Positions 1 to 64,000 of a DNA stretch of 64,000 nt are shown in pieces. The notes under the pieces were generated by a model. The model saw nothing but the letters and a program-made list of their open reading frames with translations, was not told the DNA's origin and made no database searches. The translations under genes were made by a program, and so were the position numbers. Numbering within the stretch: the first letter of the stretch is position 1; each line of letters starts with the position of its first letter. The DNA comes from Candidatus Nitrosopumilus sp. Lineage in GTDB: Archaea > Thermoproteota > Nitrososphaeria > Nitrososphaerales > Nitrosopumilaceae. The stretch covers positions 1-64,000 of the forward strand of contig NZ_JAOULD010000002.1 in the NCBI RefSeq assembly GCF_029882185.1, written 5' to 3'.

Positions 1-1
1 A

Positions 2-85
2 AATAGAGCAAAAGATGTAAAGTCCATCAAGATAACTCAAAAGGATTTAGAAGATTCTATTGAAGAAATAAAAAAGATGAAATAA
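2..85 (+). CDS. C-terminal end of a protein truncated by the window edge
   Basis: An open frame enters from the left edge and ends at a TAA at 83-85, giving 27 residues that finish in a charged helix (DLEDSIEEIKKMK). The pattern of a short basic stretch, then I-T-x-x-D-L-E-x-S/A-I, resembles the C-terminal lid of AAA ATPases such as Cdc48 or proteasome-activating nucleotidase, but too little is present to assign it. A small inverted repeat (86-91 with 99-104) follows the stop codon. Confidence 0.45.
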   Translation, partial: NRAKDVKSIKITQKDLEDSIEEIKKMK

Positions 86-502
86 TGATATGTGAATAAT
101 ATCATCAATATCATGACTTGAGATATGTTGATGGGATTTAAAGTAAGGATAATATTTTCATGGCTGGTTAAATTTGTAAGATATTCTCATATTGTTGTAA
201 AATTTTCAATTTTTAATCCTAGTATCAGACATGACAATTTAGATCATATGTTTATATGATTTTCACGTATACAATGTGCATTAAATTTTGGTTTAATGCA
301 ATGCACGGAAACGTAGGGTGCTAATCCCCACGATAGCCTTTGGTTTGACGTTAATGCGCTTCCGTGTTTAGTTAATTTTCATATCTGGATGATCTTGATG
401 TATATTTTGGTTTCATAATTGGAAATAATCTTCTGGTTTTTAACTTCAAATTATTTTATTCATGGTTAACTAGTTTAGTGATCAAACTTGAAAAATAGAT
501 GT
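86..502. other. Intergenic region with a structured segment
   Basis: No open frame that looks like a gene was found in these 417 bases. The main content is a pair of hairpins at 277-366, listed separately as a candidate RNA. The remainder is AT-rich with no recognisable element. Confidence 0.5.
277..367 (+). ncRNA. Candidate structured RNA (two adjacent hairpins)
   Basis: A 9-bp perfect stem (277-285 with 292-300, loop TTTTGG) is followed at once by a second domain closed by CACGGAA (304-310) and TTCCGTG (360-366), with an internal GGG/CCC hairpin (316-318 with 326-328). The segment is locally richer in G+C than its surroundings, as expected for a structured RNA in an AT-rich archaeon. No C/D or H/ACA box, tRNA or SRP motif fits. 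Strand and function are unknown; it could also be a riboswitch-like leader or a terminator. Confidence 0.35.
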
Positions 503-700
503 TTATCTAACTGCAACTCGTTTTTTGGTAACTTTTCGTGCAGGCCTATCTGGTTTCTCATTTTTTAATTTTGATTTGTCTGTAGATATACTCACACCTT
601 TCTTTTGTCCTTTACGTCTAACATCGTTTCTTATCTTTTCATCTTTTTGAATTTTTTCTAATTCTCCAGAATCAATTTTGCGCGTTTTACTTGAAACCAT
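503..700 (-). CDS. Small lysine/arginine-rich hypothetical protein
   Basis: A 65-residue basic protein with no membrane segment and no cysteine. It is dominated by K, R, S and D and ends in a K-K-R-V-A-V-R tail. The composition suggests an RNA- or DNA-binding tail-like protein, but no family is recognised. It stands alone, divergent from the CBS protein gene that starts about 95 bp away. Short basic proteins of this type occur in ammonia-oxidising archaea, but the frame could also be fortuitous. Confidence 0.5.
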   Translation of the reverse strand: MVSSKTRKIDSGELEKIQKDEKIRNDVRRKGQKKGVSISTDKSKLKNEKPDRPARKVTKKRVAVR

Positions 701-795
701 ATAATTTGAAAGTTAACACTTGCAATAAACAATATTTTCAAATTCATTTTTGAGAATCTCCCCATCACTTTTAATTAAATCTAGAATTGTGTGAA

Positions 796-1614
796 ATGAT
801 GAAGCATACGGATGAAATTTATGGGTATTTAGGAGACATACAAACCGTAAAAGTAAAACCATTAATCACTAAATCTATTACAATTAAGCCATCAGATATA
901 ATTTCAGGTGTAATTGATAAAATTTCAAAAAATGATTCATATGATGTTTTTTATTTTAATGGAAAATCTATGCTTTCAACAAATACCAGAATATTACTAG
1001 ATGCCAAAAATATTTCGAAAATGGATGTTGAATCTCTTCTTTATTCTATTCCACATATAGGTCCAAACGATACAATTCAAGATGCTGCAAATATTATTTT
1101 TGATTATAGAACTCGTGAAGCACCAGTAGTGGAAAATAATAAAATACTAGGATCTGTTACTGCAAAGAAAATTTTGGAGTTACTTTCAAAAAAAGATAAC
1201 AAATCAATTAAAGCCAAGATGATTTACACTAAAGATCCTATAACAATATCTTCAGAAAAATCTCTTAGCAATGCCAAAAAAATAATGACTACAAAAAGAT
1301 TGGATCATCTTCCTATTATTAATAAAGGAAAAATAAAGCAAGTTCTCACACCTGCACATATTATAGAGTATATCATACCACAAGAACGTCAAGGTAAAAG
1401 ATCAGTTGGAATACGAACTGCACATAAATTAGAATTTGAAATTGGAGATATAGGCAGTACTAGAATCCCCCAATGTATTCCTGATGATGATCTTGCCAAG
1501 ATTCTAAATTCTATGCTAAAAACTGATACTACATGTTGTTTAGTTAAGACCGATGAAACTCTTGAGGGAATCATAACATTTAGGGACATTCTTGGGTTGA
1601 TTTCAAAATCATAA
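796..1614 (+). CDS. CBS-domain protein (two CBS pairs)
   Basis: About 272 residues made of repeated CBS modules. The clearest are residues 75-125 (ends APVVENNKILGSVTAKKIL) and 135-190 (TKDPITISSEKSLSNAKKIM, then RLDHLPIINKGKIKQVLT); a further repeat at the C-terminus ends EGIITFRDILGLI. The N-terminal 70 residues look like a degenerate fourth module. CBS pairs bind adenosine nucleotides and usually act as energy sensors; no catalytic domain is attached, so the target is unknown. The frame is open from a TTG at 787, but ATG at 796 or 799 is the more natural start. Monocistronic. Confidence 0.85.
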   Translation: MMKHTDEIYGYLGDIQTVKVKPLITKSITIKPSDIISGVIDKISKNDSYDVFYFNGKSMLSTNTRILLDAKNISKMDVESLLYSIPHIGPNDTIQDAANIIFDYRTREAPVVENNKILGSVTAKKILELLSKKDNKSIKAKMIYTKDPITISSEKSLSNAKKIMTTKRLDHLPIINKGKIKQVLTPAHIIEYIIPQERQGKRSVGIRTAHKLEFEIGDIGSTRIPQCIPDDDLAKILNSMLKTDTTCCLVKTDETLEGIITFRDILGLISKS

Positions 1615-1763
1615 TGTAGATTAATCGTAATGGAAAAATTTCTATCTTTGAACTTGAAAATATGTAAGGACATTGTCAAATTGAAGATATTTCTGATAAA
1701 TTAAGGCATATTTGTTGAAATTAAACAATAGATTCTATTATGTGTAATTTGTAATTAATTTAA

Positions 1764-1871
1764 ATGAAATATCATTGCCGAAAATGCAAATTCACATGGG
1801 GAGGAAATACTGATACCTTTTTCAAAGTACTAGAACATGAAAAAACGCATAAAAATTCAAAGCAAAATTAA
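1764..1871 (+). CDS. C2H2 zinc-finger microprotein (35 aa)
   Basis: A 35-residue frame starting ATG, beginning MKYHCRKCKF and containing C-x2-C (residues 5 and 8) and H-x3-H (residues 25 and 29) separated by 16 residues, the layout of a single C2H2 zinc finger. The rest is lysine-rich. Too short for routine gene callers. A second microprotein with the same architecture lies at 8990-9127, which supports both. Function is unknown; DNA, RNA or protein binding are all possible. Confidence 0.55.
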   Translation: MKYHCRKCKFTWGGNTDTFFKVLEHEKTHKNSKQN

Positions 1872-2022
1872 ATCAAATTGTCCTATCGATCTATAAATCA
1901 AGAAACTTGTAAACATCATGCATCGGTAAAAATGCCGGGATTAAACAATATGTGTGAATGCATGACTTGTCACAAATTCTTTAAAGTAACTGAAATATAG
2001 GATAACGTAAAGATAGACAAAA

Positions 2023-2163
2023 CTAGTAATTCCAATTAATTTGTACTGTGGCAAAATCTTCATCATGACTTAGAACCTGTATTTGGATATCCTCTATGAG
2101 TTCAGCATATGCTATACCTATGCCAAAAAACAACAATGGTGCAAATAAAATGAATTTATTCAT
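2023..2163 (-). CDS. Secreted or membrane-anchored microprotein (46 aa)
   Basis: The 46-residue frame opens MNKFILFAPLLFFGIGIAYA, a textbook signal peptide with a cleavable AYA-E site. A mature part of about 26 residues follows, with an acidic centre (SHDEDF) and aromatic end (INWNY). No family is recognised. The strong signal peptide is the main evidence that it is real. It might be a C-terminally truncated version of a longer secreted protein, but no downstream continuation was seen in the same frame. Confidence 0.5.
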   Translation of the reverse strand: MNKFILFAPLLFFGIGIAYAELIEDIQIQVLSHDEDFATVQINWNY

Positions 2164-2374
2164 GTAATGATCAAAATTTGAAAGTTATCTTTTAACCCTT
2201 ACTAAATGAACAAATGAAAAAAACTTAATTTCTAGTTGTTTGTATGGATAATATTCTAAAAGAGAAAAATTATCATGCCTAAACTGAATCAAATCTCACA
2301 AGCAAAATATTCGGGAGCCCTTCGGGCCCATTATTTTCAGTTAGTTTTAAAATGAGCATGTTGGAAATTATCTG

Positions 2375-2437
2375 GCCGCAATGAAGAATCAGAGTTATAT
2401 CTGAATTGATGATTGGAAGGCATTTGTCTGAGCTGCC
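2375..2437 (+). ncRNA. Candidate C/D box methylation-guide sRNA
   Basis: The segment holds the ordered boxes of an archaeal C/D sRNA: box C ATGAAGA (2381-2387, one mismatch to RUGAUGA), D' CTGA (2401-2404), C' TTGATGA (2406-2412) and D CTGA (2428-2431). The two guide intervals are 13 nt (2388-2400) and 15 nt (2413-2427), close to the usual 10-12 nt. Flanks GGCCGC and GCTGCC could form a short terminal stem. Targets would be complementary to the bases just upstream of D' and D, with the methylated base opposite the fifth position; none was assigned here. It lies just 3' of pyrE. Confidence 0.5.
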
Positions 2438-2443
2438 ATGAAT

Positions 2444-3049
2444 TTACTTGTTGATTTGTTTTTTGACTTTTTCTAAAACGTTTTCACCAATTAGATTCTG
2501 TTCAAATAGAGCCTCTGTGATTTGTAAAATATTTAGAATAGAATGCATCTTTACACCTAACTCTAATAATGCTTCATCGGCCCCTTCCATTCTATTTACA
2601 ATTACATATGCATCATTAACTGAAATATTGACTTCTTTTAGAGATTTTATTGCATTGACAACTGAACCTCCTGTAGTGGCAACATCATCTATCATGAGGC
2701 CTCTCATATTGTCATAAATTTTTCCTTCAACTGATTTTAATGTTCCATAATCTTTTGGTTTGCTTCTAACATAGATTAGAGGTTTGACAGTTTCTACCGC
2801 TAGAGCTGATGCTATTACTAAACCTCCTGTTGGAACAGAAACAATTGAATCAAAATTATCTAATCCTACATCTTCTACAATTTGATTTTCAAGATATTTC
2901 ACCATTTTTCTAAATTCAATAGGATAACTTGGCACTAATCTTAAATCAACATAGTATGAACTATGTTTTCCACTTGCCAGTGTAAAATCTCCAAATTTTA
3001 TGATGCCTTTTTGATGCAAAAATGTTGCAAACTCTTTTACAAATTCCAT
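2444..3049 (-). CDS. pyrE: Orotate phosphoribosyltransferase
   Basis: 201 residues, the normal length for the archaeal enzyme that joins orotate to PRPP to make OMP in cytosolic de novo pyrimidine synthesis. The PRPP-binding motif GLMIDDVATTGGSV is at about residues 117-130. The N-terminal region (ASGKHSSYYVDLRL) and the flexible loop region (VRSKPKDYGT) fit the family. Start ATG at 3049, only 50 bp from the divergent LarA-like gene, so the two promoters share a short spacer. Not in an operon with other pyrimidine genes here. Confidence 0.96.
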   Translation of the reverse strand: MEFVKEFATFLHQKGIIKFGDFTLASGKHSSYYVDLRLVPSYPIEFRKMVKYLENQIVEDVGLDNFDSIVSVPTGGLVIASALAVETVKPLIYVRSKPKDYGTLKSVEGKIYDNMRGLMIDDVATTGGSVVNAIKSLKEVNISVNDAYVIVNRMEGADEALLELGVKMHSILNILQITEALFEQNLIGENVLEKVKKQINK

Positions 3050-3099
3050 ACAAAAGTTAACTATACTGGATTTATTTTGTTTTGTATTGAGAGATAATC

Positions 3100-4182
3100 A
3101 TGCCTGAAATCTGGTTAAATTATGGAATTACTGATGTAGTTTTAGATATAAAGGCTGAAAATCTAGAGCAAAAAATCAATTCTGATGGTAAAATCTTAGA
3201 TGATTCTGCGATCAATGAAAAACTAAACACTCTTGATTTGTCAAAACCTATGGAACTAGTAGTGTTACACAATTCTAAAACTATTCTAAAAATAATATCT
3301 TCACTGTTTACACTATGTGAGCAAAAATCAAAACCTTTCCCAAAAATACTCACTGACAAAAAAATCCTAAATTTAGTAAAATCTGGTTTACCTGAAGGAA
3401 GCTCAATTAATGAATTTGATGATGTTGGAATTGAAAACTCAAATCTTGTTTTCATGGGTGAAATGGAATTTAATGGATTATTTGGTTATGAGACTATTTC
3501 TACACGTCTTATCAAAAAATTTGGTCAAGAATCTATGCTTGCAGCCTATGCAAAAAGGCAAGGAAATCTTCCTACTCCTGGACAGTACTCAGAAAGTTTG
3601 ACTGAGGCAAAAAAATTTACTGATAATTTTGAAATTCAAGGAATAGAGATAATTGCAAATTCTGAGGGGATCATAGATTTTTCAATTGGTCATCCTTCAG
3701 AAACTATCTCATCTACCAAAATTCTTGAATCAAATTCTATCAAAGATATTGGCGAACATAAAACAATGGTGATTAGCACTGGAAAAGATGCAAGTAATGA
3801 CAATCTGGGGAATTCATTTTCTTCTCTTTGGAATTGTTCTAATGCAATCAAAAAAGATGGTCTTGCTATTTTAGTAGCTGAATGCAAAGGTGGACTAGGT
3901 TCTGATGCATTACAGCAATACATTGAAGATAGATTGTCTATAGAACAACTACGCAATCCTACTAAATACATTAATGGAATGGAAGATTTGTTGTTTCTTT
4001 CTGAAGTACAAAAGAAATTTCAAATTGGATTAGTTTCAATTCTGCCTGAATTTTATGCAAAGAAACTTAACATGATTTCTATGCCTGGAATAAAATATTC
4101 TATGGATTATATTTTAAAAACTCAAGGAGCCCGTCAGAAAGTTGCAGTAGTTACTGATGGTGCAAGGCTTTTGTTAAGGTAA
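3100..4182 (+). CDS. LarA-like protein (nickel-pincer hydroxyacid racemase superfamily, divergent)
   Basis: 360 residues. The N-terminus (LNYGITDVVLDIKAENLE) matches the LarA start pattern, in which a YGK-type loop is followed by a strand and LP-x-x-N-L. The C-terminal half also fits LarA: a glycine/lysine strand, D-N-L-x-x-S-x-x-x-x-x-N-C-x-x-A-I-K-K-D-G, then AILVAECKGGLGSD. LarA enzymes racemise or epimerise alpha-hydroxyacids using the nickel-pincer nucleotide made by LarB, LarC and LarE, all encoded further along this window. The middle of this protein lacks the His/Gly-Gly-Arg-Lys segment that carries the cofactor lysine in lactate racemase, so activity is uncertain. It ends by overlapping the convergent protease gene by 9 bp. 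Confidence 0.62.
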   Translation: MPEIWLNYGITDVVLDIKAENLEQKINSDGKILDDSAINEKLNTLDLSKPMELVVLHNSKTILKIISSLFTLCEQKSKPFPKILTDKKILNLVKSGLPEGSSINEFDDVGIENSNLVFMGEMEFNGLFGYETISTRLIKKFGQESMLAAYAKRQGNLPTPGQYSESLTEAKKFTDNFEIQGIEIIANSEGIIDFSIGHPSETISSTKILESNSIKDIGEHKTMVISTGKDASNDNLGNSFSSLWNCSNAIKKDGLAILVAECKGGLGSDALQQYIEDRLSIEQLRNPTKYINGMEDLLFLSEVQKKFQIGLVSILPEFYAKKLNMISMPGIKYSMDYILKTQGARQKVAVVTDGARLLLR

Positions 4183-5283
4183 AATCATAGGCAAAAAATC
4201 TGATGGTAATGGTGCACACAAAATTGCTAAACCTATAATTCCAATATATGCAAGTTTTCTATTTCTTGAAAGTGGTGAAACGTCATCTAATGGCATTGCA
4301 CTAGGATTTCTTGAACTCATAATTAGAATTAGGATTGCCATTAACCAATAATTCAACAAAACGAGAATCCCCATACTTGCAAAAGTCGCATATCTATGTA
4401 ATTTTACTCCAAGCAATGTTCTTGCCATATGGCCTCCATCTAATTGCCATGCAGGTAATAAATTCAAAAATGTGATTAAGAAACCAATCCATGCAGCAAA
4501 CATTACTGGCGTCATTAAAACTTCATAGCCTGAACCTCCTTTTCCAAACAAAGCCAAGCTTGCAGTCATAAGTAATGGTTCTCCTTGATTCCATTCCATT
4601 AATCTGGACTCTTCAAAAAGTCCTGCAGCAATTTCAGCATCTAAAATAGGTGCAGTATATGCAGCATAAACTGAAACTATTATTGCAATTACTAATCCTG
4701 CAATAGGTCCTGCAATAGCAACATCAAATAATATTTCTCGATTAATTGTTAGTCCTCTTGATTGAATAAATGCACCAAATGTTGGTATGCCTATAACTGG
4801 AAGTCCTGGAATAAAATATGGCCAAGTAGTTTTTAGACCATGTGCTTTTGCAGCAATAATGTGACCTAATTCATGAATTCCTAAAATCCCAAGTAATGAC
4901 AATGTGTAAACTGCTGCCATTTCAAACGGATCCCCTATCTCTACAATTGAATTTGTTCCAGATGTTCTATAATATCCGTCAATCATTACAAATGAAACAA
5001 CAATAGCAAACAATATCCTTGGAGTCCATGAAGTGCTCATCCATTTTCTCTGTTTTTTTGGAGAAAATTTTTGAATGATTACATATAATCCCCCATCTTC
5101 CATTTTTTCTAATTTACATACATATCTCATATTTTCTAATTTTCTAGCTAGGCCTTCAAACTTTGATTTGAAATCCTCGTCTTCTATTCTGAATTCTAGT
5201 GAAAATTCTGTTTTGTTAAAATCACTGACCTGAAATAGGGTATTGACTAATGAAATAATGTCTTCCTGTGAGGGATCTTCCAT
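4174..5283 (-). CDS. Site-2 protease family intramembrane metalloprotease (M50)
   Basis: 369 residues. A soluble N-terminal region of about 80 residues precedes a polytopic membrane core. The zinc site is HELGH at residues 137-141 and the third ligand motif LDGG is at 281-284 inside a membrane segment (NLLPAWQLDGGHMA). The loop between them (FIPGLPVIGIPTFGAFIQSR) is typical of archaeal and plant EGY-like S2P proteins. Such enzymes cleave membrane-bound regulators within the bilayer. There is no PDZ domain. Substrate unknown; neighbours give no clear hint. Confidence 0.9.
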   Translation of the reverse strand: MEDPSQEDIISLVNTLFQVSDFNKTEFSLEFRIEDEDFKSKFEGLARKLENMRYVCKLEKMEDGGLYVIIQKFSPKKQRKWMSTSWTPRILFAIVVSFVMIDGYYRTSGTNSIVEIGDPFEMAAVYTLSLLGILGIHELGHIIAAKAHGLKTTWPYFIPGLPVIGIPTFGAFIQSRGLTINREILFDVAIAGPIAGLVIAIIVSVYAAYTAPILDAEIAAGLFEESRLMEWNQGEPLLMTASLALFGKGGSGYEVLMTPVMFAAWIGFLITFLNLLPAWQLDGGHMARTLLGVKLHRYATFASMGILVLLNYWLMAILILIMSSRNPSAMPLDDVSPLSRNRKLAYIGIIGLAILCAPLPSDFLPMILP

Positions 5284-5356
5284 CTCTTAACGATAGATTT
5301 TTCCATTAAATGGACTTTTGGTTTAAAATTAAATATTGATGATACTCATTATCATC

Positions 5357-5854
5357 ATGCAAGTTATTCTTAGACAATTGGGAGATTGCAATATCAGACG
5401 AGCAGAATCAAGCGATCTTATCTCTGTAATGGAAATCAATCTAAAAACTCTTCCAGAACACTATTCTGATTATTTCTATGAGAGTCTGCTTGCTGAACTT
5501 CCAGAGGCTTTCATTGTTGCAGAAATTGGCGGAAAACATGTTGGATATATTATGTGTAAAACTGAATTTGGATTTTCAAATTTTAAGAAACTAGGCTTTG
5601 TCAAAAAAGGACACGTTGTTTCCATAGCAGTTCTTGAAGAACATAGAAGAAAAGGTATTGGGAAAGCACTTGTTGAAGAATCTGTAAAAGGTGTAAAATT
5701 AAGAAAATGTGATGAATTCTATTTAGAAGTAAGATGCAGTAACAATGAAGCTGTACGATTATATGAAAATCTTGGGTTTGTAATTCGTCAACAATTAAAC
5801 ACCTATTATAGAGACGGCGAAGATGCATATCTTATGGCAATTGAATTACAATAG
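5357..5854 (+). CDS. rimI: N-terminal protein acetyltransferase (archaeal RimI/Ard1 type)
   Basis: 165 residues of GNAT fold, closely following archaeal Ard1: LKTLPEHYSDYF near residue 30, GYIMCK and FGFSNF near 65-75, the acetyl-CoA loop HRRKGIGKAL at about 96-105, EVRCSNNEAVRLYENLGF, and a C-terminal YYRDGEDAYLMA. It acetylates protein N-termini with acetyl-CoA. The frame is open from TTG at 5336 and has an ATG at 5339, but ATG 5357 lies about 27 nt after a TATA-like stretch (5322-5335), so a leaderless start at 5357 is preferred. Confidence 0.9.
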   Translation: MQVILRQLGDCNIRRAESSDLISVMEINLKTLPEHYSDYFYESLLAELPEAFIVAEIGGKHVGYIMCKTEFGFSNFKKLGFVKKGHVVSIAVLEEHRRKGIGKALVEESVKGVKLRKCDEFYLEVRCSNNEAVRLYENLGFVIRQQLNTYYRDGEDAYLMAIELQ

Positions 5855-5891
5855 TTCAAACCAATAAATAACTCACAAAAAGTTCTTCGCC

Positions 5892-6110
5892 ATGGATAAA
5901 CGAAAAGGGATGGGCGTTACCATCTTTGTCTTTTGTATTGGAGGATTTTTCCTTTATGCATATTTGTTAATGTTGTCTGAATGGAGTCCAATTGTATTAC
6001 AACTATCTGTACTAATGATTGCCGGCGGTATTTTGGGAGTAATTGCATGGATTGGATATGTGATGGCTACAACAAAACCTTCACCTGCTTCAATTACATC
6101 TGAAGATTAA
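5892..6110 (+). CDS. Small two-helix membrane protein
   Basis: 72 residues with two hydrophobic segments (about 9-30 and 34-58) joined by a short ESW loop and a soluble tail rich in S, P and T. No catalytic residue or known family is evident. It sits 37 bp after the rimI stop, possibly co-transcribed, and ends 1 bp before the convergent Trm5 gene. It is likely real because of the clean hydrophobicity pattern and tight packing. Confidence 0.7.
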   Translation: MDKRKGMGVTIFVFCIGGFFLYAYLLMLSEWSPIVLQLSVLMIAGGILGVIAWIGYVMATTKPSPASITSED

Positions 6111-6111
6111 T

Positions 6112-6948
6112 TTATTTGAAAATTTTTACATCTACAACTGTCTGATAATATCTTGGACCTACCGGTCTAACGATTTTTGAATCTAGAATTTCTGATTTGA
6201 CTGGGGTGATATTTAGAAAGTGTGCTTCTGATAATTTTTCTGCTTCTGATTTTTTATCTGCATGGATGTGTGAATAATAATGAATGATTCCTTCGCTTTT
6301 AGTTGTCTTGATTGCAGATTCTAAAAACTCATCAGATCTCTCTGGTAATAACATCAATGTTCTATCTGATTTGTCAATTAACTGATTATTGATAATTTCA
6401 GTTGCATCTCCATTTATGGATATCACATTTCCTGCAAGTTTGTTTAGACTACTATTTACATCACATAATTTTGAAGCAACTGGATTAATGTCAAGGCTAT
6501 ACACGGTACATTTCTTCTTTTTTGCTGCCATGATTGAAAACATTCCAATTCCTGCAAACATGTTAGTCATTATCTCTCCATCTTGGACTAAATTGGCAAT
6601 TCTTTCTCTTTCTGTGGATAATCTGGGTGAAAAAAATGCATTTTTTACATCAACCTTAAATCTACAGCCGAACTCTTTGTATTCTGTTTCTGTATTGTCT
6701 TCTCCTGCAAGAATCTCAAGATCTCTTGTACGAAATTCTCCTTCTACTGCTGATGCTTGGTAGAATACACTTCTTACAATTTTTACCTCCTCTAACAATG
6801 TTCTTCCAATAATTTCTTTTTTTGAGAGTAATGAGTCTGGAATTCTTACAATAATTATTTCCCCAATTTGATCAAATGCTGAAATTAATTCATTGCTTTC
6901 TTCTTCTGTGAGCACATTTTCTAGTGCTTTTTTTAGCATCCGAGTCAA
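6112..6948 (-). CDS. trm5: Trm5/TYW2-family tRNA methyltransferase
   Basis: 278 residues. The N-terminal D2-like region (IGEIIIVRIPDSLLSK) is followed by the linker with R-T-R-D-L-E-I-L-A-G-E and F-x-V-D-V-K-N-A-F-F-S-P-R-L-S-T-E-R. A class I SAM domain follows with DGEIMTNMFAGIGMFSI and an acidic strand SLDINP. The usual role of the family is N1-methylation of G37 in tRNA, or aminocarboxypropyl transfer in wyosine synthesis. The canonical N-x-P-Y/NLP motif is represented by MLLPERSDEF. The ABCE1 gene overlaps its start by 4 bp, so both translation factors are co-transcribed. Confidence 0.88.
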   Translation of the reverse strand: MTRMLKKALENVLTEEESNELISAFDQIGEIIIVRIPDSLLSKKEIIGRTLLEEVKIVRSVFYQASAVEGEFRTRDLEILAGEDNTETEYKEFGCRFKVDVKNAFFSPRLSTERERIANLVQDGEIMTNMFAGIGMFSIMAAKKKKCTVYSLDINPVASKLCDVNSSLNKLAGNVISINGDATEIINNQLIDKSDRTLMLLPERSDEFLESAIKTTKSEGIIHYYSHIHADKKSEAEKLSEAHFLNITPVKSEILDSKIVRPVGPRYYQTVVDVKIFK

Positions 6949-8732
6949 TGCTTGTAATAGAAATTTCCTGATGATTTTTGATCTTTATCCAATCTACTTT
7001 CTAATTTGTTTACACGAGGCCTTAGACTTTTTTCATCCCTTCTAAATGACATATCCAATGATTTTAGGAATCTATTCATCGCATCTGCTTTTGGCATAGG
7101 TGATGTAGCAATTCCTGCAGAACCCGACTCTCCCTCAAATATTATCATTGAATCTGAAATAAGATCCATAAGTTGTAGATCATGATCAATAATTATTGCT
7201 GATTTTCCAAAAGAACGAACAAACTTTTGTAAAAATTTTGCAACTGCGATTCTATCTTCAACATCTAAAAATGCTGATGGCTCATCTAATGCATACAGAT
7301 CAACTTTTTGTAACAGACATGATGCAACAGCTACTTTTTGCAGTTCACCTCCAGAAAGATTTTTGATTGATTTATTGTATAATTTCTTTATCTTTAATGG
7401 ATCAAGTATTTGCTCCTCTTCCATGCTGCCTTCAATTGGATTCTCATTTGCTTTATCTAAAACTGATATGACTTCTACATCAAGATCATTTTGAAGATAT
7501 TGTGGTTTGTATGCTATCTTTATTTTTTTATCAACACTACCTGTATCTGGTTTCTCAACTCCTGCAATCATTTTCATCATGGTTGTTTTACCAAGTGCAT
7601 TTGCACCCATAATTCCTAAAACTTCTCCTTTTCTTACTCTCCCAGGCTCAATTGTTACTGAAAATGAAGTGTATTTTTTCTCTAGTTTAGGATATGTGAG
7701 AATATCGCTTCCTTCTTGGAAAATATCTGTAACTGAAGATGAAACATCAAAAGAGAATTTTTTATCTCTAAATCTTACATTTTCATTTGGTAAATATCCG
7801 TCAAGGAAAACATTGATTCCAACTTTTGTAGATAAAATACTTGAAACAATTCCATATGCTGTAGGTTCTCCATACAATACTTCGATATAATCACTTAGAA
7901 AATCCAATAATGTCAAATCATGTTCTACTACCATCACGCTTTTTCCAATTTTTGCCAAATTTTGAATTACTCTTGCAACTCCGGTTCTTTGAAATACATC
8001 GTTGTAAGATGATGGTTCATCAAAAAAGTAAAACTCTGTGTCTTTTGATGCAGCAGCAGCAACAGCAATTCTTTGTAATTCACCTCCACTTAATTCCTTT
8101 AAGCTTTGTTCCATAGAATTTTGTAATCCTAATTCCTTGATCAGTTCTCTTGATACGCCTCGTTCATCATACTTGTCAAGAAGTTCTTTACCTGTTCCTT
8201 CAAATGCTTGAGCAATATGATGAACTTGTTGTGGTTTAATTGATGCTCTGATTTGTTTTTGTTCAATTTTTTCAAAATGTTGTTTTAGCTCTGTTCCACT
8301 ATAATGTTTTAAAATTTCATCCCATTCCGGCGGATTTTCATATCTTCCCAAATTTGGTTTAAGGTTTCCTGATAGTATGTTGACTACTGTACTTTTTCCC
8401 ATTCCATTTCTTCCTAATAATCCCACAACCTCTCCTTTTTTTGGTGTGGGTAATTTGTAAAGTCGAAATGAATTCATCCCATATTGGTGGATTTTGTCTG
8501 TAGCTAACTCACTTGCGAGATTGACAATTGTTATTGCATCAAATGGACATACTTTGACACAAATTCCACAACCATTACAAATATTCTCATCAATCTGAGC
8601 TTTTTTTGATTCTTCGTTAATTGTAACACATTCTGCGCCTGATTTGTTGACTGGGCAATATTTTATACACTCTAAACCGCATTTTTGTGGCTGACATAGA
8701 TCTTGATCTAAAACCGCTACTCTGTGAGTCAT
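6945..8732 (-). CDS. abce1: ABCE1/RLI ribosome-recycling ATPase
   Basis: 595 residues, full length. The N-terminal domain carries two 4Fe-4S clusters, the second in the ferredoxin pattern C-x2-C-x2-C-x3-C (CNGCGICVKVCPFD, about 52-65). Two ATP-binding cassettes follow: Walker A near 107-115 (GRNGMGKST) and 374-382 (GANALGKTT), each with an LSGGE signature. The protein splits terminated 70S ribosomes. The second P-loop reads GANALGKTT where GPNGIGKTT is common. A TATA-like GGTATAAAGC on the minus strand, about 27 nt before the ATG, suggests a leaderless transcript. First gene of an operon with trm5. Confidence 0.97.
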   Translation of the reverse strand: MTHRVAVLDQDLCQPQKCGLECIKYCPVNKSGAECVTINEESKKAQIDENICNGCGICVKVCPFDAITIVNLASELATDKIHQYGMNSFRLYKLPTPKKGEVVGLLGRNGMGKSTVVNILSGNLKPNLGRYENPPEWDEILKHYSGTELKQHFEKIEQKQIRASIKPQQVHHIAQAFEGTGKELLDKYDERGVSRELIKELGLQNSMEQSLKELSGGELQRIAVAAAASKDTEFYFFDEPSSYNDVFQRTGVARVIQNLAKIGKSVMVVEHDLTLLDFLSDYIEVLYGEPTAYGIVSSILSTKVGINVFLDGYLPNENVRFRDKKFSFDVSSSVTDIFQEGSDILTYPKLEKKYTSFSVTIEPGRVRKGEVLGIMGANALGKTTMMKMIAGVEKPDTGSVDKKIKIAYKPQYLQNDLDVEVISVLDKANENPIEGSMEEEQILDPLKIKKLYNKSIKNLSGGELQKVAVASCLLQKVDLYALDEPSAFLDVEDRIAVAKFLQKFVRSFGKSAIIIDHDLQLMDLISDSMIIFEGESGSAGIATSPMPKADAMNRFLKSLDMSFRRDEKSLRPRVNKLESRLDKDQKSSGNFYYKH

Positions 8733-8826
8733 GTTGTAATCGGATATTTTCTTTGCTTTATACCTATTTTGAGCATTTTGAAATCTGGCGTTACGTTAAT
8801 AGATGAGAATTTGACATATAATTTCA

Positions 8827-8942
8827 AGCCGGCCATAGCGTTAGGGTGCGACCCAATCCCGTTCCGAACTTGGAAGTCAAACCTGACGTCGCTGTTGTGC
8901 TACTAAGATGCGAGAGCTCTTGGGAAGCAACAGTGCTGGCAT
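8827..8942 (+). rRNA. rrf: 5S ribosomal RNA
   Basis: The sequence has the archaeal 5S landmarks: GCCGGCCATAGC at the 5' side, loop C/helix III ATCCCGTTCCGAACTTGG, GAAGTCAAACC, and the 3' half with TACTAAGATGCGAGAGCTCTTGGGAA. The ends pair (8828-8833 with 8935-8940). It is followed by a T-rich run suitable for termination. It stands apart from 16S/23S genes, as usual in this phylum. The exact ends are good to within about 2 nt. Confidence 0.95.
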
Positions 8943-8989
8943 TTTCTATTCTTCAATCAATCTTTTAATATCGACTAGATTAGATTGAT

Positions 8990-9127
8990 ATGAATTCAAT
9001 GCCTAACTGTAGTGTTTGTGGAGAAATATGTGATAACGACATTAGATTACTAAATCACATGATGGAAAAACATGGTTGGAGAAATCCAAACGTTGGAACT
9101 CCTGACAGAAATAGTAGGGGATACTAG
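8990..9127 (+). CDS. C2H2 zinc-finger microprotein (45 aa)
   Basis: 45 residues from ATG 8990. C-x2-C (residues 7 and 10), 12 residues, then H-x4-H (23 and 28) is a canonical C2H2 finger spacing; the tail is basic and rich in R, N and G. It lies between 5S rRNA and pepA and ends 2 bp from the convergent pepA stop. A TATA-like TTTTAATA occurs at about 8963-8970, 20-27 nt upstream. Similar in plan to the 35-aa protein at 1764. Role unknown. Confidence 0.65.
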   Translation: MNSMPNCSVCGEICDNDIRLLNHMMEKHGWRNPNVGTPDRNSRGY

Positions 9128-9129
9128 TT

Positions 9130-10599
9130 TCATAGTCTCTGTAGATAATCTAAAATCAATCTTACTCCAAAACCTGTAGCTCCTTTTGGATTATACGATT
9201 TTTCTTTTGTAGCTCCCTGTGTCCATGCAACTCCTGCAATATCAATATGAGCCCATGGTGTTTTTTCAATTGCATTTTTCAAAAATGCTGCAGCTGTAAT
9301 AGTTCCAGCTGCTCGACCTATTCCCACATTTTTCATATCTGCCACATCCGATTTTATCATATCCATATAGTCTTGGTTTAATGGAAGTTCCCATATTTCT
9401 TCTGTAGTTCTTTTAGAAGATTCACAAATTTTCTTTGTTAGTTTTTCATCATTTGATACTATTGCTGCCACATTGGTGCCAAGTGCTACAATACATGCAC
9501 CTGTAAGAGTTGCAAAATCAATAATTGCTTTTGGAGAATATTGTTTTTCTCCATATGACAATGCATCAGCTAGAATCAATCTGCCTTCTGCATCTGTATT
9601 TAGAATCTCTGCGGTTTTTCCGCTATACAACTTTATGATATCTCCAGGTCTATATGATTCTCCACCTGGCATATTTTCTACTGATGGGATGATTCCAACA
9701 ATATTGAGTGGTAATTTTAATTCTGAAACTGCTTTCATTATTCCTAGTACTGTACATCCACCACATTTGTCAAATTTCATTTCATCCATTGCACTTCCCG
9801 GTTTTAACGAAATGCCTCCTGTATCAAATGTCACTGCTTTCCCTACCAGCACAATTGGTTTCTCATTTTTTGGACCATGATTATGTTCTAAAATAATTAA
9901 TTTTGGTTGATTTTTACTTCCTTGACCCACTGCTGAAATTCCTCCGAAACCTTTCTTCTTTAATTCAGGCTCAGAAATTATGCTGCATTTCATTTTATTC
10001 TTTTTCGCAATAGTTTTTGAAAAATTTGCTAATGTTGTAGGAGTGCATTCGTTAGGAGGTAGGTTGGCAATACTTTTAGTAAAAATTGTACCATCTGCTA
10101 CAATTTCAGATGTCTTGATAATTTTAGAAATTTTTGTTGATTTTGAAATGATTATGGTTAGGTCTGGAGAAGGTTCTGTCTTTTCTGCTTTGAATTTATC
10201 AAATTTGTAAAGGGCCATTTTAGTACCTTCAATTATTTGAGAAACTGTGGAAATTGGGTCGTGAATAAAACTAGGAGGAGAAACAATAGAAAATTCTTTC
10301 AATTTCAGTTCTCTAGCTTTTTGAGCAATTTTGCCTGAAACAAATCTTATTGTATCATTTGTTAGATTTTCTTTTTTGCCTATTCCTGCAAGAAGTATTC
10401 TTTGTATGGGGTTTTTTTCAGATAATGGAACTATGTTTATCTTTCCCAATTTTCCTTCCATGTCTTTAAGAGATTGATTGATAGAGATGGTAGTTTTAGT
10501 GTCAAACTTTGGCAGTCCTAAAGATTTGGTAGTATTTTCTAGTACAAATCCACATAGAAGACTGGTCTTCTTTGAAGAATTTTCTATCTTTATTTTCAC
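9130..10599 (-). CDS. pepA: Leucyl aminopeptidase (M17 family)
   Basis: 489 residues, standard M17 length. The catalytic C-terminal half contains the two-metal and lysine motifs: VGKAVTFDTGGISLKPG, MKFDKCGG, and the signature NTDAEGRLILADAL, followed by GATGFGVRLI near the end. It removes N-terminal residues, preferably leucine, from peptides in the cytosol as a hexamer. Monocistronic on the minus strand. Nothing unusual in composition. Confidence 0.96.
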   Translation of the reverse strand: MKIKIENSSKKTSLLCGFVLENTTKSLGLPKFDTKTTISINQSLKDMEGKLGKINIVPLSEKNPIQRILLAGIGKKENLTNDTIRFVSGKIAQKARELKLKEFSIVSPPSFIHDPISTVSQIIEGTKMALYKFDKFKAEKTEPSPDLTIIISKSTKISKIIKTSEIVADGTIFTKSIANLPPNECTPTTLANFSKTIAKKNKMKCSIISEPELKKKGFGGISAVGQGSKNQPKLIILEHNHGPKNEKPIVLVGKAVTFDTGGISLKPGSAMDEMKFDKCGGCTVLGIMKAVSELKLPLNIVGIIPSVENMPGGESYRPGDIIKLYSGKTAEILNTDAEGRLILADALSYGEKQYSPKAIIDFATLTGACIVALGTNVAAIVSNDEKLTKKICESSKRTTEEIWELPLNQDYMDMIKSDVADMKNVGIGRAAGTITAAAFLKNAIEKTPWAHIDIAGVAWTQGATKEKSYNPKGATGFGVRLILDYLQRL

Positions 10600-10634
10600 T
10601 ATGAAACTATTTTTTGTAGTAATATTTAGATTTA

Positions 10635-11009
10635 CTATAAATCTATAATTTTGCTATTTGTAATTAGACTAGATGATCTTACAAACACTGCTTTAATCGT
10701 TTTACAATCTTCATCACACATTTCATTTCCAATTGAGAATGATTTTTCTGTTTTTTCAGAGAAAATGGATTTTATTAATGGGAACATCGCTGCTCTTCCT
10801 CCATATGCTCTTTTCTTACAAATTAACCAAAACATATCCAAAGCTGACTCATCTAATATATCATCTCTAATTTTTTTGCCAAATTCTGAATAGTGTCCTA
10901 CCATTGTAATTTTTCCTCTAGCAAAAAAATTAATGATTTTTGTAAATTTCACACACAAATAGCATTGATTGTCATATAATACAATTGGAATATTCTCTTT
11001 GATTTCCAT
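10635..11009 (-). CDS. DCC-family (DUF393) thiol-disulfide oxidoreductase-like protein
   Basis: About 124 residues. It starts with IPIVLYDNQCYLCVKFTKII, matching the DCC signature in which a D-x-x-C-x-x-C pair follows the first strand, as in YuxK-like proteins. The remainder (LDMFWLICKKRAYGGRAAMF) fits the helical body. The predicted role is thiol-disulfide exchange, but substrates are unknown for the family. The frame is open from 11027; ATG 11009 is preferred because it gives the usual short N-terminus before the first strand. Confidence 0.75.
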   Translation of the reverse strand: MEIKENIPIVLYDNQCYLCVKFTKIINFFARGKITMVGHYSEFGKKIRDDILDESALDMFWLICKKRAYGGRAAMFPLIKSIFSEKTEKSFSIGNEMCDEDCKTIKAVFVRSSSLITNSKIIDL

Positions 11010-11076
11010 AACTATACATAGTAACAATCAAATTAAAATTTTACAAACTTATACACGAAATTCATTTTAATCATTT

Positions 11077-11640
11077 ATGAAATCAATCTCTGAAAATCCT
11101 GATTTTAACAATACTGAGACTGGAGAATTTCCTTGTATTTCATGTCATACAAATTGCTGTAAGGAATATGTCATATTTGTCAATGCTCACGACGTTTATC
11201 GTCTTGCTACTGGATTGAGGTTGGCACCTGAAAATTTTTTAGAAATTTATGGTGCAAAGGACTATTCTTTAGGAATTAACGTAAAAGAAGGCCTAATAGA
11301 TCTTGCATTAAAACAAAATAATGGCACATGTGAATTTCTTGAAGAGCATAAAGATTTCTTTAGATGTACCGTAAACGAAATCAAACCTGGAGTATGTAAA
11401 TCATATCCATTTGAAATGAAAAATGGAAAATTAATCCAGATGACTAGCATGATGTGTCCGGTAAATTGGAATATTGCAGAATTTGAAAAAATGATGATAT
11501 CTCATCTCAAAAAAGATGAATCTGAATGGAAGTTTTATGATGAACTTGTTAAAGAATGGAATACAAAACATTGGGGAAAATCATTATCTGTATTTTTGAA
11601 ATTTATGTTAGATAAAGTGAAATCTTCTCTGGCATCTTGA
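11077..11640 (+). CDS. YkgJ-type cysteine-cluster protein
   Basis: 187 residues. The N-terminal FPCISCHTNCCKEY carries the C-x2-C-x3-C-C cluster of the YkgJ/zinc-or-iron-sulfur family, with further cysteines at NGTCEFLEE, FRCTV and PGVCKSYPF that complete the metal site. Members of the family bind Fe-S or zinc and have poorly defined roles. A TATA-like motif precedes the ATG by about 30 nt. Monocistronic, divergent from the DCC protein. Confidence 0.85.
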   Translation: MKSISENPDFNNTETGEFPCISCHTNCCKEYVIFVNAHDVYRLATGLRLAPENFLEIYGAKDYSLGINVKEGLIDLALKQNNGTCEFLEEHKDFFRCTVNEIKPGVCKSYPFEMKNGKLIQMTSMMCPVNWNIAEFEKMMISHLKKDESEWKFYDELVKEWNTKHWGKSLSVFLKFMLDKVKSSLAS

Positions 11641-11738
11641 TTGTTTTTTTGAATTGTGATCTATTGTCATTTTCGATTTTTGAATGTGATTTTCTTTAGA
11701 AGTAGATTTTTATTCAATTTGCAAATATAACGTTGCAA

Positions 11739-13406
11739 ATGGGGCTCAATTATTATCAAATTAAGAAAAATATTCTAAGGGCCAGAAAATTAGTCATTAA
11801 AGGAACTAATGCTGCTGGATCTGGTCATCCTGGGGGTTCTTTTTCCATGGCTGAAATATTGGGTTGTTTGTTTAACAAATATTTGAAATTTGATCCTAAA
11901 AATCCCCAATGGGAAGACCGTGATCGTTTAGTTCTATCAAAAGGACATGCTGCTCCTGGATTATTTTCTAACATGGCCGTTGCAGGGTATTTTCCAGAAT
12001 CTGAAATTGAAACGTTGAGAAAATTTGGCAGTAGGTTACAGGGGCATCCTGACCTGAAATGTCCTGGTGTAGAATTTTGTGGTGGTTCTTTAGGTACTGG
12101 ATTATCTTATTCTATTGGAATTGCACTGGCAGCAAAAATTGATTCTAAGAATCATCATGTCTATACGATTATTGGAGATGGGGAATCTGATGAAGGACAA
12201 GTTTGGGAGGCTGCAATGACTGCTTCAAAATACAAAGTTGATAATTTGACTGCTTTTCTTGATAGAAATTTCATTCAACAGGATTCATACACTGAAAAAG
12301 TCATGCCTCTTGATGAAAAATTGGAGGGAGATGATATATCTGAAATGTGGAAGGATGCATCGCGTTGGAAAACAGGTGATAAATGGCGTTCATTTGGTTG
12401 GAATGTGATTGAAATCAATGGACATAGAATAGAACAAATTGATGCAGCAATTGCAAAAGCAAATGCTACAAAAGGTGTGCCTACAATAATTATTTCTAGA
12501 ACAATAAAGGGAAAATCTGTAGAGCATATGGAAGACAATCCCCAATGGCATGGCAAAGCTCCTGATTCAGATGTTGTTCCCATAATTGATCTTGAATTGG
12601 ATTCACAATTCATGATTTCCCCATCAATCATTGCAGGTGATATGACAAATTTAGAAAATGAAATTAAACGATGCGTGTCAGGTAGAGCAGATTACATTCA
12701 TCTAGATGTGATGGATGGACAGTTTGTTCCAACAAAAACTTTTGATCATAACAAAATCAAAGAATTAAGACCTTTGACAGTAATTCCTTTTGATACTCAC
12801 TTGATGATCAATAATCCCGTGAGACATGTAAAAGACTACATCGATGCTGGCAGTGACATTATCACTGTTCATGCAGAAGTTACTGATGAATCTAGTTTTG
12901 GTGAAATTCATGATTTGTTAAAACAAAATCAAGTAGGTGTTGGTTTTTCAATAAATCCTGAAACTGAATTACCTGAATGGTCTTACAAATTTTTACCTTC
13001 TCTTGATCAGATAATTGTAATGTCTGTTGTACCTGGAAAATCAGGTCAAAAATACATTGAAGAAACACACACAAAAATGACTAGATTAAACTCTATTGTA
13101 AAGGAACATAATTTTTCAGGTTATATTGAGGCTGATGGGGGTGTTAATCTTGAAAATATTGGCTCTGTATTTGCTGATGGAGCAAGAGCTTTTGTTGGAG
13201 GTGGTGCCATTATTGGACAGCAAGATGTTAGAGCAGCCATTAAAGATTTTAGAACTGAGATATTGAAATCAAGAAGACGAATCTTACTTGAAAAAGCAAA
13301 TGAATTAGGTGGAATAGAATTGGTAAACAAATGGATTGGACTGCATGTAATTGGAGAAAAACAAGAACAACTCAAAAAAATTGCACATGAGGCAGGATAT
13401 CTTTGA
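11739..13406 (+). CDS. Transketolase N-terminal subunit fused to ribulose-phosphate 3-epimerase
   Basis: About 555 residues in one uninterrupted frame. Residues 1-285 are the thiamine-diphosphate half of a split transketolase (SGHPGGSFSMAE; GDGESDEGQVWEAA near 150; HGKAP). From about residue 292 (MISPSIIAGDM) to 505 the protein is a complete ribulose-5-phosphate 3-epimerase barrel with HLDVMDGQFVPTKTF, DTHLMI and EADGGVN, which hold the metal-binding His and Asp residues. A basic helical tail of about 45 residues follows. An internal ATG at 12612 sits exactly where a free epimerase would begin. Start 11739 (ATG) lies 27 nt after a TATA-like TTTTTATT; TTG 11733 is the alternative. Confidence 0.93.
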   Translation: MGLNYYQIKKNILRARKLVIKGTNAAGSGHPGGSFSMAEILGCLFNKYLKFDPKNPQWEDRDRLVLSKGHAAPGLFSNMAVAGYFPESEIETLRKFGSRLQGHPDLKCPGVEFCGGSLGTGLSYSIGIALAAKIDSKNHHVYTIIGDGESDEGQVWEAAMTASKYKVDNLTAFLDRNFIQQDSYTEKVMPLDEKLEGDDISEMWKDASRWKTGDKWRSFGWNVIEINGHRIEQIDAAIAKANATKGVPTIIISRTIKGKSVEHMEDNPQWHGKAPDSDVVPIIDLELDSQFMISPSIIAGDMTNLENEIKRCVSGRADYIHLDVMDGQFVPTKTFDHNKIKELRPLTVIPFDTHLMINNPVRHVKDYIDAGSDIITVHAEVTDESSFGEIHDLLKQNQVGVGFSINPETELPEWSYKFLPSLDQIIVMSVVPGKSGQKYIEETHTKMTRLNSIVKEHNFSGYIEADGGVNLENIGSVFADGARAFVGGGAIIGQQDVRAAIKDFRTEILKSRRRILLEKANELGGIELVNKWIGLHVIGEKQEQLKKIAHEAGYL

Positions 13407-14377
13407 ATGAACCAATAATGACTGACATGCGTTCAGAATATTCAAAATCACTAATTCAACTAGGAAAAGAAAATCCAAACATTGTTGTCTTAGGTGCAGA
13501 CACTACTGATTCACTTAAAACTTCTGGATTTGGGAAAGAGTTTCCTGATCGATTTTTTAATGTAGGTATTGCTGAAGCAAATCTTGTGACTATCTCAGCT
13601 GGATTGGCTGCGTCTGGAAAAACATCTTTTGCTAGTACTTATGCTATATTTCTACCTGGTAGAGCAGTTGATCAAATTCGAAACAATATTGCTTATCCAT
13701 CATCTCCTGGGAAAAAAGGTCTTAACGTAAAATTGGTTACTTCTCATGGTGGTTTGTCTGTAGGACCTGATGGTGGTTCTCATCAACAAATTGAAGATAT
13801 TGCAATTATGAGGGTCATTCCAAATTTTCGAGTTTTTATTCCTGCTGATACTGTTGCCGTTTCAAAACTAATTCGGTTAATGGCAAATGAATATGGTCCA
13901 TTTTACATGAGGATGGCAAGATCTGCAACCCCACTGGTTCATTCTGATTCTCAGGAATTTCAAATTGGAAAAGGAATTACAATGAGAGATGGCTCTGATT
14001 GTACCATTGTTGCATGTGGTACCACTGTCAGAATGGCTTTAGAGGCTGCTGAATCTTTACAACAAGAAGGAATTTCTTGTAGAGTTTTAGACATGTTTTC
14101 AATTAAACCCATTGATAATCAATTATTAGAAAAAACTGCTAGAGAAACTGGTTGTATTGTAACAACTGAGGAGCATAATATTATCGGTGGAATGGGTTCT
14201 GCAGTTGCAGAATCTATTTCTGAATCTTACCCTGTACCTATAAAGAGAATTGGAGCCCAAGATATGTTTGGAGAGTCTGCACGTGATAATGAAATTCCAT
14301 TACTCTTAGAAAAACACGGAATAACATCTTTTAATATGGCAAAACAAGTCAAAGAAATTAGGAGTAAAAAATTATGA
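13403..14377 (+). CDS. Transketolase C-terminal subunit
   Basis: 324 residues covering the pyrimidine-binding and C-terminal domains of a split transketolase (FNVGIAEANLVTIS with the catalytic glutamate near residue 55; SHGGLSVGPDGGSHQQIEDI; FYMRMARSATP). It pairs with the preceding fusion protein to move two-carbon units between sugar phosphates. The TTG at 13403 overlaps the upstream TGA and has GAGG ten bases before it, suggesting coupled translation; ATG 13418 is an alternative start. Overlaps transaldolase by 4 bp (ATGA). Confidence 0.93.
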   Translation: MNEPIMTDMRSEYSKSLIQLGKENPNIVVLGADTTDSLKTSGFGKEFPDRFFNVGIAEANLVTISAGLAASGKTSFASTYAIFLPGRAVDQIRNNIAYPSSPGKKGLNVKLVTSHGGLSVGPDGGSHQQIEDIAIMRVIPNFRVFIPADTVAVSKLIRLMANEYGPFYMRMARSATPLVHSDSQEFQIGKGITMRDGSDCTIVACGTTVRMALEAAESLQQEGISCRVLDMFSIKPIDNQLLEKTARETGCIVTTEEHNIIGGMGSAVAESISESYPVPIKRIGAQDMFGESARDNEIPLLLEKHGITSFNMAKQVKEIRSKKL

Positions 14378-15042
14378 AAATTTTTCTAGACACTGCTAAC
14401 CTTGAATCAATTAGAAAATTCAATGACATGGGACTGTTAGATGGTATTACCACCAATCCTTCACTCATGTCAAAAGAAGGCGGCAATCCAAAGGATGCAA
14501 TGGAAGAGATTACAAAAATTATCAAAGGTGACGTGAGTTTAGAAGTTGTTAGTACTGAATATTCTGGAATGATGGAAGAAGGTAAACGCCTTCGTCAATA
14601 TGGAGAAAATGTTGTAGTGAAAGTTCCTATGACTCCTGATGGTCTTAAAGCATGCAAATCTCTGTCATTTGAAGGAATTCCTGTAAATGTTACATTGATA
14701 TTTTCTGCAAATCAAGCTTTGCTTGCAGCAAAATCTGGTGCAAAATATGTTAGTCCATTTATTGGAAGATTAGATGATGTTGGACAAAATGGGATGGAAC
14801 TAATTAAAGAAATTAAAGAAATTTTTGATCATTATGACTATATAAAAACACAAATTCTTGTTGCAAGTGTACGTCATCCTTTACATGTAATTGATGCTGC
14901 AAAAATTGGTGCAGATGTTGTTACATTACCTCCTGCAGTTTTGGATAAAATGTTACAGCATCCTTTGACAAAAATTGGTTTAGAAAATTTCCTTGCTGAT
15001 TGGGACAAACTAAAGTCTGGAAATCCTGATATCGAAATATAG
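14374..15042 (+). CDS. tal: Transaldolase (small archaeal/FSA-like type)
   Basis: 222 residues, the short single-barrel form. MKIFLDTANL at the start, DGITTNPSLM, and VVVKVPMTPDG with the Schiff-base lysine at residue 83 identify it. It transfers dihydroxyacetone units between sugar phosphates. It is the third gene of a tightly overlapping operon, so transketolase, epimerase and transaldolase activities are made together for the non-oxidative pentose-phosphate pathway, which supplies ribose and erythrose phosphates. Confidence 0.94.
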   Translation: MKIFLDTANLESIRKFNDMGLLDGITTNPSLMSKEGGNPKDAMEEITKIIKGDVSLEVVSTEYSGMMEEGKRLRQYGENVVVKVPMTPDGLKACKSLSFEGIPVNVTLIFSANQALLAAKSGAKYVSPFIGRLDDVGQNGMELIKEIKEIFDHYDYIKTQILVASVRHPLHVIDAAKIGADVVTLPPAVLDKMLQHPLTKIGLENFLADWDKLKSGNPDIEI

Positions 15043-15088
15043 ACCAACTTCTCTAAATGAAATTAGAAAAATTAAAAATTGAGGCTTA

Positions 15089-15361
15089 CTATTGTGATCC
15101 TTTGTTCCTGCTTCTTCTTGAACCAGTTCCTCTACCTGTAACTCTAGTCATTCCTTCTGTAGAAGGCCTATCTTTTGGATCAGGCATATCTCCTAGTTTT
15201 CTTGAACCAGTTCCTCTACCTGTGTGAACCATTTTTCCTGCTGCTGCTTTTTTTCTTGCTTCTTGGATCTTTCTAAATTCATCTCCAGACCATTTGGAAG
15301 CATCTTCATCCACTTCGATAGTTCCTGTGCCTCTACCTGTTCGTATTCTGATTTTGCCCAT
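15089..15361 (-). CDS. Small basic protein with three TGRGTG repeats
   Basis: 90 residues. The motif T-G-R-G-T-G occurs three times: near residues 8-13 (RTGRGTGTI), 47-52 (HTGRGTGSRK) and 75-80 (VTGRGTGSRR). The protein is rich in G, R and K and has no membrane segment or cysteine. Gly-Arg repeats of this kind suggest nucleic-acid binding, but no family is known to me. Preceded by a TATA-like stretch on the minus strand. Separate from the sugar-phosphate operon, which converges on it. Confidence 0.75.
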   Translation of the reverse strand: MGKIRIRTGRGTGTIEVDEDASKWSGDEFRKIQEARKKAAAGKMVHTGRGTGSRKLGDMPDPKDRPSTEGMTRVTGRGTGSRRSRNKGSQ

Positions 15362-15425
15362 AAATACGGTTGAATTATCTTGTATTTATCTAATCTCATT
15401 TTTTATGAGATCTGAATTTTTAATT

Positions 15426-16448
15426 TTAACTATTAATCCAACCTAATTTCTTGAAATATGCAAACATCATGATTGCAGGAATTGCAGATGCAAAAATAAC
15501 AATAATGAACGTTGTAAATGGTCCCAAGATCAAAACATCGCTTCCAATACCGCCTGGCAAATCAACATTCATGCCATAAAATGTCCCGATTACTGTAGAT
15601 GGAATTGCCAATGTGAAAATTATTGTTAAAACTGCAAGAACTTTGTTTGTTTTTTCAGTGCTTAACACAAAGTCTGTATCTTTGTAAATTTCCATAGTTT
15701 CCCTTGATTCTTCTAATGTTTCAATAACCTTGTCGATGTGATCAATTACATCGTCATAATACAAAGTAATTTCATCATCATCGCTTCCTGAAAATCTTTT
15801 AACATTTTTTGCTATTTCTAATACAAACTTTTTCAACGGATTGGCTATTCTTCTTAATCTGTTGATTTCTCTTCTGAGTAATGCAATACTCCTTGCTACC
15901 GGTTTTGTCTCATCAAAAACTCTATCTTCGATCTCATCAAGATTTGCAATAATCTTTCTTGATGTGTGTAACAGATCATCTACTAACACGTCCAAGATTT
16001 CATGAAGTAGCATTCCTGATGATCTTCCTAACAGCATATCCTTTCTTTGTTGATCCGAATTTGATTTACAAATCTCTACTAACTCTACTAATGGTTTAAG
16101 ATCTCCTTGGTGAACAGTAACCAGAAAGTCTTTTCCCACAAATATTGATAATTGACTATTTTTTGACGTTGCTATTTTTTGTGCCAGTGGTGGAAAATGG
16201 AGAATTACAAAAAAGTGGTCATCATAACTATCTAATTTTGGAAGCTCAAACTTGGTCATACAGTCTTCAATGTTTAATTCATTGAAATCATATTTTTCTG
16301 CTAATTTTTCAACATCATCTCTATCAGGATTTTGTAAATCAATCCACACAAATTTTTCACCTTGAATGGTCTCTATCTTGCTTTCAATAGATGTCTCCGT
16401 TGTTTTTCTGCTGGAACGTAACCTATTTGTGATGAATCCTTTCTTCAT
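15426..16448 (-). CDS. corA: CorA-family magnesium/divalent cation transporter
   Basis: 340 residues with a long soluble N-terminal domain and two C-terminal membrane helices. The pore signature YGMNVDLPG follows the first helix, near residue 292. The long helix with LLRREINRLRRIANPL is the stalk that lines the CorA funnel. It mediates passive Mg2+ (or Co2+/Ni2+) uptake as a pentamer. Monocistronic on the minus strand, start ATG 16448. Confidence 0.95.
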   Translation of the reverse strand: MKKGFITNRLRSSRKTTETSIESKIETIQGEKFVWIDLQNPDRDDVEKLAEKYDFNELNIEDCMTKFELPKLDSYDDHFFVILHFPPLAQKIATSKNSQLSIFVGKDFLVTVHQGDLKPLVELVEICKSNSDQQRKDMLLGRSSGMLLHEILDVLVDDLLHTSRKIIANLDEIEDRVFDETKPVARSIALLRREINRLRRIANPLKKFVLEIAKNVKRFSGSDDDEITLYYDDVIDHIDKVIETLEESRETMEIYKDTDFVLSTEKTNKVLAVLTIIFTLAIPSTVIGTFYGMNVDLPGGIGSDVLILGPFTTFIIVIFASAIPAIMMFAYFKKLGWINS

Positions 16449-16548
16449 GTCGAAAAATACCCTTACACAACAAATTTAAAGCGATCGCTATATCATGCTG
16501 AATCAATTCCGTTATTGGATTGAGGCTAGTATAATCTGATTAAATTAT

Positions 16549-16632
16549 TTATTTTACCCATGGGAGAAAATAGTTAGTACCTACCCATACTAGCCCTATA
16601 GAAATTGCCATTGCAATCCACCATTTTCGCAT
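16549..16632 (-). CDS. Single-helix membrane microprotein (27 aa)
   Basis: The 27-residue frame starts MRKWWIAMAISIGLVWVG and ends FLPWVK: a positively charged start, one membrane helix with several tryptophans, and a lysine end. The pattern is that of a small integral membrane protein. No start signal is strong and no homolog is recalled, so it may be fortuitous. Confidence 0.35.
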   Translation of the reverse strand: MRKWWIAMAISIGLVWVGTNYFLPWVK

Positions 16633-16726
16633 ACATAGATTCTAAACTAGTCAATAATAAATCTACAGCCCAATTTTCAACAAAATCTTAAAGATTATTA
16701 CTGGATAAACAAATTTCTTTTTTTGT

Positions 16727-16799
16727 GGCCTTCGTAGTACAGTGGTTAGTATAGAGGATTGTGGATCCTCGGACAGGAGTTCGATTCCCCTCGAGGGCC
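16727..16799 (+). tRNA. trnH: tRNA-His (GTG)
   Basis: Cloverleaf: acceptor GCCTTCG (16728-16734) pairs with CGAGGGC (16792-16798); T8-A9 follow; the anticodon arm is GAGGA-TTGTGGA-TCCTC with anticodon GTG; T loop TTCGATT. A G at 16727 gives the encoded G-1 opposite discriminator C73 (16799), the identity pair of histidine tRNA. CCA is not encoded. The T stem has one A-C mismatch. Decayed genes follow immediately downstream. Confidence 0.97.
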
Positions 16800-16861
16800 C
16801 CTTACAAATTACTTTTTGTTGCAGTATCAAAAAGAGGTGTAAACGTAATTGAGGTTAAAAA

Positions 16862-17149
16862 TTGGAGTACAATAACCCCTATGGTTTTTCACCTCATGAA
16901 CAAGTAGATAAAGCTGGCCGTGTATTCTGGATTAGATTAAAATCTTCTTGGTTTAGACCAAAAGATCCGCCTATCACTAGTGTGTTGTTATCTCTTCAAG
17001 GAACTATTCCATATAACAAAAAATATGGATATGTTTCCGTGACGAATCTAAATAACATCAATTCATTTTTGCAAAACTAATCAGAAAAGTTTTCTGAAAA
17101 AGAAGTTGAAAGATTAATTGGAAGGATTAAAAGAGATGTAACAAAATAA
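16862..17149 (+). pseudogene. Decayed coding region of unknown function next to tRNA-His
   Basis: A frame opening with TTG at 16862 runs 72 codons to a TAA at 17078-17080, then continues in the same frame for another 22 codons with a sensible helical composition (EKEVERLIGRIKRDVTK) to a TAA at 17147. The first part is rich in aromatic residues (GRVFWIRLKSSWF). It is not recognised. The in-frame stop and the position directly before a second broken gene suggest remnants of a former insertion. Confidence 0.4.
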
Positions 17150-17696
17150 GAACTCTTATTTCTATTCCAATTGAACATATAGATCAAGGTGTAATTTCTT
17201 ATCTATATTTTTCCAACATACTGAATTTAATTGCAAAATTACTGCATGAAAGAAATCCTTGAGAACATTCTGATGAAATTCTGATTGTGTTGTATTATTA
17301 TGCATTAGAAGAATTTGGAAAGGCTCTATATCTAATTCGATTAAAGGATGAATTTAACGAGGATTTTGTTGAAGCATTTCTCTATGATCATAATATCAAA
17401 ATCAAAGAAGATCTGAAGCATAATCCTGATTTGTTACTTAGAAAATTACAGATTAAAAGAGAATGGGAAGATCCTAATGCAGAAATGTTTCGTAGTCGAG
17501 TTACCTATGAATTATCTGATGATGCAATAATTGATGGATTCTTTGAACGTAGCTTATGGTTAGTTGATTATGATATTGAAAACAGCAGTGGAAATCTAAG
17601 TTTGACATTCATGATTCTGATGAAATTTCAAAGAAGATGGAATTACTACACAGTGAAGTGACAAAACTACAAGAACAATATAGAAAATCTCCTTGA
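17149..17696 (+). pseudogene. Broken AbiV-like (abortive infection/HEPN-related) gene
   Basis: Reading from 17149, one frame gives a helical sequence (SYLYFSNILNLIAKLLHERNP), an in-frame TGA, then VLYYYALEEFGKALYLIRL and more helices, to about 17610. There the frame shifts: another frame continues with HDSDEISKKMELLHSEVTKL and ends at TGA 17694. The YALEEFGKALYL segment resembles AbiV-family abortive-infection proteins, which use an A-x-E-E-x-x-K-A helix. At least two lesions make it inactive. AbiV identity is moderately supported; the broken state is clear. Confidence 0.5.
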
Positions 17697-17781
17697 CTAT
17701 CACTAAAGTGGTTCAAATCAGAACGATTTGAACTTCGAAGAGTATTGAACTAAAATCACAAGTCCCTTTGATGGACCAATA

Positions 17782-17862
17782 ATGGCTCAACCTATCGATG
17801 CAAAACAAAAAATCATAAAGATTATTTGGATTAATACTCTTGTGTTGATCCTTGAATCCTAA
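17782..17862 (+). CDS. Possible 26-aa leader ORF overlapping the histidine kinase
   Basis: An ATG frame at 17782 encodes a short peptide with a hydrophobic end (KIIKIIWINTLVLILES). It stops at 17862, overlapping the kinase TTG start (17852) by 11 bp. Such overlap could couple translation. It may also be the remains of the kinase's own upstream region. Weak evidence only. Confidence 0.25.
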   Translation: MAQPIDAKQKIIKIIWINTLVLILES

Positions 17863-19090
17863 AACCAAAATTTCTCTTATTGTAATATCTCAAATCTCGT
17901 TAATTATTGGTAGTTTTCTTACTGTTGCAATTCTGGAATCTCAGATTAGCTTGGTTGGAAACTCTGTTAATATTGCTGGCAAAAATAGGTTATTGACTAG
18001 CCAATTTTTAAATGAATTAAAAGATTTTACATATGTTAAAAATTCCAATGCAATGCCTGAAGTAAAACTAAACGAGCTTGAAGAAAATATTCTTCTGCTA
18101 AAAAATGGTGGATTTGACAATGATTTGAAAATTCAAAAACTAGATGAAAAATTCATGAACGAATGGAATGTTGTTTATCAACACTATGGTATATTGAAAT
18201 CAAATTATGAAAAATTTACAGAAAATTATGATGGCATTGTATCTACAAGTGATATGTCTGAAATTGAAAACCATGCTTCTTTTCTAATATATTCTTCAAA
18301 TGTTTTAGTAGAAAAGATTGGAATTGGCATTAATCAAACTAGTCAAAATATGATACTTTTACAAATAATTCTTTTAGAATCTAATGTTGGTGTTCACATT
18401 GTATTATTATTAATAATCTTTAGAATCTTCAAAACAATGTTTGAACAAAATTTAAGACTTGAAAAATTAGCTATAATTGGTGAACTTTCTTCACGATTAG
18501 CTCATGACATGAGAAACCCTTTGTCCAACATCACTATGAGCACACAATTACTAAAATCAAAGACTAGTGATGAAGATACTGTTAAAAAATTACACATTAT
18601 TGAAAAAGGAATTGCAAGACTCTCTCATCAAATTAATGATGTAATGGATTTTGTAAGAACTAAAGAACCTGAATTGAAATTATGGGATCTAAATTCTATT
18701 CTTAATGATTGTTTTAATCGGTTTAAATTCCCTGACTCTGTCAAAGTGATCTTACCTGAGAAATCTACGTTAATCAGGTGTGATAAATCCCAGTTTGAAA
18801 TACTTTTTATTAATTTGATTTCGAACGCTTTAGACGCAATCCAAAATAAAGGCTCAATTGAAATCAGTGTAAAGGTTAATCCTAATGAAACAATAATTCA
18901 AGTTATGGATACTGGTACTGGCATTCCTGAAAAAAAAATAAAAACTATTTTTGAGCCGTTGATAACCTTCAAGGAAAATGGTACGGGATTAGGCTTGGCT
19001 AGTTGTAAAAATATTGTTGAAAATCATAGAGGTACTATAACTGCAAAAAATAATCCTACAACATTTATCATAACTCTCCCAAATCACTAA
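17852..19090 (+). CDS. Membrane sensor histidine kinase
   Basis: 412 residues. TM1 is at about 8-28 and TM2 at about 168-190, bracketing an extracellular helical domain that begins with SVNIAGKNRLLTSQF, a type-IV-pili/PilJ-like sensor motif. The HisKA helix has the phosphorylated histidine at residue 218 (RLAHDMRNPLSNI). The ATPase domain has NLISNALDAIQNKG (N box), MDTGTGIPE, FEPL and GTGLGLASCKNIV. No response regulator is adjacent. The start is TTG, just after the microORF at 17782. Confidence 0.93.
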   Translation: MNPKTKISLIVISQISLIIGSFLTVAILESQISLVGNSVNIAGKNRLLTSQFLNELKDFTYVKNSNAMPEVKLNELEENILLLKNGGFDNDLKIQKLDEKFMNEWNVVYQHYGILKSNYEKFTENYDGIVSTSDMSEIENHASFLIYSSNVLVEKIGIGINQTSQNMILLQIILLESNVGVHIVLLLIIFRIFKTMFEQNLRLEKLAIIGELSSRLAHDMRNPLSNITMSTQLLKSKTSDEDTVKKLHIIEKGIARLSHQINDVMDFVRTKEPELKLWDLNSILNDCFNRFKFPDSVKVILPEKSTLIRCDKSQFEILFINLISNALDAIQNKGSIEISVKVNPNETIIQVMDTGTGIPEKKIKTIFEPLITFKENGTGLGLASCKNIVENHRGTITAKNNPTTFIITLPNH

Positions 19091-19347
19091 TAGAAATGCT
19101 AAACCCTTCAAATCCTCTTGAACCTAATTTTATTCTCTAAAATTAGTCCTGATCTAATTCAATAAGGATCTTTTGAGTACTATTTTAGTGGACAAAAAGA
19201 TGGGTAACTAGCTGATCTTTCTGAATCTTAATTTGACTCCCAAAATGGCAGTGATGTCCATAAATTTGAATCTGAAAAATCATTAACTCTGATCGAATGA
19301 AAATTTAACCAAAAATTTTAATTCATTTTTGTTCTATCTCTAATTCC
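19091..19347. other. Non-coding or decayed spacer
   Basis: Together with the next microORF this forms a 520-bp gap between the kinase and the DUF389 gene. In one plus-strand frame, 19172-19300 reads as a hydrophilic peptide-like stretch interrupted by two TAA codons (FEYYFSGQKDG, LADLSES, FDSQNGSDVHKFESEK), which could be a dead small gene. No RNA, repeat or promoter was recognised. Confidence 0.3.
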
Positions 19348-19440
19348 ATGTTAGGATTATGTGGGAAATACTATTCCTCTGGTCTTTCTCTAGTGTTAGA
19401 TGAAACTACAGAGGCAATATGTGGTAAATGTAAAAACTAG
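19348..19440 (+). CDS. Possible zinc-knuckle microprotein (30 aa)
   Basis: ATG 19348 opens a 30-residue frame (MLGLCGKYYSSGLSLVLDE, then ICGKCKN). C-G-K at the start and C-G-K-C at the end form two metal-ligand knuckles resembling a minimal zinc ribbon. There are only three cysteines, so a fourth ligand is missing or lies elsewhere. It stands in a 520-bp gap with no other gene. Confidence 0.4.
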   Translation: MLGLCGKYYSSGLSLVLDETTEAICGKCKN

Positions 19441-19610
19441 AACTAATTTGATAAGTCACCTCAAGGGCCCTTGCAAACCCCCTTGTCCCTTTTGATAGAC
19501 CCACGTATTCTCCAAAAATGATTCAAGCCTCTATTGGCATTCATTTACTAAATCCAGTTAGGCGGAATCATTAATACCAATAAAATAATACCTCTACAGG
19601 TAAGATAAGT

Positions 19611-20612
19611 TTGAGAAAAATTGAAATTATTTGCTATGATCAACAAAGTCAAAGTGTAGAATTTACTTTTAAAAAATTCAAGATTCCATTTCACGTTGAA
19701 TTAACCATGGCAGAAAATGAAAGGCTTTTGCGTTATACTGGAATATGTCCTGATCTCTTGGCCGATTCACTAACAAACGAATTAAACAAAATTATTGATA
19801 CTCGAAGAAAAGAGTTGTATGTTACTAGTTTATCTATTGAGGCCACACTATCTGATTATCTTTCAAACTATGCAAAAGAACTTGAAACGAAGCAGCTCAA
19901 AGTGAAAAAGAAAAAATTAATTGAAGAATACGAATCTCTGATAGAACCTAATGTAAAATTCAACAAGAACCTTCTTTTTATGATAGTTATTGCTGCAGGA
20001 GTTGCAGTAGCTGGACTTTTTGCAAACAATGCTTCATTGGTTATTGGTGCAATGTTGATATCCCCATTACTTGGACCGATTTCTGCTTTTTCATTTAACA
20101 CTGCGGTAGGCAAAACTGACAAAATGCTCAAAGCACTAGTTTCAGGATCAATTTTACTTGTTTCAGTTATTGCAACTGGTGCTATTTTAACAGGAATTAC
20201 AGTCCAATTCGTAGATTTGCCATTGACTGATGAAATATTATCTAGAACAATTGTTTCTCCTGTGTTTTTAGCGGTAGCTATAGCACTTGGATTGGCAGGA
20301 GGTATTGCAATGTCTACAAATATTCCTGGAATTTTAGTAGGTGTGGCGATAGCAGCAGCTTTGGTTCCTCCTGCTGCAGTTGCAGGAATCGGGATTGCAT
20401 TATGGGATTTTGAAATATTTTCTAGTGCATTGACTCTAACTGCTGCAAACATCATAGGGCTAGTTTTGGGAATGATGGTTGTTTTCTTTATAGGCGGTGT
20501 TACTCCTAGAAAGTTTTACGAAAAAGAAAAAGCTCAACAACACATGGTAATCACAATAAGCATTTTCATTGGATTAAGCATATTTTTAGGATTTTTGTCA
20601 TTAAAACCATAA
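19611..20612 (+). CDS. DUF389 family integral membrane protein
   Basis: 333 residues. The N-terminal soluble ACT-like part (about 1-110) is followed by a charged linker (KKKKLIEEYESLIEP) and a membrane domain with the DUF389 signature: NNASLVIGAMLISPLLGPISAFSFN, then ALGLAGGIAMST and VAIAAALVPPAAVAGIG. The family is widespread in archaea and cyanobacteria and its function is unknown. Start TTG 19611, with no ATG nearby. Monocistronic. Confidence 0.9.
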   Translation: MRKIEIICYDQQSQSVEFTFKKFKIPFHVELTMAENERLLRYTGICPDLLADSLTNELNKIIDTRRKELYVTSLSIEATLSDYLSNYAKELETKQLKVKKKKLIEEYESLIEPNVKFNKNLLFMIVIAAGVAVAGLFANNASLVIGAMLISPLLGPISAFSFNTAVGKTDKMLKALVSGSILLVSVIATGAILTGITVQFVDLPLTDEILSRTIVSPVFLAVAIALGLAGGIAMSTNIPGILVGVAIAAALVPPAAVAGIGIALWDFEIFSSALTLTAANIIGLVLGMMVVFFIGGVTPRKFYEKEKAQQHMVITISIFIGLSIFLGFLSLKP

Positions 20613-20712
20613 CCAAAATAAAATCCATCATGATTAGAAATTTCTAGTATTCACTAATCCTTTTTCACAACTAATTCATCAAATCTTTTTATCTACAAAA
20701 TACATTTACAAT

Positions 20713-20826
20713 ATGGTTAGAGTTGATGAATGTTTTCAATGTGGTGCAAAAGAAAAAGATATCAAACTGATCTTTAAATCTAATCAACCAGTATTATGTG
20801 AAAATTGCTACAAAAAACTAAGTTAG
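20713..20826 (+). CDS. Zinc-ribbon microprotein (37 aa)
   Basis: 37 residues from ATG 20713 with two C-x2-C knuckles (ECFQCGAKEK at residues 7 and 10; VLCENCYKK at 29 and 32), a complete four-cysteine zinc ribbon. A TATA-like TTTTTATC stands about 26 nt before the ATG, consistent with a leaderless transcript. Proteins of this size are often missed. Function unknown; it may be an RNA polymerase- or translation-associated ribbon. Confidence 0.65.
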   Translation: MVRVDECFQCGAKEKDIKLIFKSNQPVLCENCYKKLS

Positions 20827-20881
20827 ATCTATTCATAACTATTTTAATTAATTGCCTAACTACCTATGTAAAGAAAAATAA

Positions 20882-22069
20882 TTAAAAGTAATCTGCCCAC
20901 CCTCTTTGCATCATTATGGTAGCAGTAGATTCACTTAGACAAACTGCCTTTCCATTTGATGTCTTAATTAGTAATTCCAATTCTTCATTACAGATTACAT
21001 CGCTTGCATTGATTCCTGTTCTCATCTGTTTTAGAGGAGGCTGTATCTCTTGTTGTATTATTCCGTATTCAAATTTTAAAAATAAACTTTTTGCACTCTC
21101 ACCAGTAATTTTCACTTGGTATTCGCCAAATTCCCGTAATACTTCAGTTGTAGTGACAGTTTCAGAAAATTTTGGAGAATCTACCAATGGAACAACTTTA
21201 TGATAAATAGTCACTCCTTCTGGAGAAATTATATCCAGTGTAATCTCGTATAACTGAACAGGATTTTGTATTATTCCTGAAATTATAATTTCATCCTCCT
21301 TTTCATAGAATTTTTTATCCAAAATTCCATTTACTTGATTGACTAGAATGTGTTCTTTTGGATCAGCCTTTCCAATAACCTCGGTCCCTACAATTTTTAC
21401 TTGTTGAACATGGTCTCCTAAGGTCATGCTAAGAACTGTTTTATCCTCACTTTTTGTCGTTTCATAATTCATTGTTTGTTTGTCGTTAATCCAAACAGCT
21501 TGAGGATTTTTGATTAATGTCTCAGGTAAATATGCTACAAATTTGTCATTGTTAATTTTTCCTACAAAATTAAAGGTGAGGCTTTTTCTAACAGTATCGA
21601 CATCAATACTGACCAAATTTCTCTCCGCCTTGTATGCAACATCAACAGGATATTTTGAAACATTAGAACCCACATTATGAAATACTTCAAATCCTGCATC
21701 GAGTTCAATAACATTGATTATTCCAATCATCCAAGGATGTATTTTGCAAAAATATTTTATTTCACCAAGATTTTTTTCATCAAACATTACAGCATATCTG
21801 CTTCCAGGACCCATGTATCCACTATCAAAAATTCCTGTAAGACCTAAATCTAAACTTCCAGAAGTAACAGTATGATTATCAGTATCTACATTTCCCCATT
21901 CAACTTTGTCTCCAGGCCTTATTGAAATTTCAGTAGGCAAATAATGTGCAGGGGCATTAGGATCAGATGAACCTGCAGGAATCTGAATTTTCCATGTTTC
22001 GCCATAAATTGGGACAATTGTAATTGTAAAAAAGACTAGAATGGAAAGAAATAGTATTTTTGAATTCAT
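20882..22069 (-). CDS. Secreted blue-copper (cupredoxin) domain protein
   Basis: 395 residues. A signal peptide (FLSILVFFTITIVPIYG) is followed by a plastocyanin-like domain at about 25-120 with all four type-1 copper ligands: His in DNHTVTSG, and Cys, His and Met in FCKIHPWMIG. Two further beta-rich regions follow, ending in a conserved-looking segment with two cysteines (SDVICNEELELLIK; KAVCLSESTATI). Ammonia-oxidising archaea use such copper proteins as periplasm-side electron carriers. No membrane anchor is visible at the C-terminus. Monocistronic. Confidence 0.88.
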   Translation of the reverse strand: MNSKILFLSILVFFTITIVPIYGETWKIQIPAGSSDPNAPAHYLPTEISIRPGDKVEWGNVDTDNHTVTSGSLDLGLTGIFDSGYMGPGSRYAVMFDEKNLGEIKYFCKIHPWMIGIINVIELDAGFEVFHNVGSNVSKYPVDVAYKAERNLVSIDVDTVRKSLTFNFVGKINNDKFVAYLPETLIKNPQAVWINDKQTMNYETTKSEDKTVLSMTLGDHVQQVKIVGTEVIGKADPKEHILVNQVNGILDKKFYEKEDEIIISGIIQNPVQLYEITLDIISPEGVTIYHKVVPLVDSPKFSETVTTTEVLREFGEYQVKITGESAKSLFLKFEYGIIQQEIQPPLKQMRTGINASDVICNEELELLIKTSNGKAVCLSESTATIMMQRGWADYF

Positions 22070-22156
22070 TTGTTAGAATTATTATTTTTAGTATATTAGA
22101 CAGAATGATGATTTCCAAAAATGAGAAGATTAAACTTCTGAGAGAATTTTCTTTTT

Positions 22157-22291
22157 TTATTTGATTCCATCTGCCAAACCTACAGTGAATGCCAAAAAAG
22201 CATATCCTCTACCGCCTTCTTCAAATAGTGCTTTGATCTTCTTTATTGGATCATTGAAAAGAAATTCTCCGAATTTTCCAATGATGTCCAT
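22157..22291 (-). CDS. Small hypothetical protein (44 aa)
   Basis: 44 residues from ATG 22291, preceded on the minus strand by an A/G-rich stretch. The N-terminal half is an amphipathic helix (FGEFLFNDPIKKIKALFEEG) and the C-terminal half is glycine-containing and hydrophobic (GYAFLAFTVGLADGIK). Composition and codon use look genuine and the sequence could bind a membrane surface. No family is recognised. Confidence 0.5.
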   Translation of the reverse strand: MDIIGKFGEFLFNDPIKKIKALFEEGGRGYAFLAFTVGLADGIK

Positions 22292-22588
22292 TTCTTCTTT
22301 TACAGGTTTCTATCTCCTGACCGAAAATTGAATTGATTGGAAAATATGATAAAATGATGATCATTACAATGGCAAATCTCACTGATGACATGAAAACATA
22401 CAAAATGTTCTAGAATAAAAATTTCCCAAACTTTGATTTGCTCCAATTAGCATATGTGCCTATTTTCATCTCAAAATGATTCTAGACTAAGTCAAATAAA
22501 TAATTAAATCCAATTCAATTTGACTCCGTGAAATTCATTTTTGATAATTAACAAGTATGTAAATATGTAAAATTATACAAATATTACC

Positions 22589-23992
22589 ATGAGTGGAAAT
22601 GATAATCATTCTCTAGATTCTGATGAATTGTGTTCTTTACTTGAAAAAAAAGAACCGATGTTATTGTTTGATCTTAGATTGTTAGAATCCTACAAATCTG
22701 GACATATTGATGGCTCAGTTCATGCTGTCTGTGATGCTAAAGCAAAAGAAACCATAATGCCTCGAATTCCACAGAATGTCAAAACTGTTCTTGTGGATGA
22801 TGATGGTACAATGGCATCAGAAATTTCTACAATGATGCGCTCTTTTGGATTAGATGCACATTATCTAAAGGGAGGAATGAAAGAATGGAATAAAGAAACT
22901 GTTCAGGGTAGTCCTTCTACTACCATTCATCCTGATGATTTATGGGAAAAAATATCTGATGACAATCTGTTCCTACTTGATGTTAGAAACAAGGATGAAT
23001 TTTCTGATTTTCAAATTCCAGGCAGTGTAAATATTTCACTTCCAGATGTGTTTTCTTCTGAAAACCTCTCAAAGATTCCAAAAGACAAGGAAATAATCAC
23101 TATCTGTCCTCATGGAAACAGAGCAATGGTTGCAACATTTGCTCTTGCAAGAAATGGCATCCAATCACATGTTCTTGAAGGAGGACTTGCTGGATGGAGC
23201 CAAGTGTTAAACGTCGTGAAAGTATCTGATAATCCAACTATTATTCAGATTGAAAAGGTCGGTAAAGGTTGTCTTTCCCATATGGTGATCTCAGAAGGAC
23301 AGGCAATTGTAATTGATCCTCTTTTTCCTGCAAAAAAATATGAAGATATTGCCAAAAAAGAAGATGCAAAGATTGTCAAAATCTTAGATACACATCAACA
23401 TGCAGATCATATATCATCTGCACAAAAGCTTGCAGAATTGTCAGGCGGTTCAATGTATGAAAGTGGACATGAAGAATGGGAGAGATCTGCAAATCTACTA
23501 AAAGACGGAGATGAAATATCCTTTGGCAAATCAAAACTTCAAGTAATTCATACTCCTGGACATACTCCTGGTAGCTTGTGTTATTTGATTGATCAAAAGT
23601 ATGTGTTTACAGGAGATATTTTATTCATTGAAAGTATTGGAAGACCAGACCTTCGCGATAAAGCAGAAGAGTTTGCACGTCACCTGTATGATTCCTTACA
23701 TAATAAATTGCTAAAACTTCATTCAGAAACCCTAGTTTTTCCTACTCATCATGGAATGACAGTAGTTCCTGAAAACAATGCATATTTTACAACTATTGAA
23801 AAGGCAAAACAACATGACATACTAAAATTATCAAAAGAAGAATTTGTAAAACGTGTAGTCCATATTACTGTTCCAAGACCGATGAATTATCAGAAAATTA
23901 TTCAGATAAACAAAGGCACCATTCCTTTAATTCCTATTGATATTCCTGATTTGGAGATTGGTCCAAACAGATGTAGTATTGCTGGAACTTAG
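22589..23992 (+). CDS. Double rhodanese plus metallo-beta-lactamase-fold hydrolase
   Basis: 467 residues. Two rhodanese domains (about 10-105 and 115-215) precede an MBL domain with the zinc motif THQHADH near residue 270 and HTPGHTPGSLCY, as in persulfide dioxygenase-like and glyoxalase II-like enzymes. Only the second rhodanese has the catalytic cysteine (TICPHGNRA); the first has a D-D-D-G loop instead. The likely role is sulfane-sulfur or persulfide metabolism in the cytosol. The C-terminus (ITVPRPMNYQKI) is typical of this MBL subfamily. Monocistronic. Confidence 0.9.
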   Translation: MSGNDNHSLDSDELCSLLEKKEPMLLFDLRLLESYKSGHIDGSVHAVCDAKAKETIMPRIPQNVKTVLVDDDGTMASEISTMMRSFGLDAHYLKGGMKEWNKETVQGSPSTTIHPDDLWEKISDDNLFLLDVRNKDEFSDFQIPGSVNISLPDVFSSENLSKIPKDKEIITICPHGNRAMVATFALARNGIQSHVLEGGLAGWSQVLNVVKVSDNPTIIQIEKVGKGCLSHMVISEGQAIVIDPLFPAKKYEDIAKKEDAKIVKILDTHQHADHISSAQKLAELSGGSMYESGHEEWERSANLLKDGDEISFGKSKLQVIHTPGHTPGSLCYLIDQKYVFTGDILFIESIGRPDLRDKAEEFARHLYDSLHNKLLKLHSETLVFPTHHGMTVVPENNAYFTTIEKAKQHDILKLSKEEFVKRVVHITVPRPMNYQKIIQINKGTIPLIPIDIPDLEIGPNRCSIAGT

Positions 23993-24098
23993 AATCTAAT
24001 TTTATCACTAGATAAAACTCGATAAACAATATTAGCCACAAACATGCCTAAAATGAGATGAACTTTAACTTGACAAGCAAATCAAAGATTTTATAATT

Positions 24099-24446
24099 TT
24101 AAAAAATTCCAAACTTGCTTGACTCCATCTCTTCTTTAATAGCTAACTTGAATCTGGGTGATTTAGGTTCTACATTTTTTGTCAACCATGACAGAAATTT
24201 CTTATCTGTGCCTTTTCCTTTCAATTTTTCAAAATCCCCTCCCATCATCTCTGCCAATTTCTCAATCAGGGATTTGTTTACGCTTAATACAAAAAAATGC
24301 CAACCAAAAGCAAATTCTGAATCTGTCATCACAAAGTCTTCTCTACCGTGGACCATTTCTTCTAATAGTGTTAATTGGTGAGTTAACACTTTACTGGTTT
24401 TATCATAATCTACAGCGGAAACATTGATGTTTAATCGACTTTCCAT
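24099..24446 (-). CDS. Hypothetical protein
   Basis: 115 residues from ATG 24446 (MESRLN); the frame is open a further 13 codons upstream, but that extension has a different character. Mixed alpha/beta composition with a WHFFVLSVN segment, ending in a basic helix and SSKFGIF. No motif or family is recognised. It lies 41 bp after the start-proximal stop of the methyltransferase-like gene, on the same strand and probably in the same transcript. Confidence 0.6.
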   Translation of the reverse strand: MESRLNINVSAVDYDKTSKVLTHQLTLLEEMVHGREDFVMTDSEFAFGWHFFVLSVNKSLIEKLAEMMGGDFEKLKGKGTDKKFLSWLTKNVEPKSPRFKLAIKEEMESSKFGIF

Positions 24447-24486
24447 ATTCTGTTTACATAAAAACAAAATAAAAGGATTGCACAAG

Positions 24487-25248
24487 TTATTCTTCTAGTA
24501 AATATTCAAAATCTATATCAAAATGCATCTTCATTATATTGATGTATGTTTTAATAGATTCTGGAATCTCTTCTCCACATACGACCCCTAATTTCTTTGC
24601 ATTAATCCAAATCACTAACGTTTGTATGATTGTTAAAAATCTATCATTTTTAATTTCAGGTGATCCAATTGCTTTGGTATATCTTTCTGCAAATTCCCAT
24701 GCTGTTACAAAATCAACACATTTTACACCAAAAATTGCTAGTATCTGTTCTTGCATATTTTGTGCTTTTTTGAATGGAACTTTATTCAGAATATATGGAA
24801 AATCTACTTTATCTGGAAGACAATCTGGAAGAGGTCCCCAAATTGTAATTATCTTTGTTTCGGGTTTTAATTTTTCAAATTTTTCTACCATTTTGGCAAT
24901 TACAGTCTCATCTGTAAACCAAAATAAGATAACTGACGCATCTGAAATATCTGATTCTTCTATATTTTGACAAACTAATCTTGCATAAATTTTTTTCTCT
25001 TCTAAAATTTTCTTTGCATTTTCTATTTTTTTTGAGTTAATATCAATTCCAATTGCATTTTTTACTCCAAATTCATTTACAGCTATTTCAATTCCTTTTT
25101 CATCACTGCATCCTAAATGATAAAAGGTGTCTTCTTTATCCAACCCCACAAATTTGAAAATCTCCCTAAATGATTTTTCAGGCAATTGTACATCTTCACC
25201 ATTAAGTAAATTGTCTGGAAGTGTTTCTAAATATTCTTCAATTTTCAT
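24487..25248 (-). CDS. SAM-dependent methyltransferase-like protein
   Basis: 253 residues. A class I methyltransferase nucleotide-binding core is visible: FYHLGCSDEKGIEIAVNEFG in the place of motif I (E/D-x-G-x-G-x-G is degenerate), IGIDINSKKIENAKK (acidic strand 2), then ILFWFTDETVIAKM. The C-terminal 100 residues are helical and not typical of a known subfamily. The degenerate glycine loop leaves activity uncertain. It is likely co-transcribed with the UPF0147 gene upstream and the hypothetical gene downstream. Confidence 0.7.
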   Translation of the reverse strand: MKIEEYLETLPDNLLNGEDVQLPEKSFREIFKFVGLDKEDTFYHLGCSDEKGIEIAVNEFGVKNAIGIDINSKKIENAKKILEEKKIYARLVCQNIEESDISDASVILFWFTDETVIAKMVEKFEKLKPETKIITIWGPLPDCLPDKVDFPYILNKVPFKKAQNMQEQILAIFGVKCVDFVTAWEFAERYTKAIGSPEIKNDRFLTIIQTLVIWINAKKLGVVCGEEIPESIKTYINIMKMHFDIDFEYLLEE

Positions 25249-25273
25249 TATCAGTAATACTGTAAACGAGAAT

Positions 25274-25543
25274 TTATTCTCTTATACTTTCTAATTTTGA
25301 AACTGCTTGCCATAATTGCGTTCTAACGTATGAAGGCATGTTTGGGTCTTGTGTGACATCATCTAGTAAACTGATTGTGTTTGCTGCTCTTACTGATAAT
25401 GAATATTCTGGATTGTTAAGATCTGCAATCAAGTCTGTAATTGACTTTTTAATTGTCTTTGGAGTTGAATTGCTTGCAGTGATCTGTTCTAACGTTTCAA
25501 TTGCTTCCTTCATTGATTTTTTATTTTGAGCATCATCAGCCAT
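25274..25543 (-). CDS. UPF0147 family protein
   Basis: 89 residues, all helical. The segment LSVRAANTISLLDDVTQDPN followed by MPSYVRTQLWQAVSKLES is the hallmark of UPF0147, a small archaeal family of unknown function. It is often found near translation or stress genes. Same strand as the Rieske gene 36 bp upstream, probably one transcript. Confidence 0.9.
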   Translation of the reverse strand: MADDAQNKKSMKEAIETLEQITASNSTPKTIKKSITDLIADLNNPEYSLSVRAANTISLLDDVTQDPNMPSYVRTQLWQAVSKLESIRE

Positions 25544-25579
25544 TTTTTACACATTTTCTTAAAAATTAGAGGTATATAG

Positions 25580-25888
25580 TTACATCTCTAGAAAGACATT
25601 GTCTGATTCGACAACAACGTTGTATGATGTTAAATCTCTAATTTTTGTTGGGAATTTAACTAATTTTCCAGTTTTACAATCAAATTCTGCTGCATGCCAT
25701 CCGCAAGTAATAGTACACCCATCTAATTTCCCTTCGGATAAACTTGAACCTGAATGCGTACATGAATCATCTGTAGCATAATAATTTCCATTGATGTTTG
25801 TAACTAGGATGTCTCTGCCATCAATTGATACTTTGATCATTTTTCCTGGTGATATATCTGAAGTTTTACCAGCTATAATTTTTCCCAT
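25580..25888 (-). CDS. Rieske-type [2Fe-2S] ferredoxin
   Basis: 102 residues, soluble, no signal peptide. The Rieske cluster motifs are C-T-H (CTHSGSSL) and C-x2-H (CGWHAAEFD) separated by about 16 residues. The length and lack of a membrane anchor indicate a cytosolic Rieske ferredoxin of the type that serves oxygenases or nitrite reductases, not a bc1-type subunit. The partner is not adjacent. Divergent from the acetyltransferase gene at 25927. Confidence 0.93.
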   Translation of the reverse strand: MGKIIAGKTSDISPGKMIKVSIDGRDILVTNINGNYYATDDSCTHSGSSLSEGKLDGCTITCGWHAAEFDCKTGKLVKFPTKIRDLTSYNVVVESDNVFLEM

Positions 25889-25926
25889 TGAATTTTTATC
25901 TAATCATTCTTAATAATTTTTTGGAT

Positions 25927-26715
25927 ATGGTAGGGATAACAATTAGAGATGCTACTATTCTGGATAAAATTCCAGTTTTGAAATTCTGCAAAAATACTTT
26001 TTCTTGGGGTGATTATATTGAGTATGTTTGGGATTATTGGTTATCTGAAGGGGATTTGTTTTTAGCTCAAAAACATTATCCAATTGGAATGTGTCATGCA
26101 AGTTATTCTAAAGATCAAATTTGGATTGAGGGAATTAGAATAGATCCTAAATTCCGTCGTCAGAACATTGCATCTCAATTAGTCAAACATGCTGAAATGA
26201 TTGGAAGGAAAAAAAACCTCCCTTTTTCTTTCATGCTAATAAACACTGAAAATGTCGAATCTTTATCTATGGCATATTCTCTAAATTATGATGTTTTCCA
26301 AACTTGGAATTTCTATTCTTTGGAACCTAAAATTAATTTGAATCATAATGTTACGTTTGTAAAATCCCTTGACGCTGAACTTTATTCTCATTATGTCAAA
26401 TCATGGAGGTGGCTTTCAATTGATAATGATCTATTGACATCTTTTTATGAAAAAAACTCTATAGTAAAATCTGATGTAAATGATAAAAATTCTATTGCAT
26501 TCCTCACTGATTCAGAACATTTTGCTAACACATTGATCGTTACGTTGTTTTTAAATTCAAATGATTCTGCGCTGGAAATTATCTCATTTTTACAAAATTT
26601 TGGTATTGAAAAAAACTATGAGCGAATTCAAATTTTGACTAGAGATAAATTGCCAAATTTTGATTCATTAGAATACAAAATCTCATTTCATTTAATGAAA
26701 AAAACTTTAGTTTGA
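25927..26715 (+). CDS. GNAT-family acetyltransferase
   Basis: 262 residues. The N-terminal GNAT domain shows IRDATILDKIPVLKFC, then WIEGIRIDPKFRRQNIASQLVKHAE, with the acetyl-CoA loop R-R-Q-N-I-A near residue 88. The C-terminal 110 residues form an additional domain of unknown nature. Substrate unknown. The frame is open from a TTG at 25888, but ATG 25927 lies about 30 nt after a TATA-like TTTTTATC, so a leaderless start is favoured. Its end overlaps the convergent FAH gene by 9 bp. Confidence 0.85.
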   Translation: MVGITIRDATILDKIPVLKFCKNTFSWGDYIEYVWDYWLSEGDLFLAQKHYPIGMCHASYSKDQIWIEGIRIDPKFRRQNIASQLVKHAEMIGRKKNLPFSFMLINTENVESLSMAYSLNYDVFQTWNFYSLEPKINLNHNVTFVKSLDAELYSHYVKSWRWLSIDNDLLTSFYEKNSIVKSDVNDKNSIAFLTDSEHFANTLIVTLFLNSNDSALEIISFLQNFGIEKNYERIQILTRDKLPNFDSLEYKISFHLMKKTLV

Positions 26716-27576
26716 TTTTACAATTTTTATTGTATTGTTTAAAATTCCTAAACTCTCAATTTCCATCTCCACTTTATCTCCATCTTTTAAAAATACTGCA
26801 TTTGGTTTATTCAGCATTACTCCTGCAGGAGTTCCTGTGGAAATAATGTCTCCTTTTTCCAATGTCATCACTTTGGAAATTTTTGAAACAATTTCTGGAA
26901 TTTTAATGAACATATTACTTGATGAAGAATTTTGTCTTAATTCACCATTAATTTTTGTAGTCATTTTGAGATTTTGAGGATCTTGGATTTCATCCTTAGT
27001 TGTTATCCATGGCCCACACGGTGCAAAAGAATCAAAACTTTTTCCTCTTGTGAACTGTTTATCTTTGAATTGAATATCTCTTGCAGAAACATCATTGAAT
27101 ACCATGTAACCAAATATCATATCGGATGCATCTTGAACACTGACATTTTTGCAATTCTCTCCTATAATCAAGGCTAATTCTATCTCATAATCTAGTTGTG
27201 TGACAAAATCTGGGCATATGATGTCTGATTTTGTACTGTTTAATGCCGTACGTGGTTTGATTACGATGGCTGGATCCTCAGGTGCTTGTAATCCTTGTTC
27301 TTTTGCATGGTCTACATAGTTAAATGCCAAACAAATAATCTTGTTAGGATTTGGAATCGGGGCCAACAATTTGTATTTTGAAAGATCTTCTCCATATGGT
27401 AAATCGTCAATTTTATTTTTTATTTCATCATACCATCCATCAAAAAGAAAATCTTTTACATTTTGAGGGATTGGCACTCCTGTCAAATAAGTAATCTCAT
27501 CTTTAGTTGATACTTTATTTCCTTTGACAAAACCATATGTTTCATTATTTCCATACGATAATCGTGCTATCTTCAT
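26707..27576 (-). CDS. Fumarylacetoacetate hydrolase family protein
   Basis: 289 residues. The C-terminal FAH domain carries the metal site acids: DYEIELALIIGENCK, VFNDVSARDIQFKDKQFTRG, KSFDSFAPCGPWI and GDIISTGTPAGVM. Family members hydrolyse or decarboxylate beta-diketo acids, or act as oxaloacetate decarboxylase; the exact substrate cannot be told. It is 6 bp downstream of gltX on the same strand, so it is part of that transcript. Confidence 0.92.
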   Translation of the reverse strand: MKIARLSYGNNETYGFVKGNKVSTKDEITYLTGVPIPQNVKDFLFDGWYDEIKNKIDDLPYGEDLSKYKLLAPIPNPNKIICLAFNYVDHAKEQGLQAPEDPAIVIKPRTALNSTKSDIICPDFVTQLDYEIELALIIGENCKNVSVQDASDMIFGYMVFNDVSARDIQFKDKQFTRGKSFDSFAPCGPWITTKDEIQDPQNLKMTTKINGELRQNSSSSNMFIKIPEIVSKISKVMTLEKGDIISTGTPAGVMLNKPNAVFLKDGDKVEMEIESLGILNNTIKIVKSN

Positions 27577-27582
27577 TCTTGA

Positions 27583-29292
27583 TCACTTGTGTGTAAAAAT
27601 TGATTGATTTTGTGAATCTTTTCTACAATATCCAAATCTAACAAACTGAATTTCTTCTCCTTCTTTTAATTGTAGATAATGAGGTTCTGTATAAACATCC
27701 AATTCTTCTAAACTATCTTCATTAAATTCTTCCCCGCTGAACAAAGTTTTTGGAATTACCATCTTAATTTCATGTGCAGTTTTTTGAGGAACCCATTGTA
27801 TTTTTAGAATGTTATCTGTTTCACCATTTTCTATAAATTCTCCTTCTAATTCGATTCCTGATTTTGTTATTGACACATTACCCAAACCTAAAAGACGGAT
27901 TTGTGTTCCTTCTTTGATACTTTGTGCATCTTCTCCCGAAATGTAAAAATTCTCATCAATCTCAATTTTTCTTTTTCCCATATCATTAACTGGATGATTA
28001 GGAATTTCTATTGATGATATTGGTAAATTTCTTACTGTTAGTTTTTTGGCATTGCTTACCATGAATAGCCTAATACTACTTGCATCTACAAATTTTCTGT
28101 TAAATGCTTCCAGTGCATCAAATGGTGCTAGTGTGTTTGCTTTGGTTAATCCCAAAGACATTATGAATTTCCTTATTGCTTCAGGTTTAATTCCTCTTCT
28201 TCGTAATGCCTCCAAAGTTGGCAATCTTGGGTCATCATACCATGAAACCTTGCCTTCTTCAATCAAAGGTTTGATTATTCGTTTTGAAATTGGCATTCCT
28301 TTGAATTCTAGCCTTGAGAAAAATCCCTGGAATGGCTTTCTCATGTGTAATGCATCTAAAATTGCATCAATTAGCTCTTTTCTTAATTCAAATTCTTTTG
28401 AACGAAATGCATGTGTAACTCCATCCATGCTATCTTCTATGGCAACAGCCATATCGTAGCTTGGCCAAATTCTATATTTTTCTCCTAATGTGTAGTGTTT
28501 TCCTTCAATGATTCTAAATAATACTGGATCCCTCATAACTGCATTGTCTGCTTTCATATCTCCACGAAATCTCACGATGGCATCTCCTGGTTTAAATTTC
28601 TCACTCATTTTTCCCCAATTTTTATAATTTTTTTCAATATTTTCTATACTGCATTTGCAAGATTTTCTTTCTCTTCTATTTTTGCTAATGTCTTCTCTTT
28701 TGCATGTACAAACGTAAGCTTTACCTGAATTGATCAATTCAATTCCTTTCTCATAAAATATTTCCATATCATCTGATGTATTTTTTACTGTATCAAATTC
28801 AATTCCTAACCACTCTAATCCCACTTTGATGGCTGCATGATATTCCATTCTTTCTGCTTCGGGATTCGTATCGTCCATTCTTAGAATGAATTTTCCACCA
28901 TACATCTTAGCATATTCTGAATTGATGATGGCTGCCTTTGCATGACCAATGTGGGGATATCCATTAGGTTCAGGTGGAAATCTTGTAATTACTTTTCCAT
29001 GTATTGCATTTTTTAGTTCTGGAAGTCCTTCTCGCTCTTCAATTTTTTCTTTGGGAATTAAAATCTCTGGAAATTTTTCTTTAATTTCTTTTTCTTGTTC
29101 GTCTAATGACATCTGATTAACAGATGAAACGATTTCAGAGATTTCTGGAGATATCTCTTTTACTTTAGTTCTGAGTTCTGCTTTTGTCCCAAGAATTTTT
29201 CCTATAATTATTTTGTCTCTGGTTTCTCCTTCATGCTCAAAAGCATTTTGAAGAGCCATTTTCCGAATTTCTTTTCTTAGTTCTTCATCCAT
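27583..29292 (-). CDS. gltX: Glutamyl-tRNA synthetase (archaeal type)
   Basis: 569 residues. The archaeal/eukaryal GluRS-GlnRS class I features are present: RFPPEPNGYPHIGHAKA with the HIGH motif near residue 117, a zinc-like cysteine set (CTCKREDISKNRRERKSC), and PISKRII as the KMSKS equivalent. A beta-barrel anticodon domain forms the C-terminus (EELDVYTEPHYLQLKEGEE). It charges tRNA-Glu and probably also tRNA-Gln for later amidation. Downstream FAH gene is co-transcribed. Confidence 0.97.
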   Translation of the reverse strand: MDEELRKEIRKMALQNAFEHEGETRDKIIIGKILGTKAELRTKVKEISPEISEIVSSVNQMSLDEQEKEIKEKFPEILIPKEKIEEREGLPELKNAIHGKVITRFPPEPNGYPHIGHAKAAIINSEYAKMYGGKFILRMDDTNPEAERMEYHAAIKVGLEWLGIEFDTVKNTSDDMEIFYEKGIELINSGKAYVCTCKREDISKNRRERKSCKCSIENIEKNYKNWGKMSEKFKPGDAIVRFRGDMKADNAVMRDPVLFRIIEGKHYTLGEKYRIWPSYDMAVAIEDSMDGVTHAFRSKEFELRKELIDAILDALHMRKPFQGFFSRLEFKGMPISKRIIKPLIEEGKVSWYDDPRLPTLEALRRRGIKPEAIRKFIMSLGLTKANTLAPFDALEAFNRKFVDASSIRLFMVSNAKKLTVRNLPISSIEIPNHPVNDMGKRKIEIDENFYISGEDAQSIKEGTQIRLLGLGNVSITKSGIELEGEFIENGETDNILKIQWVPQKTAHEIKMVIPKTLFSGEEFNEDSLEELDVYTEPHYLQLKEGEEIQFVRFGYCRKDSQNQSIFTHK

Positions 29293-29315
29293 GTTGATTT
29301 TTACCTATATTACAC

Positions 29316-30296
29316 CTATACGCTTCTTTTAACTACAAAATCTAATAATGAAATTAGTTCCGTTTTAGCAGAACCTGAATATCCAGCTAGTGATTTTTCA
29401 GCTTTTTGAGCGTATTTTAGAGCCTGCCCTCTGACATTTTCTTCAATTCCTAAGGATCTTATGACTTCTACAGCCTTGTTGAGATCCATTCTTGAAACTT
29501 TTGAATTTCCAAATACTTTCAAAATGATTTTTTTGTCATTACCTTTTGCTAATTTTATTGCCATTAAAATTGGAAGTGATTTTTTACCCTCTCTTAGATC
29601 ATTACCTACTGGCTTTTTTGTAATTTTAGGATCTCCCATCACTCCTATGAGATCATCTGTAATTTGAAATGCAATGCCTAGATTTCTTCCAAATGATGAA
29701 AGATTTGAAATGTCTTTTGGTTTGTTTGTTGCACATATTGCCCCCATTGCACATGACACATCAAATAGTGCAGCTGTTTTTTTCCCTATCATTGTAACAT
29801 ATTCTGCTTGTGATGGAATTTTTCTCTCTTCTGACATTTTCACATCAAGCAATTGTCCTTCACAAATATCTACACAAGCTTTTGAAAGTCTAGAAACGAG
29901 TTGCGTTGTTGCACTAGATGATAATTTTGAATCTGTGATCACCTGAAATGCTTTTGAAAATAATACATCTCCTGCAAGAATTGCAATCGGCATTCCAAAT
30001 TTCTTATGAACTGTTGGAACTCCATGACGCATCTCGTCATTATCCATTATGTCATCATGAACTAATGAAAAGTTATGTACCATTTCCACTGCACTTGCAG
30101 CTGGCATTGCATTGGAGACTTTGCCTTTTAAAATTTGACAGCTTTTAATTACCATATATGGTCGAAGTCTTTTCCCCCCATTTACAATTAGATGTCCAGC
30201 TGCATCATAGAGTTTCTTTGGATTTCCTTTTAATTTTGAATTTAAATACTTGTTTACTATTTTTGCATTCTGTTCAATTTGTTTAGTTTTTTTCAT
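29316..30296 (-). CDS. idsA: Polyprenyl (geranylgeranyl) diphosphate synthase
   Basis: 326 residues. The two aspartate-rich motifs HDDIMDND (first, about 85-92) and FQITDDLIG (second) and GGKRLRPYMV identify a trans-prenyltransferase that condenses IPP onto allylic diphosphates for archaeal membrane lipids. The sequence around the first Asp motif includes small residues, consistent with a C20 product, but chain length is inferred. Last gene of the isoprenoid run; it overlaps the IDI gene by 14 bp. Confidence 0.95.
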   Translation of the reverse strand: MKKTKQIEQNAKIVNKYLNSKLKGNPKKLYDAAGHLIVNGGKRLRPYMVIKSCQILKGKVSNAMPAASAVEMVHNFSLVHDDIMDNDEMRHGVPTVHKKFGMPIAILAGDVLFSKAFQVITDSKLSSSATTQLVSRLSKACVDICEGQLLDVKMSEERKIPSQAEYVTMIGKKTAALFDVSCAMGAICATNKPKDISNLSSFGRNLGIAFQITDDLIGVMGDPKITKKPVGNDLREGKKSLPILMAIKLAKGNDKKIILKVFGNSKVSRMDLNKAVEVIRSLGIEENVRGQALKYAQKAEKSLAGYSGSAKTELISLLDFVVKRSV

Positions 30297-30933
30297 TTAC
30301 TAATCTCCATTTGTCATCTGGTAGATGAATTTTAATTGCTTTTTGTAATTCATCATGAATTTCCCTGCTCATCCATGTGGATAAGACATTTGCATGCTTC
30401 TCAAGCATAGATTTGTTGGATTTTTCTAATAATTCTAACGCAATGAGCATCCATGGACAATAAATTTCTGGATTTGTCTTTAATTCAACAAGTAATTCTT
30501 TTGATGAAATCCACTTTATTTCGTCAATTTCTCCTTCAATTTCTTTTAGTTCTGTGGATTTATCAATAACTCCAATCAATGTCCCACAAATCTCATTTTC
30601 AGAACCAACTTTCTTGTATGGAACATGATACTCAAATTTGTGCAGATAATCAAGAGTGCTATTAATCCCTAATTCTTCTGGCATTCTTCTTTCTCCTGAA
30701 GAAACATATGTTTCTGATTCTCTTGGATGGCTTGCAAAAGTTCCATCCCAATCATTTGGCCATAACATTTTCTCTTTAGCTCTTCTAGTAAGAACTAATC
30801 TTCCTTCTTTATCAAACAATAGTGCTGTAAATGCTCTATGTAATTTTCCATTAGGTAAATGACATTTTACTTTTTCTTCAGTTCCAATTGGATTGTCATT
30901 TTCATCTACTAAAATTACAAATTCATCCGACAT
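30283..30933 (-). CDS. idi: Type I (Nudix) isopentenyl-diphosphate isomerase-like protein
   Basis: 216 residues of Nudix fold: LHRAFTALLFDKEGRLVLTRRA, WPNDWDGTFASHP, ERRMPEELGI (Nudix-type helix) and ENEICGTLIGV. It should interconvert IPP and DMAPP before prenyl synthase. Residue 67, the catalytic cysteine in type I enzymes, is alanine (FASHP), while the active-site glutamate (ENEICG, residue 114) is kept. Start 30933 is favoured over the upstream frame at 30963 by AGAGGT spaced 7 nt before the ATG. Overlaps the IPK gene by 11 bp. Confidence 0.88.
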   Translation of the reverse strand: MSDEFVILVDENDNPIGTEEKVKCHLPNGKLHRAFTALLFDKEGRLVLTRRAKEKMLWPNDWDGTFASHPRESETYVSSGERRMPEELGINSTLDYLHKFEYHVPYKKVGSENEICGTLIGVIDKSTELKEIEGEIDEIKWISSKELLVELKTNPEIYCPWMLIALELLEKSNKSMLEKHANVLSTWMSREIHDELQKAIKIHLPDDKWRLVNEKN

Positions 30934-31678
30934 TTCTTTTACCTCTAAACAATGTTCCTTCAAATGTCCTATTTTTAACCGCTTTCACAATCCTTTCAGG
31001 TTTGTTTCCGTTAACAAAGAATACATCTAGCCCTGTTTTAGCAATCTTTGATGCTTCTTCTACTTTTCTTGTCATTCCACCTGTGACATCCATCTTGTTC
31101 TCTGAAATTGTTGGCTGTTCTCCTTTTAATTCATAAATCAATTTTTTTGATTTTAAATCTGCATACAATCCATCTTCATTTAATGCAAAAATACAAAGTT
31201 TAGGTTTTAGTATTTTTGCTAGATGGGTCATAATTTTGTCTCCTGATAGAATGTATGTTTTTTTCTGACCATACCATAATGCATCTCCATATGTAACTGG
31301 AATCAAGCCTGATTTTGCAATCTTTTCTATTTCTTTAATTTTTTTAATTATGGGTTTATTTCCAGACATAAAATCTGTTGGTGGAAGACAATATGGATTT
31401 AGTTTATTTTTTAGCATTGAATCTAAAATTATTTTATTTAATTCAATCATTGAATTTTTAACAATGGCTACACCTCTTAGATCATATTTTTTCTCTTTTG
31501 TATGCATATCGTATTTTACGGACCAATAATGTCCATAGGATCCTCCTCCATGAATAATAATTATTGGCTGATTAATTTTTCTTAAACTTTTAGATAGATT
31601 ATCAATAGTTTTTTTTCTTGCTAATAGGGGTTTTTCTTTGTTTGTGATGATTGAACCTCCTAATTTTATTAGAATCAT
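30923..31678 (-). CDS. Isopentenyl phosphate kinase
   Basis: 251 residues of the amino-acid kinase fold: ILIKLGGSIITNKEKP, IIIIHGGGSYGHYWSVKY with the family-specific histidine, GDALWYGQKKTYILSGDKI, and DVTGGMTRKVEEA. It phosphorylates isopentenyl phosphate to IPP, the final step of the archaeal mevalonate variants. It lies between mevalonate kinase and IDI, matching that role. ATG 31678 is preferred to TTG 31687. Confidence 0.94.
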   Translation of the reverse strand: MILIKLGGSIITNKEKPLLARKKTIDNLSKSLRKINQPIIIIHGGGSYGHYWSVKYDMHTKEKKYDLRGVAIVKNSMIELNKIILDSMLKNKLNPYCLPPTDFMSGNKPIIKKIKEIEKIAKSGLIPVTYGDALWYGQKKTYILSGDKIMTHLAKILKPKLCIFALNEDGLYADLKSKKLIYELKGEQPTISENKMDVTGGMTRKVEEASKIAKTGLDVFFVNGNKPERIVKAVKNRTFEGTLFRGKRNVG

Positions 31679-31701
31679 GCTGTTCAAATTTATCTGATCA
31701 A

Positions 31702-32643
31702 TTAAAAAGTATCCAGACCCTTAAAATCAATTTTCACGGAAAAACAATCATAATTCTCATTTTTGAATTGATTCATCGTTTGTTCAAGATTTGATTCATT
31801 TGTTAGTGCAAAGATGCATCCTCCTCCACCTGCTCCTGTAATTTTTGCACCAAATGATTTGTCTTGCCCTATCTTGATCATCATTCGCAATTTTTCATTT
31901 GAAACCCCTATTGTCTCAAGATATTCTTGATTTTCGTTTATTCTTTGACCTATCTCCACGATGTTGTTATTTTTTAATAATTCTAAAATATCTTCAATCA
32001 ATTTTGATTCTTTATCACACAAAGTAGAGAATTTTTCTTCATTTTTCTCCTTAAACTGTTTTACATTTTCTACTATCAATTTAGTCGAATGTTCTATTTT
32101 GGAATTGGCGATAACAAGATGGAAATTAGGCTCAGATCCTATTTTATTGAATCCATTCTTTTTATCATATTCCATAATTCCTCCATATGTACAGACAGTG
32201 CAATCTGCACCCGATGTGTTTTCGAAAATTGTTTTTTCAGCTTCTATTGCAAGTTCTAAAATTTCCTCTTTAGATGTTTTTTTGAATAATCTTGAAATTG
32301 CTGCAGCTCCTGCAACACAACATGCAGATGATGAACCCAGCCCAACTCCTAATGGAATATCTGATTCTACTTTGATTCTTATTCCTGTATTTTGATTTTT
32401 TATCAATTTGTTTGCCAAATAATAAAATGGTTTTAATGGAGAATCAATTTCTAAATTTTCTTTGTTGGGTTCTAATTCTAAATTACCGATGTTTGATTTA
32501 ATGGAAATTTTATTTTCTTTAATTGTCTCTGCAGTAACTGTGATTCTTTTATTTATTGCACATAGAATTGCTTTAACGCCATATACTACAAAATGTTCTC
32601 CAAAGAGAATTACTTTTGCAGGTGATGAAGCTTTAGATTTCAA
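31702..32643 (-). CDS. mvk: Mevalonate kinase (GHMP kinase)
   Basis: 313 residues. GHMP motifs in order: PAKVILFGEHFVVYG (motif 1), IPLGVGLGSSSACCVAGA (motif 2, ATP loop) and FGAKITGAGGGGCIFAL (motif 3). It phosphorylates mevalonate. Together with the downstream IPK, IDI and prenyl synthase genes it forms the isoprenoid half of a long minus-strand operon; the phosphomevalonate-processing step is not encoded in the window. It follows rpsB by about 25 bp. Confidence 0.94.
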   Translation of the reverse strand: MKSKASSPAKVILFGEHFVVYGVKAILCAINKRITVTAETIKENKISIKSNIGNLELEPNKENLEIDSPLKPFYYLANKLIKNQNTGIRIKVESDIPLGVGLGSSSACCVAGAAAISRLFKKTSKEEILELAIEAEKTIFENTSGADCTVCTYGGIMEYDKKNGFNKIGSEPNFHLVIANSKIEHSTKLIVENVKQFKEKNEEKFSTLCDKESKLIEDILELLKNNNIVEIGQRINENQEYLETIGVSNEKLRMMIKIGQDKSFGAKITGAGGGGCIFALTNESNLEQTMNQFKNENYDCFSVKIDFKGLDTF

Positions 32644-32668
32644 TAGAGTATACTAAAATTTTGAAAAA

Positions 32669-33292
32669 TTATTCGATTTCTTCTTCTGTGATCTTTGTTT
32701 CAAAATCATCAATTTCAGCTTTCATTGGCTCGTCTTCTTTTAATTCTCCCCTTTCGATTAAGACTTGACGAACTAATAACCAATAAACTGTTGCTAAGGC
32801 TTTTCTTCCTCTGTTGTTTGCTGGAATAATTACATCTAGATTTGATGTGATATTATCTGTATTTGCAATTCCGATAATTGGAATACCTGCATTTGTTGCT
32901 TCAATGATTGCCTGTTCATCCACTTGTGGATCTGAGACTAAAACTAATTTTGGTTCAATATAATATGGCAATGAAGGATTTGTTAAAGTTCCTGGCATGA
33001 ATCTTCCCAATAATTCCTTTGAGCCTAAACTTTCACAGAATTTCTCAATTGGGGTTTCTGCATATTGTCTTCCTGAGCATACAATAAGATTTTCAGCACC
33101 TACTCTGTTGATGAATTTAGCAGCAGTTTGGATTTTCTCTAATGTAAGATCTAAATCAAGCATGTAGAGTCCCTCAGGGCTGGCTTTGGTGATAAATGAT
33201 TTCATGAATTTTGTCTTTACTTGGGTACCTACTCTGATACCTGTAGCTAAAACCTTCTTTTTGATGTCTGTTGCTTCAGTTTGTTGACTCAT
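32669..33292 (-). CDS. rpsB: Ribosomal protein uS2
   Basis: 207 residues, archaeal uS2 (eukaryotic SA-like). Recognised by GTQVKTKFMKSFI, ENLIVCSGRQYAETPIEKF, RFMPGTLTNPSLPYYIEPKL and the conserved VVSDPQVDEQAI/GIPIIGIANTDN region. An acidic tail (KITEEEIE) ends the protein. Located between enolase and mevalonate kinase in the usual archaeal order. Confidence 0.97.
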   Translation of the reverse strand: MSQQTEATDIKKKVLATGIRVGTQVKTKFMKSFITKASPEGLYMLDLDLTLEKIQTAAKFINRVGAENLIVCSGRQYAETPIEKFCESLGSKELLGRFMPGTLTNPSLPYYIEPKLVLVSDPQVDEQAIIEATNAGIPIIGIANTDNITSNLDVIIPANNRGRKALATVYWLLVRQVLIERGELKEDEPMKAEIDDFETKITEEEIE

Positions 33293-33299
33293 GACGATT

Positions 33300-34538
33300 T
33301 TAAATCTCTACCATACCGCGTATTAAATCATGCTCTGATAGTCGTAATAATTCATTGAGTTTTGCTACTCTTTCGCCTCCAACAATGCCTACTTTTAGCA
33401 TTTTTGACTTTGTAGCAAGACCAATATGTGATATTTGTGAATCTGTGGATTCTCCAGATCTATGTGAAGTGATTAATTTGATATTGTTTTGAGTTGCTTC
33501 ATTAGCAAATTCTAGAGCGTCAAAAAGACTGCCTGCTTGATTTACTTTTAAAATTGCTGCATTACATGATTTCAATTCAATTGCTTTTTTTAGGATATTT
33601 TTGTTGGTGACAGTTAGATCATCTCCTGTAACCAATGTATTTGGAAATTTCTTTGTTAATTCTGACATGTCTTCAAATGCTTCTTCATGAACAGCATCTT
33701 CAGCATAAATTAATTTGAATTTTTCAATAATATCTGCTGCAAAATCTATTTGTTCCCCAGTAGAATTTTCAAATCCTGCTCTATCATAAACATATTTTTC
33801 TTTTTCCTCATTCCATTGTGTTGATGATGCAAAATCGACTCCTAAAGACACTTCTTTTCCTAAAGTAAATCCTAAGTTCTCACAAGCTTTTGCAGAAATT
33901 TCCAATGCTTTTTGATTTTCTAGTTTTGGTGCCCATCCTCCTTCATCTCCTCTCCCATTTGTAAAGTTATGATCTTCTTTTTCTAAAACACGACGAAGTT
34001 CTTTGTGTACTGATAGATTAGTATCAATTGCATCTTGGATATCTTTTGAACCTATTGCACAAATCAAAATTTCTTGAATATCTGGTGTGCCAGGACCTGC
34101 ATGTGCTCCTCCTCCTAAAATATTTCCTAAAGGAAATGGAAATCTGAATGAAGATTCTGATGATAGTGTCTTGAATAATGGTTCTCCTGATGCTTTTGAT
34201 GCTGATTCCATTGAAGCAATTGTAACTGCAAAAGCTAAAGCTCCTCCTATGACTGAATAATTAGTAGAATTGTCTAGACTTTTTAGAACATCATGAATTC
34301 CTTTTAGATCTGATGATTCTAATCCGATAAATTTTTGAGAATTTTCTTTTAAGATTCTAAGACTTTCTTCAGGCTTTCCCTCTGGGAAACTGACTGCTTC
34401 ATATTTTCCTACACTTGCACCTGATGGTGCACATACTCTTCCTAAAAATTGCTTATCTGATTTGACATCCACTTCAATTGTTTTACTACCTCTACTGTTG
34501 TATAGAATACGTCCTTCGATTGAGGAAATTTTAGCCAA
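33300..34538 (-). CDS. eno: Enolase
   Basis: 412 residues. The N-terminal capping region (EGRILYNSRGSKTIEVDV) and barrel motifs are intact: GGGAHAGPGTPDIQEI, NGRGDEGGWAPKL, VTGDDLTVTN, AILKVNQAGSL and SHRSGESTDSQISHI. It interconverts 2-phosphoglycerate and PEP in the cytosol. It lies 1 bp after the rpoN stop and 7 bp before rpsB, so it is firmly in the operon. Confidence 0.97.
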   Translation of the reverse strand: MAKISSIEGRILYNSRGSKTIEVDVKSDKQFLGRVCAPSGASVGKYEAVSFPEGKPEESLRILKENSQKFIGLESSDLKGIHDVLKSLDNSTNYSVIGGALAFAVTIASMESASKASGEPLFKTLSSESSFRFPFPLGNILGGGAHAGPGTPDIQEILICAIGSKDIQDAIDTNLSVHKELRRVLEKEDHNFTNGRGDEGGWAPKLENQKALEISAKACENLGFTLGKEVSLGVDFASSTQWNEEKEKYVYDRAGFENSTGEQIDFAADIIEKFKLIYAEDAVHEEAFEDMSELTKKFPNTLVTGDDLTVTNKNILKKAIELKSCNAAILKVNQAGSLFDALEFANEATQNNIKLITSHRSGESTDSQISHIGLATKSKMLKVGIVGGERVAKLNELLRLSEHDLIRGMVEI

Positions 34539-34539
34539 T

Positions 34540-34776
34540 TTATTCTAACTCAGATTGGACTTCTTGTTTTCTTCTCTGAATTGCTTCGTAAAATGGAATT
34601 ACTTGTTGTATTGTTTCTACAGTGGTCAAAAGCATTCTTCTGCAACAATATCTTTCAACACCTAAAGAATCAAGAGTTTTTGTAGGATCTTCCCCTGCTT
34701 TGATTTTATTTTGATAATCTTCAAATTTATCAGCAATTAATTTTCCACAAGTTAAACATCTGACCGGAATTAACAC
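34540..34776 (-). CDS. rpoN: RNA polymerase subunit Rpo10 (RpoN)
   Basis: 78 residues. LIPVRCLTCGKLIADKFEDY and GVERYCCRRMLL carry the atypical zinc site C-x2-C...C-C of archaeal Rpo10/eukaryal Rpb10. The GTG at 34776 gives the standard IPVRC start and lies about 26 nt from the TATA-like element at 34798-34806, so the mRNA is probably leaderless; the longer frame from TTG 34794 is unlikely. First gene of the rpoN-eno-rpsB-mvk-ipk-idi-idsA operon. Confidence 0.95.
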   Translation of the reverse strand: MLIPVRCLTCGKLIADKFEDYQNKIKAGEDPTKTLDSLGVERYCCRRMLLTTVETIQQVIPFYEAIQRRKQEVQSELE

Positions 34777-34797
34777 GAACGAAAAAGTAACCAAGGA

Positions 34798-34806
34798 TTA
34801 TAAAAA
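34798..34806. promoter_or_regulatory. TATA element apparently shared by tRNA-Leu and rpoN
   Basis: TTATAAAAA lies 21-29 nt upstream of the tRNA-Leu 5' end (34827) and, read on the other strand as TTTTTATAA, 22-30 nt upstream of the rpoN GTG (34776). No second TATA-like element is visible in the 50-bp divergent spacer, so one box appears to serve both directions or one of the two uses a weaker signal. Confidence 0.5.
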
Positions 34807-34826
34807 CCATGCAAGAAAATTCCTTT

Positions 34827-34911
34827 GCGGACGTCGCCCAGCCTGGCCAAAGGCGCTAGCTTGAGGGGCTAGTCTCTCAGGAGTTCGTGGGTTCAAATCC
34901 CATCGTCCGCA
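34827..34911 (+). tRNA. trnL: tRNA-Leu (GAG)
   Basis: A class II tRNA of 85 nt. Acceptor GCGGACG (34827-34833) pairs with CGTCCGC ending at 34910, with A73 at 34911. The anticodon arm is CTAGC-TTGAGGG-GCTAG (anticodon GAG). A long variable arm (TCTCTCAGGAGTTCG region) and T arm GTGGGTTCAAATCCCAT are present. CCA is not encoded. Confidence 0.97.
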
Positions 34912-34925
34912 TCATGAATTTTAGA

Positions 34926-35540
34926 TTATTTTTCTAATTTTTGTAAAATCCTGATTAATTCTGTTCTTCTTCTTTCTTCAGTTATTACCGATCTAACATC
35001 ATCAACTAGAATTCTATTTACATCAGTTTTTCTTCTAGCTTCTTTTACAACTTTATCGTATATTGAAAAAGTGTAAAGTTGAAGATACAAATTCTCCATT
35101 ACTTCAAAAATTCTTGTTGCCTCATCAATATTGTTCATTCTAATTTTATCAAACACTTGTCTTTTCAATTCTCCTACACAATCGAGTAATCCTAGAACAT
35201 AGGATTCTGGCATCACTGATAATTTTTTATCCGATGGGATTTCTTTTTTTTCGACAATTGCAATTAAACAAGCTGCCTCTACAAATTCTTGTTCTGGAGT
35301 AATTAGGTATCTTTCCAATCCTCCTGTTGCTTTTTTCTTGTATTTTTTTAATAGTGTTTTTGCTTGTTTCAAGTTCTTTTTCCCCGTTACTAAATCTTCT
35401 TTGTGAACTGCAATGATTGATTTACTGCATAAGATGATTGCTTCTCTAGTATTTTTTAACAAAAATTCTCTGGCATCTTGTATATCGCCTAAATCTTTTG
35501 CAATTTTATTCAACGATGTTTTTACATTTTTTAATGTCAT
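34926..35540 (-). CDS. Translin-family protein
   Basis: 204 residues, entirely helical. The conserved translin signature appears in EFVEAACLIAIVEKKEIP, ESYVLGLLDCVGELKRQVFD and the C-terminal EARRKTDVNRILVDD. Archaeal translins form hollow octamers with RNA-binding or nuclease activity. It converges on tRNA-Leu, 15 bp from its 3' end, and could be transcribed alone. Confidence 0.9.
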   Translation of the reverse strand: MTLKNVKTSLNKIAKDLGDIQDAREFLLKNTREAIILCSKSIIAVHKEDLVTGKKNLKQAKTLLKKYKKKATGGLERYLITPEQEFVEAACLIAIVEKKEIPSDKKLSVMPESYVLGLLDCVGELKRQVFDKIRMNNIDEATRIFEVMENLYLQLYTFSIYDKVVKEARRKTDVNRILVDDVRSVITEERRRTELIRILQKLEK

Positions 35541-35974
35541 GCTTACATATGTTTTAAAACTAGGATAAAGTCGTTTGCCAAACTCTTAAGAATTTCATGA
35601 ATTCTATTTACAAAATATGAATTTTAAGAATTATTGTCTATAGAATAAAAATAGCACATAAGATATGTAGGGATAATGTTGGCATTTAGTCTTGCATTGA
35701 TTCCAATTATGCATAGCTGGTTTGTCATATCCAGAAGGGAAGGAATCATTTTAGTTATAGGCTACATCTACTAGTTCATTAACTGTGATGCCTGAAATTA
35801 ATGATGGAATGCCACAATATGTTTTTCGTTCAACACCAATGGTTTTACCTGATAGAAGATCAAATCCTAATAATCGCACCTAAGTTTATCTAAACATATT
35901 ATCAAACCATTCAATTTTAGTCACATTTTAGCCATAGTTCGAATTTTCAAAGCTCTTATTTTGGATATAATTTC
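35541..35974. other. Intergenic region with decayed fragments
   Basis: A 434-bp gap between divergent translin and the epimerase operon. It contains the exchanger remnant listed next (35676-35774) and a 31-codon ATG frame (35788-35883) with no recognisable features. A TATA-like CTTATTTTGG at about 35953 probably belongs to the epimerase operon. No RNA or repeat was seen. Confidence 0.4.
35676..35774 (+). pseudogene. C-terminal remnant of a Na+/Ca2+ exchanger-like membrane protein
   Basis: A 32-codon frame gives one hydrophobic segment, then SWFVISRREGIILVIGYIY and a TAG; translation beyond the TAG continues briefly in a plausible way (FINCDA). The pattern helix, I-S-R-R-E-G, helix matches the last two helices of CaCA-type cation exchangers, where S-R-x-E-G precedes the final helix. 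No upstream part exists, so this is a fossil of a lost or moved gene. Confidence 0.4.
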
Positions 35975-36631
35975 ATGAATAATATGGAAATCACTGTTGA
36001 TCAAATGTATAATATTGAAAATAAAGGCCATGAAATGGGATTTTTAAAAAAATTCATGATGGAAAATGCTGGAGCTGCAGCAGTAAGACGATTGTTAGAA
36101 AAAATAGGAAACGTTGAATCTAAAAATATTCTAATTTTTGTGGGATTGGGAAACAATGGGGGCGACGGTTTGGTAATGGCAAGACACTTGGCAGGATATG
36201 GTGCTAAGGTAACAGTAATGCTTCTAGGCAGTCCTGATAAAATAAAAACTGAAGAAAGTAATTGGAATTGGTCACTTTTACAAAAAATGCCTTCTGTAAA
36301 ATTAATGTCTGGAAATTATTTGGATTTTGATTTTAAACCTGATGTAATAATCGATGGGCTTCTTGGAACGGGAATTTCTGGTGAAATTAGAGAACCATAC
36401 GCATCAGCAATAAAATACATTAACGAAACAGATTGTTTCAAATTTGCAATTGATGTTCCATCTGGTCTAAACCCACAAACTGGAGATACTGCAAATATTT
36501 TTACAAAGTGTGATATGACTGTAACATTTCACAAAATGAAGCAAGGAATTCCCAAAAGAAAAGATCTTACAGGTGAATTGTTTGCTGAAAAAATTGGAAT
36601 TCCTCCTGAAGCCGAAGAGGGCATACTATGA
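35975..36631 (+). CDS. nnrE: NAD(P)H-hydrate epimerase (YjeF N-terminal domain)
   Basis: 218 residues. FVGLGNNGGDGLVMARHL (nucleotide loop), IIDGLLGTGISGEIREPYA and AIDVPSGLNPQTG define the YjeF_N fold. It epimerises damaged NADHX/NADPHX so a dehydratase can repair it. The dehydratase domain usually fused in prokaryotes is absent here. ATG 35984 is an alternative start nine bases on. Overlaps the next gene by 4 bp (ATGA). Confidence 0.92.
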   Translation: MNNMEITVDQMYNIENKGHEMGFLKKFMMENAGAAAVRRLLEKIGNVESKNILIFVGLGNNGGDGLVMARHLAGYGAKVTVMLLGSPDKIKTEESNWNWSLLQKMPSVKLMSGNYLDFDFKPDVIIDGLLGTGISGEIREPYASAIKYINETDCFKFAIDVPSGLNPQTGDTANIFTKCDMTVTFHKMKQGIPKRKDLTGELFAEKIGIPPEAEEGIL

Positions 36632-37236
36632 AAGTTCATCAAATTCAAGTAGGAAATATGCAGAATTTCTCATATATTGTTGAGGATGAAGATACTGGCG
36701 AATCCATAATCATTGATCCTTCTTGGGATTTAATTGAACTAGAAATGATAATTAAAAAAAATAATTTGAAAATAAAATACATTGTTAACACTCATCATCA
36801 TTTTGATCATACTTTAGGAAATGAAGCAATGATGGAGTCTACTAAAGCTCCAATTATTCAACATGAAAATTCAGAATTAAAACACGATATTACTGTCAAG
36901 GATGGAGATTTTATTGAATTTGGAAATTCAAAATTAAAAGTACTTCATACCCCTGGTCATTCTCAAGATAGTATTTGTCTTGTTGGTGATGGGAAAATTT
37001 TTTCAGGCGATACTCTTTTTGTTGGAAATTGTGGTCGAATTGATTTACCTGGAGGTTCTGCAAAAGATCTCTATCACAGTCTTTTTGATATTTTGTATAA
37101 TTTGGATGAGAAATTAGTCATGTATTCTGGTCATAATTATGGTTCTTCTGAGATATCTACTCTTGGACAGGAAAAAATCACTAATCATGTAATGCAAAAA
37201 AGAACTGAACAACAGTTTCTTGATATGATGGGTTAG
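36628..37236 (+). CDS. MBL-fold hydrolase (glyoxalase II-like)
   Basis: 202 residues. Zinc ligands occur in NTHHHFDHTLG, TPGHSQDSICLV, FSGDTLFVGNCGRIDLPGG and SGHNYGSSEIST, matching hydroxyacylglutathione-hydrolase-like enzymes. Archaea of this group lack glutathione, so the thioester substrate is unknown. Sandwiched by overlapping genes in the epimerase operon. Confidence 0.92.
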   Translation: MKVHQIQVGNMQNFSYIVEDEDTGESIIIDPSWDLIELEMIIKKNNLKIKYIVNTHHHFDHTLGNEAMMESTKAPIIQHENSELKHDITVKDGDFIEFGNSKLKVLHTPGHSQDSICLVGDGKIFSGDTLFVGNCGRIDLPGGSAKDLYHSLFDILYNLDEKLVMYSGHNYGSSEISTLGQEKITNHVMQKRTEQQFLDMMG

Positions 37237-37244
37237 TGATCTTA

Positions 37245-38309
37245 ATGGAAAATTTTGAACTGTTTGGAAACATAGAACAAGGAAAAAATTTTCTTGATTC
37301 TATAAAAAATGGGCAGTTTCTTTTCTCGTTTGTGATTTCATATACTGAAACTTGTGAAATTCCCGGAATCACTTTTGCAGGTGCTGATAAAGATTCAATA
37401 CAGTTTACTCCTCCTGCAGATGCAGAATATCTTCATTATGGATATTGTAAAACAATTGATAAAATCCCTATGACTCCTGATGGAAAGCCTACTCCTGGAT
37501 TGCTGACAAAAACTGCACTAGAATCTGCAAGTATTCCTCATTTTACCATTAATGCTGGTAGTAAAATTCCACCCCAGCTTCCCTTCTTTGATGCATCTAT
37601 GACTTATGGTAAAAATATTTTAAATCAAGATGCTATGACTGATTCTCAAATATCTCATGCTGTAGACTATGGAAGAATTATTGGTAGAAGTATGGCTTCG
37701 CTTACTGATTGTTTAGTAATCGGTGAAAGTATTCCTGGTGGAACTACAACTGCGTTAGCCGTATTGAGGGCATTAGGTTATGACGCTAAAGTAAGTTCTA
37801 GTATTCCAAACAATCCTGTTGAATTAAAAAATCAAATAGTTTCTTCTGCACTAAAACGAGTAGATTCTGATCATCCGTATAGTATTGTAGCAAAGGTCGG
37901 TGATCCTATGATTCCTTTTGTAGCTGGAATGTTGAGTTCTGCATCCAGTGTATCAAATGTAATGTTAGCTGGTGGTACACAAATGGCAGCAGTTTTGGCA
38001 TTTGCATCAAAAATTGGATTTAATCCTGAGAATACTGCAATAGGAACAACTACTTACATTACAGGTGATACCAGCGCAAATTTTACTAGTCTTGTAAAAG
38101 AAATTGCTGATATTCCTGCTATAGCTGTGAATCCTGGTTTGGAGAATTCACAATATTCTGGTTTGAAAGCATTTTCCCAAGGCTTTGCAAAAGAAGGAGT
38201 TGGAGCTGGAGGAAGTATAATTTCATCAATGATAAAAACTGGAAATGATTCTTCAAAATTCTTAACAATTGCAGAAAAAGAATATCGTCGATTATTTACT
38301 TCATTGTGA
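37245..38309 (+). CDS. UPF0284 / CobT-related protein
   Basis: 354 residues. ITPDG-type and IPGGTTTALAVLRALGYDAK, HSIV-type and VMLAGGTQMAAVLA, IGTTTYITGDTSANF and GVGAGGSI motifs place it with the nicotinate-nucleotide:dimethylbenzimidazole phosphoribosyltransferase-like UPF0284 family. In archaea this family is proposed to activate the lower base of cobamides. These archaea are known cobalamin producers. A GTG at 37236 touching the upstream stop is an alternative start to ATG 37245. Confidence 0.9.
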   Translation: MENFELFGNIEQGKNFLDSIKNGQFLFSFVISYTETCEIPGITFAGADKDSIQFTPPADAEYLHYGYCKTIDKIPMTPDGKPTPGLLTKTALESASIPHFTINAGSKIPPQLPFFDASMTYGKNILNQDAMTDSQISHAVDYGRIIGRSMASLTDCLVIGESIPGGTTTALAVLRALGYDAKVSSSIPNNPVELKNQIVSSALKRVDSDHPYSIVAKVGDPMIPFVAGMLSSASSVSNVMLAGGTQMAAVLAFASKIGFNPENTAIGTTTYITGDTSANFTSLVKEIADIPAIAVNPGLENSQYSGLKAFSQGFAKEGVGAGGSIISSMIKTGNDSSKFLTIAEKEYRRLFTSL

Positions 38310-38412
38310 CTGATTTTGCAAGATTTCTAGGATAATCAGGATCTGTATCTTTTTCAAGTGATGTATAGTATGATAATATCTGAATTGAAATGATTTCTGA
38401 AGTTGGGGTTAT
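38296..38412 (-). pseudogene. C-terminal remnant of GlmS (glucosamine-6-phosphate synthase)
   Basis: On the minus strand a 38-codon stretch reads SEIISIQILSYYTSLEKDTD followed by PDYPRNLAKSVT, two residues and a stop. This is the signature end of the GlmS isomerase domain (I-P-L-Q-L-L-A-Y...D-x-P-R-N-L-A-K-S-V-T). A stop precedes it in frame (just past 38412) and no upstream GlmS sequence exists, since rpsD follows at 38437. It overlaps the 3' end of the UPF0284 gene by 14 bp. Confidence 0.65.
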
Positions 38413-38436
38413 TTACTGATAATCTTATTTTTTCAG

Positions 38437-39060
38437 TTATTCTGTTGAAGTTTCATCTTTTGAGGTTTCAGCAGTAGTTTCAGTCGTTTTTTCTTCTACA
38501 TCTTCTTCATCACTATCTGTTTCTTCTTCAGTGGTTACTTTTGTAGGATCTTCTTTCTTTGTTTTTTCTAGCATTTCTGGAATCTTTGATTCAGGGGCAA
38601 AATGAACACTACTCTCTTCATCAACTGTAACAGTATACGATGGGATGTTGACTTTTCTTTCACCAATCATGATATGACCATGAATCACTGCTTGTCTTGC
38701 TTGATATGGTGTTTTGAATCCTAGTTTCTTTGTAACGATTGTTTGTAATCTTCGTGAAAGTAAATCTGTTGCGTTTAGATTAAGTACGTCATCTAATGTT
38801 GCATCACTACTTACCAAACCTATTCTTGCAAGAGAGTTCATCAAGATTGGTTCTTTTTCTGCTCGTACTTCCTGTCTTAATGCAAGCAATGATCTAGCTT
38901 GATGTCTTACCCGTGATAATTCAGTGTGTGCTTTCCATAATTCTCTTTTAGTTCTTAATCCAAATGTTCCGAGAGTTTTCAACTCATCCATTTTTAATTC
39001 ATAATTGAGAGGTCTTTTTGGTTTTCTCCATACTTTACGTGGATATTTTGGATCTCCCAT
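38437..39060 (-). CDS. rpsD: Ribosomal protein uS4
   Basis: 207 residues. Archaeal uS4 N-terminus ([20 protein letters not shown]) and S4 RNA-binding domain ([37 protein letters not shown]) are intact. The last 35 residues are a low-complexity tail of E, T, D and S ([20 protein letters not shown]). 9 bp separate it from rpsM upstream, so both are in one transcript. Confidence 0.97.
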
Positions 39061-39069
39061 TCATAACAC

Positions 39070-39621
39070 CTATTCTTTTTTCTCCACTGCTGGTGCTGCA
39101 GCAGGTGTTCCATCTGGTCCTGCTGGTGCTGCAGCAGGTGCGCCTGCTCCACCTTTTTTAACTGGAGCTGCCATTCCGCCTTTGGCTACGCCAACTGCTC
39201 CGCCTTTTCTACCTGAGGTTCTTGTTCTTTGACCTCTGACTTTAAGACCACTTAGATGACGATAACCTCTCCAACTGGCAGTAATTCTTTCTCTCTCGAT
39301 ATCGTTTCTTAATGTAAATGGAATATCTGAAGTCAACAAATGCATGTCTTTACCGGTTTCAATGTCTTTTCTTCTGTTAAGGAACCATGATGGAAAATTG
39401 CTTGCAATTGGATCCGTAATTAACTTCTCAATTGCTTGAACATTTTCATCAGTAAGGTTTCCAATGTTAGAATTAGGATTAATTTTTAATATATCCAGAA
39501 TTGCAGTTGCAAAGTTGTAGCCAAGACCCTTGATCTGAGTCAAACCGATAACCATTTTCTTTTCTCCCCGGATATCGTTTCCTACAATTCTTACAATGTG
39601 TCTGTATTCTTGTGCGCTCAA
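39070..39621 (-). CDS. rpsM: Ribosomal protein uS13 with Ala/Pro/Gly-rich extension
   Basis: 183 residues. Core uS13: [31 protein letters not shown], and the C-terminal [20 protein letters not shown]. The core ends near residue 148 and is followed by a tail of about 35 residues made of A, P and G with a few lysines ([20 protein letters not shown]). First gene of the rpsM-rpsD pair; the archaeal partners rps11 and rpoD are not adjacent. Confidence 0.97.
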
Positions 39622-39744
39622 GTATTCAAAAATTCAAAGAATCCCCGATAAAAACCATGCTAGGCACTAAATTAGATGATTTTTGAAATATGTGATAACT
39701 ATGATTAATGGTTCATGCCTATTTTGGCTTGTTTTTGAATTATT

Positions 39745-39897
39745 TTATTTAAAGTCCTCATCATTTGTCCAGTCTTTTCCTTGGACATTCCATTGACTGC
39801 ATTTACAGCATTTTTTGACTCCTCTCTGAGCATCAATGTCTACACAAAAACAATGAATTCCTTTTCCAGATGGATCCTTACTGCAGAGCTTTTGCAT
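39745..39897 (-). CDS. Cysteine-rich microprotein (50 aa)
   Basis: 50 residues from ATG 39897. Cysteines at 5, 16, 18, 30, 31 and 33 (HCFCVD; KKCCKCSQW) form likely zinc knuckles, followed by an acidic, tryptophan-containing end (GKDWTNDEDFK). Nothing else occupies this 360-bp gap. Composition and codon use look genuine. Family unknown. Confidence 0.55.
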   Translation of the reverse strand: MQKLCSKDPSGKGIHCFCVDIDAQRGVKKCCKCSQWNVQGKDWTNDEDFK

Positions 39898-39981
39898 GTT
39901 TTTTATCGAGTCCTTTTCTTAATTATTCTATTGGAATATTAGAATCAAAAAGTTATAACTTTCAAAATTTTTTATTTTATT

Positions 39982-40293
39982 GTGAGTAATTCATTTGATC
40001 GTGAAAAAATTGTAGATTGCATGTTTAATCCTGTAACATCTTCTATTTTAGCAGAACTTGAGGATGGCAAAAAACAATGTTCTTTTTTGGCAAAACAAAC
40101 ATCTGTTTCCGAATCTGAAGTTCTTGAAAGGCTATCCTATTTGATTGAACACGGATTTATCTCAAAAGCTTCTGATGATGGAAAATGTGTTTTGATGGCA
40201 AATTCTGAGAAACTAGCAAGCATTATTGAAAATGGTGACAATTTCGATGAAGCTATAAGTGGATTAGAAAAAATGGATAGTTATCTAAACTGA
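39982..40293 (+). CDS. Winged-helix DNA-binding protein (ArsR-like)
   Basis: 103 residues. The N-terminal 65 residues form a winged helix: NPVTSSILAELEDGKKQCSF, the recognition-helix region SVSESEVLERLSYLIEHGFI, and a wing with SKASDDGKCVLMA. The rest is a helix (FDEAISGLEKMDSYL) possibly for dimerisation. Start GTG 39982. No metal-site cysteine pair is evident. Its place beside the oxidase/ZIP/CDF block makes it a candidate local regulator. It overlaps the convergent membrane protein gene by 9 bp. Confidence 0.75.
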   Translation: MSNSFDREKIVDCMFNPVTSSILAELEDGKKQCSFLAKQTSVSESEVLERLSYLIEHGFISKASDDGKCVLMANSEKLASIIENGDNFDEAISGLEKMDSYLN

Positions 40294-40791
40294 TTTTCTT
40301 TTATTTTTAATTCCCGAAATCCCAATTACTGCCAATCCTGCCATTCCAATCACAAGAATAGCTAAGGAAATAGTTGAAAGAATTGATTTTTTCACTGCAT
40401 CAGGAAGTGGTCCAATTGCACCGGCAACATAAATCTCATCATCATCACTACTCTCTATAATCAATTGATAAGTTCCAGATTCAAATACATCAAATTCCTC
40501 TTCATGAGTTTCATCATTTATTATATGAGAAATAATTTCGATATTTGATGGATCTAATATTTTTGCAGATATTGTATCCTCTCTAAATTCCATGATTTGA
40601 ACTGCAAAAATCCCAACAGGTGTATTTTCTTTATCCAAATCTACTGAGACTGTAACTGTCTCTTTTGAATTCACTTTGCCGTTTCCCTGACTTATTCCTC
40701 CTAACGTTGTTTGGTTTTCAACTACTGATACTGCTAATCCTGCCACTATCAACAATCCGAATATTACTGTGATTAATCCTATTTTTTGCAC
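40285..40791 (-). CDS. Membrane-anchored extracellular domain protein
   Basis: 168 residues with a helix at each end (about 5-25 and 138-160) flanking a beta-rich, acidic extracytoplasmic domain of about 110 residues (VTVSVDLDKENTPVGIFAVQ; FESGTYQLIIESSDDDE) and a basic C-terminal end (KNKRKS). The topology is both ends inside, domain outside. The family is not recognised. Divergent from the multicopper oxidase, whose promoter region they share. Confidence 0.7.
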   Translation of the reverse strand: MQKIGLITVIFGLLIVAGLAVSVVENQTTLGGISQGNGKVNSKETVTVSVDLDKENTPVGIFAVQIMEFREDTISAKILDPSNIEIISHIINDETHEEEFDVFESGTYQLIIESSDDDEIYVAGAIGPLPDAVKKSILSTISLAILVIGMAGLAVIGISGIKNKRKSV

Positions 40792-40851
40792 GGTTTCAGG
40801 CTAATTTTCTTTAGTTTAAACCTAATTTTTTCTAAATTTGTAACTGGTGGA

Positions 40852-40887
40852 TAAAAAAGTTAGATTAGACTAAAAAAGTTAGCTTAG
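40852..40887 (+). promoter_or_regulatory. Tandem 17-bp repeat upstream of the oxidase-ZIP operon
   Basis: TAAAAAAGTTAGATTAG (40852-40868) is repeated as TAAAAAAGTTAGCTTAG (40871-40887) with one mismatch and a 19-bp period, about two helical turns. The second copy ends 7 bp before the TATA-like TTTAAATA at 40894-40901, which precedes the TTG start at 40927 by about 29 nt. The layout is that of a paired operator contacting one face of the DNA. Confidence 0.6.
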
Positions 40888-40926
40888 GGTAAATTTAAAT
40901 AAAGAATTTGCTTTTTTGTACGTGTC

Positions 40927-42003
40927 TTGAAAAGTAACCGTTCTAGTGTAATGATTTTGTTATTATCGCTGTTCATTGGATTTTCTGTAATTGCACTATT
41001 TCCAACTTTCTCCAATGCTCAGTCTGAATCAAAAACATTTGTAACTCATTCAGGATCTGTAATTAAAACATCTGGTGAAATAATTGATCCTGTGTATACT
41101 ACAACTGTTCCTGAATATACCGAGTCAACTATAGAATTTGATCCGATGGAATACTTGAGAGAGTTTAACTATGGAAATGTCTCTACATTGCCTGATGGTT
41201 CTGCTTTAAGAGAATTTACGATTATTGCTGATGATGATCAAATCATGGAAGTATCTCCTGGAATCTTCTTTAACGTGTGGACATTCAATGGTACTGTTCC
41301 AGGTCCAACAATCAGAGCAACTGAGGGAGATACTGTCAGGATAAAATTCATCAACAATGGTTCAAAGGAACACACTATGCATTTTCATGGAATTCATCCA
41401 GCAGAAATGGATGGTGTATTTGAAATAGTGGGTTCTGGTGGAGGACAATTTATCTATGAATTCGAGGCTGGCCCTGTAGGAGTTCATCCATACCATTGTC
41501 ATGTTATGCCCCTTGAAGAACACATTGTACGTGGTCTATATGGTGTTTTCATAGTTGATCCAAAAGAGGAACGTCCTCCAGCAGACGAAATGGTTATGGT
41601 GTTAAATGGTTTGGATATGGACTTTGATGGAGAAAATAATTTCTATGCTGCAAATACAATTCCATTTTATTACCAACACCACCCAATTCAAATTAATACC
41701 AATGAACTAATTCGAGTTTATGTTGTGAACATGGTTGAGTTTGATCCAATAAACAACCTTCACTTGCATGGCAATCTGTATAATTACTATCCAACTGGAA
41801 CAGATATTGTACCTTCGGCTTATACTGATATGATAACATTGTCTCAAACTGAGCGTGGAATCATGGAATTTGAATACGATTATCCTGGAAAATATCTATT
41901 CCATGCTCATAAGGTTGAATTTTCAGAAAAAGGATGGGTTGGAGTATTTCTAGTAAATGACAACCAAGATGAAAATATTCAGGACTCTGATTATGGAAGT
42001 TAA
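40927..42003 (+). CDS. Two-domain multicopper oxidase (secreted)
   Basis: 358 residues with a signal peptide (VMILLLSLFIGFSVIALF, then SNA-Q). Domain 1 has MHFHGIHPAEMDG (type 2/3 ligands) and HPYHCHVMPLEEHIVRGLYG, a type 1 copper site with Leu at the axial position. Domain 2 has NNLHLHG and YLFHAHKVEFSEKGW. It is in the family that includes two-domain laccases and the NirK-like oxidases of ammonia oxidisers. The substrate may be a reduced metal or small nitrogen compound. Start TTG 40927, leaderless by TATA spacing. Overlaps the ZIP gene. Confidence 0.92.
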   Translation: MKSNRSSVMILLLSLFIGFSVIALFPTFSNAQSESKTFVTHSGSVIKTSGEIIDPVYTTTVPEYTESTIEFDPMEYLREFNYGNVSTLPDGSALREFTIIADDDQIMEVSPGIFFNVWTFNGTVPGPTIRATEGDTVRIKFINNGSKEHTMHFHGIHPAEMDGVFEIVGSGGGQFIYEFEAGPVGVHPYHCHVMPLEEHIVRGLYGVFIVDPKEERPPADEMVMVLNGLDMDFDGENNFYAANTIPFYYQHHPIQINTNELIRVYVVNMVEFDPINNLHLHGNLYNYYPTGTDIVPSAYTDMITLSQTERGIMEFEYDYPGKYLFHAHKVEFSEKGWVGVFLVNDNQDENIQDSDYGS

Positions 42004-43174
42004 TAATCATAATTCTTCAAAAGGAAAAGTAATTGCCAGTGGAATTATTCCATTTGCATTTGTAATTTTGATGATGGTCTATATTTTTGGTCCAGGTGCT
42101 GATCTGTTAGATTTTGGAACTCCTTTACCTGAAGTGACAATTGAAAAAGTAGATTTTATTGGTTCTGAAATTCATGCTACCGTCCGAAATACTGGTCCGA
42201 TTCCCGTTGAAGTTGTAATGGCCGATATCAATGACAGAATTCAACCTGCGGCAGTAGAGCCTGACAGATTTTTGGAAAGATTCGAAACTACTCTTGTTAG
42301 AATTCCTTTTGAATGGAATGAAGCAGAACCCTATATTATTGGAATAACTATTGAAGATGGGACGAGATTTGAAAAAGAAGTTGAATCTGCTGCTCCTGCA
42401 TTAGAGCCCTCTTTAGATCTTGCTATCTTTTTTGCAATTATTGGAACCTATGTTGGAATTATCCCTGTGATGATTGGATTGTTATGGCTTCCTTTTATCA
42501 AGAAGATAAGTAAACAAAAATTCCATTTCTTTTTAGCATTAACTGCTGGATTGTTGCTTTTCTTAGCAATTGATTCTATTGAAGAAGCAATAGAAGTTTC
42601 TGATGAAAGCCTAGCAGGAAGCTTTAATGGTTCTTTACTAGTTGCTACAGTAACAATACTATCTTTTCTTGGATTATACTATTCAGGAAACAAACTTGTT
42701 GAAAGAGCTAGTTCATCAAAACTTGCAAAACCAGTTGCAATAGCATTAATGATTTCTATTGGTATAGGCCTGCATAACTTTGGTGAAGGTCTTGCAATTG
42801 GTGCAGCAGTTGGATTAGGCTCTGTTGCATTTAGTACATTTTTGATTGTAGGATTTGCCTTGCACAATACAACTGAAGGAATAGCAATTGCCGCCCCAAT
42901 GTCTCGAGGAAAACTAATGATTGGAAAATTGGCTGCGATGGGAATGATTGCAGGAGCACCTGCAATTTTTGGTGCATGGATTGGTGGTTTTTCATATTCC
43001 CCATTCACTTCGGTTATTTTCCTCTCAATTGGTGCTGGAGCAATATTTCAGGTAATAGTTGTAATAATGAAATGGATTCGAGATGAAGGTGATCATAATC
43101 TCTCAAGTGCTTCAGTGGCATCTGGATTTGCAGTTGGAATGCTAGTAATGTATCTGACCAGTATTCTTGTCTAG
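41993..43174 (+). CDS. ZIP-family divalent metal transporter with extracellular N-domain
   Basis: 393 residues. After one helix (about 12-32) comes an extracytoplasmic beta domain (about 40-130), then a ZIP core of seven or eight helices. The metal-site helices are HNFGEGLAIGAAVGLG and HNTTEGIAIAAP, both with the H-N-x-x-E-G signature. It should import Zn2+, Fe2+ or another divalent ion. ATG 41993 overlaps the oxidase stop by 11 bp, indicating coupled translation; the frame is open from ATG 41957. Confidence 0.92.
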   Translation: MEVNNHNSSKGKVIASGIIPFAFVILMMVYIFGPGADLLDFGTPLPEVTIEKVDFIGSEIHATVRNTGPIPVEVVMADINDRIQPAAVEPDRFLERFETTLVRIPFEWNEAEPYIIGITIEDGTRFEKEVESAAPALEPSLDLAIFFAIIGTYVGIIPVMIGLLWLPFIKKISKQKFHFFLALTAGLLLFLAIDSIEEAIEVSDESLAGSFNGSLLVATVTILSFLGLYYSGNKLVERASSSKLAKPVAIALMISIGIGLHNFGEGLAIGAAVGLGSVAFSTFLIVGFALHNTTEGIAIAAPMSRGKLMIGKLAAMGMIAGAPAIFGAWIGGFSYSPFTSVIFLSIGAGAIFQVIVVIMKWIRDEGDHNLSSASVASGFAVGMLVMYLTSILV

Positions 43175-44529
43175 AATGGTTCAGGATGTATTGTAATTAC
43201 AGAATTTTTAATTTCTGCTCTGATAATCTGCTCAATTTCAGATGTTAAATCATGAACTTTTTCAATTGACAAATCTCTGTCAAATGAACAATCGATATCT
43301 ATTTTGAGAATATTTTCAAATTTTAGTGATATTATTCTTCCAATTTTTTTGATGTCTGGATATTTTTCCAATATTTTTTTAATTCTTTCTTCGGTTTCAG
43401 TATCTTCTACATTGAATTTCTCTGGGACAGTAACAAATGGCTCTAGATGGATTGTGGCATGAGATATTTCTGGAATCTGTTCTTGAATTTTTAATTCAAT
43501 TATCTCTGAAATCTTATGAGCTGATGATAAATTAATCTCTCTATCTACCATTACATGTAGATTAGAATATGTTTTTCCTTTTGTTTTATGCATGCTAACA
43601 TTGTGAACTCCTCTGACCCCGTCAACACTTCTTGCAATGTCTAAAATTTTACCATCTAGTGGAACTTTACTCCAATTAGGCTCAAAATGAATTGTAGTTG
43701 ATGCATTAGGAATTTTATTTTTGATATTTTTTTCTACGCTGTCACTAATTTCATGAGCTTTATCAAAACTTGTATCTCCTCTTAATGAGATGGTTACATC
43801 TGCAAAAATCGTATCGCCTGATCTTCTCATGAGTATTGGACCTACATTGATGACTCCTTCAGTTGAATTTGAAATTTCTCTAACCTTTTTTACAAGTTCT
43901 GGAGAAATAACATCAGTCAAATCTAATGCTGTTTTGTATACTAGTTTAACACTTAGTGCAGCTAATAAAATTCCTAAAATTAATGCTGCAATAAAGTCTC
44001 CAAAATACATTCCATATGTAACCAAAACAATACCTCCTATTGCAACTAGTGTAGAGCCTAGATCCATAAATGCATGATAAAAATCTGCTTTGAGAGTAGC
44101 TCCGCCAATTTTTGTAATGGACTTTCTCAAAAGAATTATTCTAAAAAAATCAATTCCAATTGTATACAGTCCTCCAATTATTGCAAATAATCCTGGCAAA
44201 ATATTTGGTGGGGGACTCTGTAATCTATTTACAGATTCATAAATGAAAAAGCATGCAATCAAAAATATTGCTATCCCTCCAATTAATCCTCCAAGCGATT
44301 CTATTTTTCCATGCCCGTACGTATGTTCTGCATCTGGAGGTTTAATTGCCAGTCTTGCTGCTAATAATAAAACAAGTGTTACTACACTATCTAACAAAGC
44401 ATGAATTCCATCTGTGATTAATGCTAAACTGTTTGAAATTAGGCCAAAAATTAATTCTACTAAAAATGCTGAAAAAATGGCTAAAAGTGAAATTTGTAAA
44501 ACTCTGGTTCTTTGAACAAACATATCCAT
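43171..44529 (-). CDS. CDF-family cation efflux transporter with three C-terminal domains
   Basis: 452 residues. Six helices with both CDF metal motifs H-x3-D (DGIHALLDS in TM2 and YHAFMDLGS in TM5) and the Y-G-H-G-K loop (AEHTYGHGKIESLGG). The cytosolic part holds three successive ZT-dimer-like domains of about 75 residues, each ending in a His-x-x-P-like strand (TIHFEPNW, TIHLEPFV, TIHPEPF). It exports Zn2+, Mn2+, Fe2+ or similar with proton antiport. Convergent with the ZIP gene, overlapping by 4 bp. Confidence 0.93.
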   Translation of the reverse strand: MDMFVQRTRVLQISLLAIFSAFLVELIFGLISNSLALITDGIHALLDSVVTLVLLLAARLAIKPPDAEHTYGHGKIESLGGLIGGIAIFLIACFFIYESVNRLQSPPPNILPGLFAIIGGLYTIGIDFFRIILLRKSITKIGGATLKADFYHAFMDLGSTLVAIGGIVLVTYGMYFGDFIAALILGILLAALSVKLVYKTALDLTDVISPELVKKVREISNSTEGVINVGPILMRRSGDTIFADVTISLRGDTSFDKAHEISDSVEKNIKNKIPNASTTIHFEPNWSKVPLDGKILDIARSVDGVRGVHNVSMHKTKGKTYSNLHVMVDREINLSSAHKISEIIELKIQEQIPEISHATIHLEPFVTVPEKFNVEDTETEERIKKILEKYPDIKKIGRIISLKFENILKIDIDCSFDRDLSIEKVHDLTSEIEQIIRAEIKNSVITIHPEPF

Positions 44530-44618
44530 GTTTTTTGATAATTTGAATCACGTATTACAGTTTTCTAAGGAGAATTGATGCGACAACATTATTTGTCATT
44601 AAATCTTGTCTTACGAAT

Positions 44619-47600
44619 GTGTGGGATGTAAAATATCTGAGCCTATTTGCTCTTCTTTCAATTATATCATTAATTCCAATTGTTGAGGTTGATGCATCAA
44701 GTAATCCAAACTTGTTTGTCTCTGCTGAAAATTCACAATTTGAAAATCATTTTTCTGGCTCTATGGTAATTGAAGTGGTAGTAATTGATCCTAATCTAAG
44801 TGATACTGGCGAAGGGAAAGGTGAACCTGATGTTACTATTAATGGAAAATCATTACGAATGGTTCAAGCAACTGACGGTAGTTGGTATGCTTATTTTGCC
44901 AATGTTGACAAAGCCAAGGAAGCTGATTCTACAGTAGGTAAAGATGGTAAAGGACTGGATTTTGGAGTTTTCTGTAGTAGAAATACCCTTTCTTCTGTGA
45001 TTGGAATCTCTCTTTCAGAAACTGATGGATTTGCAGTTCCACGCTCTACTCCTGATTCTACTAATGGCAATTCTTCGTTTACATCATGTACTGGTTCTCC
45101 ATCTGGTGCAATTTGGAATAATGTTGTTAGACATGCAAAGTCAGTTAATACAAATCCGAATGTACCTTCTGGACAAATAGGAATAGATTCTAACGCATGG
45201 CCATTAATTCAACTATTTTCATTTGATGATGTTACAATTCAATACAATCCTGCTGGTCAATCACAGAAAGTCCTACTAGAGTATGATGATATTCCAAATA
45301 TCTCTATGAACATTGATAGATCTCTTTATCCTGAAAACGCTGAAGTTTTTTTGTCAGTAAATGATTTTCAATTAAATCAAGATCCTACTGATGAAGATTC
45401 TTGGACTTTTAATGTAGGTGCTACTCCATCTGTTTTTTATCAAGCATATGATAGTTCTGGCTCTGATTCTGCAAATGGCGGTTCTGGTTTAGTAGACTTG
45501 GTTCCATATCTATCAAATATTGGTTTTGAGGATAATGGGGAACTCTCTATAAACAAAAATTCTGTTCTTGAATTACAATCTAATGATGAACAACCTGATA
45601 CTAGTATCTCTAATGGACTTGTGATATATTCTGAAATTATTACTCTGGTTGAAGATTTTCCAAATTCTGGTATATTTGATACTGGAGATGATAGTGATCA
45701 ATCTGTTTTAGGAATTTTAAATGATGTTCCACGAGGTCAAACTGGTTCTATAACCTATAATAAAAAATCTATTTCTGTTCTAACTGGTTCTTCATCAGCT
45801 AATGTTTCACTTGATGATCCTATTTTGACAATTGGTGATGACTCTCAATCATTAAAACCTGGAACCGAATTGTCTGTAGTTCTTGTTGATCCTGATCAAA
45901 ACATAAACTCTGGCTCAAGAGATCATCTAGATGTTTATCGTGTAACTGCGCTCATCCCTTCAATAACAATTGGAAATCCTGTAACTCTTGAAAATGCTCA
46001 AAATGTTCTATTTCATACATCGTCTTTACTTACAGGCAGTACTGCAAATTCCTCTGTACCTGATTCTAATTCTGACAGACTCCATATTGATACTTCAAAT
46101 GTATCTAATGGTTCTTATGAGATAATTTCGATAAATCTGGGGATTTCCACTTCTAATTTAGCCTCTTCTTTACTTGATGTCTCTGAATTTAACACTGTTG
46201 GCACAAATTGGATTAATTATGACTTAAGATCCATTGAAAATGATTTAGGCATTACTGATTTTACGGATACATCCTTTTCTCTTTATTTTGGAACTCTTAC
46301 TGGACCGTATGTTACTATAGTTGATGCCGGTGACATTTCATCACCAAATGGCTTTATACAAATTGATGATTCTGATGTGACAGATATTTTTGATAAAAGT
46401 GGTACTGTATATCTTGTAATTGATTTTGATTCTTCTAATGATGATTCTGGTATGGTGTTTGTTTCTAATGAAATAAACCAACAGCCAATCGTATTTGATC
46501 TTTTTTCTTTTGGATTAAAAAATGATGAAAGCATAAACAATTCAATTTATCGTTTTGAGTTGGAAGAAACTCTGGATAATTCTTCTACTTTTGAAGGTAC
46601 TTTTGAATATGCTGTTACAAATCAACTAAACATACTAGATCCCAATTTCATTCAAACTATACAAACTATTGATGACGAAATTAAAATCATTGTAACAAAT
46701 AGACTGATTGATGAAAATGGAGTTACAATATCTTACTCTGATTTGGATGAAGTTGGTGTATCAACTACGACTTCTACAAAATCTGATATTGCTACAAATT
46801 CTGGCGTTGTTTCAACATCGTCTACAACTTTTAGATTTGGACAACCAGTCACTCTAACTCTAAAAGACTCTGATCTTAATTTAAAAAGTGATACAATAGA
46901 AAGTTATCATGTTATCGATGATCCAAATTCTCCTAATGTGGATACAGTGGGAAAAGATGGAGAAATTTTATTAGAAATCAAACTTAAAGACATTCGCTAC
47001 AAACGTTGTACAATAAATGGCATTGAACATGGTGGTTTAGCTTCTACTGGATTCTCGTTAATTGAAACTGGACCAAGTACAGGAATTTTTGAAGGTGTAT
47101 TCAAAATGCCTTCTCAAATTTGTGACAAATCTGGAACCAAGTTGATCTCTACTGCAGGAGGGAGTCTTGATGCAAAATATTATGATTCAAGAGATAATTC
47201 CGGTAATCCCAATATTTTCAGTTCATTAAGAGACAGATCAGTTTCATTTCAAAGTTCTTCCAAACTTAGTGCATATGATATTGTAAAACCTGTTTCCGGA
47301 AAAATCGAAGAAATTATTCTTTCTGGAAGTATTGATAATTCTAGAAGAGGAATTCCTCTTACAGTAATCATAACCGCCCCTGATGGACATACACAAAATT
47401 TTGCTGCGACACTGTCCAGTAATGGTAGTTACAAATCCATTATTTCTATCAATGAACATTCTTTGTCTGGTGTTTACAAAATTAATTTATTTTATAATGA
47501 ATCATTTGTAAAAGAAATTTCATTTACTGTCTCTGACCCTAAAATCCCTGATTGGATCAAAAACAATGCTCAATCTTGGTCTTCTGATAATTCCTCTGAT

Positions 47601-47795
47601 TCTGAATTTATTGACGGAATTGAATACTTTGTTGATAATGGATTCATCATCAAGCCAAACTCTTCTGTTTCTAAACAAGAAATCCCTGATTGGATCAAAA
47701 ACAATGCAAAATGGTGGATAAATAATCAAATTTCTGATGAAGACTTTATTAAATCAATTCAATACTTGGTCAAAAAAGGTATCATTAGAATATGA
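44619..47795 (+). CDS. Large secreted surface protein (1058 aa) with C-terminal IPDWIKNNA repeats
   Basis: Starts GTG with a signal peptide (YLSLFALLSIISLIPIVEV, then DASS). The body is beta-rich and full of S, T, D and N, with repeated Ig-like or S-layer-like motifs (SIDNSRRGIPLTVIITAPDG resembles the Ig-like modules of the neighbouring surface proteins). The C-terminus has two tandem copies of a roughly 45-residue module beginning K/E-I-P-D-W-I-K-N-N-A (about residues 963 and 1016) and ending in F-I-x-x-I-x-Y-x-V-x-x-G. It is a candidate cell-envelope or S-layer-associated protein. No C-terminal anchor helix is visible. Confidence 0.85.
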   Translation: MWDVKYLSLFALLSIISLIPIVEVDASSNPNLFVSAENSQFENHFSGSMVIEVVVIDPNLSDTGEGKGEPDVTINGKSLRMVQATDGSWYAYFANVDKAKEADSTVGKDGKGLDFGVFCSRNTLSSVIGISLSETDGFAVPRSTPDSTNGNSSFTSCTGSPSGAIWNNVVRHAKSVNTNPNVPSGQIGIDSNAWPLIQLFSFDDVTIQYNPAGQSQKVLLEYDDIPNISMNIDRSLYPENAEVFLSVNDFQLNQDPTDEDSWTFNVGATPSVFYQAYDSSGSDSANGGSGLVDLVPYLSNIGFEDNGELSINKNSVLELQSNDEQPDTSISNGLVIYSEIITLVEDFPNSGIFDTGDDSDQSVLGILNDVPRGQTGSITYNKKSISVLTGSSSANVSLDDPILTIGDDSQSLKPGTELSVVLVDPDQNINSGSRDHLDVYRVTALIPSITIGNPVTLENAQNVLFHTSSLLTGSTANSSVPDSNSDRLHIDTSNVSNGSYEIISINLGISTSNLASSLLDVSEFNTVGTNWINYDLRSIENDLGITDFTDTSFSLYFGTLTGPYVTIVDAGDISSPNGFIQIDDSDVTDIFDKSGTVYLVIDFDSSNDDSGMVFVSNEINQQPIVFDLFSFGLKNDESINNSIYRFELEETLDNSSTFEGTFEYAVTNQLNILDPNFIQTIQTIDDEIKIIVTNRLIDENGVTISYSDLDEVGVSTTTSTKSDIATNSGVVSTSSTTFRFGQPVTLTLKDSDLNLKSDTIESYHVIDDPNSPNVDTVGKDGEILLEIKLKDIRYKRCTINGIEHGGLASTGFSLIETGPSTGIFEGVFKMPSQICDKSGTKLISTAGGSLDAKYYDSRDNSGNPNIFSSLRDRSVSFQSSSKLSAYDIVKPVSGKIEEIILSGSIDNSRRGIPLTVIITAPDGHTQNFAATLSSNGSYKSIISINEHSLSGVYKINLFYNESFVKEISFTVSDPKIPDWIKNNAQSWSSDNSSDSEFIDGIEYFVDNGFIIKPNSSVSKQEIPDWIKNNAKWWINNQISDEDFIKSIQYLVKKGIIRI

Positions 47796-47840
47796 TCTGG
47801 TCAATTTTTATTTCGTTGAAAATATAAATACTCTCAAATC

Positions 47841-48824
<984 letters not shown>

Positions 48825-48871
48825 TCTATTTCCCACTCTAAGTTATTATATTGAAACACTTGTAATAATTC

Positions 48872-49195
48872 ATGCATATCGAATATGAAGAATTTGAAAC
48901 AATCGAAGATCTTCTAATGTATATGGCATCTGCTGCCCCTCCGATGAAAAATACAATGCCTATTAACTCTTACAAAGGGTATGTAATGTCTTTTATTCCA
49001 CTGAGTCCTTCAACTGGAGAAACATATCTTATGCTTTATGTAAAAGATTCACTTGAGCCAGGAATTTATGAATTTGATGTTTCGTCAAAATCTTTTAAAA
49101 AAGTTGAAAGTGTTGAGAGAGCAGATAAAGTTTACTTTATCTCTCTAACCCCAAAACGAAATACTATAGCTGACATTGCTATTGAAAATCTATAA
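48872..49195 (+). CDS. Hypothetical protein (107 aa)
   Basis: A soluble alpha/beta protein starting MHIEYEEFETIEDLLMYMAS, with a central strand pair (GYVMSFIPL; ETYLMLYVKD) and VYFISLTPKRNTI near the end. No cysteines, membrane helices or known motif. It follows the CFI-box gene by 47 bp on the same strand. Probably a genuine cytosolic protein of unknown role. Confidence 0.75.
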   Translation: MHIEYEEFETIEDLLMYMASAAPPMKNTMPINSYKGYVMSFIPLSPSTGETYLMLYVKDSLEPGIYEFDVSSKSFKKVESVERADKVYFISLTPKRNTIADIAIENL

Positions 49196-49270
49196 AAATA
49201 GAATTCTCCTTTCCATGTCTAGGTAATTACGTAGATTATAATTTGTTGCAAAATTGTTATAATTAAAAAT

Positions 49271-50851
49271 CTACAATTTCTTTGTTTGAATTTTAGGTGC
49301 AGACACTGATCTACTTCTAGCATATTTGCCAATAATCTCATCTGGTGTTCTTCCATTGAATAGATCTTTGCATAGTCCTCTAAGATATCTCATAATTGCC
49401 CAAGTACCAGCTTTGAGAATTCCATACATGAATACTTTCATTGGAGGACCATATGTCTTGTTTCTAAGAATAATTGGAATGATGTCATTAATCACACGTA
49501 AGTTATTCTCCCAGCATTTCCAAAATAATGTGAATTGTGCTTCATTCAAGTTTCCAAAGTGCATGGAATTCTTTTCACTAAAGTCTTGGTAAAGTAATGG
49601 TGCAACCAAACCTCTAAAGTCCATTTCTCTAAAATCACTCATCATATCTATAGTGTATTGAATATCATCAGGTGTTTCATCAGGCCATCCAATGATAATT
49701 GTTGCAGCTGGGAACCAGTGATTCTCATTTAGAATTTTTGCACCTTCTCGTACCACACTTCCCCACTCCTCAGGTGCAAATGGTTTTGTTTTAACACCTA
49801 GGTGTTTTTTTACCATATCTGGTGCAACTGTTTCTATTCCTAAATTAGTTGCAAGCCATCTGCCAGTTTTATCCTGTTCATTAACATGTGAAATCTGCTG
49901 CATCAGTAATGGGTCTGCTGCTACTGCAGAAAATGTCATATGTGTTGTGCCGATAAAGTTTGCACCCAATCCTTTGAGTCCTTTCCATAAATCAACTATG
50001 GCATCTCTGTTTGGAACAAAGTCTCTATTGTCACATCCATAGAGCAACATTTCATCTGAATGTAACCAAATTGAATCAAATCCATAATCTAAGTTAGTCT
50101 TTGCCTCATGCTGTAATCTCTCTAGTGGGAGATCTTTTTTTGATCTTTTATTCACATCACAAAAGTCACATCCTCTTCCACAACCACGCATTGCTTCAAT
50201 TAGAGAATTGATTGTAGGGCCTTCGATTACTGGAATATTCTCAAGATTTCTTACAAAACAATGCATTAGTTCTGGTGCATCATTTTTTTCTAAATCTTGA
50301 AACAAGTCTACTGCTAATTCATCAGCTTCTCCTACAACAACTGTATCAATTCCATGAATTTTCATTCTATCTGATTTAGCTAATTCCCAAGCACCGTTTC
50401 CTCCAACGACAACTTTGAAATCATATTTCTTTTTGAGCTGAATTATGCTTGCACACATTTTTTTAAATTTCATTGCAACATAGGATAATTTTTCTGGAGA
50501 CATTGTTGTTGTAACTGGAGCCATTCCTAATGGATCCATTACATTGATTCCTACTACTTTAGTATCTGGCCCAATTGATTTTTGAAGCATTTCTGGGTGG
50601 GCCATGAACACATCTTCTCTTTTATATCCTCCTTGAATCAAAGAACTTTCAATTCTTCTTAGTCCTACTTGAGCAACTTTTACTTCACCTGTGATTGGAT
50701 CAGTTTCTACAGAGGGACAAAATACTTTATCAAAAACCCATTCAGGTAGAACCTCATATGGTCCACATGCAATAAACCCGTAAAGAAAATTTCCTCGATA
50801 ATTTGTCATTAAACTACGATCAGCAGTAAGAACAACACGTTTGCCGGACAA
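49271..50851 (-). CDS. B12-binding-type radical SAM enzyme
   Basis: 526 residues. The N-terminal 200 residues resemble a degenerate cobalamin-binding fold (VVGINVMDPLGM; FKVVVGGNGAWELA; IDTVVVGEAD). The radical SAM cluster motif C-x3-C-x2-C is at 224-231 (RGCGRGCDFCDVNKRSKK). The SAM barrel continues (SIWLHSDEMLLYG; TNLGIETVAPDMVKK; ATIIIGWPDETPDDI) and a 150-residue C-terminal domain follows. This layout is shared by tetraether lipid-modifying enzymes (GDGT ring synthases) and other class B methyltransferases; the substrate is not established. TTG start, about 30 nt after TATATAAG on the minus strand. Confidence 0.85.
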   Translation of the reverse strand: MSGKRVVLTADRSLMTNYRGNFLYGFIACGPYEVLPEWVFDKVFCPSVETDPITGEVKVAQVGLRRIESSLIQGGYKREDVFMAHPEMLQKSIGPDTKVVGINVMDPLGMAPVTTTMSPEKLSYVAMKFKKMCASIIQLKKKYDFKVVVGGNGAWELAKSDRMKIHGIDTVVVGEADELAVDLFQDLEKNDAPELMHCFVRNLENIPVIEGPTINSLIEAMRGCGRGCDFCDVNKRSKKDLPLERLQHEAKTNLDYGFDSIWLHSDEMLLYGCDNRDFVPNRDAIVDLWKGLKGLGANFIGTTHMTFSAVAADPLLMQQISHVNEQDKTGRWLATNLGIETVAPDMVKKHLGVKTKPFAPEEWGSVVREGAKILNENHWFPAATIIIGWPDETPDDIQYTIDMMSDFREMDFRGLVAPLLYQDFSEKNSMHFGNLNEAQFTLFWKCWENNLRVINDIIPIILRNKTYGPPMKVFMYGILKAGTWAIMRYLRGLCKDLFNGRTPDEIIGKYARSRSVSAPKIQTKKL

Positions 50852-50897
50852 CTATGGAACTTCCTTTATGTATCTTATATATGATTTACGAGATATG

Positions 50898-51695
50898 TTA
50901 GTCTTGAAAATTCCATCTTGAATTATTTTTTTTAATTGCTCTGTTCGCAATGTTTGCTGCAATCCCTCCTGCAGCTATTCCGTTGTCTATATTTACAACA
51001 GATAGTCCTAAAGAACAACTCTGAAGCATTGATGCAAGTGCTGCAATTCCTTTTTCACCATATCCATACCCTACTGACGTTGGAATTCCTATGACTGGAA
51101 TGTCTACTAGGGTAGACACTAGAGTAGCTAAAGCACCTTCCATTCCTGCTGCAACTATGATGCAATCCACATCTTCATTAATCATTTTTTTTAAAATTGG
51201 AAAAACTCTTTGGATTCCGGCAATTCCTACATCATAGCTTGTAATGCATTTGCAATTCATCGCCTTGCACATTAATCTTGATTCTTCTGCTACTCCAATA
51301 TCTGAAGTACCTGCAGTCATTATTCCAACTTTTCCACCATGAAATTTAATTGGTTTTTTAAAGAGTAGCAATGATGATGAATTTTTCCCCGTTTCCACTT
51401 TAACTTTTAATCTCTTTACAAACACTAAAATTTTTGGATAATCTTCTTTCTTAATTCTAGATACTATTACTGAATTTGTTTTTTCTAGAGTTTTTTTAAT
51501 AATTTTTTTAATCTCATCTAATTCCTTGGTTTCTGCAAAAACTACTTCTGGAATACCTCTTCTTTTCCTTCTATTGATGTCTATTTTTACAAATCCTTCT
51601 ACTTCTTCAATTGAATAAAGTGACAATAATTTTTTAGCATTATTTACTGAAATTTTTCCTTCTTTTAGTGCTTCTAAAATTTCATGAATTTCCAA
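50898..51695 (-). CDS. larB: LarB, nickel-pincer cofactor biosynthesis carboxylase
   Basis: 265 residues. The N-terminal helical part (LEALKEGKISVNNAKKLL) precedes a PurE-like domain: GKVGIMTAGTSDIGVAEES, TSYDVGIAGIQR, IIVAAGMEGALATLVSTLVD and IPTSVGYGYGEKGIAAL. LarB carboxylates nicotinate adenine dinucleotide and hydrolyses it, the first step toward the nickel-pincer nucleotide. Start ATG 51695, 33 bp after the mdh stop on the same strand. Confidence 0.94.
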   Translation of the reverse strand: MEIHEILEALKEGKISVNNAKKLLSLYSIEEVEGFVKIDINRRKRRGIPEVVFAETKELDEIKKIIKKTLEKTNSVIVSRIKKEDYPKILVFVKRLKVKVETGKNSSSLLLFKKPIKFHGGKVGIMTAGTSDIGVAEESRLMCKAMNCKCITSYDVGIAGIQRVFPILKKMINEDVDCIIVAAGMEGALATLVSTLVDIPVIGIPTSVGYGYGEKGIAALASMLQSCSLGLSVVNIDNGIAAGGIAANIANRAIKKNNSRWNFQD

Positions 51696-51728
51696 TGATG
51701 GATTTGATTTGTTAGTATAAAAAAAGGC

Positions 51729-52643
51729 TTAGATCTCAATACCTGAGATGGCATTTTTTACGTTACCAACTGCTTTATCAAACGCTTGTTTTTCTTCATC
51801 ATTTAGATCCAACTCTATGATTTTCTCAACACCTTTCTTGCCAATTACTGCTGGAACTCCTATTGTTACATCCGAATGACCATATTCTCCATCAAGATAT
51901 GTTGCAACTGGGATGACTTGTTTTCTATCTCTTACAACGGACTCTATAATTGCAGAAATTGCATTTCCAGGAGCATGAACTGTGGCGCCTTTTAATTCGA
52001 TGACTTTGGCAGCCACTTGTTTTGTATTGATAATTAATTCATCTAATTTTTCTTTTGGAAGAAAAGATGATAATGGAATTCCTGATACTGATGAAAATCT
52101 TGGTAATGGCAACATGTTCTCCCCATGTTCTCCAATTACTAGTGCTCTGATAGAATCTCGAGAATGACCTGTTGCTTCATGAATGAATTGTCTGAACCTT
52201 GACAAATCAAGCATTCCTCCCATTCCAAACACTCTACTTCTGTCAAATCCTGATACTTTGTAAGTAATGTAGGCCATTGGATCAAGTGGATTGGTTACTG
52301 GAATAATCATAGAGTTATCTGCATATTTTTTTACATTTTCAACCACGCTTTTTACAATTGTTGCATTAATTTTCAAAAGATCCATTCTAGTCATTCCTGG
52401 TTTTCTTCCAGAACCTGCCACTACGACTACGACATTTGATCCTTTCATATCTTCAAAATTATTTGATCCTTTCACTTCAACATCGATTCCTTGCTCTGAT
52501 AACATGTGGTTGATATCCATTGCTTCTCCTTGAGGAAGTCCTTCTGCTACGTCTAGCAATAATATCTGATCATCTAATCGTTTTAATGCTGAAAATAATG
52601 CAGCGTCTCCGCCTACTTTGCCTGAACCGATAATAGTAATCAT
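51729..52643 (-). CDS. mdh: Malate dehydrogenase (LDH/MDH family)
   Basis: 304 residues. NAD-binding [15 protein letters not shown], the substrate-specificity loop [14 protein letters not shown] with the MDH-type Arg, [11 protein letters not shown], and the catalytic His in [11 protein letters not shown]. It interconverts malate and oxaloacetate. It is divergent from larC with an 89-bp spacer and shares a transcript with larB, which suggests a functional link between malate and the Lar pathway. Confidence 0.94.
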
Positions 52644-52732
52644 GAAAATTGATGTAAATTCTGAATAATTAAATCTAATGGAATTCTTGAAATATTAGTC
52701 GAATTTATAAGCATTTTTGATATTTTTGAATT

Positions 52733-53968
52733 ATGGTTGTTGTAATAGATCCACAAATTGCTGGTATATCTGGTGATATGCTTCTATGCTCATTGGTGGA
52801 TTTAGGAGCTGACAAGGATAAAATCATTAACGGAATAAGAGAATCTGAAAAATTCCTCTCAGGTTCCACAATAAGAAAAATTGATTTTGAAAAAATTCAA
52901 AAACATGGAATTGAATCGTTACAACTAATTTTAGAAATTGATGAAGATGTTCATGAAAGAAAGGGTTCGGAAATTAAATCTGCAATAATAAATTCTTCCA
53001 AACAAATTCATCTTTCTGAAAAAGCAAGTTCTTTTGCTGAATCATGCATTGATACTTTGATCTCATCAGAATCTAAAATTCATGGAATTCCTGAAGAATC
53101 AGTCCATTTTCATGAGGCCTCAAGTATTGACACTTTGGTAGACATAATCGGAATCACAATTGCTTTAGAAGACTTAGGATTATTTGACGAAAAAATTCTT
53201 TGTTTACCTGTTTCAGTGGGTGGAGGCTCTGTATCATTTTCTCATGGAACTATGTCAAATCCTGCTGCTGCTATATTGGAGATTTTTAAAAATTCTAACT
53301 TGATAATTAAAGGAAATGATGCAAACGATGAACTTACAACCCCTACAGGGGCCTGCATTTTAGTAAATTTGGCACCTGAGTCTGTAAAACACTATCCTCC
53401 AATGAAAGTAGCATCTATTGGGTATGGTGCAGGGCAAAAAGACTTTGAAAGTTTTTCAAATGTTCTAAAAATTATTAGGGGCTCTGAAAATAATCTTGAA
53501 ATTGACTCTGTAAAAATACTTGAAACAAATGTAGATGATGTTTCAGGAGAAATATTGGGTAATCTAATTGAGAAAATTATGATTAAAGGAGCACGAGACG
53601 TTTCTATTTACAGTGGAATTACAAAGAAAGGGAGACCAACAAATCTAGTATCTATAATTTGTAGTAACGACACTCTTGATCAAATAGTTGATACACTTGT
53701 TTTGGAAACTGGAACTCTCGGAATTAGAATTTCTGATTCAAATAGATTCATAGTTCCTAGAACAAATCATGATGTTTCTTTATTTTTGAACGGACATACT
53801 CTTCAAGTAAATTATAAAAAATCTTCATTCAAGGGAAAAATTAATTTTAAAATTGAATTTGATGATCTGAAGAAAATTTCTAACATTATTGATAAACCAA
53901 TTAAAGAAACTGAAGTATTGGTAAGAAAAGAAATTGAAAAATTGGAGATTAATAATGACAAATCTTGA
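52733..53968 (+). CDS. larC: LarC, nickel insertion enzyme for the pincer cofactor
   Basis: 411 residues. N-terminal IDPQIAGISGDMLLCSLVDL, then SVHFHEASSIDTLVDIIG with metal-binding His/Asp residues, LPVSVGGGSVSFSHG and TPTGACILV; the C-terminal domain has ETNVDDVSGEILG and TKKGRPTNLVSII. LarC inserts nickel into the thiocarboxylated nucleotide. In some bacteria the gene is split by a programmed frameshift; here it is a single continuous frame. Leaderless by TATA spacing (TTTATAA near 52704-52710). Overlaps larE by 14 bp. Confidence 0.94.
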   Translation: MVVVIDPQIAGISGDMLLCSLVDLGADKDKIINGIRESEKFLSGSTIRKIDFEKIQKHGIESLQLILEIDEDVHERKGSEIKSAIINSSKQIHLSEKASSFAESCIDTLISSESKIHGIPEESVHFHEASSIDTLVDIIGITIALEDLGLFDEKILCLPVSVGGGSVSFSHGTMSNPAAAILEIFKNSNLIIKGNDANDELTTPTGACILVNLAPESVKHYPPMKVASIGYGAGQKDFESFSNVLKIIRGSENNLEIDSVKILETNVDDVSGEILGNLIEKIMIKGARDVSIYSGITKKGRPTNLVSIICSNDTLDQIVDTLVLETGTLGIRISDSNRFIVPRTNHDVSLFLNGHTLQVNYKKSSFKGKINFKIEFDDLKKISNIIDKPIKETEVLVRKEIEKLEINNDKS

Positions 53969-54752
53969 AAATCTTGAAAATTGGTTTGAGGATAAAAATA
54001 AAGTAATGATTGCACTCTCAGGCGGAGTTGACAGTGCATTAGTTGCTTATGCTGCATTTCAAAAACTTGGAAAATCAGCAATTGCTGTAACTGCCGATTA
54101 CAAAACATTATCTGCAGAAGAACTTGATACTGCCAAGCAAATTTGCTCAGAAATTGGAATACAACAACTCCTTTTGGATTACAATGAACTTGAAAATGAT
54201 GATTTTATAAAAAATGATTCTAATCGATGTTTTCATTGTAGGATGGAATTAGGTGATCATTTGGTCAAATTGGCAAATGAGCATAATGTGGATGTGATTG
54301 TAGATGGGACAAATATTGATGATTTAGGTGATTTTAGGCCTGGAATTAAAGCATTAAAACAAAATGGAATTCGCAGTCCTCTTGTAGAGACAAATTTTAC
54401 AAAATCAAACATTAGAGAAACTGCAAAACTGATAGGATTGTCCGTATTTGACAAACCATCAAATTCATGTCTGGCATCAAGAATTCCTTGGGGACAAAGA
54501 GTTACTGCAGAAAAATTAATTCGCATTGAGTTTGGAGAAACTATTATCAAACAACTTACTGGCGTAAAACAGGTTAGAGTACGTGACATAGATGGTTCTG
54601 CAAGAATTGAAGTAGAGAAACAAATGATATCTAGATTTGATGAGATTATCTTAAAACAACTAACTGAGAAATTAAAGATGATTGGGTTTGATTCTGTTGA
54701 AATTGATCAAGAAGGATATGAACCAGGAAAAATTAATGTGATTGCAGATTGA
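53955..54752 (+). CDS. larE: LarE, sulfur transferase for the pincer cofactor
   Basis: 265 residues of the PP-loop ATPase family: VMIALSGGVDSALVAYAA (P-loop, about 18-35), RCFHCRMELGDHL, and NSCLASRIPWGQRVT, which carries the cysteine equivalent to the sacrificial Cys176 of the Lactobacillus enzyme. LarE adenylates the carboxyl groups and donates sulfur. ATG 53955 is preferred over 53934. It lies between larC and a cysteine desulfurase. Confidence 0.94.
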   Translation: MTNLENLENWFEDKNKVMIALSGGVDSALVAYAAFQKLGKSAIAVTADYKTLSAEELDTAKQICSEIGIQQLLLDYNELENDDFIKNDSNRCFHCRMELGDHLVKLANEHNVDVIVDGTNIDDLGDFRPGIKALKQNGIRSPLVETNFTKSNIRETAKLIGLSVFDKPSNSCLASRIPWGQRVTAEKLIRIEFGETIIKQLTGVKQVRVRDIDGSARIEVEKQMISRFDEIILKQLTEKLKMIGFDSVEIDQEGYEPGKINVIAD

Positions 54753-55918
54753 TTTATCTTGACAATGCTGCATCAACTCAAATCCATGAAGATGTTTTAA
54801 ATTCTATGTTGCCATATCTTAAAGAACAATATGGCAATGCATCTTCAATTCATAGATATGGAAGAATGACTCGTAAAGCAATTGAAAAAGCTAGAAAACA
54901 AGTAGCATTACTAATTAATGCAGATCCTTCTGAAATTTTGTTTACCTCTGGAGGCACTGAATCCAATAATACTGTTCTAAGGGGCATATTTATGAATAAT
55001 TCTTGTAATCATATTGTCACATCATCAATTGAACATGATTCTATTTTGGAGCCCTGTAAGCAACTAGAAAAAAATGGATTGATTGTTGATTACCTTCCTG
55101 TTGATCAATTTGGGACAGTTGATCCTTCTGAATTAAAAAATAATCTATCTGATAACACTTGCCTTGTCTCAATAATGTTTGGAAACAATGAAGTTGGTAC
55201 TATCCAAAAAATTTCTGAAATTGCTAAAATATGTAATGAGAGAAAAATCCCGTTTCATTCAGATGCGGTTCAGGCAGTTGGAAAAGTCACTATCGATGTT
55301 AAAGAATTAGGCATAGATTTACTATCTATTTCTTCTCATAAACTTCACGGACCAAAAGGAATTGGTGCACTGTACATAAAAAATGGCATAAAAATGGATC
55401 CTGTAATTTTAGGCGGTGGTCAGGAACATGGATTACGCTCCGGAACTGAAAATGTTGCAAATATTGTAGGGTTTGGCAAAGCATGTGAAATTGCAAAAAA
55501 TAATTTAGATGAAAACATGTTGTATGTGAAAAAACTCCGAGACTTGTTGATTGATAAGATACTGCATGAAATTCCTGAAGTGACCCTCAATGGTGATCCT
55601 CGCTTTAGATTGCCAACCAATGCACATTTTACATTTCTTGGTGTTAATGGTGAAGATCTTATCATTAAACTCGATGAATATGGAATTGCAGCTTCTACTG
55701 GTTCTGCATGTTCTGTAAACACTCAAAGAGCTTCACACGTTTTACAGGCAATGGGTTTTTCACATGAACAAATCGCTGGTTCTCTAAGATTAACTGTTGG
55801 TATATTCAATGATGAAAAAGAAATTGAACAGACAGTAATCTTTCTGAAAAAAATTGTTCAAGAACTAAGATCATTTTCCCCATTCAAAGAAAAATATTCT
55901 TTTGTTTCTAAAGACTAG
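54749..55918 (+). CDS. Cysteine desulfurase (IscS/NifS family)
   Basis: 389 residues. MIYLDNAAST at the start, PLP lysine K198 in SSHKLHGPKG, SGTENVANIVGFGKA, and catalytic Cys321 in STGSACSVNTQRASH. It converts cysteine to alanine plus enzyme persulfide. The TTG start overlaps the larE stop by 4 bp, so it is the third gene of a larC-larE operon and is a strong candidate to supply sulfur for LarE or tRNA/Fe-S synthesis. It converges on the PEFG cluster, overlapping by 4 bp. Confidence 0.95.
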   Translation: MIYLDNAASTQIHEDVLNSMLPYLKEQYGNASSIHRYGRMTRKAIEKARKQVALLINADPSEILFTSGGTESNNTVLRGIFMNNSCNHIVTSSIEHDSILEPCKQLEKNGLIVDYLPVDQFGTVDPSELKNNLSDNTCLVSIMFGNNEVGTIQKISEIAKICNERKIPFHSDAVQAVGKVTIDVKELGIDLLSISSHKLHGPKGIGALYIKNGIKMDPVILGGGQEHGLRSGTENVANIVGFGKACEIAKNNLDENMLYVKKLRDLLIDKILHEIPEVTLNGDPRFRLPTNAHFTFLGVNGEDLIIKLDEYGIAASTGSACSVNTQRASHVLQAMGFSHEQIAGSLRLTVGIFNDEKEIEQTVIFLKKIVQELRSFSPFKEKYSFVSKD

Positions 55919-56724
55919 ATGCTGATTGGAAATTTGTTTCTAGCAACTAAAACAGTCATCATAATTCCAACAACCAAAATCATCATCACAACTGTTCCAA
56001 ATTCTGGCACAACATAGGTTCCAATAATCTCAATATCTGAATCGCTCGGTTCAAATTCAATTGTTATCACTCTGGATTCTGAATGGACATCTGGTTCTTG
56101 ATATGGTACTTCTATGCCATCAATCAAAATAATGAAAGTATCGTCCTTACCATCTTGTTTTTCTGCCCCTATGAATTCTCTTGGAAGATCTAATGTTATT
56201 GATCCTTCATCTGTAGCATCAATTTGTACTACTACTGCAAACATATTTGAATCGACAACCATTTTTTTGACTGTGCCTCCTTTTATGGTGTATTTCACAT
56301 CAAATGTTCCATAACTTCCTGCATCTACTTCATAAGGTTCTGTTATTACAACAGCTTCTGATTTTGAAGTATATGAAAATCCAGTTTCAATTTGATGCTC
56401 TTGATATGATGCTATGATTGTATATTCTCCAGTTTTTTTCCATAATTTTCCTTCTGCTAGGAATGTTTTTGTAAAACTACCATCTTGTGCTACTGTAAGC
56501 TGTGCGATATCTACTAAATTACCTTGACTAAATAATTGTAATATTACTGGCGTTTCACCAATTACTGTAGTTACCTTTCCTGAAACTACAATTGCATCTC
56601 CTTCATCATAATTATTATCATCTGTTTGAATTGAAATCAATGACTCTTGTGCAAATGTTGTACCTGTAGAAATTATCAATAAAATAATTAATCCATAACA
56701 AATTTTTAAATCCACGAATTTCAA
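55915..56724 (-). CDS. PEFG-CTERM surface protein
   Basis: About 270 residues. A signal peptide (YGLIILLIISTGTTFAQES) precedes an Ig-like domain (GDAIVVSGKVTTVIGETPVI; GKLWKKTGEYTIIASYQ) and a second beta domain (MFAVVVQIDATDEGSITLDL). The C-terminus is VVPEFG, one membrane helix and an R-N-K end: a sorting signal of the PEFG-CTERM type, cut by an archaeosortase. The open frame extends to 56835, but TTG 56724 gives a normal signal peptide and lies about 26 nt after a TATA-like TTTTTTAATAG. The most divergent member of the four-gene array. Confidence 0.85.
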   Translation of the reverse strand: MKFVDLKICYGLIILLIISTGTTFAQESLISIQTDDNNYDEGDAIVVSGKVTTVIGETPVILQLFSQGNLVDIAQLTVAQDGSFTKTFLAEGKLWKKTGEYTIIASYQEHQIETGFSYTSKSEAVVITEPYEVDAGSYGTFDVKYTIKGGTVKKMVVDSNMFAVVVQIDATDEGSITLDLPREFIGAEKQDGKDDTFIILIDGIEVPYQEPDVHSESRVITIEFEPSDSDIEIIGTYVVPEFGTVVMMILVVGIMMTVLVARNKFPISI

Positions 56725-56788
56725 AATACTCGTTTGTATATTTCCTTTACTATTAAAAAATGAAAAAATGAAAAAAGTTGTGTGACTT

Positions 56789-56890
56789 TTAGTATCTTGG
56801 TATAATGCTAAGTCTTGATTTTGCAGATATTGCAATTATTGAAATAATTGCTACTGCTAGAATCATAGCTGCTATTGTACCAAATTCTGG
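56789..56890 (-). repeat. 102-nt near-identical 3' end repeat, copy 1
   Basis: The block encoding the PEFG sorting helix. As read, it is identical to the block at 57730-57831 and differs at three positions from 58702-58803. Identity stops just upstream of the PEFG codons except in copies 1 and 3, which share further similarity. This suggests gene conversion or recent duplication restricted to the sorting tail. Confidence 0.9.
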
Positions 56891-57667
56891 AATCACATAG
56901 GTACCGATTATTTCGATTGTTTCAGCGCCGGCTGGGAACATGACTGTTACTTTGTTTGCAACAATTTCAACATCATCCCATTCTTCTCCATCCACTAGTA
57001 CCATGAAGATACCTTTTTGGACTTTTGTTGATGGGGTTATTGTTAATGTTCCATCCTTCTTGGCGTCGATTTCAATGACAATTGAATTATCATTTGTATT
57101 GATCATTGCATTTGTTACAACTCCACCTGAAATTATAAATGGTATACATTGACCACTTGCAGATATCTCATTAACAGCACATTTCTTGTCTGTTGTTGTT
57201 GGTGGTGTATTGTATGCAACTCCACCACTTAGTCCAATCTTGACACTATTGCTTTTTTCTGCACTGCCATAGTTTGCTTTAATGGTGTAGGTACCGTCAT
57301 ATTTCCACATTGCACCCGCTGTGTTTAGTGTTGTCTCAAAAGTACCATCTTCTGCTACAGCGAGCTGGTCTACTGTAATAATGGAGTTTAGAGGACTAAT
57401 CACAGTAATTGTGACTGGAAATCCAGATGTATTTGCTACTTGGCCTTTTACCATAATCATGTCGCTATGACCATAATCTGTTTTGTCTGTCCAAACAGAT
57501 ACTGGAATTGCTTTTTGCAGCATTTTACTTGCTGTTGTTCTAGCATCTTCCATGGAACATCCTACACATGCTTCAGGAATATCCCCTGCTGCATATGCTG
57601 TTGACATAGTTAGTGTACCGACTGCAGTCATTAAGGCTAGTAGTGCGAACGTCGTACGGTTGTTCAT
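56789..57667 (-). CDS. PEFG-CTERM surface protein
   Basis: 292 residues: signal peptide (TTFALLALMTAVGTLTMSTA, then YAAGD), a short cysteine motif (CVGCSMEDARTTAS), an Ig-like domain (VSVWTDKTDYGHSDMIMVKG; GAMWKYDGTYTIKANYG), a second cysteine pair (CAVNEISASGQC), a beta domain, and the terminal VIPEFGTIAAMILAVAIIS with basic end. The predicted function is cell-surface display by archaeosortase processing. Its last 102 nt are identical to those of the next gene. Confidence 0.9.
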   Translation of the reverse strand: MNNRTTFALLALMTAVGTLTMSTAYAAGDIPEACVGCSMEDARTTASKMLQKAIPVSVWTDKTDYGHSDMIMVKGQVANTSGFPVTITVISPLNSIITVDQLAVAEDGTFETTLNTAGAMWKYDGTYTIKANYGSAEKSNSVKIGLSGGVAYNTPPTTTDKKCAVNEISASGQCIPFIISGGVVTNAMINTNDNSIVIEIDAKKDGTLTITPSTKVQKGIFMVLVDGEEWDDVEIVANKVTVMFPAGAETIEIIGTYVIPEFGTIAAMILAVAIISIIAISAKSRLSIIPRY

Positions 57668-57690
57668 CTTGTTGCGATTTGCACTTGTCT

Positions 57691-57704
57691 CTATTTATGT
57701 ATAT
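57691..57704 (-). promoter_or_regulatory. Shared upstream element of two PEFG genes, copy 1
   Basis: CTATTTATGTATAT (minus strand ATATACATAAATAG) lies 24-37 nt upstream of the ATG at 57667. The identical 14-mer precedes the gene at 58593. It overlaps the position expected for a TATA box and may also bind a common regulator. Confidence 0.5.
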
Positions 57705-57729
57705 TTAAAAAGAGAAAAAAATTGTGAAC

Positions 57730-57831
57730 TTAGTATCTTGGTATAATGCTAAGTCTTGATTTTGCAGATATTGCAATTATTGAAATAATTGCTACTGCTA
57801 GAATCATAGCTGCTATTGTACCAAATTCTGG
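57730..57831 (-). repeat. 102-nt near-identical 3' end repeat, copy 2
   Basis: Encodes the PEFG tail of the gene above. Identical over its full length to copy 1 at 56789-56890, although the bases before it are unrelated to those of copies 1 and 3. Confidence 0.9.
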
Positions 57832-58593
57832 TACTACAACTCCATCTTTGATATCTACTTCAGTTGAAGCAGTATATTTTGGATCGTCAAATTGTTGTAC
57901 TTTTACAGTATACAAACCATCTTGTTTCCATAATGGTCCTCCTACTGTAATTTTAGCAGCAAACTCTCCATCAAGCATTGGTGATATTTGAGTCACTTTA
58001 ACCACATTCCCATTTGGTGCAATTACCTTCAATGTGATGTCTTGACTTACTCTATCTGTATTTCCTGTAACCTCAAACATTGTAGAACCATTCTCGATAA
58101 TTATTTTATCAAGGAAAAGTCCTCTGTCTTTTGCAACATTTGTTGTGTTTGGTGTGAATATCCCTGTTTCTAAATTAGATTCAGTTTCAGATGTTCTTTT
58201 AGTCATACCATTTGCTACTTCAACAAATACATTCAAAGTGTACAATGAATTTGTTCCTATGCCTTGCATTGCTTTGATCTTGTAAAATCCATTTTCAGTC
58301 CATGTTGGTCCTACTTTGAATACCTTCATAAAATTACCATTGTTGTCTGGTGATATTTGATCAATTGCAACAACATTGCTTCCACTTGGGGATGTTACTG
58401 TAAATGTAACATCGCTGATTTTTGAAACTGTTTGGCCTGTTACAGTAATTGTGTCTGAGCCTTTATCGGCTGTAACTGTAATTGACATTCCTTGAGTTTG
58501 AGCAAAAGCATCTTGCTGAATAGAGGTCATTGAAACTAATGACAGTGCCATAAGGGCTATTGCCATTGATGTTGTAGAACGTTTAAAATTCAT
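57730..58593 (-). CDS. PEFG-CTERM surface protein with two Ig-like repeats
   Basis: 287 residues. Signal peptide (TSMAIALMALSLVSMTSIQQ, then AFAQ), two Ig-like domains (SITVTADKGSDTITVTG; and DRVSQDITLKVIAPNG with GGPLWKQDGLYTVKVQ), then VVPEFG and the shared tail. Two Ig-like units make it the clearest structural member of the array. ATG 58593 is preferred to ATG 58611 because GGGTGG lies 8 nt upstream, within the likely leader. Confidence 0.9.
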   Translation of the reverse strand: MNFKRSTTSMAIALMALSLVSMTSIQQDAFAQTQGMSITVTADKGSDTITVTGQTVSKISDVTFTVTSPSGSNVVAIDQISPDNNGNFMKVFKVGPTWTENGFYKIKAMQGIGTNSLYTLNVFVEVANGMTKRTSETESNLETGIFTPNTTNVAKDRGLFLDKIIIENGSTMFEVTGNTDRVSQDITLKVIAPNGNVVKVTQISPMLDGEFAAKITVGGPLWKQDGLYTVKVQQFDDPKYTASTEVDIKDGVVVPEFGTIAAMILAVAIISIIAISAKSRLSIIPRY

Positions 58594-58616
58594 CCTATTT
58601 CCACCCAACATTATTG

Positions 58617-58630
58617 CTATTTATGTATAT
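58617..58630 (-). promoter_or_regulatory. Shared upstream element of two PEFG genes, copy 2
   Basis: Same 14-mer as at 57691-57704, here 24-37 nt before the ATG at 58593. Equal spacing to the two start codons supports a promoter role. Confidence 0.5.
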
Positions 58631-58701
58631 TCAAAAATAAAATTTTGGGTTCCAATCCATATGGATTGGATGATTCTTTAAAAATAGAAAAAAGATGAAA
58701 T

Positions 58702-58803
58702 TTAGTATCTTGGAATAATACTAAGTCTTGATTTTGCAGATATTGCAATTATTGAGATAATTGCTACTGCTAGAATCATAGCTGCTATTGTACCAAATTC
58801 TGG
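58702..58803 (-). repeat. 102-nt near-identical 3' end repeat, copy 3
   Basis: Same block as copies 1 and 2 with three substitutions (in the regions corresponding to the Tyr/Ile codons near the stop and one in the helix), all consistent with silent or mild changes. Confidence 0.88.
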
Positions 58804-59529
58804 AATCACATAGGTGCCAATTATTTCAATCTCTTCGGCTCCTGCTGGGAATGCTATGATGAGTGTTCTATCTTTTGATGATGTAGTCTCTTCAAAGTCT
58901 ACTTCTTCTCCGTCAATTAAGACGAAAAAGTCATCATCTTCACCATCAATCATTGCATCCAAAACAGATCTAGGGATTGTCAAGGTAAGTGATCCGTCAC
59001 TTGTAGCATCTATAGATACAATCAGTGAATTTGCATCCACATCAGGCATGATGCTAAGTAGTTTTCCGCCTGTGATTTTATATCCAACCAAATCATCAGC
59101 GCCTTCAATTGAAACTGTTGTAGCAGTTACTTTGGAAGGTTTCTGAATTGGTGTATCTGTAGATCCTCCAAATTCAAATGACGTTGTAGCTACACGATTT
59201 TGGGTTCCATATGTTACTTCAATTGTATAAGTTCCAGATGTTCTCATTGTTCCTCCAGCAGTAATTTCAGTACTGAATTTTTTATCAGCACCTACAGTTA
59301 ATTGAGCAAGAGCGACAATTGCATTATCGTTCTTAACAATCAAACTTACTGGGGTTCCAGAATACAGATCTTTCACTTCTCCTGTTACTAGAATAGTTTC
59401 ACCTTCTGAATAGGAAGATTTGTCTGTAGTAACAACAATCGAGCTTTGTATTTGTCCAAATGCTGGTGCCATGCCAATACCTGTAACCAAGATTACAGAT
59501 AAGGTAAACACTGCTAGATGAGCTTTCAT
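58702..59529 (-). CDS. PEFG-CTERM surface protein
   Basis: 275 residues: signal peptide (HLAVFTLSVILVTGIGMAPA, then FGQ), an Ig-like domain (VVTTDKSSYSEGETILVTGE; TAGGTMRTSGTYTIEVTYG), a beta domain with an acidic EDDDFFVLIDGEEVDF segment, and terminal EIIGTYVIPEFG followed by the sorting helix. The beta domain resembles that of the 55915 and 56789 proteins (VQIDATDEGSITLDL type). The oldest or least converted tail of the three, with three base changes. Confidence 0.9.
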   Translation of the reverse strand: MKAHLAVFTLSVILVTGIGMAPAFGQIQSSIVVTTDKSSYSEGETILVTGEVKDLYSGTPVSLIVKNDNAIVALAQLTVGADKKFSTEITAGGTMRTSGTYTIEVTYGTQNRVATTSFEFGGSTDTPIQKPSKVTATTVSIEGADDLVGYKITGGKLLSIMPDVDANSLIVSIDATSDGSLTLTIPRSVLDAMIDGEDDDFFVLIDGEEVDFEETTSSKDRTLIIAFPAGAEEIEIIGTYVIPEFGTIAAMILAVAIISIIAISAKSRLSIIPRY

Positions 59530-59621
59530 TAGTTTTCCGCCTAAATTTGGACTATTTAAGGTTGTGAAAAAATTTGTTGACTAAATAGAAAAAAGACTGA
59601 TTTTTGCCAAATTTCAAATTA

Positions 59622-59632
59622 CATATATATTA
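59622..59632 (+). promoter_or_regulatory. TATA box of the rpoH-rpoB-rpoA1 operon
   Basis: CATATATATTA stands about 75-85 nt before the rpoH ATG and is the only strong TATA-like stretch in the spacer. It implies a 5' leader of about 50-60 nt, unlike most leaderless genes in this window. The leader contains the palindrome at 59675-59686 and a G-rich stretch (GTGGGGG) ahead of the ATG. Confidence 0.55.
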
Positions 59633-59674
59633 ACCCGAGCGTGAATTTTTGACAGTTTGTGTGTGTTATTTACT

Positions 59675-59686
59675 ATTACATGTAAT
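59675..59686. promoter_or_regulatory. 12-bp perfect palindrome in the rpoH leader
   Basis: ATTACATGTAAT is a perfect palindrome located between the TATA box and the start codon, about 22 nt before the ATG. It could be an operator or an RNA hairpin; it may also be chance in AT-rich DNA. Confidence 0.3.
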
Positions 59687-59707
59687 GTTCGTTGTGGGGG
59701 TTTCTAA

Positions 59708-59959
59708 ATGGCAACTAAGAAAAATCAAGTACTAGTCCCTGATCACGTTTATGTTCCAAAACATGAAATCATTACCAAACAAGAAGCTGAAGAAGTTTTA
59801 AAAAAATATAATTGTAAACCAACTGAATTACCATTAATCTTTGTAAATGATCCTGCAATTTTAGGACTAGGTGTAAAACCTGGAGATATGATCAAGATAA
59901 CTCGAAAAAGTCCAACTGCTGGTGAAAGTCTCTATTATCGATACGTGGTGGAAATCTAG
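59708..59959 (+). CDS. rpoH: RNA polymerase subunit Rpo5 (RpoH)
   Basis: 83 residues, the archaeal RPB5 C-terminal-like subunit. VPDHVYVPKHEIITKQEAEE, ELPLIFVNDPAILGLGVKPG and MIKITRKSPTAGESLYYRYV match the family closely. It is immediately followed by rpoB (adjacent stop and start), the conserved archaeal order. Confidence 0.97.
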   Translation: MATKKNQVLVPDHVYVPKHEIITKQEAEEVLKKYNCKPTELPLIFVNDPAILGLGVKPGDMIKITRKSPTAGESLYYRYVVEI

Positions 59960-62900
59960 ATGGCAGATCCCTCAACCAAACGTTGGCCCGTAATTCAAGA
60001 TATTTTGAAACGTGAAGGTATTGCACGTCAACATCTAAACTCATTTGATGAATTCTTAGAAAGGGGACTTCAAAGTATCATTAATGAAGTTGGACAAATT
60101 GATATTGAAAATGCTGAATATCCTTACAAGATTCAACTAGGCAAAGTAAAATTACAACAACCAAGAATGATGGAGCTTGATGGTTCAATCACTCACATTA
60201 CTCCAGCTGAGGCAAGACTGAGAAATGTTTCTTATTCTGCACCTGTGATGATGGAGGCAAGTGTTGTAGAAGATGGAAAAATTTTAGAATCTAGATTTGT
60301 CCATATTGGAGATGTACCAGTAATGGCAAAATCAAATGCATGTATTTTACATAATTTCTCTTCTCAAAAATTAATTGAACATGGTGAAGATCCAAATGAT
60401 CCTGGTGGGTATTTTATCATCAATGGTTCAGAACGTGTTATTGTTGGACTAGAAGATCTTTCTTACAATAAAATTATTGTCGATAGAGAAACTGTGGGCG
60501 GTAATGTTGTTTTCAAAGCTAAAGTCTATTCTTCCATTGTTGGTTATCGTGCAAAATTAGAACTTGTCATGAAAAATGATGGATTGATAGTTGCTCGAAT
60601 TCCTGGTTCTCCAGTTGACATTCCTGTTGTTACATTGATGAGAGCTCTTGGATTAGAATCCGATAGAGAGATTGCATCCGTAGTTTCTCTAGTCGATGAT
60701 ATTCAAGATGAACTTGAAGGCTCTTTTGAAAAAGCAGGTGATGTACCTACTTCAAAAGATGCTATTGTCTATATTAGTAAAAGAATTGCCCCTGGAATGT
60801 TAGAAGAATTCCAGATAAAACGTGCTGAGACTCTACTTGATTGGGGACTCTTACCACACTTGGGTAAACATCCAGAAAACAGAAAAGAAAAGGCACAATT
60901 CTTGGGTGAAGCTGCTTGTAAATTATTAGAGCTAAAACTTGGTTGGATTACTCCTGATGATAAAGATCATTATGGAAACAAAGTCATCAAATTTGCAGGA
61001 CAAATGTTGGCTGACTTGTTCAGAACAGCATTTAGAAATTTGGTTAGGGATATGAAATACCAACTAGAACGTTCAGGTCAAAAACGTGGAATTAATGCAG
61101 TTGCTGCAGCAATTCGTCCTGGAATTATTACTGATAAACTTAACAATGCAATTGCTACAGGAAACTGGGGTAGAGGCAGAGTAGGTGTTACTCAACTACT
61201 TGACAGAACAAACTATCTTTCAACGATTAGTCATCTTAGAAGAATCCAATCTCCTCTAAGTAGAACTCAACCAAACTTTGAAGCAAGAGACTTGCATGCA
61301 ACTCACTTTGGAAGAATTTGTCCAAGTGAAACACCTGAAGGTTCAAACTGTGGTCTGGTCAAAAATTTAGCATTATCTGGAATCATCTCAGTAAATGTGC
61401 CATCTGAAGAAATTGTAGAAAAACTCTATGATCTTGGAACTGTTCATTTCTTTGATGCAAAAGAAGATTTGAAGAAAGATGGAACCAGAATATTTGTTGA
61501 TGGTCGCTTAATTGGCTATTACAAAGACGGTGAAGAATTAGCATTGTCTTTAAGAGAACTTAGAAGAAACTCAAAAATCCATCCACATGTTGGGATTTCA
61601 TTCCACAAATCTGAAATCGAAGGCTCTACAAGAAGATTATATGTCAATTGTAACGCCGGTCGAGTTTTACGTCCACTAATTATTATAAAAGATAACAAAC
61701 CATTACTAACTACCGAGTTACTAGATAAAATTTCAAAGAAATTACTTTCTTGGACTGATCTTTTGAGAATGGGTGTCTTGGAAATGATTGATGCAAATGA
61801 AGAAGAAAATTGCTATGTTACTTTGGATGAAAAAGATGCAAAGAAACATACTCACTTGGAAGTATTCCCACCAGCAATTCTTGGCGCAGGAGCTTCTATC
61901 ATTCCATATCCTGAACATAATCAATCTCCAAGAAATACATACGAATCTGCAATGGCAAAACAAAGTTTAGGATTTTCAACACCTATGATGAATACTAGTA
62001 CATATGTTAGACAACACTTTATGCTATACCCTCAAGTCCCAATTGTCAATACAAAAGCAATGAAGCTTTTAGGATTAGAAGATAGACCAGCAGGTCAGAA
62101 TTGCGTTGTTGCAGTATTGCCATTTGATGGTTATAACATTGAAGATGCTATTGTATTGAGTAAAGCCTCAGTCGATAGAGGTCTTGGTAGAACTTTCTTC
62201 TTTAGAATTTATGATGCTGAAGCAAAACAATATCCTGGTGGAATGCGTGATACCTTCGAAATTCCAAATGCTGAAGATAATATCCGAGGATACAAAGGGG
62301 AACGTGCATACAGATTGCTTGAAGATGATGGTGTAGTTGCATCAGAATCTCCAGTTAAAGGTGGCGACATTTTGATTGGAAAAATAAGTCCTCCAAGATT
62401 TATGGAAGAGTATAGAGAATTCGAATCTTCTGGTCCATACAGACGAGATACTTCAATTGGTGTAAGGCCATCCGAATCTGGAGTAATTGACACCGTAGTT
62501 ATGACTCAATCAAACGAAGGTGGAAAAATGTACAAGATTAGAGCAAGAGATATGAGAATTCCTGAAATTGGTGACAAATTTGCATCAAGACATGGACAAA
62601 AAGGTGTATTAGGAATTTTAGCTAAAGCAGAAGATTTACCATACACTGCAAATGGAATGTCTCCAGATGTTTTGATTAATCCTCATGCATTCCCTTCAAG
62701 AATGACTGTTGGAATGATGATGGAATCTATCTGTGGTAAAGCTGCAGCATTACGTGGAAAAAGATTTGATGGTTCTGCATTTGTTGGTGAGAAAATGCCT
62801 GAAGTCAAGGAAGTAATGGATGCACATGGTTTTGAATATTCTGGTAAAGAAATAATGTATGATGGAAGAACTGGTAAATCATTCCCAGTAGAAGTTTTCA

Positions 62901-63307
62901 TTGGAGTTGTATATTATCAAAAACTACATCACATGGTTGCAGACAAAATCCATGCAAGAGCTCGTGGACAAGTTCAGATGTTGACTAAACAACCAACTGA
63001 AGGAAGAGCAAGAGGTGGTGGTTTAAGATTTGGTGAAATGGAACGAGATTGTTTGATTGCTTATGGTGCTTCTATGATTCTTAAAGATAGATTGTTAGAT
63101 GAATCTGATAAATCTGATATTTTTGTCTGTGAGAGATGTGGACTAGTTGCATATCATGATGTTAAACAAAGAAAATACGTTTGCAGAGTCTGTGGCGATA
63201 AGGCCAAAGTATCTTCTGTATCTGTAGCTTATGCATTCAAATTACTATTACAGGAAATGCAAAGTCTTAATGTTGCACCAAGATTGTTAATCAAGGAGAA
63301 AATCTAG
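59960..63307 (+). CDS. rpoB: RNA polymerase subunit Rpo2 (RpoB, unsplit)
   Basis: 1115 residues in one chain, so B'' and B' are fused as in this phylum. Conserved blocks include GGYFIINGSERVIVGLEDLS, RTQPNFEARDLHATHFGRI followed by CPSETPEGSNCGL, GQNCVVAVLPFDGYNIEDAI, EIGDKFASRHGQKGV and the C-terminal zinc ribbon (C-x2-C...C-x2-C). It forms the catalytic face with RpoA'. Confidence 0.98.
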   Translation: MADPSTKRWPVIQDILKREGIARQHLNSFDEFLERGLQSIINEVGQIDIENAEYPYKIQLGKVKLQQPRMMELDGSITHITPAEARLRNVSYSAPVMMEASVVEDGKILESRFVHIGDVPVMAKSNACILHNFSSQKLIEHGEDPNDPGGYFIINGSERVIVGLEDLSYNKIIVDRETVGGNVVFKAKVYSSIVGYRAKLELVMKNDGLIVARIPGSPVDIPVVTLMRALGLESDREIASVVSLVDDIQDELEGSFEKAGDVPTSKDAIVYISKRIAPGMLEEFQIKRAETLLDWGLLPHLGKHPENRKEKAQFLGEAACKLLELKLGWITPDDKDHYGNKVIKFAGQMLADLFRTAFRNLVRDMKYQLERSGQKRGINAVAAAIRPGIITDKLNNAIATGNWGRGRVGVTQLLDRTNYLSTISHLRRIQSPLSRTQPNFEARDLHATHFGRICPSETPEGSNCGLVKNLALSGIISVNVPSEEIVEKLYDLGTVHFFDAKEDLKKDGTRIFVDGRLIGYYKDGEELALSLRELRRNSKIHPHVGISFHKSEIEGSTRRLYVNCNAGRVLRPLIIIKDNKPLLTTELLDKISKKLLSWTDLLRMGVLEMIDANEEENCYVTLDEKDAKKHTHLEVFPPAILGAGASIIPYPEHNQSPRNTYESAMAKQSLGFSTPMMNTSTYVRQHFMLYPQVPIVNTKAMKLLGLEDRPAGQNCVVAVLPFDGYNIEDAIVLSKASVDRGLGRTFFFRIYDAEAKQYPGGMRDTFEIPNAEDNIRGYKGERAYRLLEDDGVVASESPVKGGDILIGKISPPRFMEEYREFESSGPYRRDTSIGVRPSESGVIDTVVMTQSNEGGKMYKIRARDMRIPEIGDKFASRHGQKGVLGILAKAEDLPYTANGMSPDVLINPHAFPSRMTVGMMMESICGKAAALRGKRFDGSAFVGEKMPEVKEVMDAHGFEYSGKEIMYDGRTGKSFPVEVFIGVVYYQKLHHMVADKIHARARGQVQMLTKQPTEGRARGGGLRFGEMERDCLIAYGASMILKDRLLDESDKSDIFVCERCGLVAYHDVKQRKYVCRVCGDKAKVSSVSVAYAFKLLLQEMQSLNVAPRLLIKEKI

Positions 63308-63308
63308 A

Positions 63309-64000
63309 ATGTCTGTTCAAGCAATTAAAGCAATTGATGGAATTCGTTTCTCTGTATGGTCTCCCACTGAAATCAGAAAATACTCCGTAGCTGAAATTAC
63401 TGCTCCTGAGACATATGATGAAGATGGAATGCCAGTTCAAGGCGGTCTTATGGATGGAAGATTGGGAACACTTGAGCCTGGACAAAAATGTCTAACGTGT
63501 GGAAATACTGCTGCAAGATGTCCTGGGCACTTCGGACATATTGAACTTGCAGAGCCAATTTTACACATTGCATTTATTGATAATATTTACAAACTATTAC
63601 AATCAACATGTCGTTCTTGTGCAAGACTAAAAGTTACTCAAGATGATCTAAATACATTCAAAAAAATCAAAGACAAACATGCTGCCTACACTGTAGTTTC
63701 AGAAAAACGTATTCCAGAACAAATTATTGAGAAAGCAAAGAAAGCAAAAGAATGTCCACATTGTGGAAAAACACAATATGAACTAGTCTTTACAAAACCA
63801 ACTATCTTTGTAGAGAAAACTGAAATCGGTGAACACAGATTATTACCAATTACAATTAGAGAAAGGTTTTCACAAATCGCTGATGAAGATTTAGAACTAT
63901 TATCTTATGACCCAATCACTGCAAGACCTGAGTGGTTTATTCTTCAAGCATTGCCTGTACCCCCAGTAACTGTTAGACCTTCAATCATTCTTGAAACTGG
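63309..64000 (+). CDS. rpoA1: RNA polymerase subunit Rpo1N (RpoA'), 5' part only
   Basis: The frame opens at ATG 63309, one base after the rpoB stop codon, and runs off the window end (about 230 codons present). FSVWSPTEIRKYSVAEIT, the first zinc site CLTCGNTAARCPGHFGHI, CRSCARL and CPHCGKTQYELV are RpoA' clamp motifs. The catalytic NADFDGD motif would lie beyond the window. Confidence 0.97.
   Translation, partial: MSVQAIKAIDGIRFSVWSPTEIRKYSVAEITAPETYDEDGMPVQGGLMDGRLGTLEPGQKCLTCGNTAARCPGHFGHIELAEPILHIAFIDNIYKLLQSTCRSCARLKVTQDDLNTFKKIKDKHAAYTVVSEKRIPEQIIEKAKKAKECPHCGKTQYELVFTKPTIFVEKTEIGEHRLLPITIRERFSQIADEDLELLSYDPITARPEWFILQALPVPPVTVRPSIILET

Follow-up and report, generated by a model that had tools for sequence, protein, structure and literature searches.

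The fusion of a transketolase N-subunit (TktN) to a ribulose-phosphate 3-epimerase (Rpe) is already known, having been published in 2024: the report by Padalko, Nair and Sousa (mSystems, PMC11237513) records a TktN-Rpe fusion in 73 of 98 Thaumarchaeota assemblies as cluster 341.1, and also describes an archaeal Hps-Phi fusion. Both enzymes have counterparts that are separate proteins. The split transketolase of Carboxydothermus hydrogenoformans is an active alpha2-beta2 tetramer that requires both chains, with the PP domain on one and the Pyr and C domains on the other (6yak, PMC7661550), and the free epimerases 2fli, 1rpx and 3ovp are complete barrels on chains of their own.

We analysed a 64,000-nucleotide stretch of archaeal DNA, referred to here as the window, in which both enzymes are encoded by one gene at the head of a short operon, with the following features:

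11739-13406 (+): fused gene of 555 aa, split-transketolase N-subunit (thiamine/PP domain), ribulose-phosphate 3-epimerase and tail (open frame, Pfam; intact in about 175 related genomes)
11739-12578 (+): transketolase N (PP) domain, residues 1-280 (Pfam, alignment, 6yak match)
12579-12611 (+): junction of about 11 residues (comparison with relatives in which tktN ends and rpe starts as a separate gene)
12612-13253 (+): ribulose-phosphate 3-epimerase barrel, residues 292-505 (Pfam, alignment, 2fli match)
13266-13403 (+): C-terminal tail, residues 510-555, fusion-specific (alignment, model, tail profile, Pfam)
13403-14377 (+): split-transketolase C-subunit (tktC; Transket_pyr and Transketolase_C), starting with TTG and sharing 4 bases with the fused gene (open reading frame, Pfam)
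14374-15042 (+): gene of the transaldolase/fructose-6-phosphate aldolase family (tal), TIGR00875 over cut-off, overlapping tktC by 4 bases (open reading frame, profiles)

The fused gene is a single uninterrupted frame with an ATG start, although a TTG two codons upstream is compatible too. Its Pfam matches are to Transketolase_N at residues 13-278 (E 3.6e-48) and to Ribul_P_3_epim (PF00834) at residues 293-492 (E 8.3e-51), each well above its cut-off, and the latter domain is complete, since the match spans model positions 2-198 of 198. The epimerase assignment scored 172.6 bits against a cut-off of 21.1 for PF00834 and 188.8 against 165 for NF004076, with TIGR01163 at 181.2 falling under its cut-off of 212.6; scores for the allulose-6-P epimerase and Hps models were far under theirs, which speaks only indirectly for ribulose/xylulose 5-phosphate, and against an allulose or hexulose phosphate, as the substrate. 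For the transketolase part, the best solved match was the split-transketolase N-component 6yak (E 1.8e-72), and the hallmarks of such a subunit are present, including the TPP-binding GDG...N motif, the catalytic histidines and a separate C-subunit encoded nearby, so that by its sequence features this part is a normal split-chain N-subunit. In an alignment of 25 fused proteins, namely the window protein and 24 others that are 47-92% identical to it, H30, H70, H103, D147, N177 and H263 of the transketolase half and H321, D323, H354 and D466 of the epimerase half are invariant. By analogy with the two families, we take the latter four to be the metal and catalytic residues of the epimerase, and the transketolase-half residues to include the catalytic histidines. 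The initial annotation had read the frame as a complete N-subunit followed from about residue 292 by an epimerase and a tail, with the C-subunit and transaldolase overlapping downstream, and both readings agree with these results.

Directly upstream of the operon lies a gene for a CxxCxxCC putative zinc/iron-chelating family protein (11077-11640, +; Pfam), and on its other side a frame on the opposite strand (15089-15361, -) is predicted to encode a basic 90-aa protein with three TGRGTG repeats, for which no Pfam family scored over cut-off.

A predicted structure of the fused protein (mean pLDDT 88, pTM 0.90) contains both folds, the model aligning with 6yak over about 283 columns (TM-score 0.87 by target) and with 2fli over about 222 columns (TM-score 0.93 by target). 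As in the Carboxydothermus enzyme, the PP domain is on a separate chain from the Pyr and C domains, and its N-subunit is 46% identical to the N half of the window protein by structure alignment; unlike the window protein, it carries neither an epimerase nor a tail. The free epimerases 2fli, 1rpx and 3ovp have the same metal and catalytic residues at 34-36% identity to the window protein, and as separate chains they lack the fusion-specific tail. The fused gene does not differ in kind from cluster 341.1: the enzymes are the same, TktN precedes Rpe in one frame in both, and the host likewise belongs to the Thaumarchaeota (Nitrososphaeria). The two sentences on the fusion in PMC11237513 describe neither the tail nor the unfused operon nor the single origin presented below. 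The archaeal Hps-Phi fusion from the same source likewise joins consecutive enzymes of ribose synthesis, but these are other enzymes of another route, and a profile search of the window's genome gave no hexulose-phosphate synthase (Hps) over the curated cut-off.

We then examined how widely the joined frame occurs by checking the open frame around every strong PF00834 match listed for 250 genomes of the class, with counts made by hand. Strong epimerase matches occurred in 141 genomes of family f1 and 34 of family f3, and in each of these 175 the match lay in an uninterrupted frame at least 501 aa long; in families f2, f4, f5, f7, f12, f16 and f17, epimerase matches lay in frames of 212-294 aa. 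Families f1 and f3 are probably Nitrosopumilaceae and Nitrososphaeraceae, and f2 may be Nitrosocaldaceae. Among the matches listed, named fused loci were labelled Nitrosopumilus, Nitrosopelagicus, Nitrosotalea, Nitrososphaera, Nitrososphaeraceae and Nitrosopolaris, and the nearest named relatives include Nitrosopumilus sp., which is 92-96% identical in both domains. None of the 80 epimerase loci listed showed a fusion outside Nitrososphaeria, in line with the earlier statement that the two enzymes are normally separate, and the search for the two-domain architecture proposed in the initial annotation found it at every strong match in two families of the class, with separate epimerase frames in the other families named above. 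A sequencing or assembly frameshift that joined two adjacent overlapping genes has practically no probability in our judgement: a single indel would suffice to join genes with the ATGA overlaps seen in unfused relatives, but about 175 genomes from two families, each assembled separately and some of them single-contig, have the two genes joined in the same way. This recurrence refutes an artefact, and both junction and tail are conserved across the fused genomes.

Viral (IMG/VR) contigs L136-L168 carry genes resembling split transketolase N, mostly together with C and often adjoining it; these are about 30-44% identical in the N part and may be other split thiamine enzymes, and none of the 34 loci with transketolase-N-like genes showed an epimerase fusion. 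In an f7 genome, a full-length single-chain transketolase-like gene (L048:5544-7508, -) lies beside separate rpe and tal genes, in contrast to the split form of its relatives.

The nearest unfused relatives are families f2, f4, f5 and f12, in which tktN, rpe and tktC, with tal where the locus extends that far, are adjacent and in that order but separate genes. The tktN stop and rpe start share an ATGA overlap in f5 and in f2 g21, and are a few bases apart in f4. The window junction, ELDSQFMISPSII, aligns with the end of f5 tktN (KEELGL*) followed by the start of f5 rpe (MSIKIAPSIL), with no extra linker relative to these unfused ends. Archaeal amoA is present in the host's own genome and in f2 and f5, and was not found in f4 or f12; judged by this gene, f2 and f5 are ammonia oxidizers, yet unfused. 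One f2 epimerase (L006:1405-2241, -) has a long serine-rich stretch ahead of the barrel, where the sister group has its fusion point.

In a tree of concatenated TktN, Rpe and TktC sequences (38 rows, 821 columns), with the root placed on f4 and f12 by choice rather than inferred, every fused protein falls on one side of a branch with 100/100 support, corresponding to one change of state. The simplest history is a single fusion after f2 and f5 had split off, in which a small indel joined two genes that overlapped or abutted. The fused clade sits on a long branch of 0.35 changes per column, and the proteins may therefore have changed fast around the time of fusion.

All sampled fused proteins extend 35-46 residues past the epimerase, about 46 in the window protein, with an invariant W532 and a common L..A..L pattern. 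In the structure model, the last barrel helix is prolonged (497-534) and followed by a second helix (541-552), with block pLDDT values of 86-96. The tail had no Pfam match, and a profile built on it, searched against 14 genomes, matched G000, G003 and G109, all fused, with no meaningful E-value in the unfused genomes of that set; it also missed G070, a divergent fused f3 genome, and is thus limited in reach. Two candidate sources of the tail were rejected: unfused TktN stops about 15-20 residues past the WHG/YHG motif, arguing against a displaced TktN end, and epimerases of unfused sister families end with the last barrel helix or shortly beyond it, so that it is not an ordinary epimerase C-terminus. 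From these comparisons we take it as having been gained with the fusion or soon afterwards; our guess is that it packs against the transketolase half or alters the oligomeric state.

The initial annotation had also raised the possibility that the internal ATG at 12612 allows a separate epimerase to be made; such an enzyme would carry the tail and exist alongside the fused protein. The codon is ATG in 12 and TTG in 2 of the 14 f1 sequences sampled, window included, but it is CTT, CTA or TTC in 8 of 11 f3 sequences, with ATG in the other 3, and a separate product is therefore not general. Moreover, no purine-rich, ribosome-binding-like stretch precedes 12612 in the window, and Met or Leu would also suit the first barrel strand, which begins with hydrophobic residues. 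We consider the additional product improbable.

Taken together, the comparisons point to a real, ancient and conserved fused protein that is very probably bifunctional, and the preferred reading, which we hold with high confidence, is of an ancestral operon, one tktN-rpe fusion and a bifunctional protein kept since. The ancestral order would have been tktN-rpe-tktC-tal, serving the non-oxidative pentose phosphate pathway, and a single loss of the tktN/rpe boundary, in the last ancestor shared by Nitrosopumilaceae- and Nitrososphaeraceae-type ammonia oxidizers, would have produced the bifunctional protein. Its N half would combine with the separately made C-subunit into a split transketolase like the alpha2-beta2 Carboxydothermus enzyme, and its C half would be a functioning epimerase and the sole one in the genome, where a profile search gave a single PF00834 and a single PF00456 match, both inside the fused frame. 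Flux in these autotrophs would run toward ribose, with both transketolase steps releasing xylulose 5-phosphate that the fused epimerase would convert to ribulose 5-phosphate. Since ribose-5-phosphate isomerase (RpiA) is present in the genome and no Hps reaches its cut-off, as noted above, ribose 5-phosphate can be made by this pathway with fructose 6-phosphate and glyceraldehyde 3-phosphate as its starting compounds. We infer both activities, the tetramer, the flux direction and the fixed ratio as a benefit; in the open literature we found no enzyme assay, proteomics or other biochemical paper on the fused protein.

That the fusion fixes a 1:1 ratio, as had been proposed, follows directly from the single frame; adjacent overlapping genes already yield near-equal expression, however, so that the gain from fusion is putative. 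Local coupling of the two active sites, or channelling of xylulose 5-phosphate from one to the other, is possible and chemically sensible, but channelling with a geometry set by the tail seems to us rather unlikely. The confident overall arrangement of the model, the linker-free junction and a conserved tail seen only in fused proteins would all suit it; on the other hand, the transketolase site is complete only with the C-subunit, the model is of the fused chain alone, and joining consecutive enzymes does not in itself mean channelling. We accordingly offer only as a speculative idea that fusion and helical tail might form a fixed assembly passing xylulose 5-phosphate locally, acquired once in the ancestor of most ammonia-oxidizing archaea.

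To the published fusion, our analysis adds the pre-fusion operon, a single origin, the fusion-specific tail and the limit of how far the fusion extends among ammonia oxidizers. The locus is a clean example of two adjacent operon genes merging into one, and sister ammonia oxidizers still have the arrangement that preceded the merger. Nature thus provides both versions, so that what is gained by joining enzymes of successive pathway steps is directly testable. The finding also speaks for the non-oxidative pentose phosphate pathway being complete in these abundant autotrophs.
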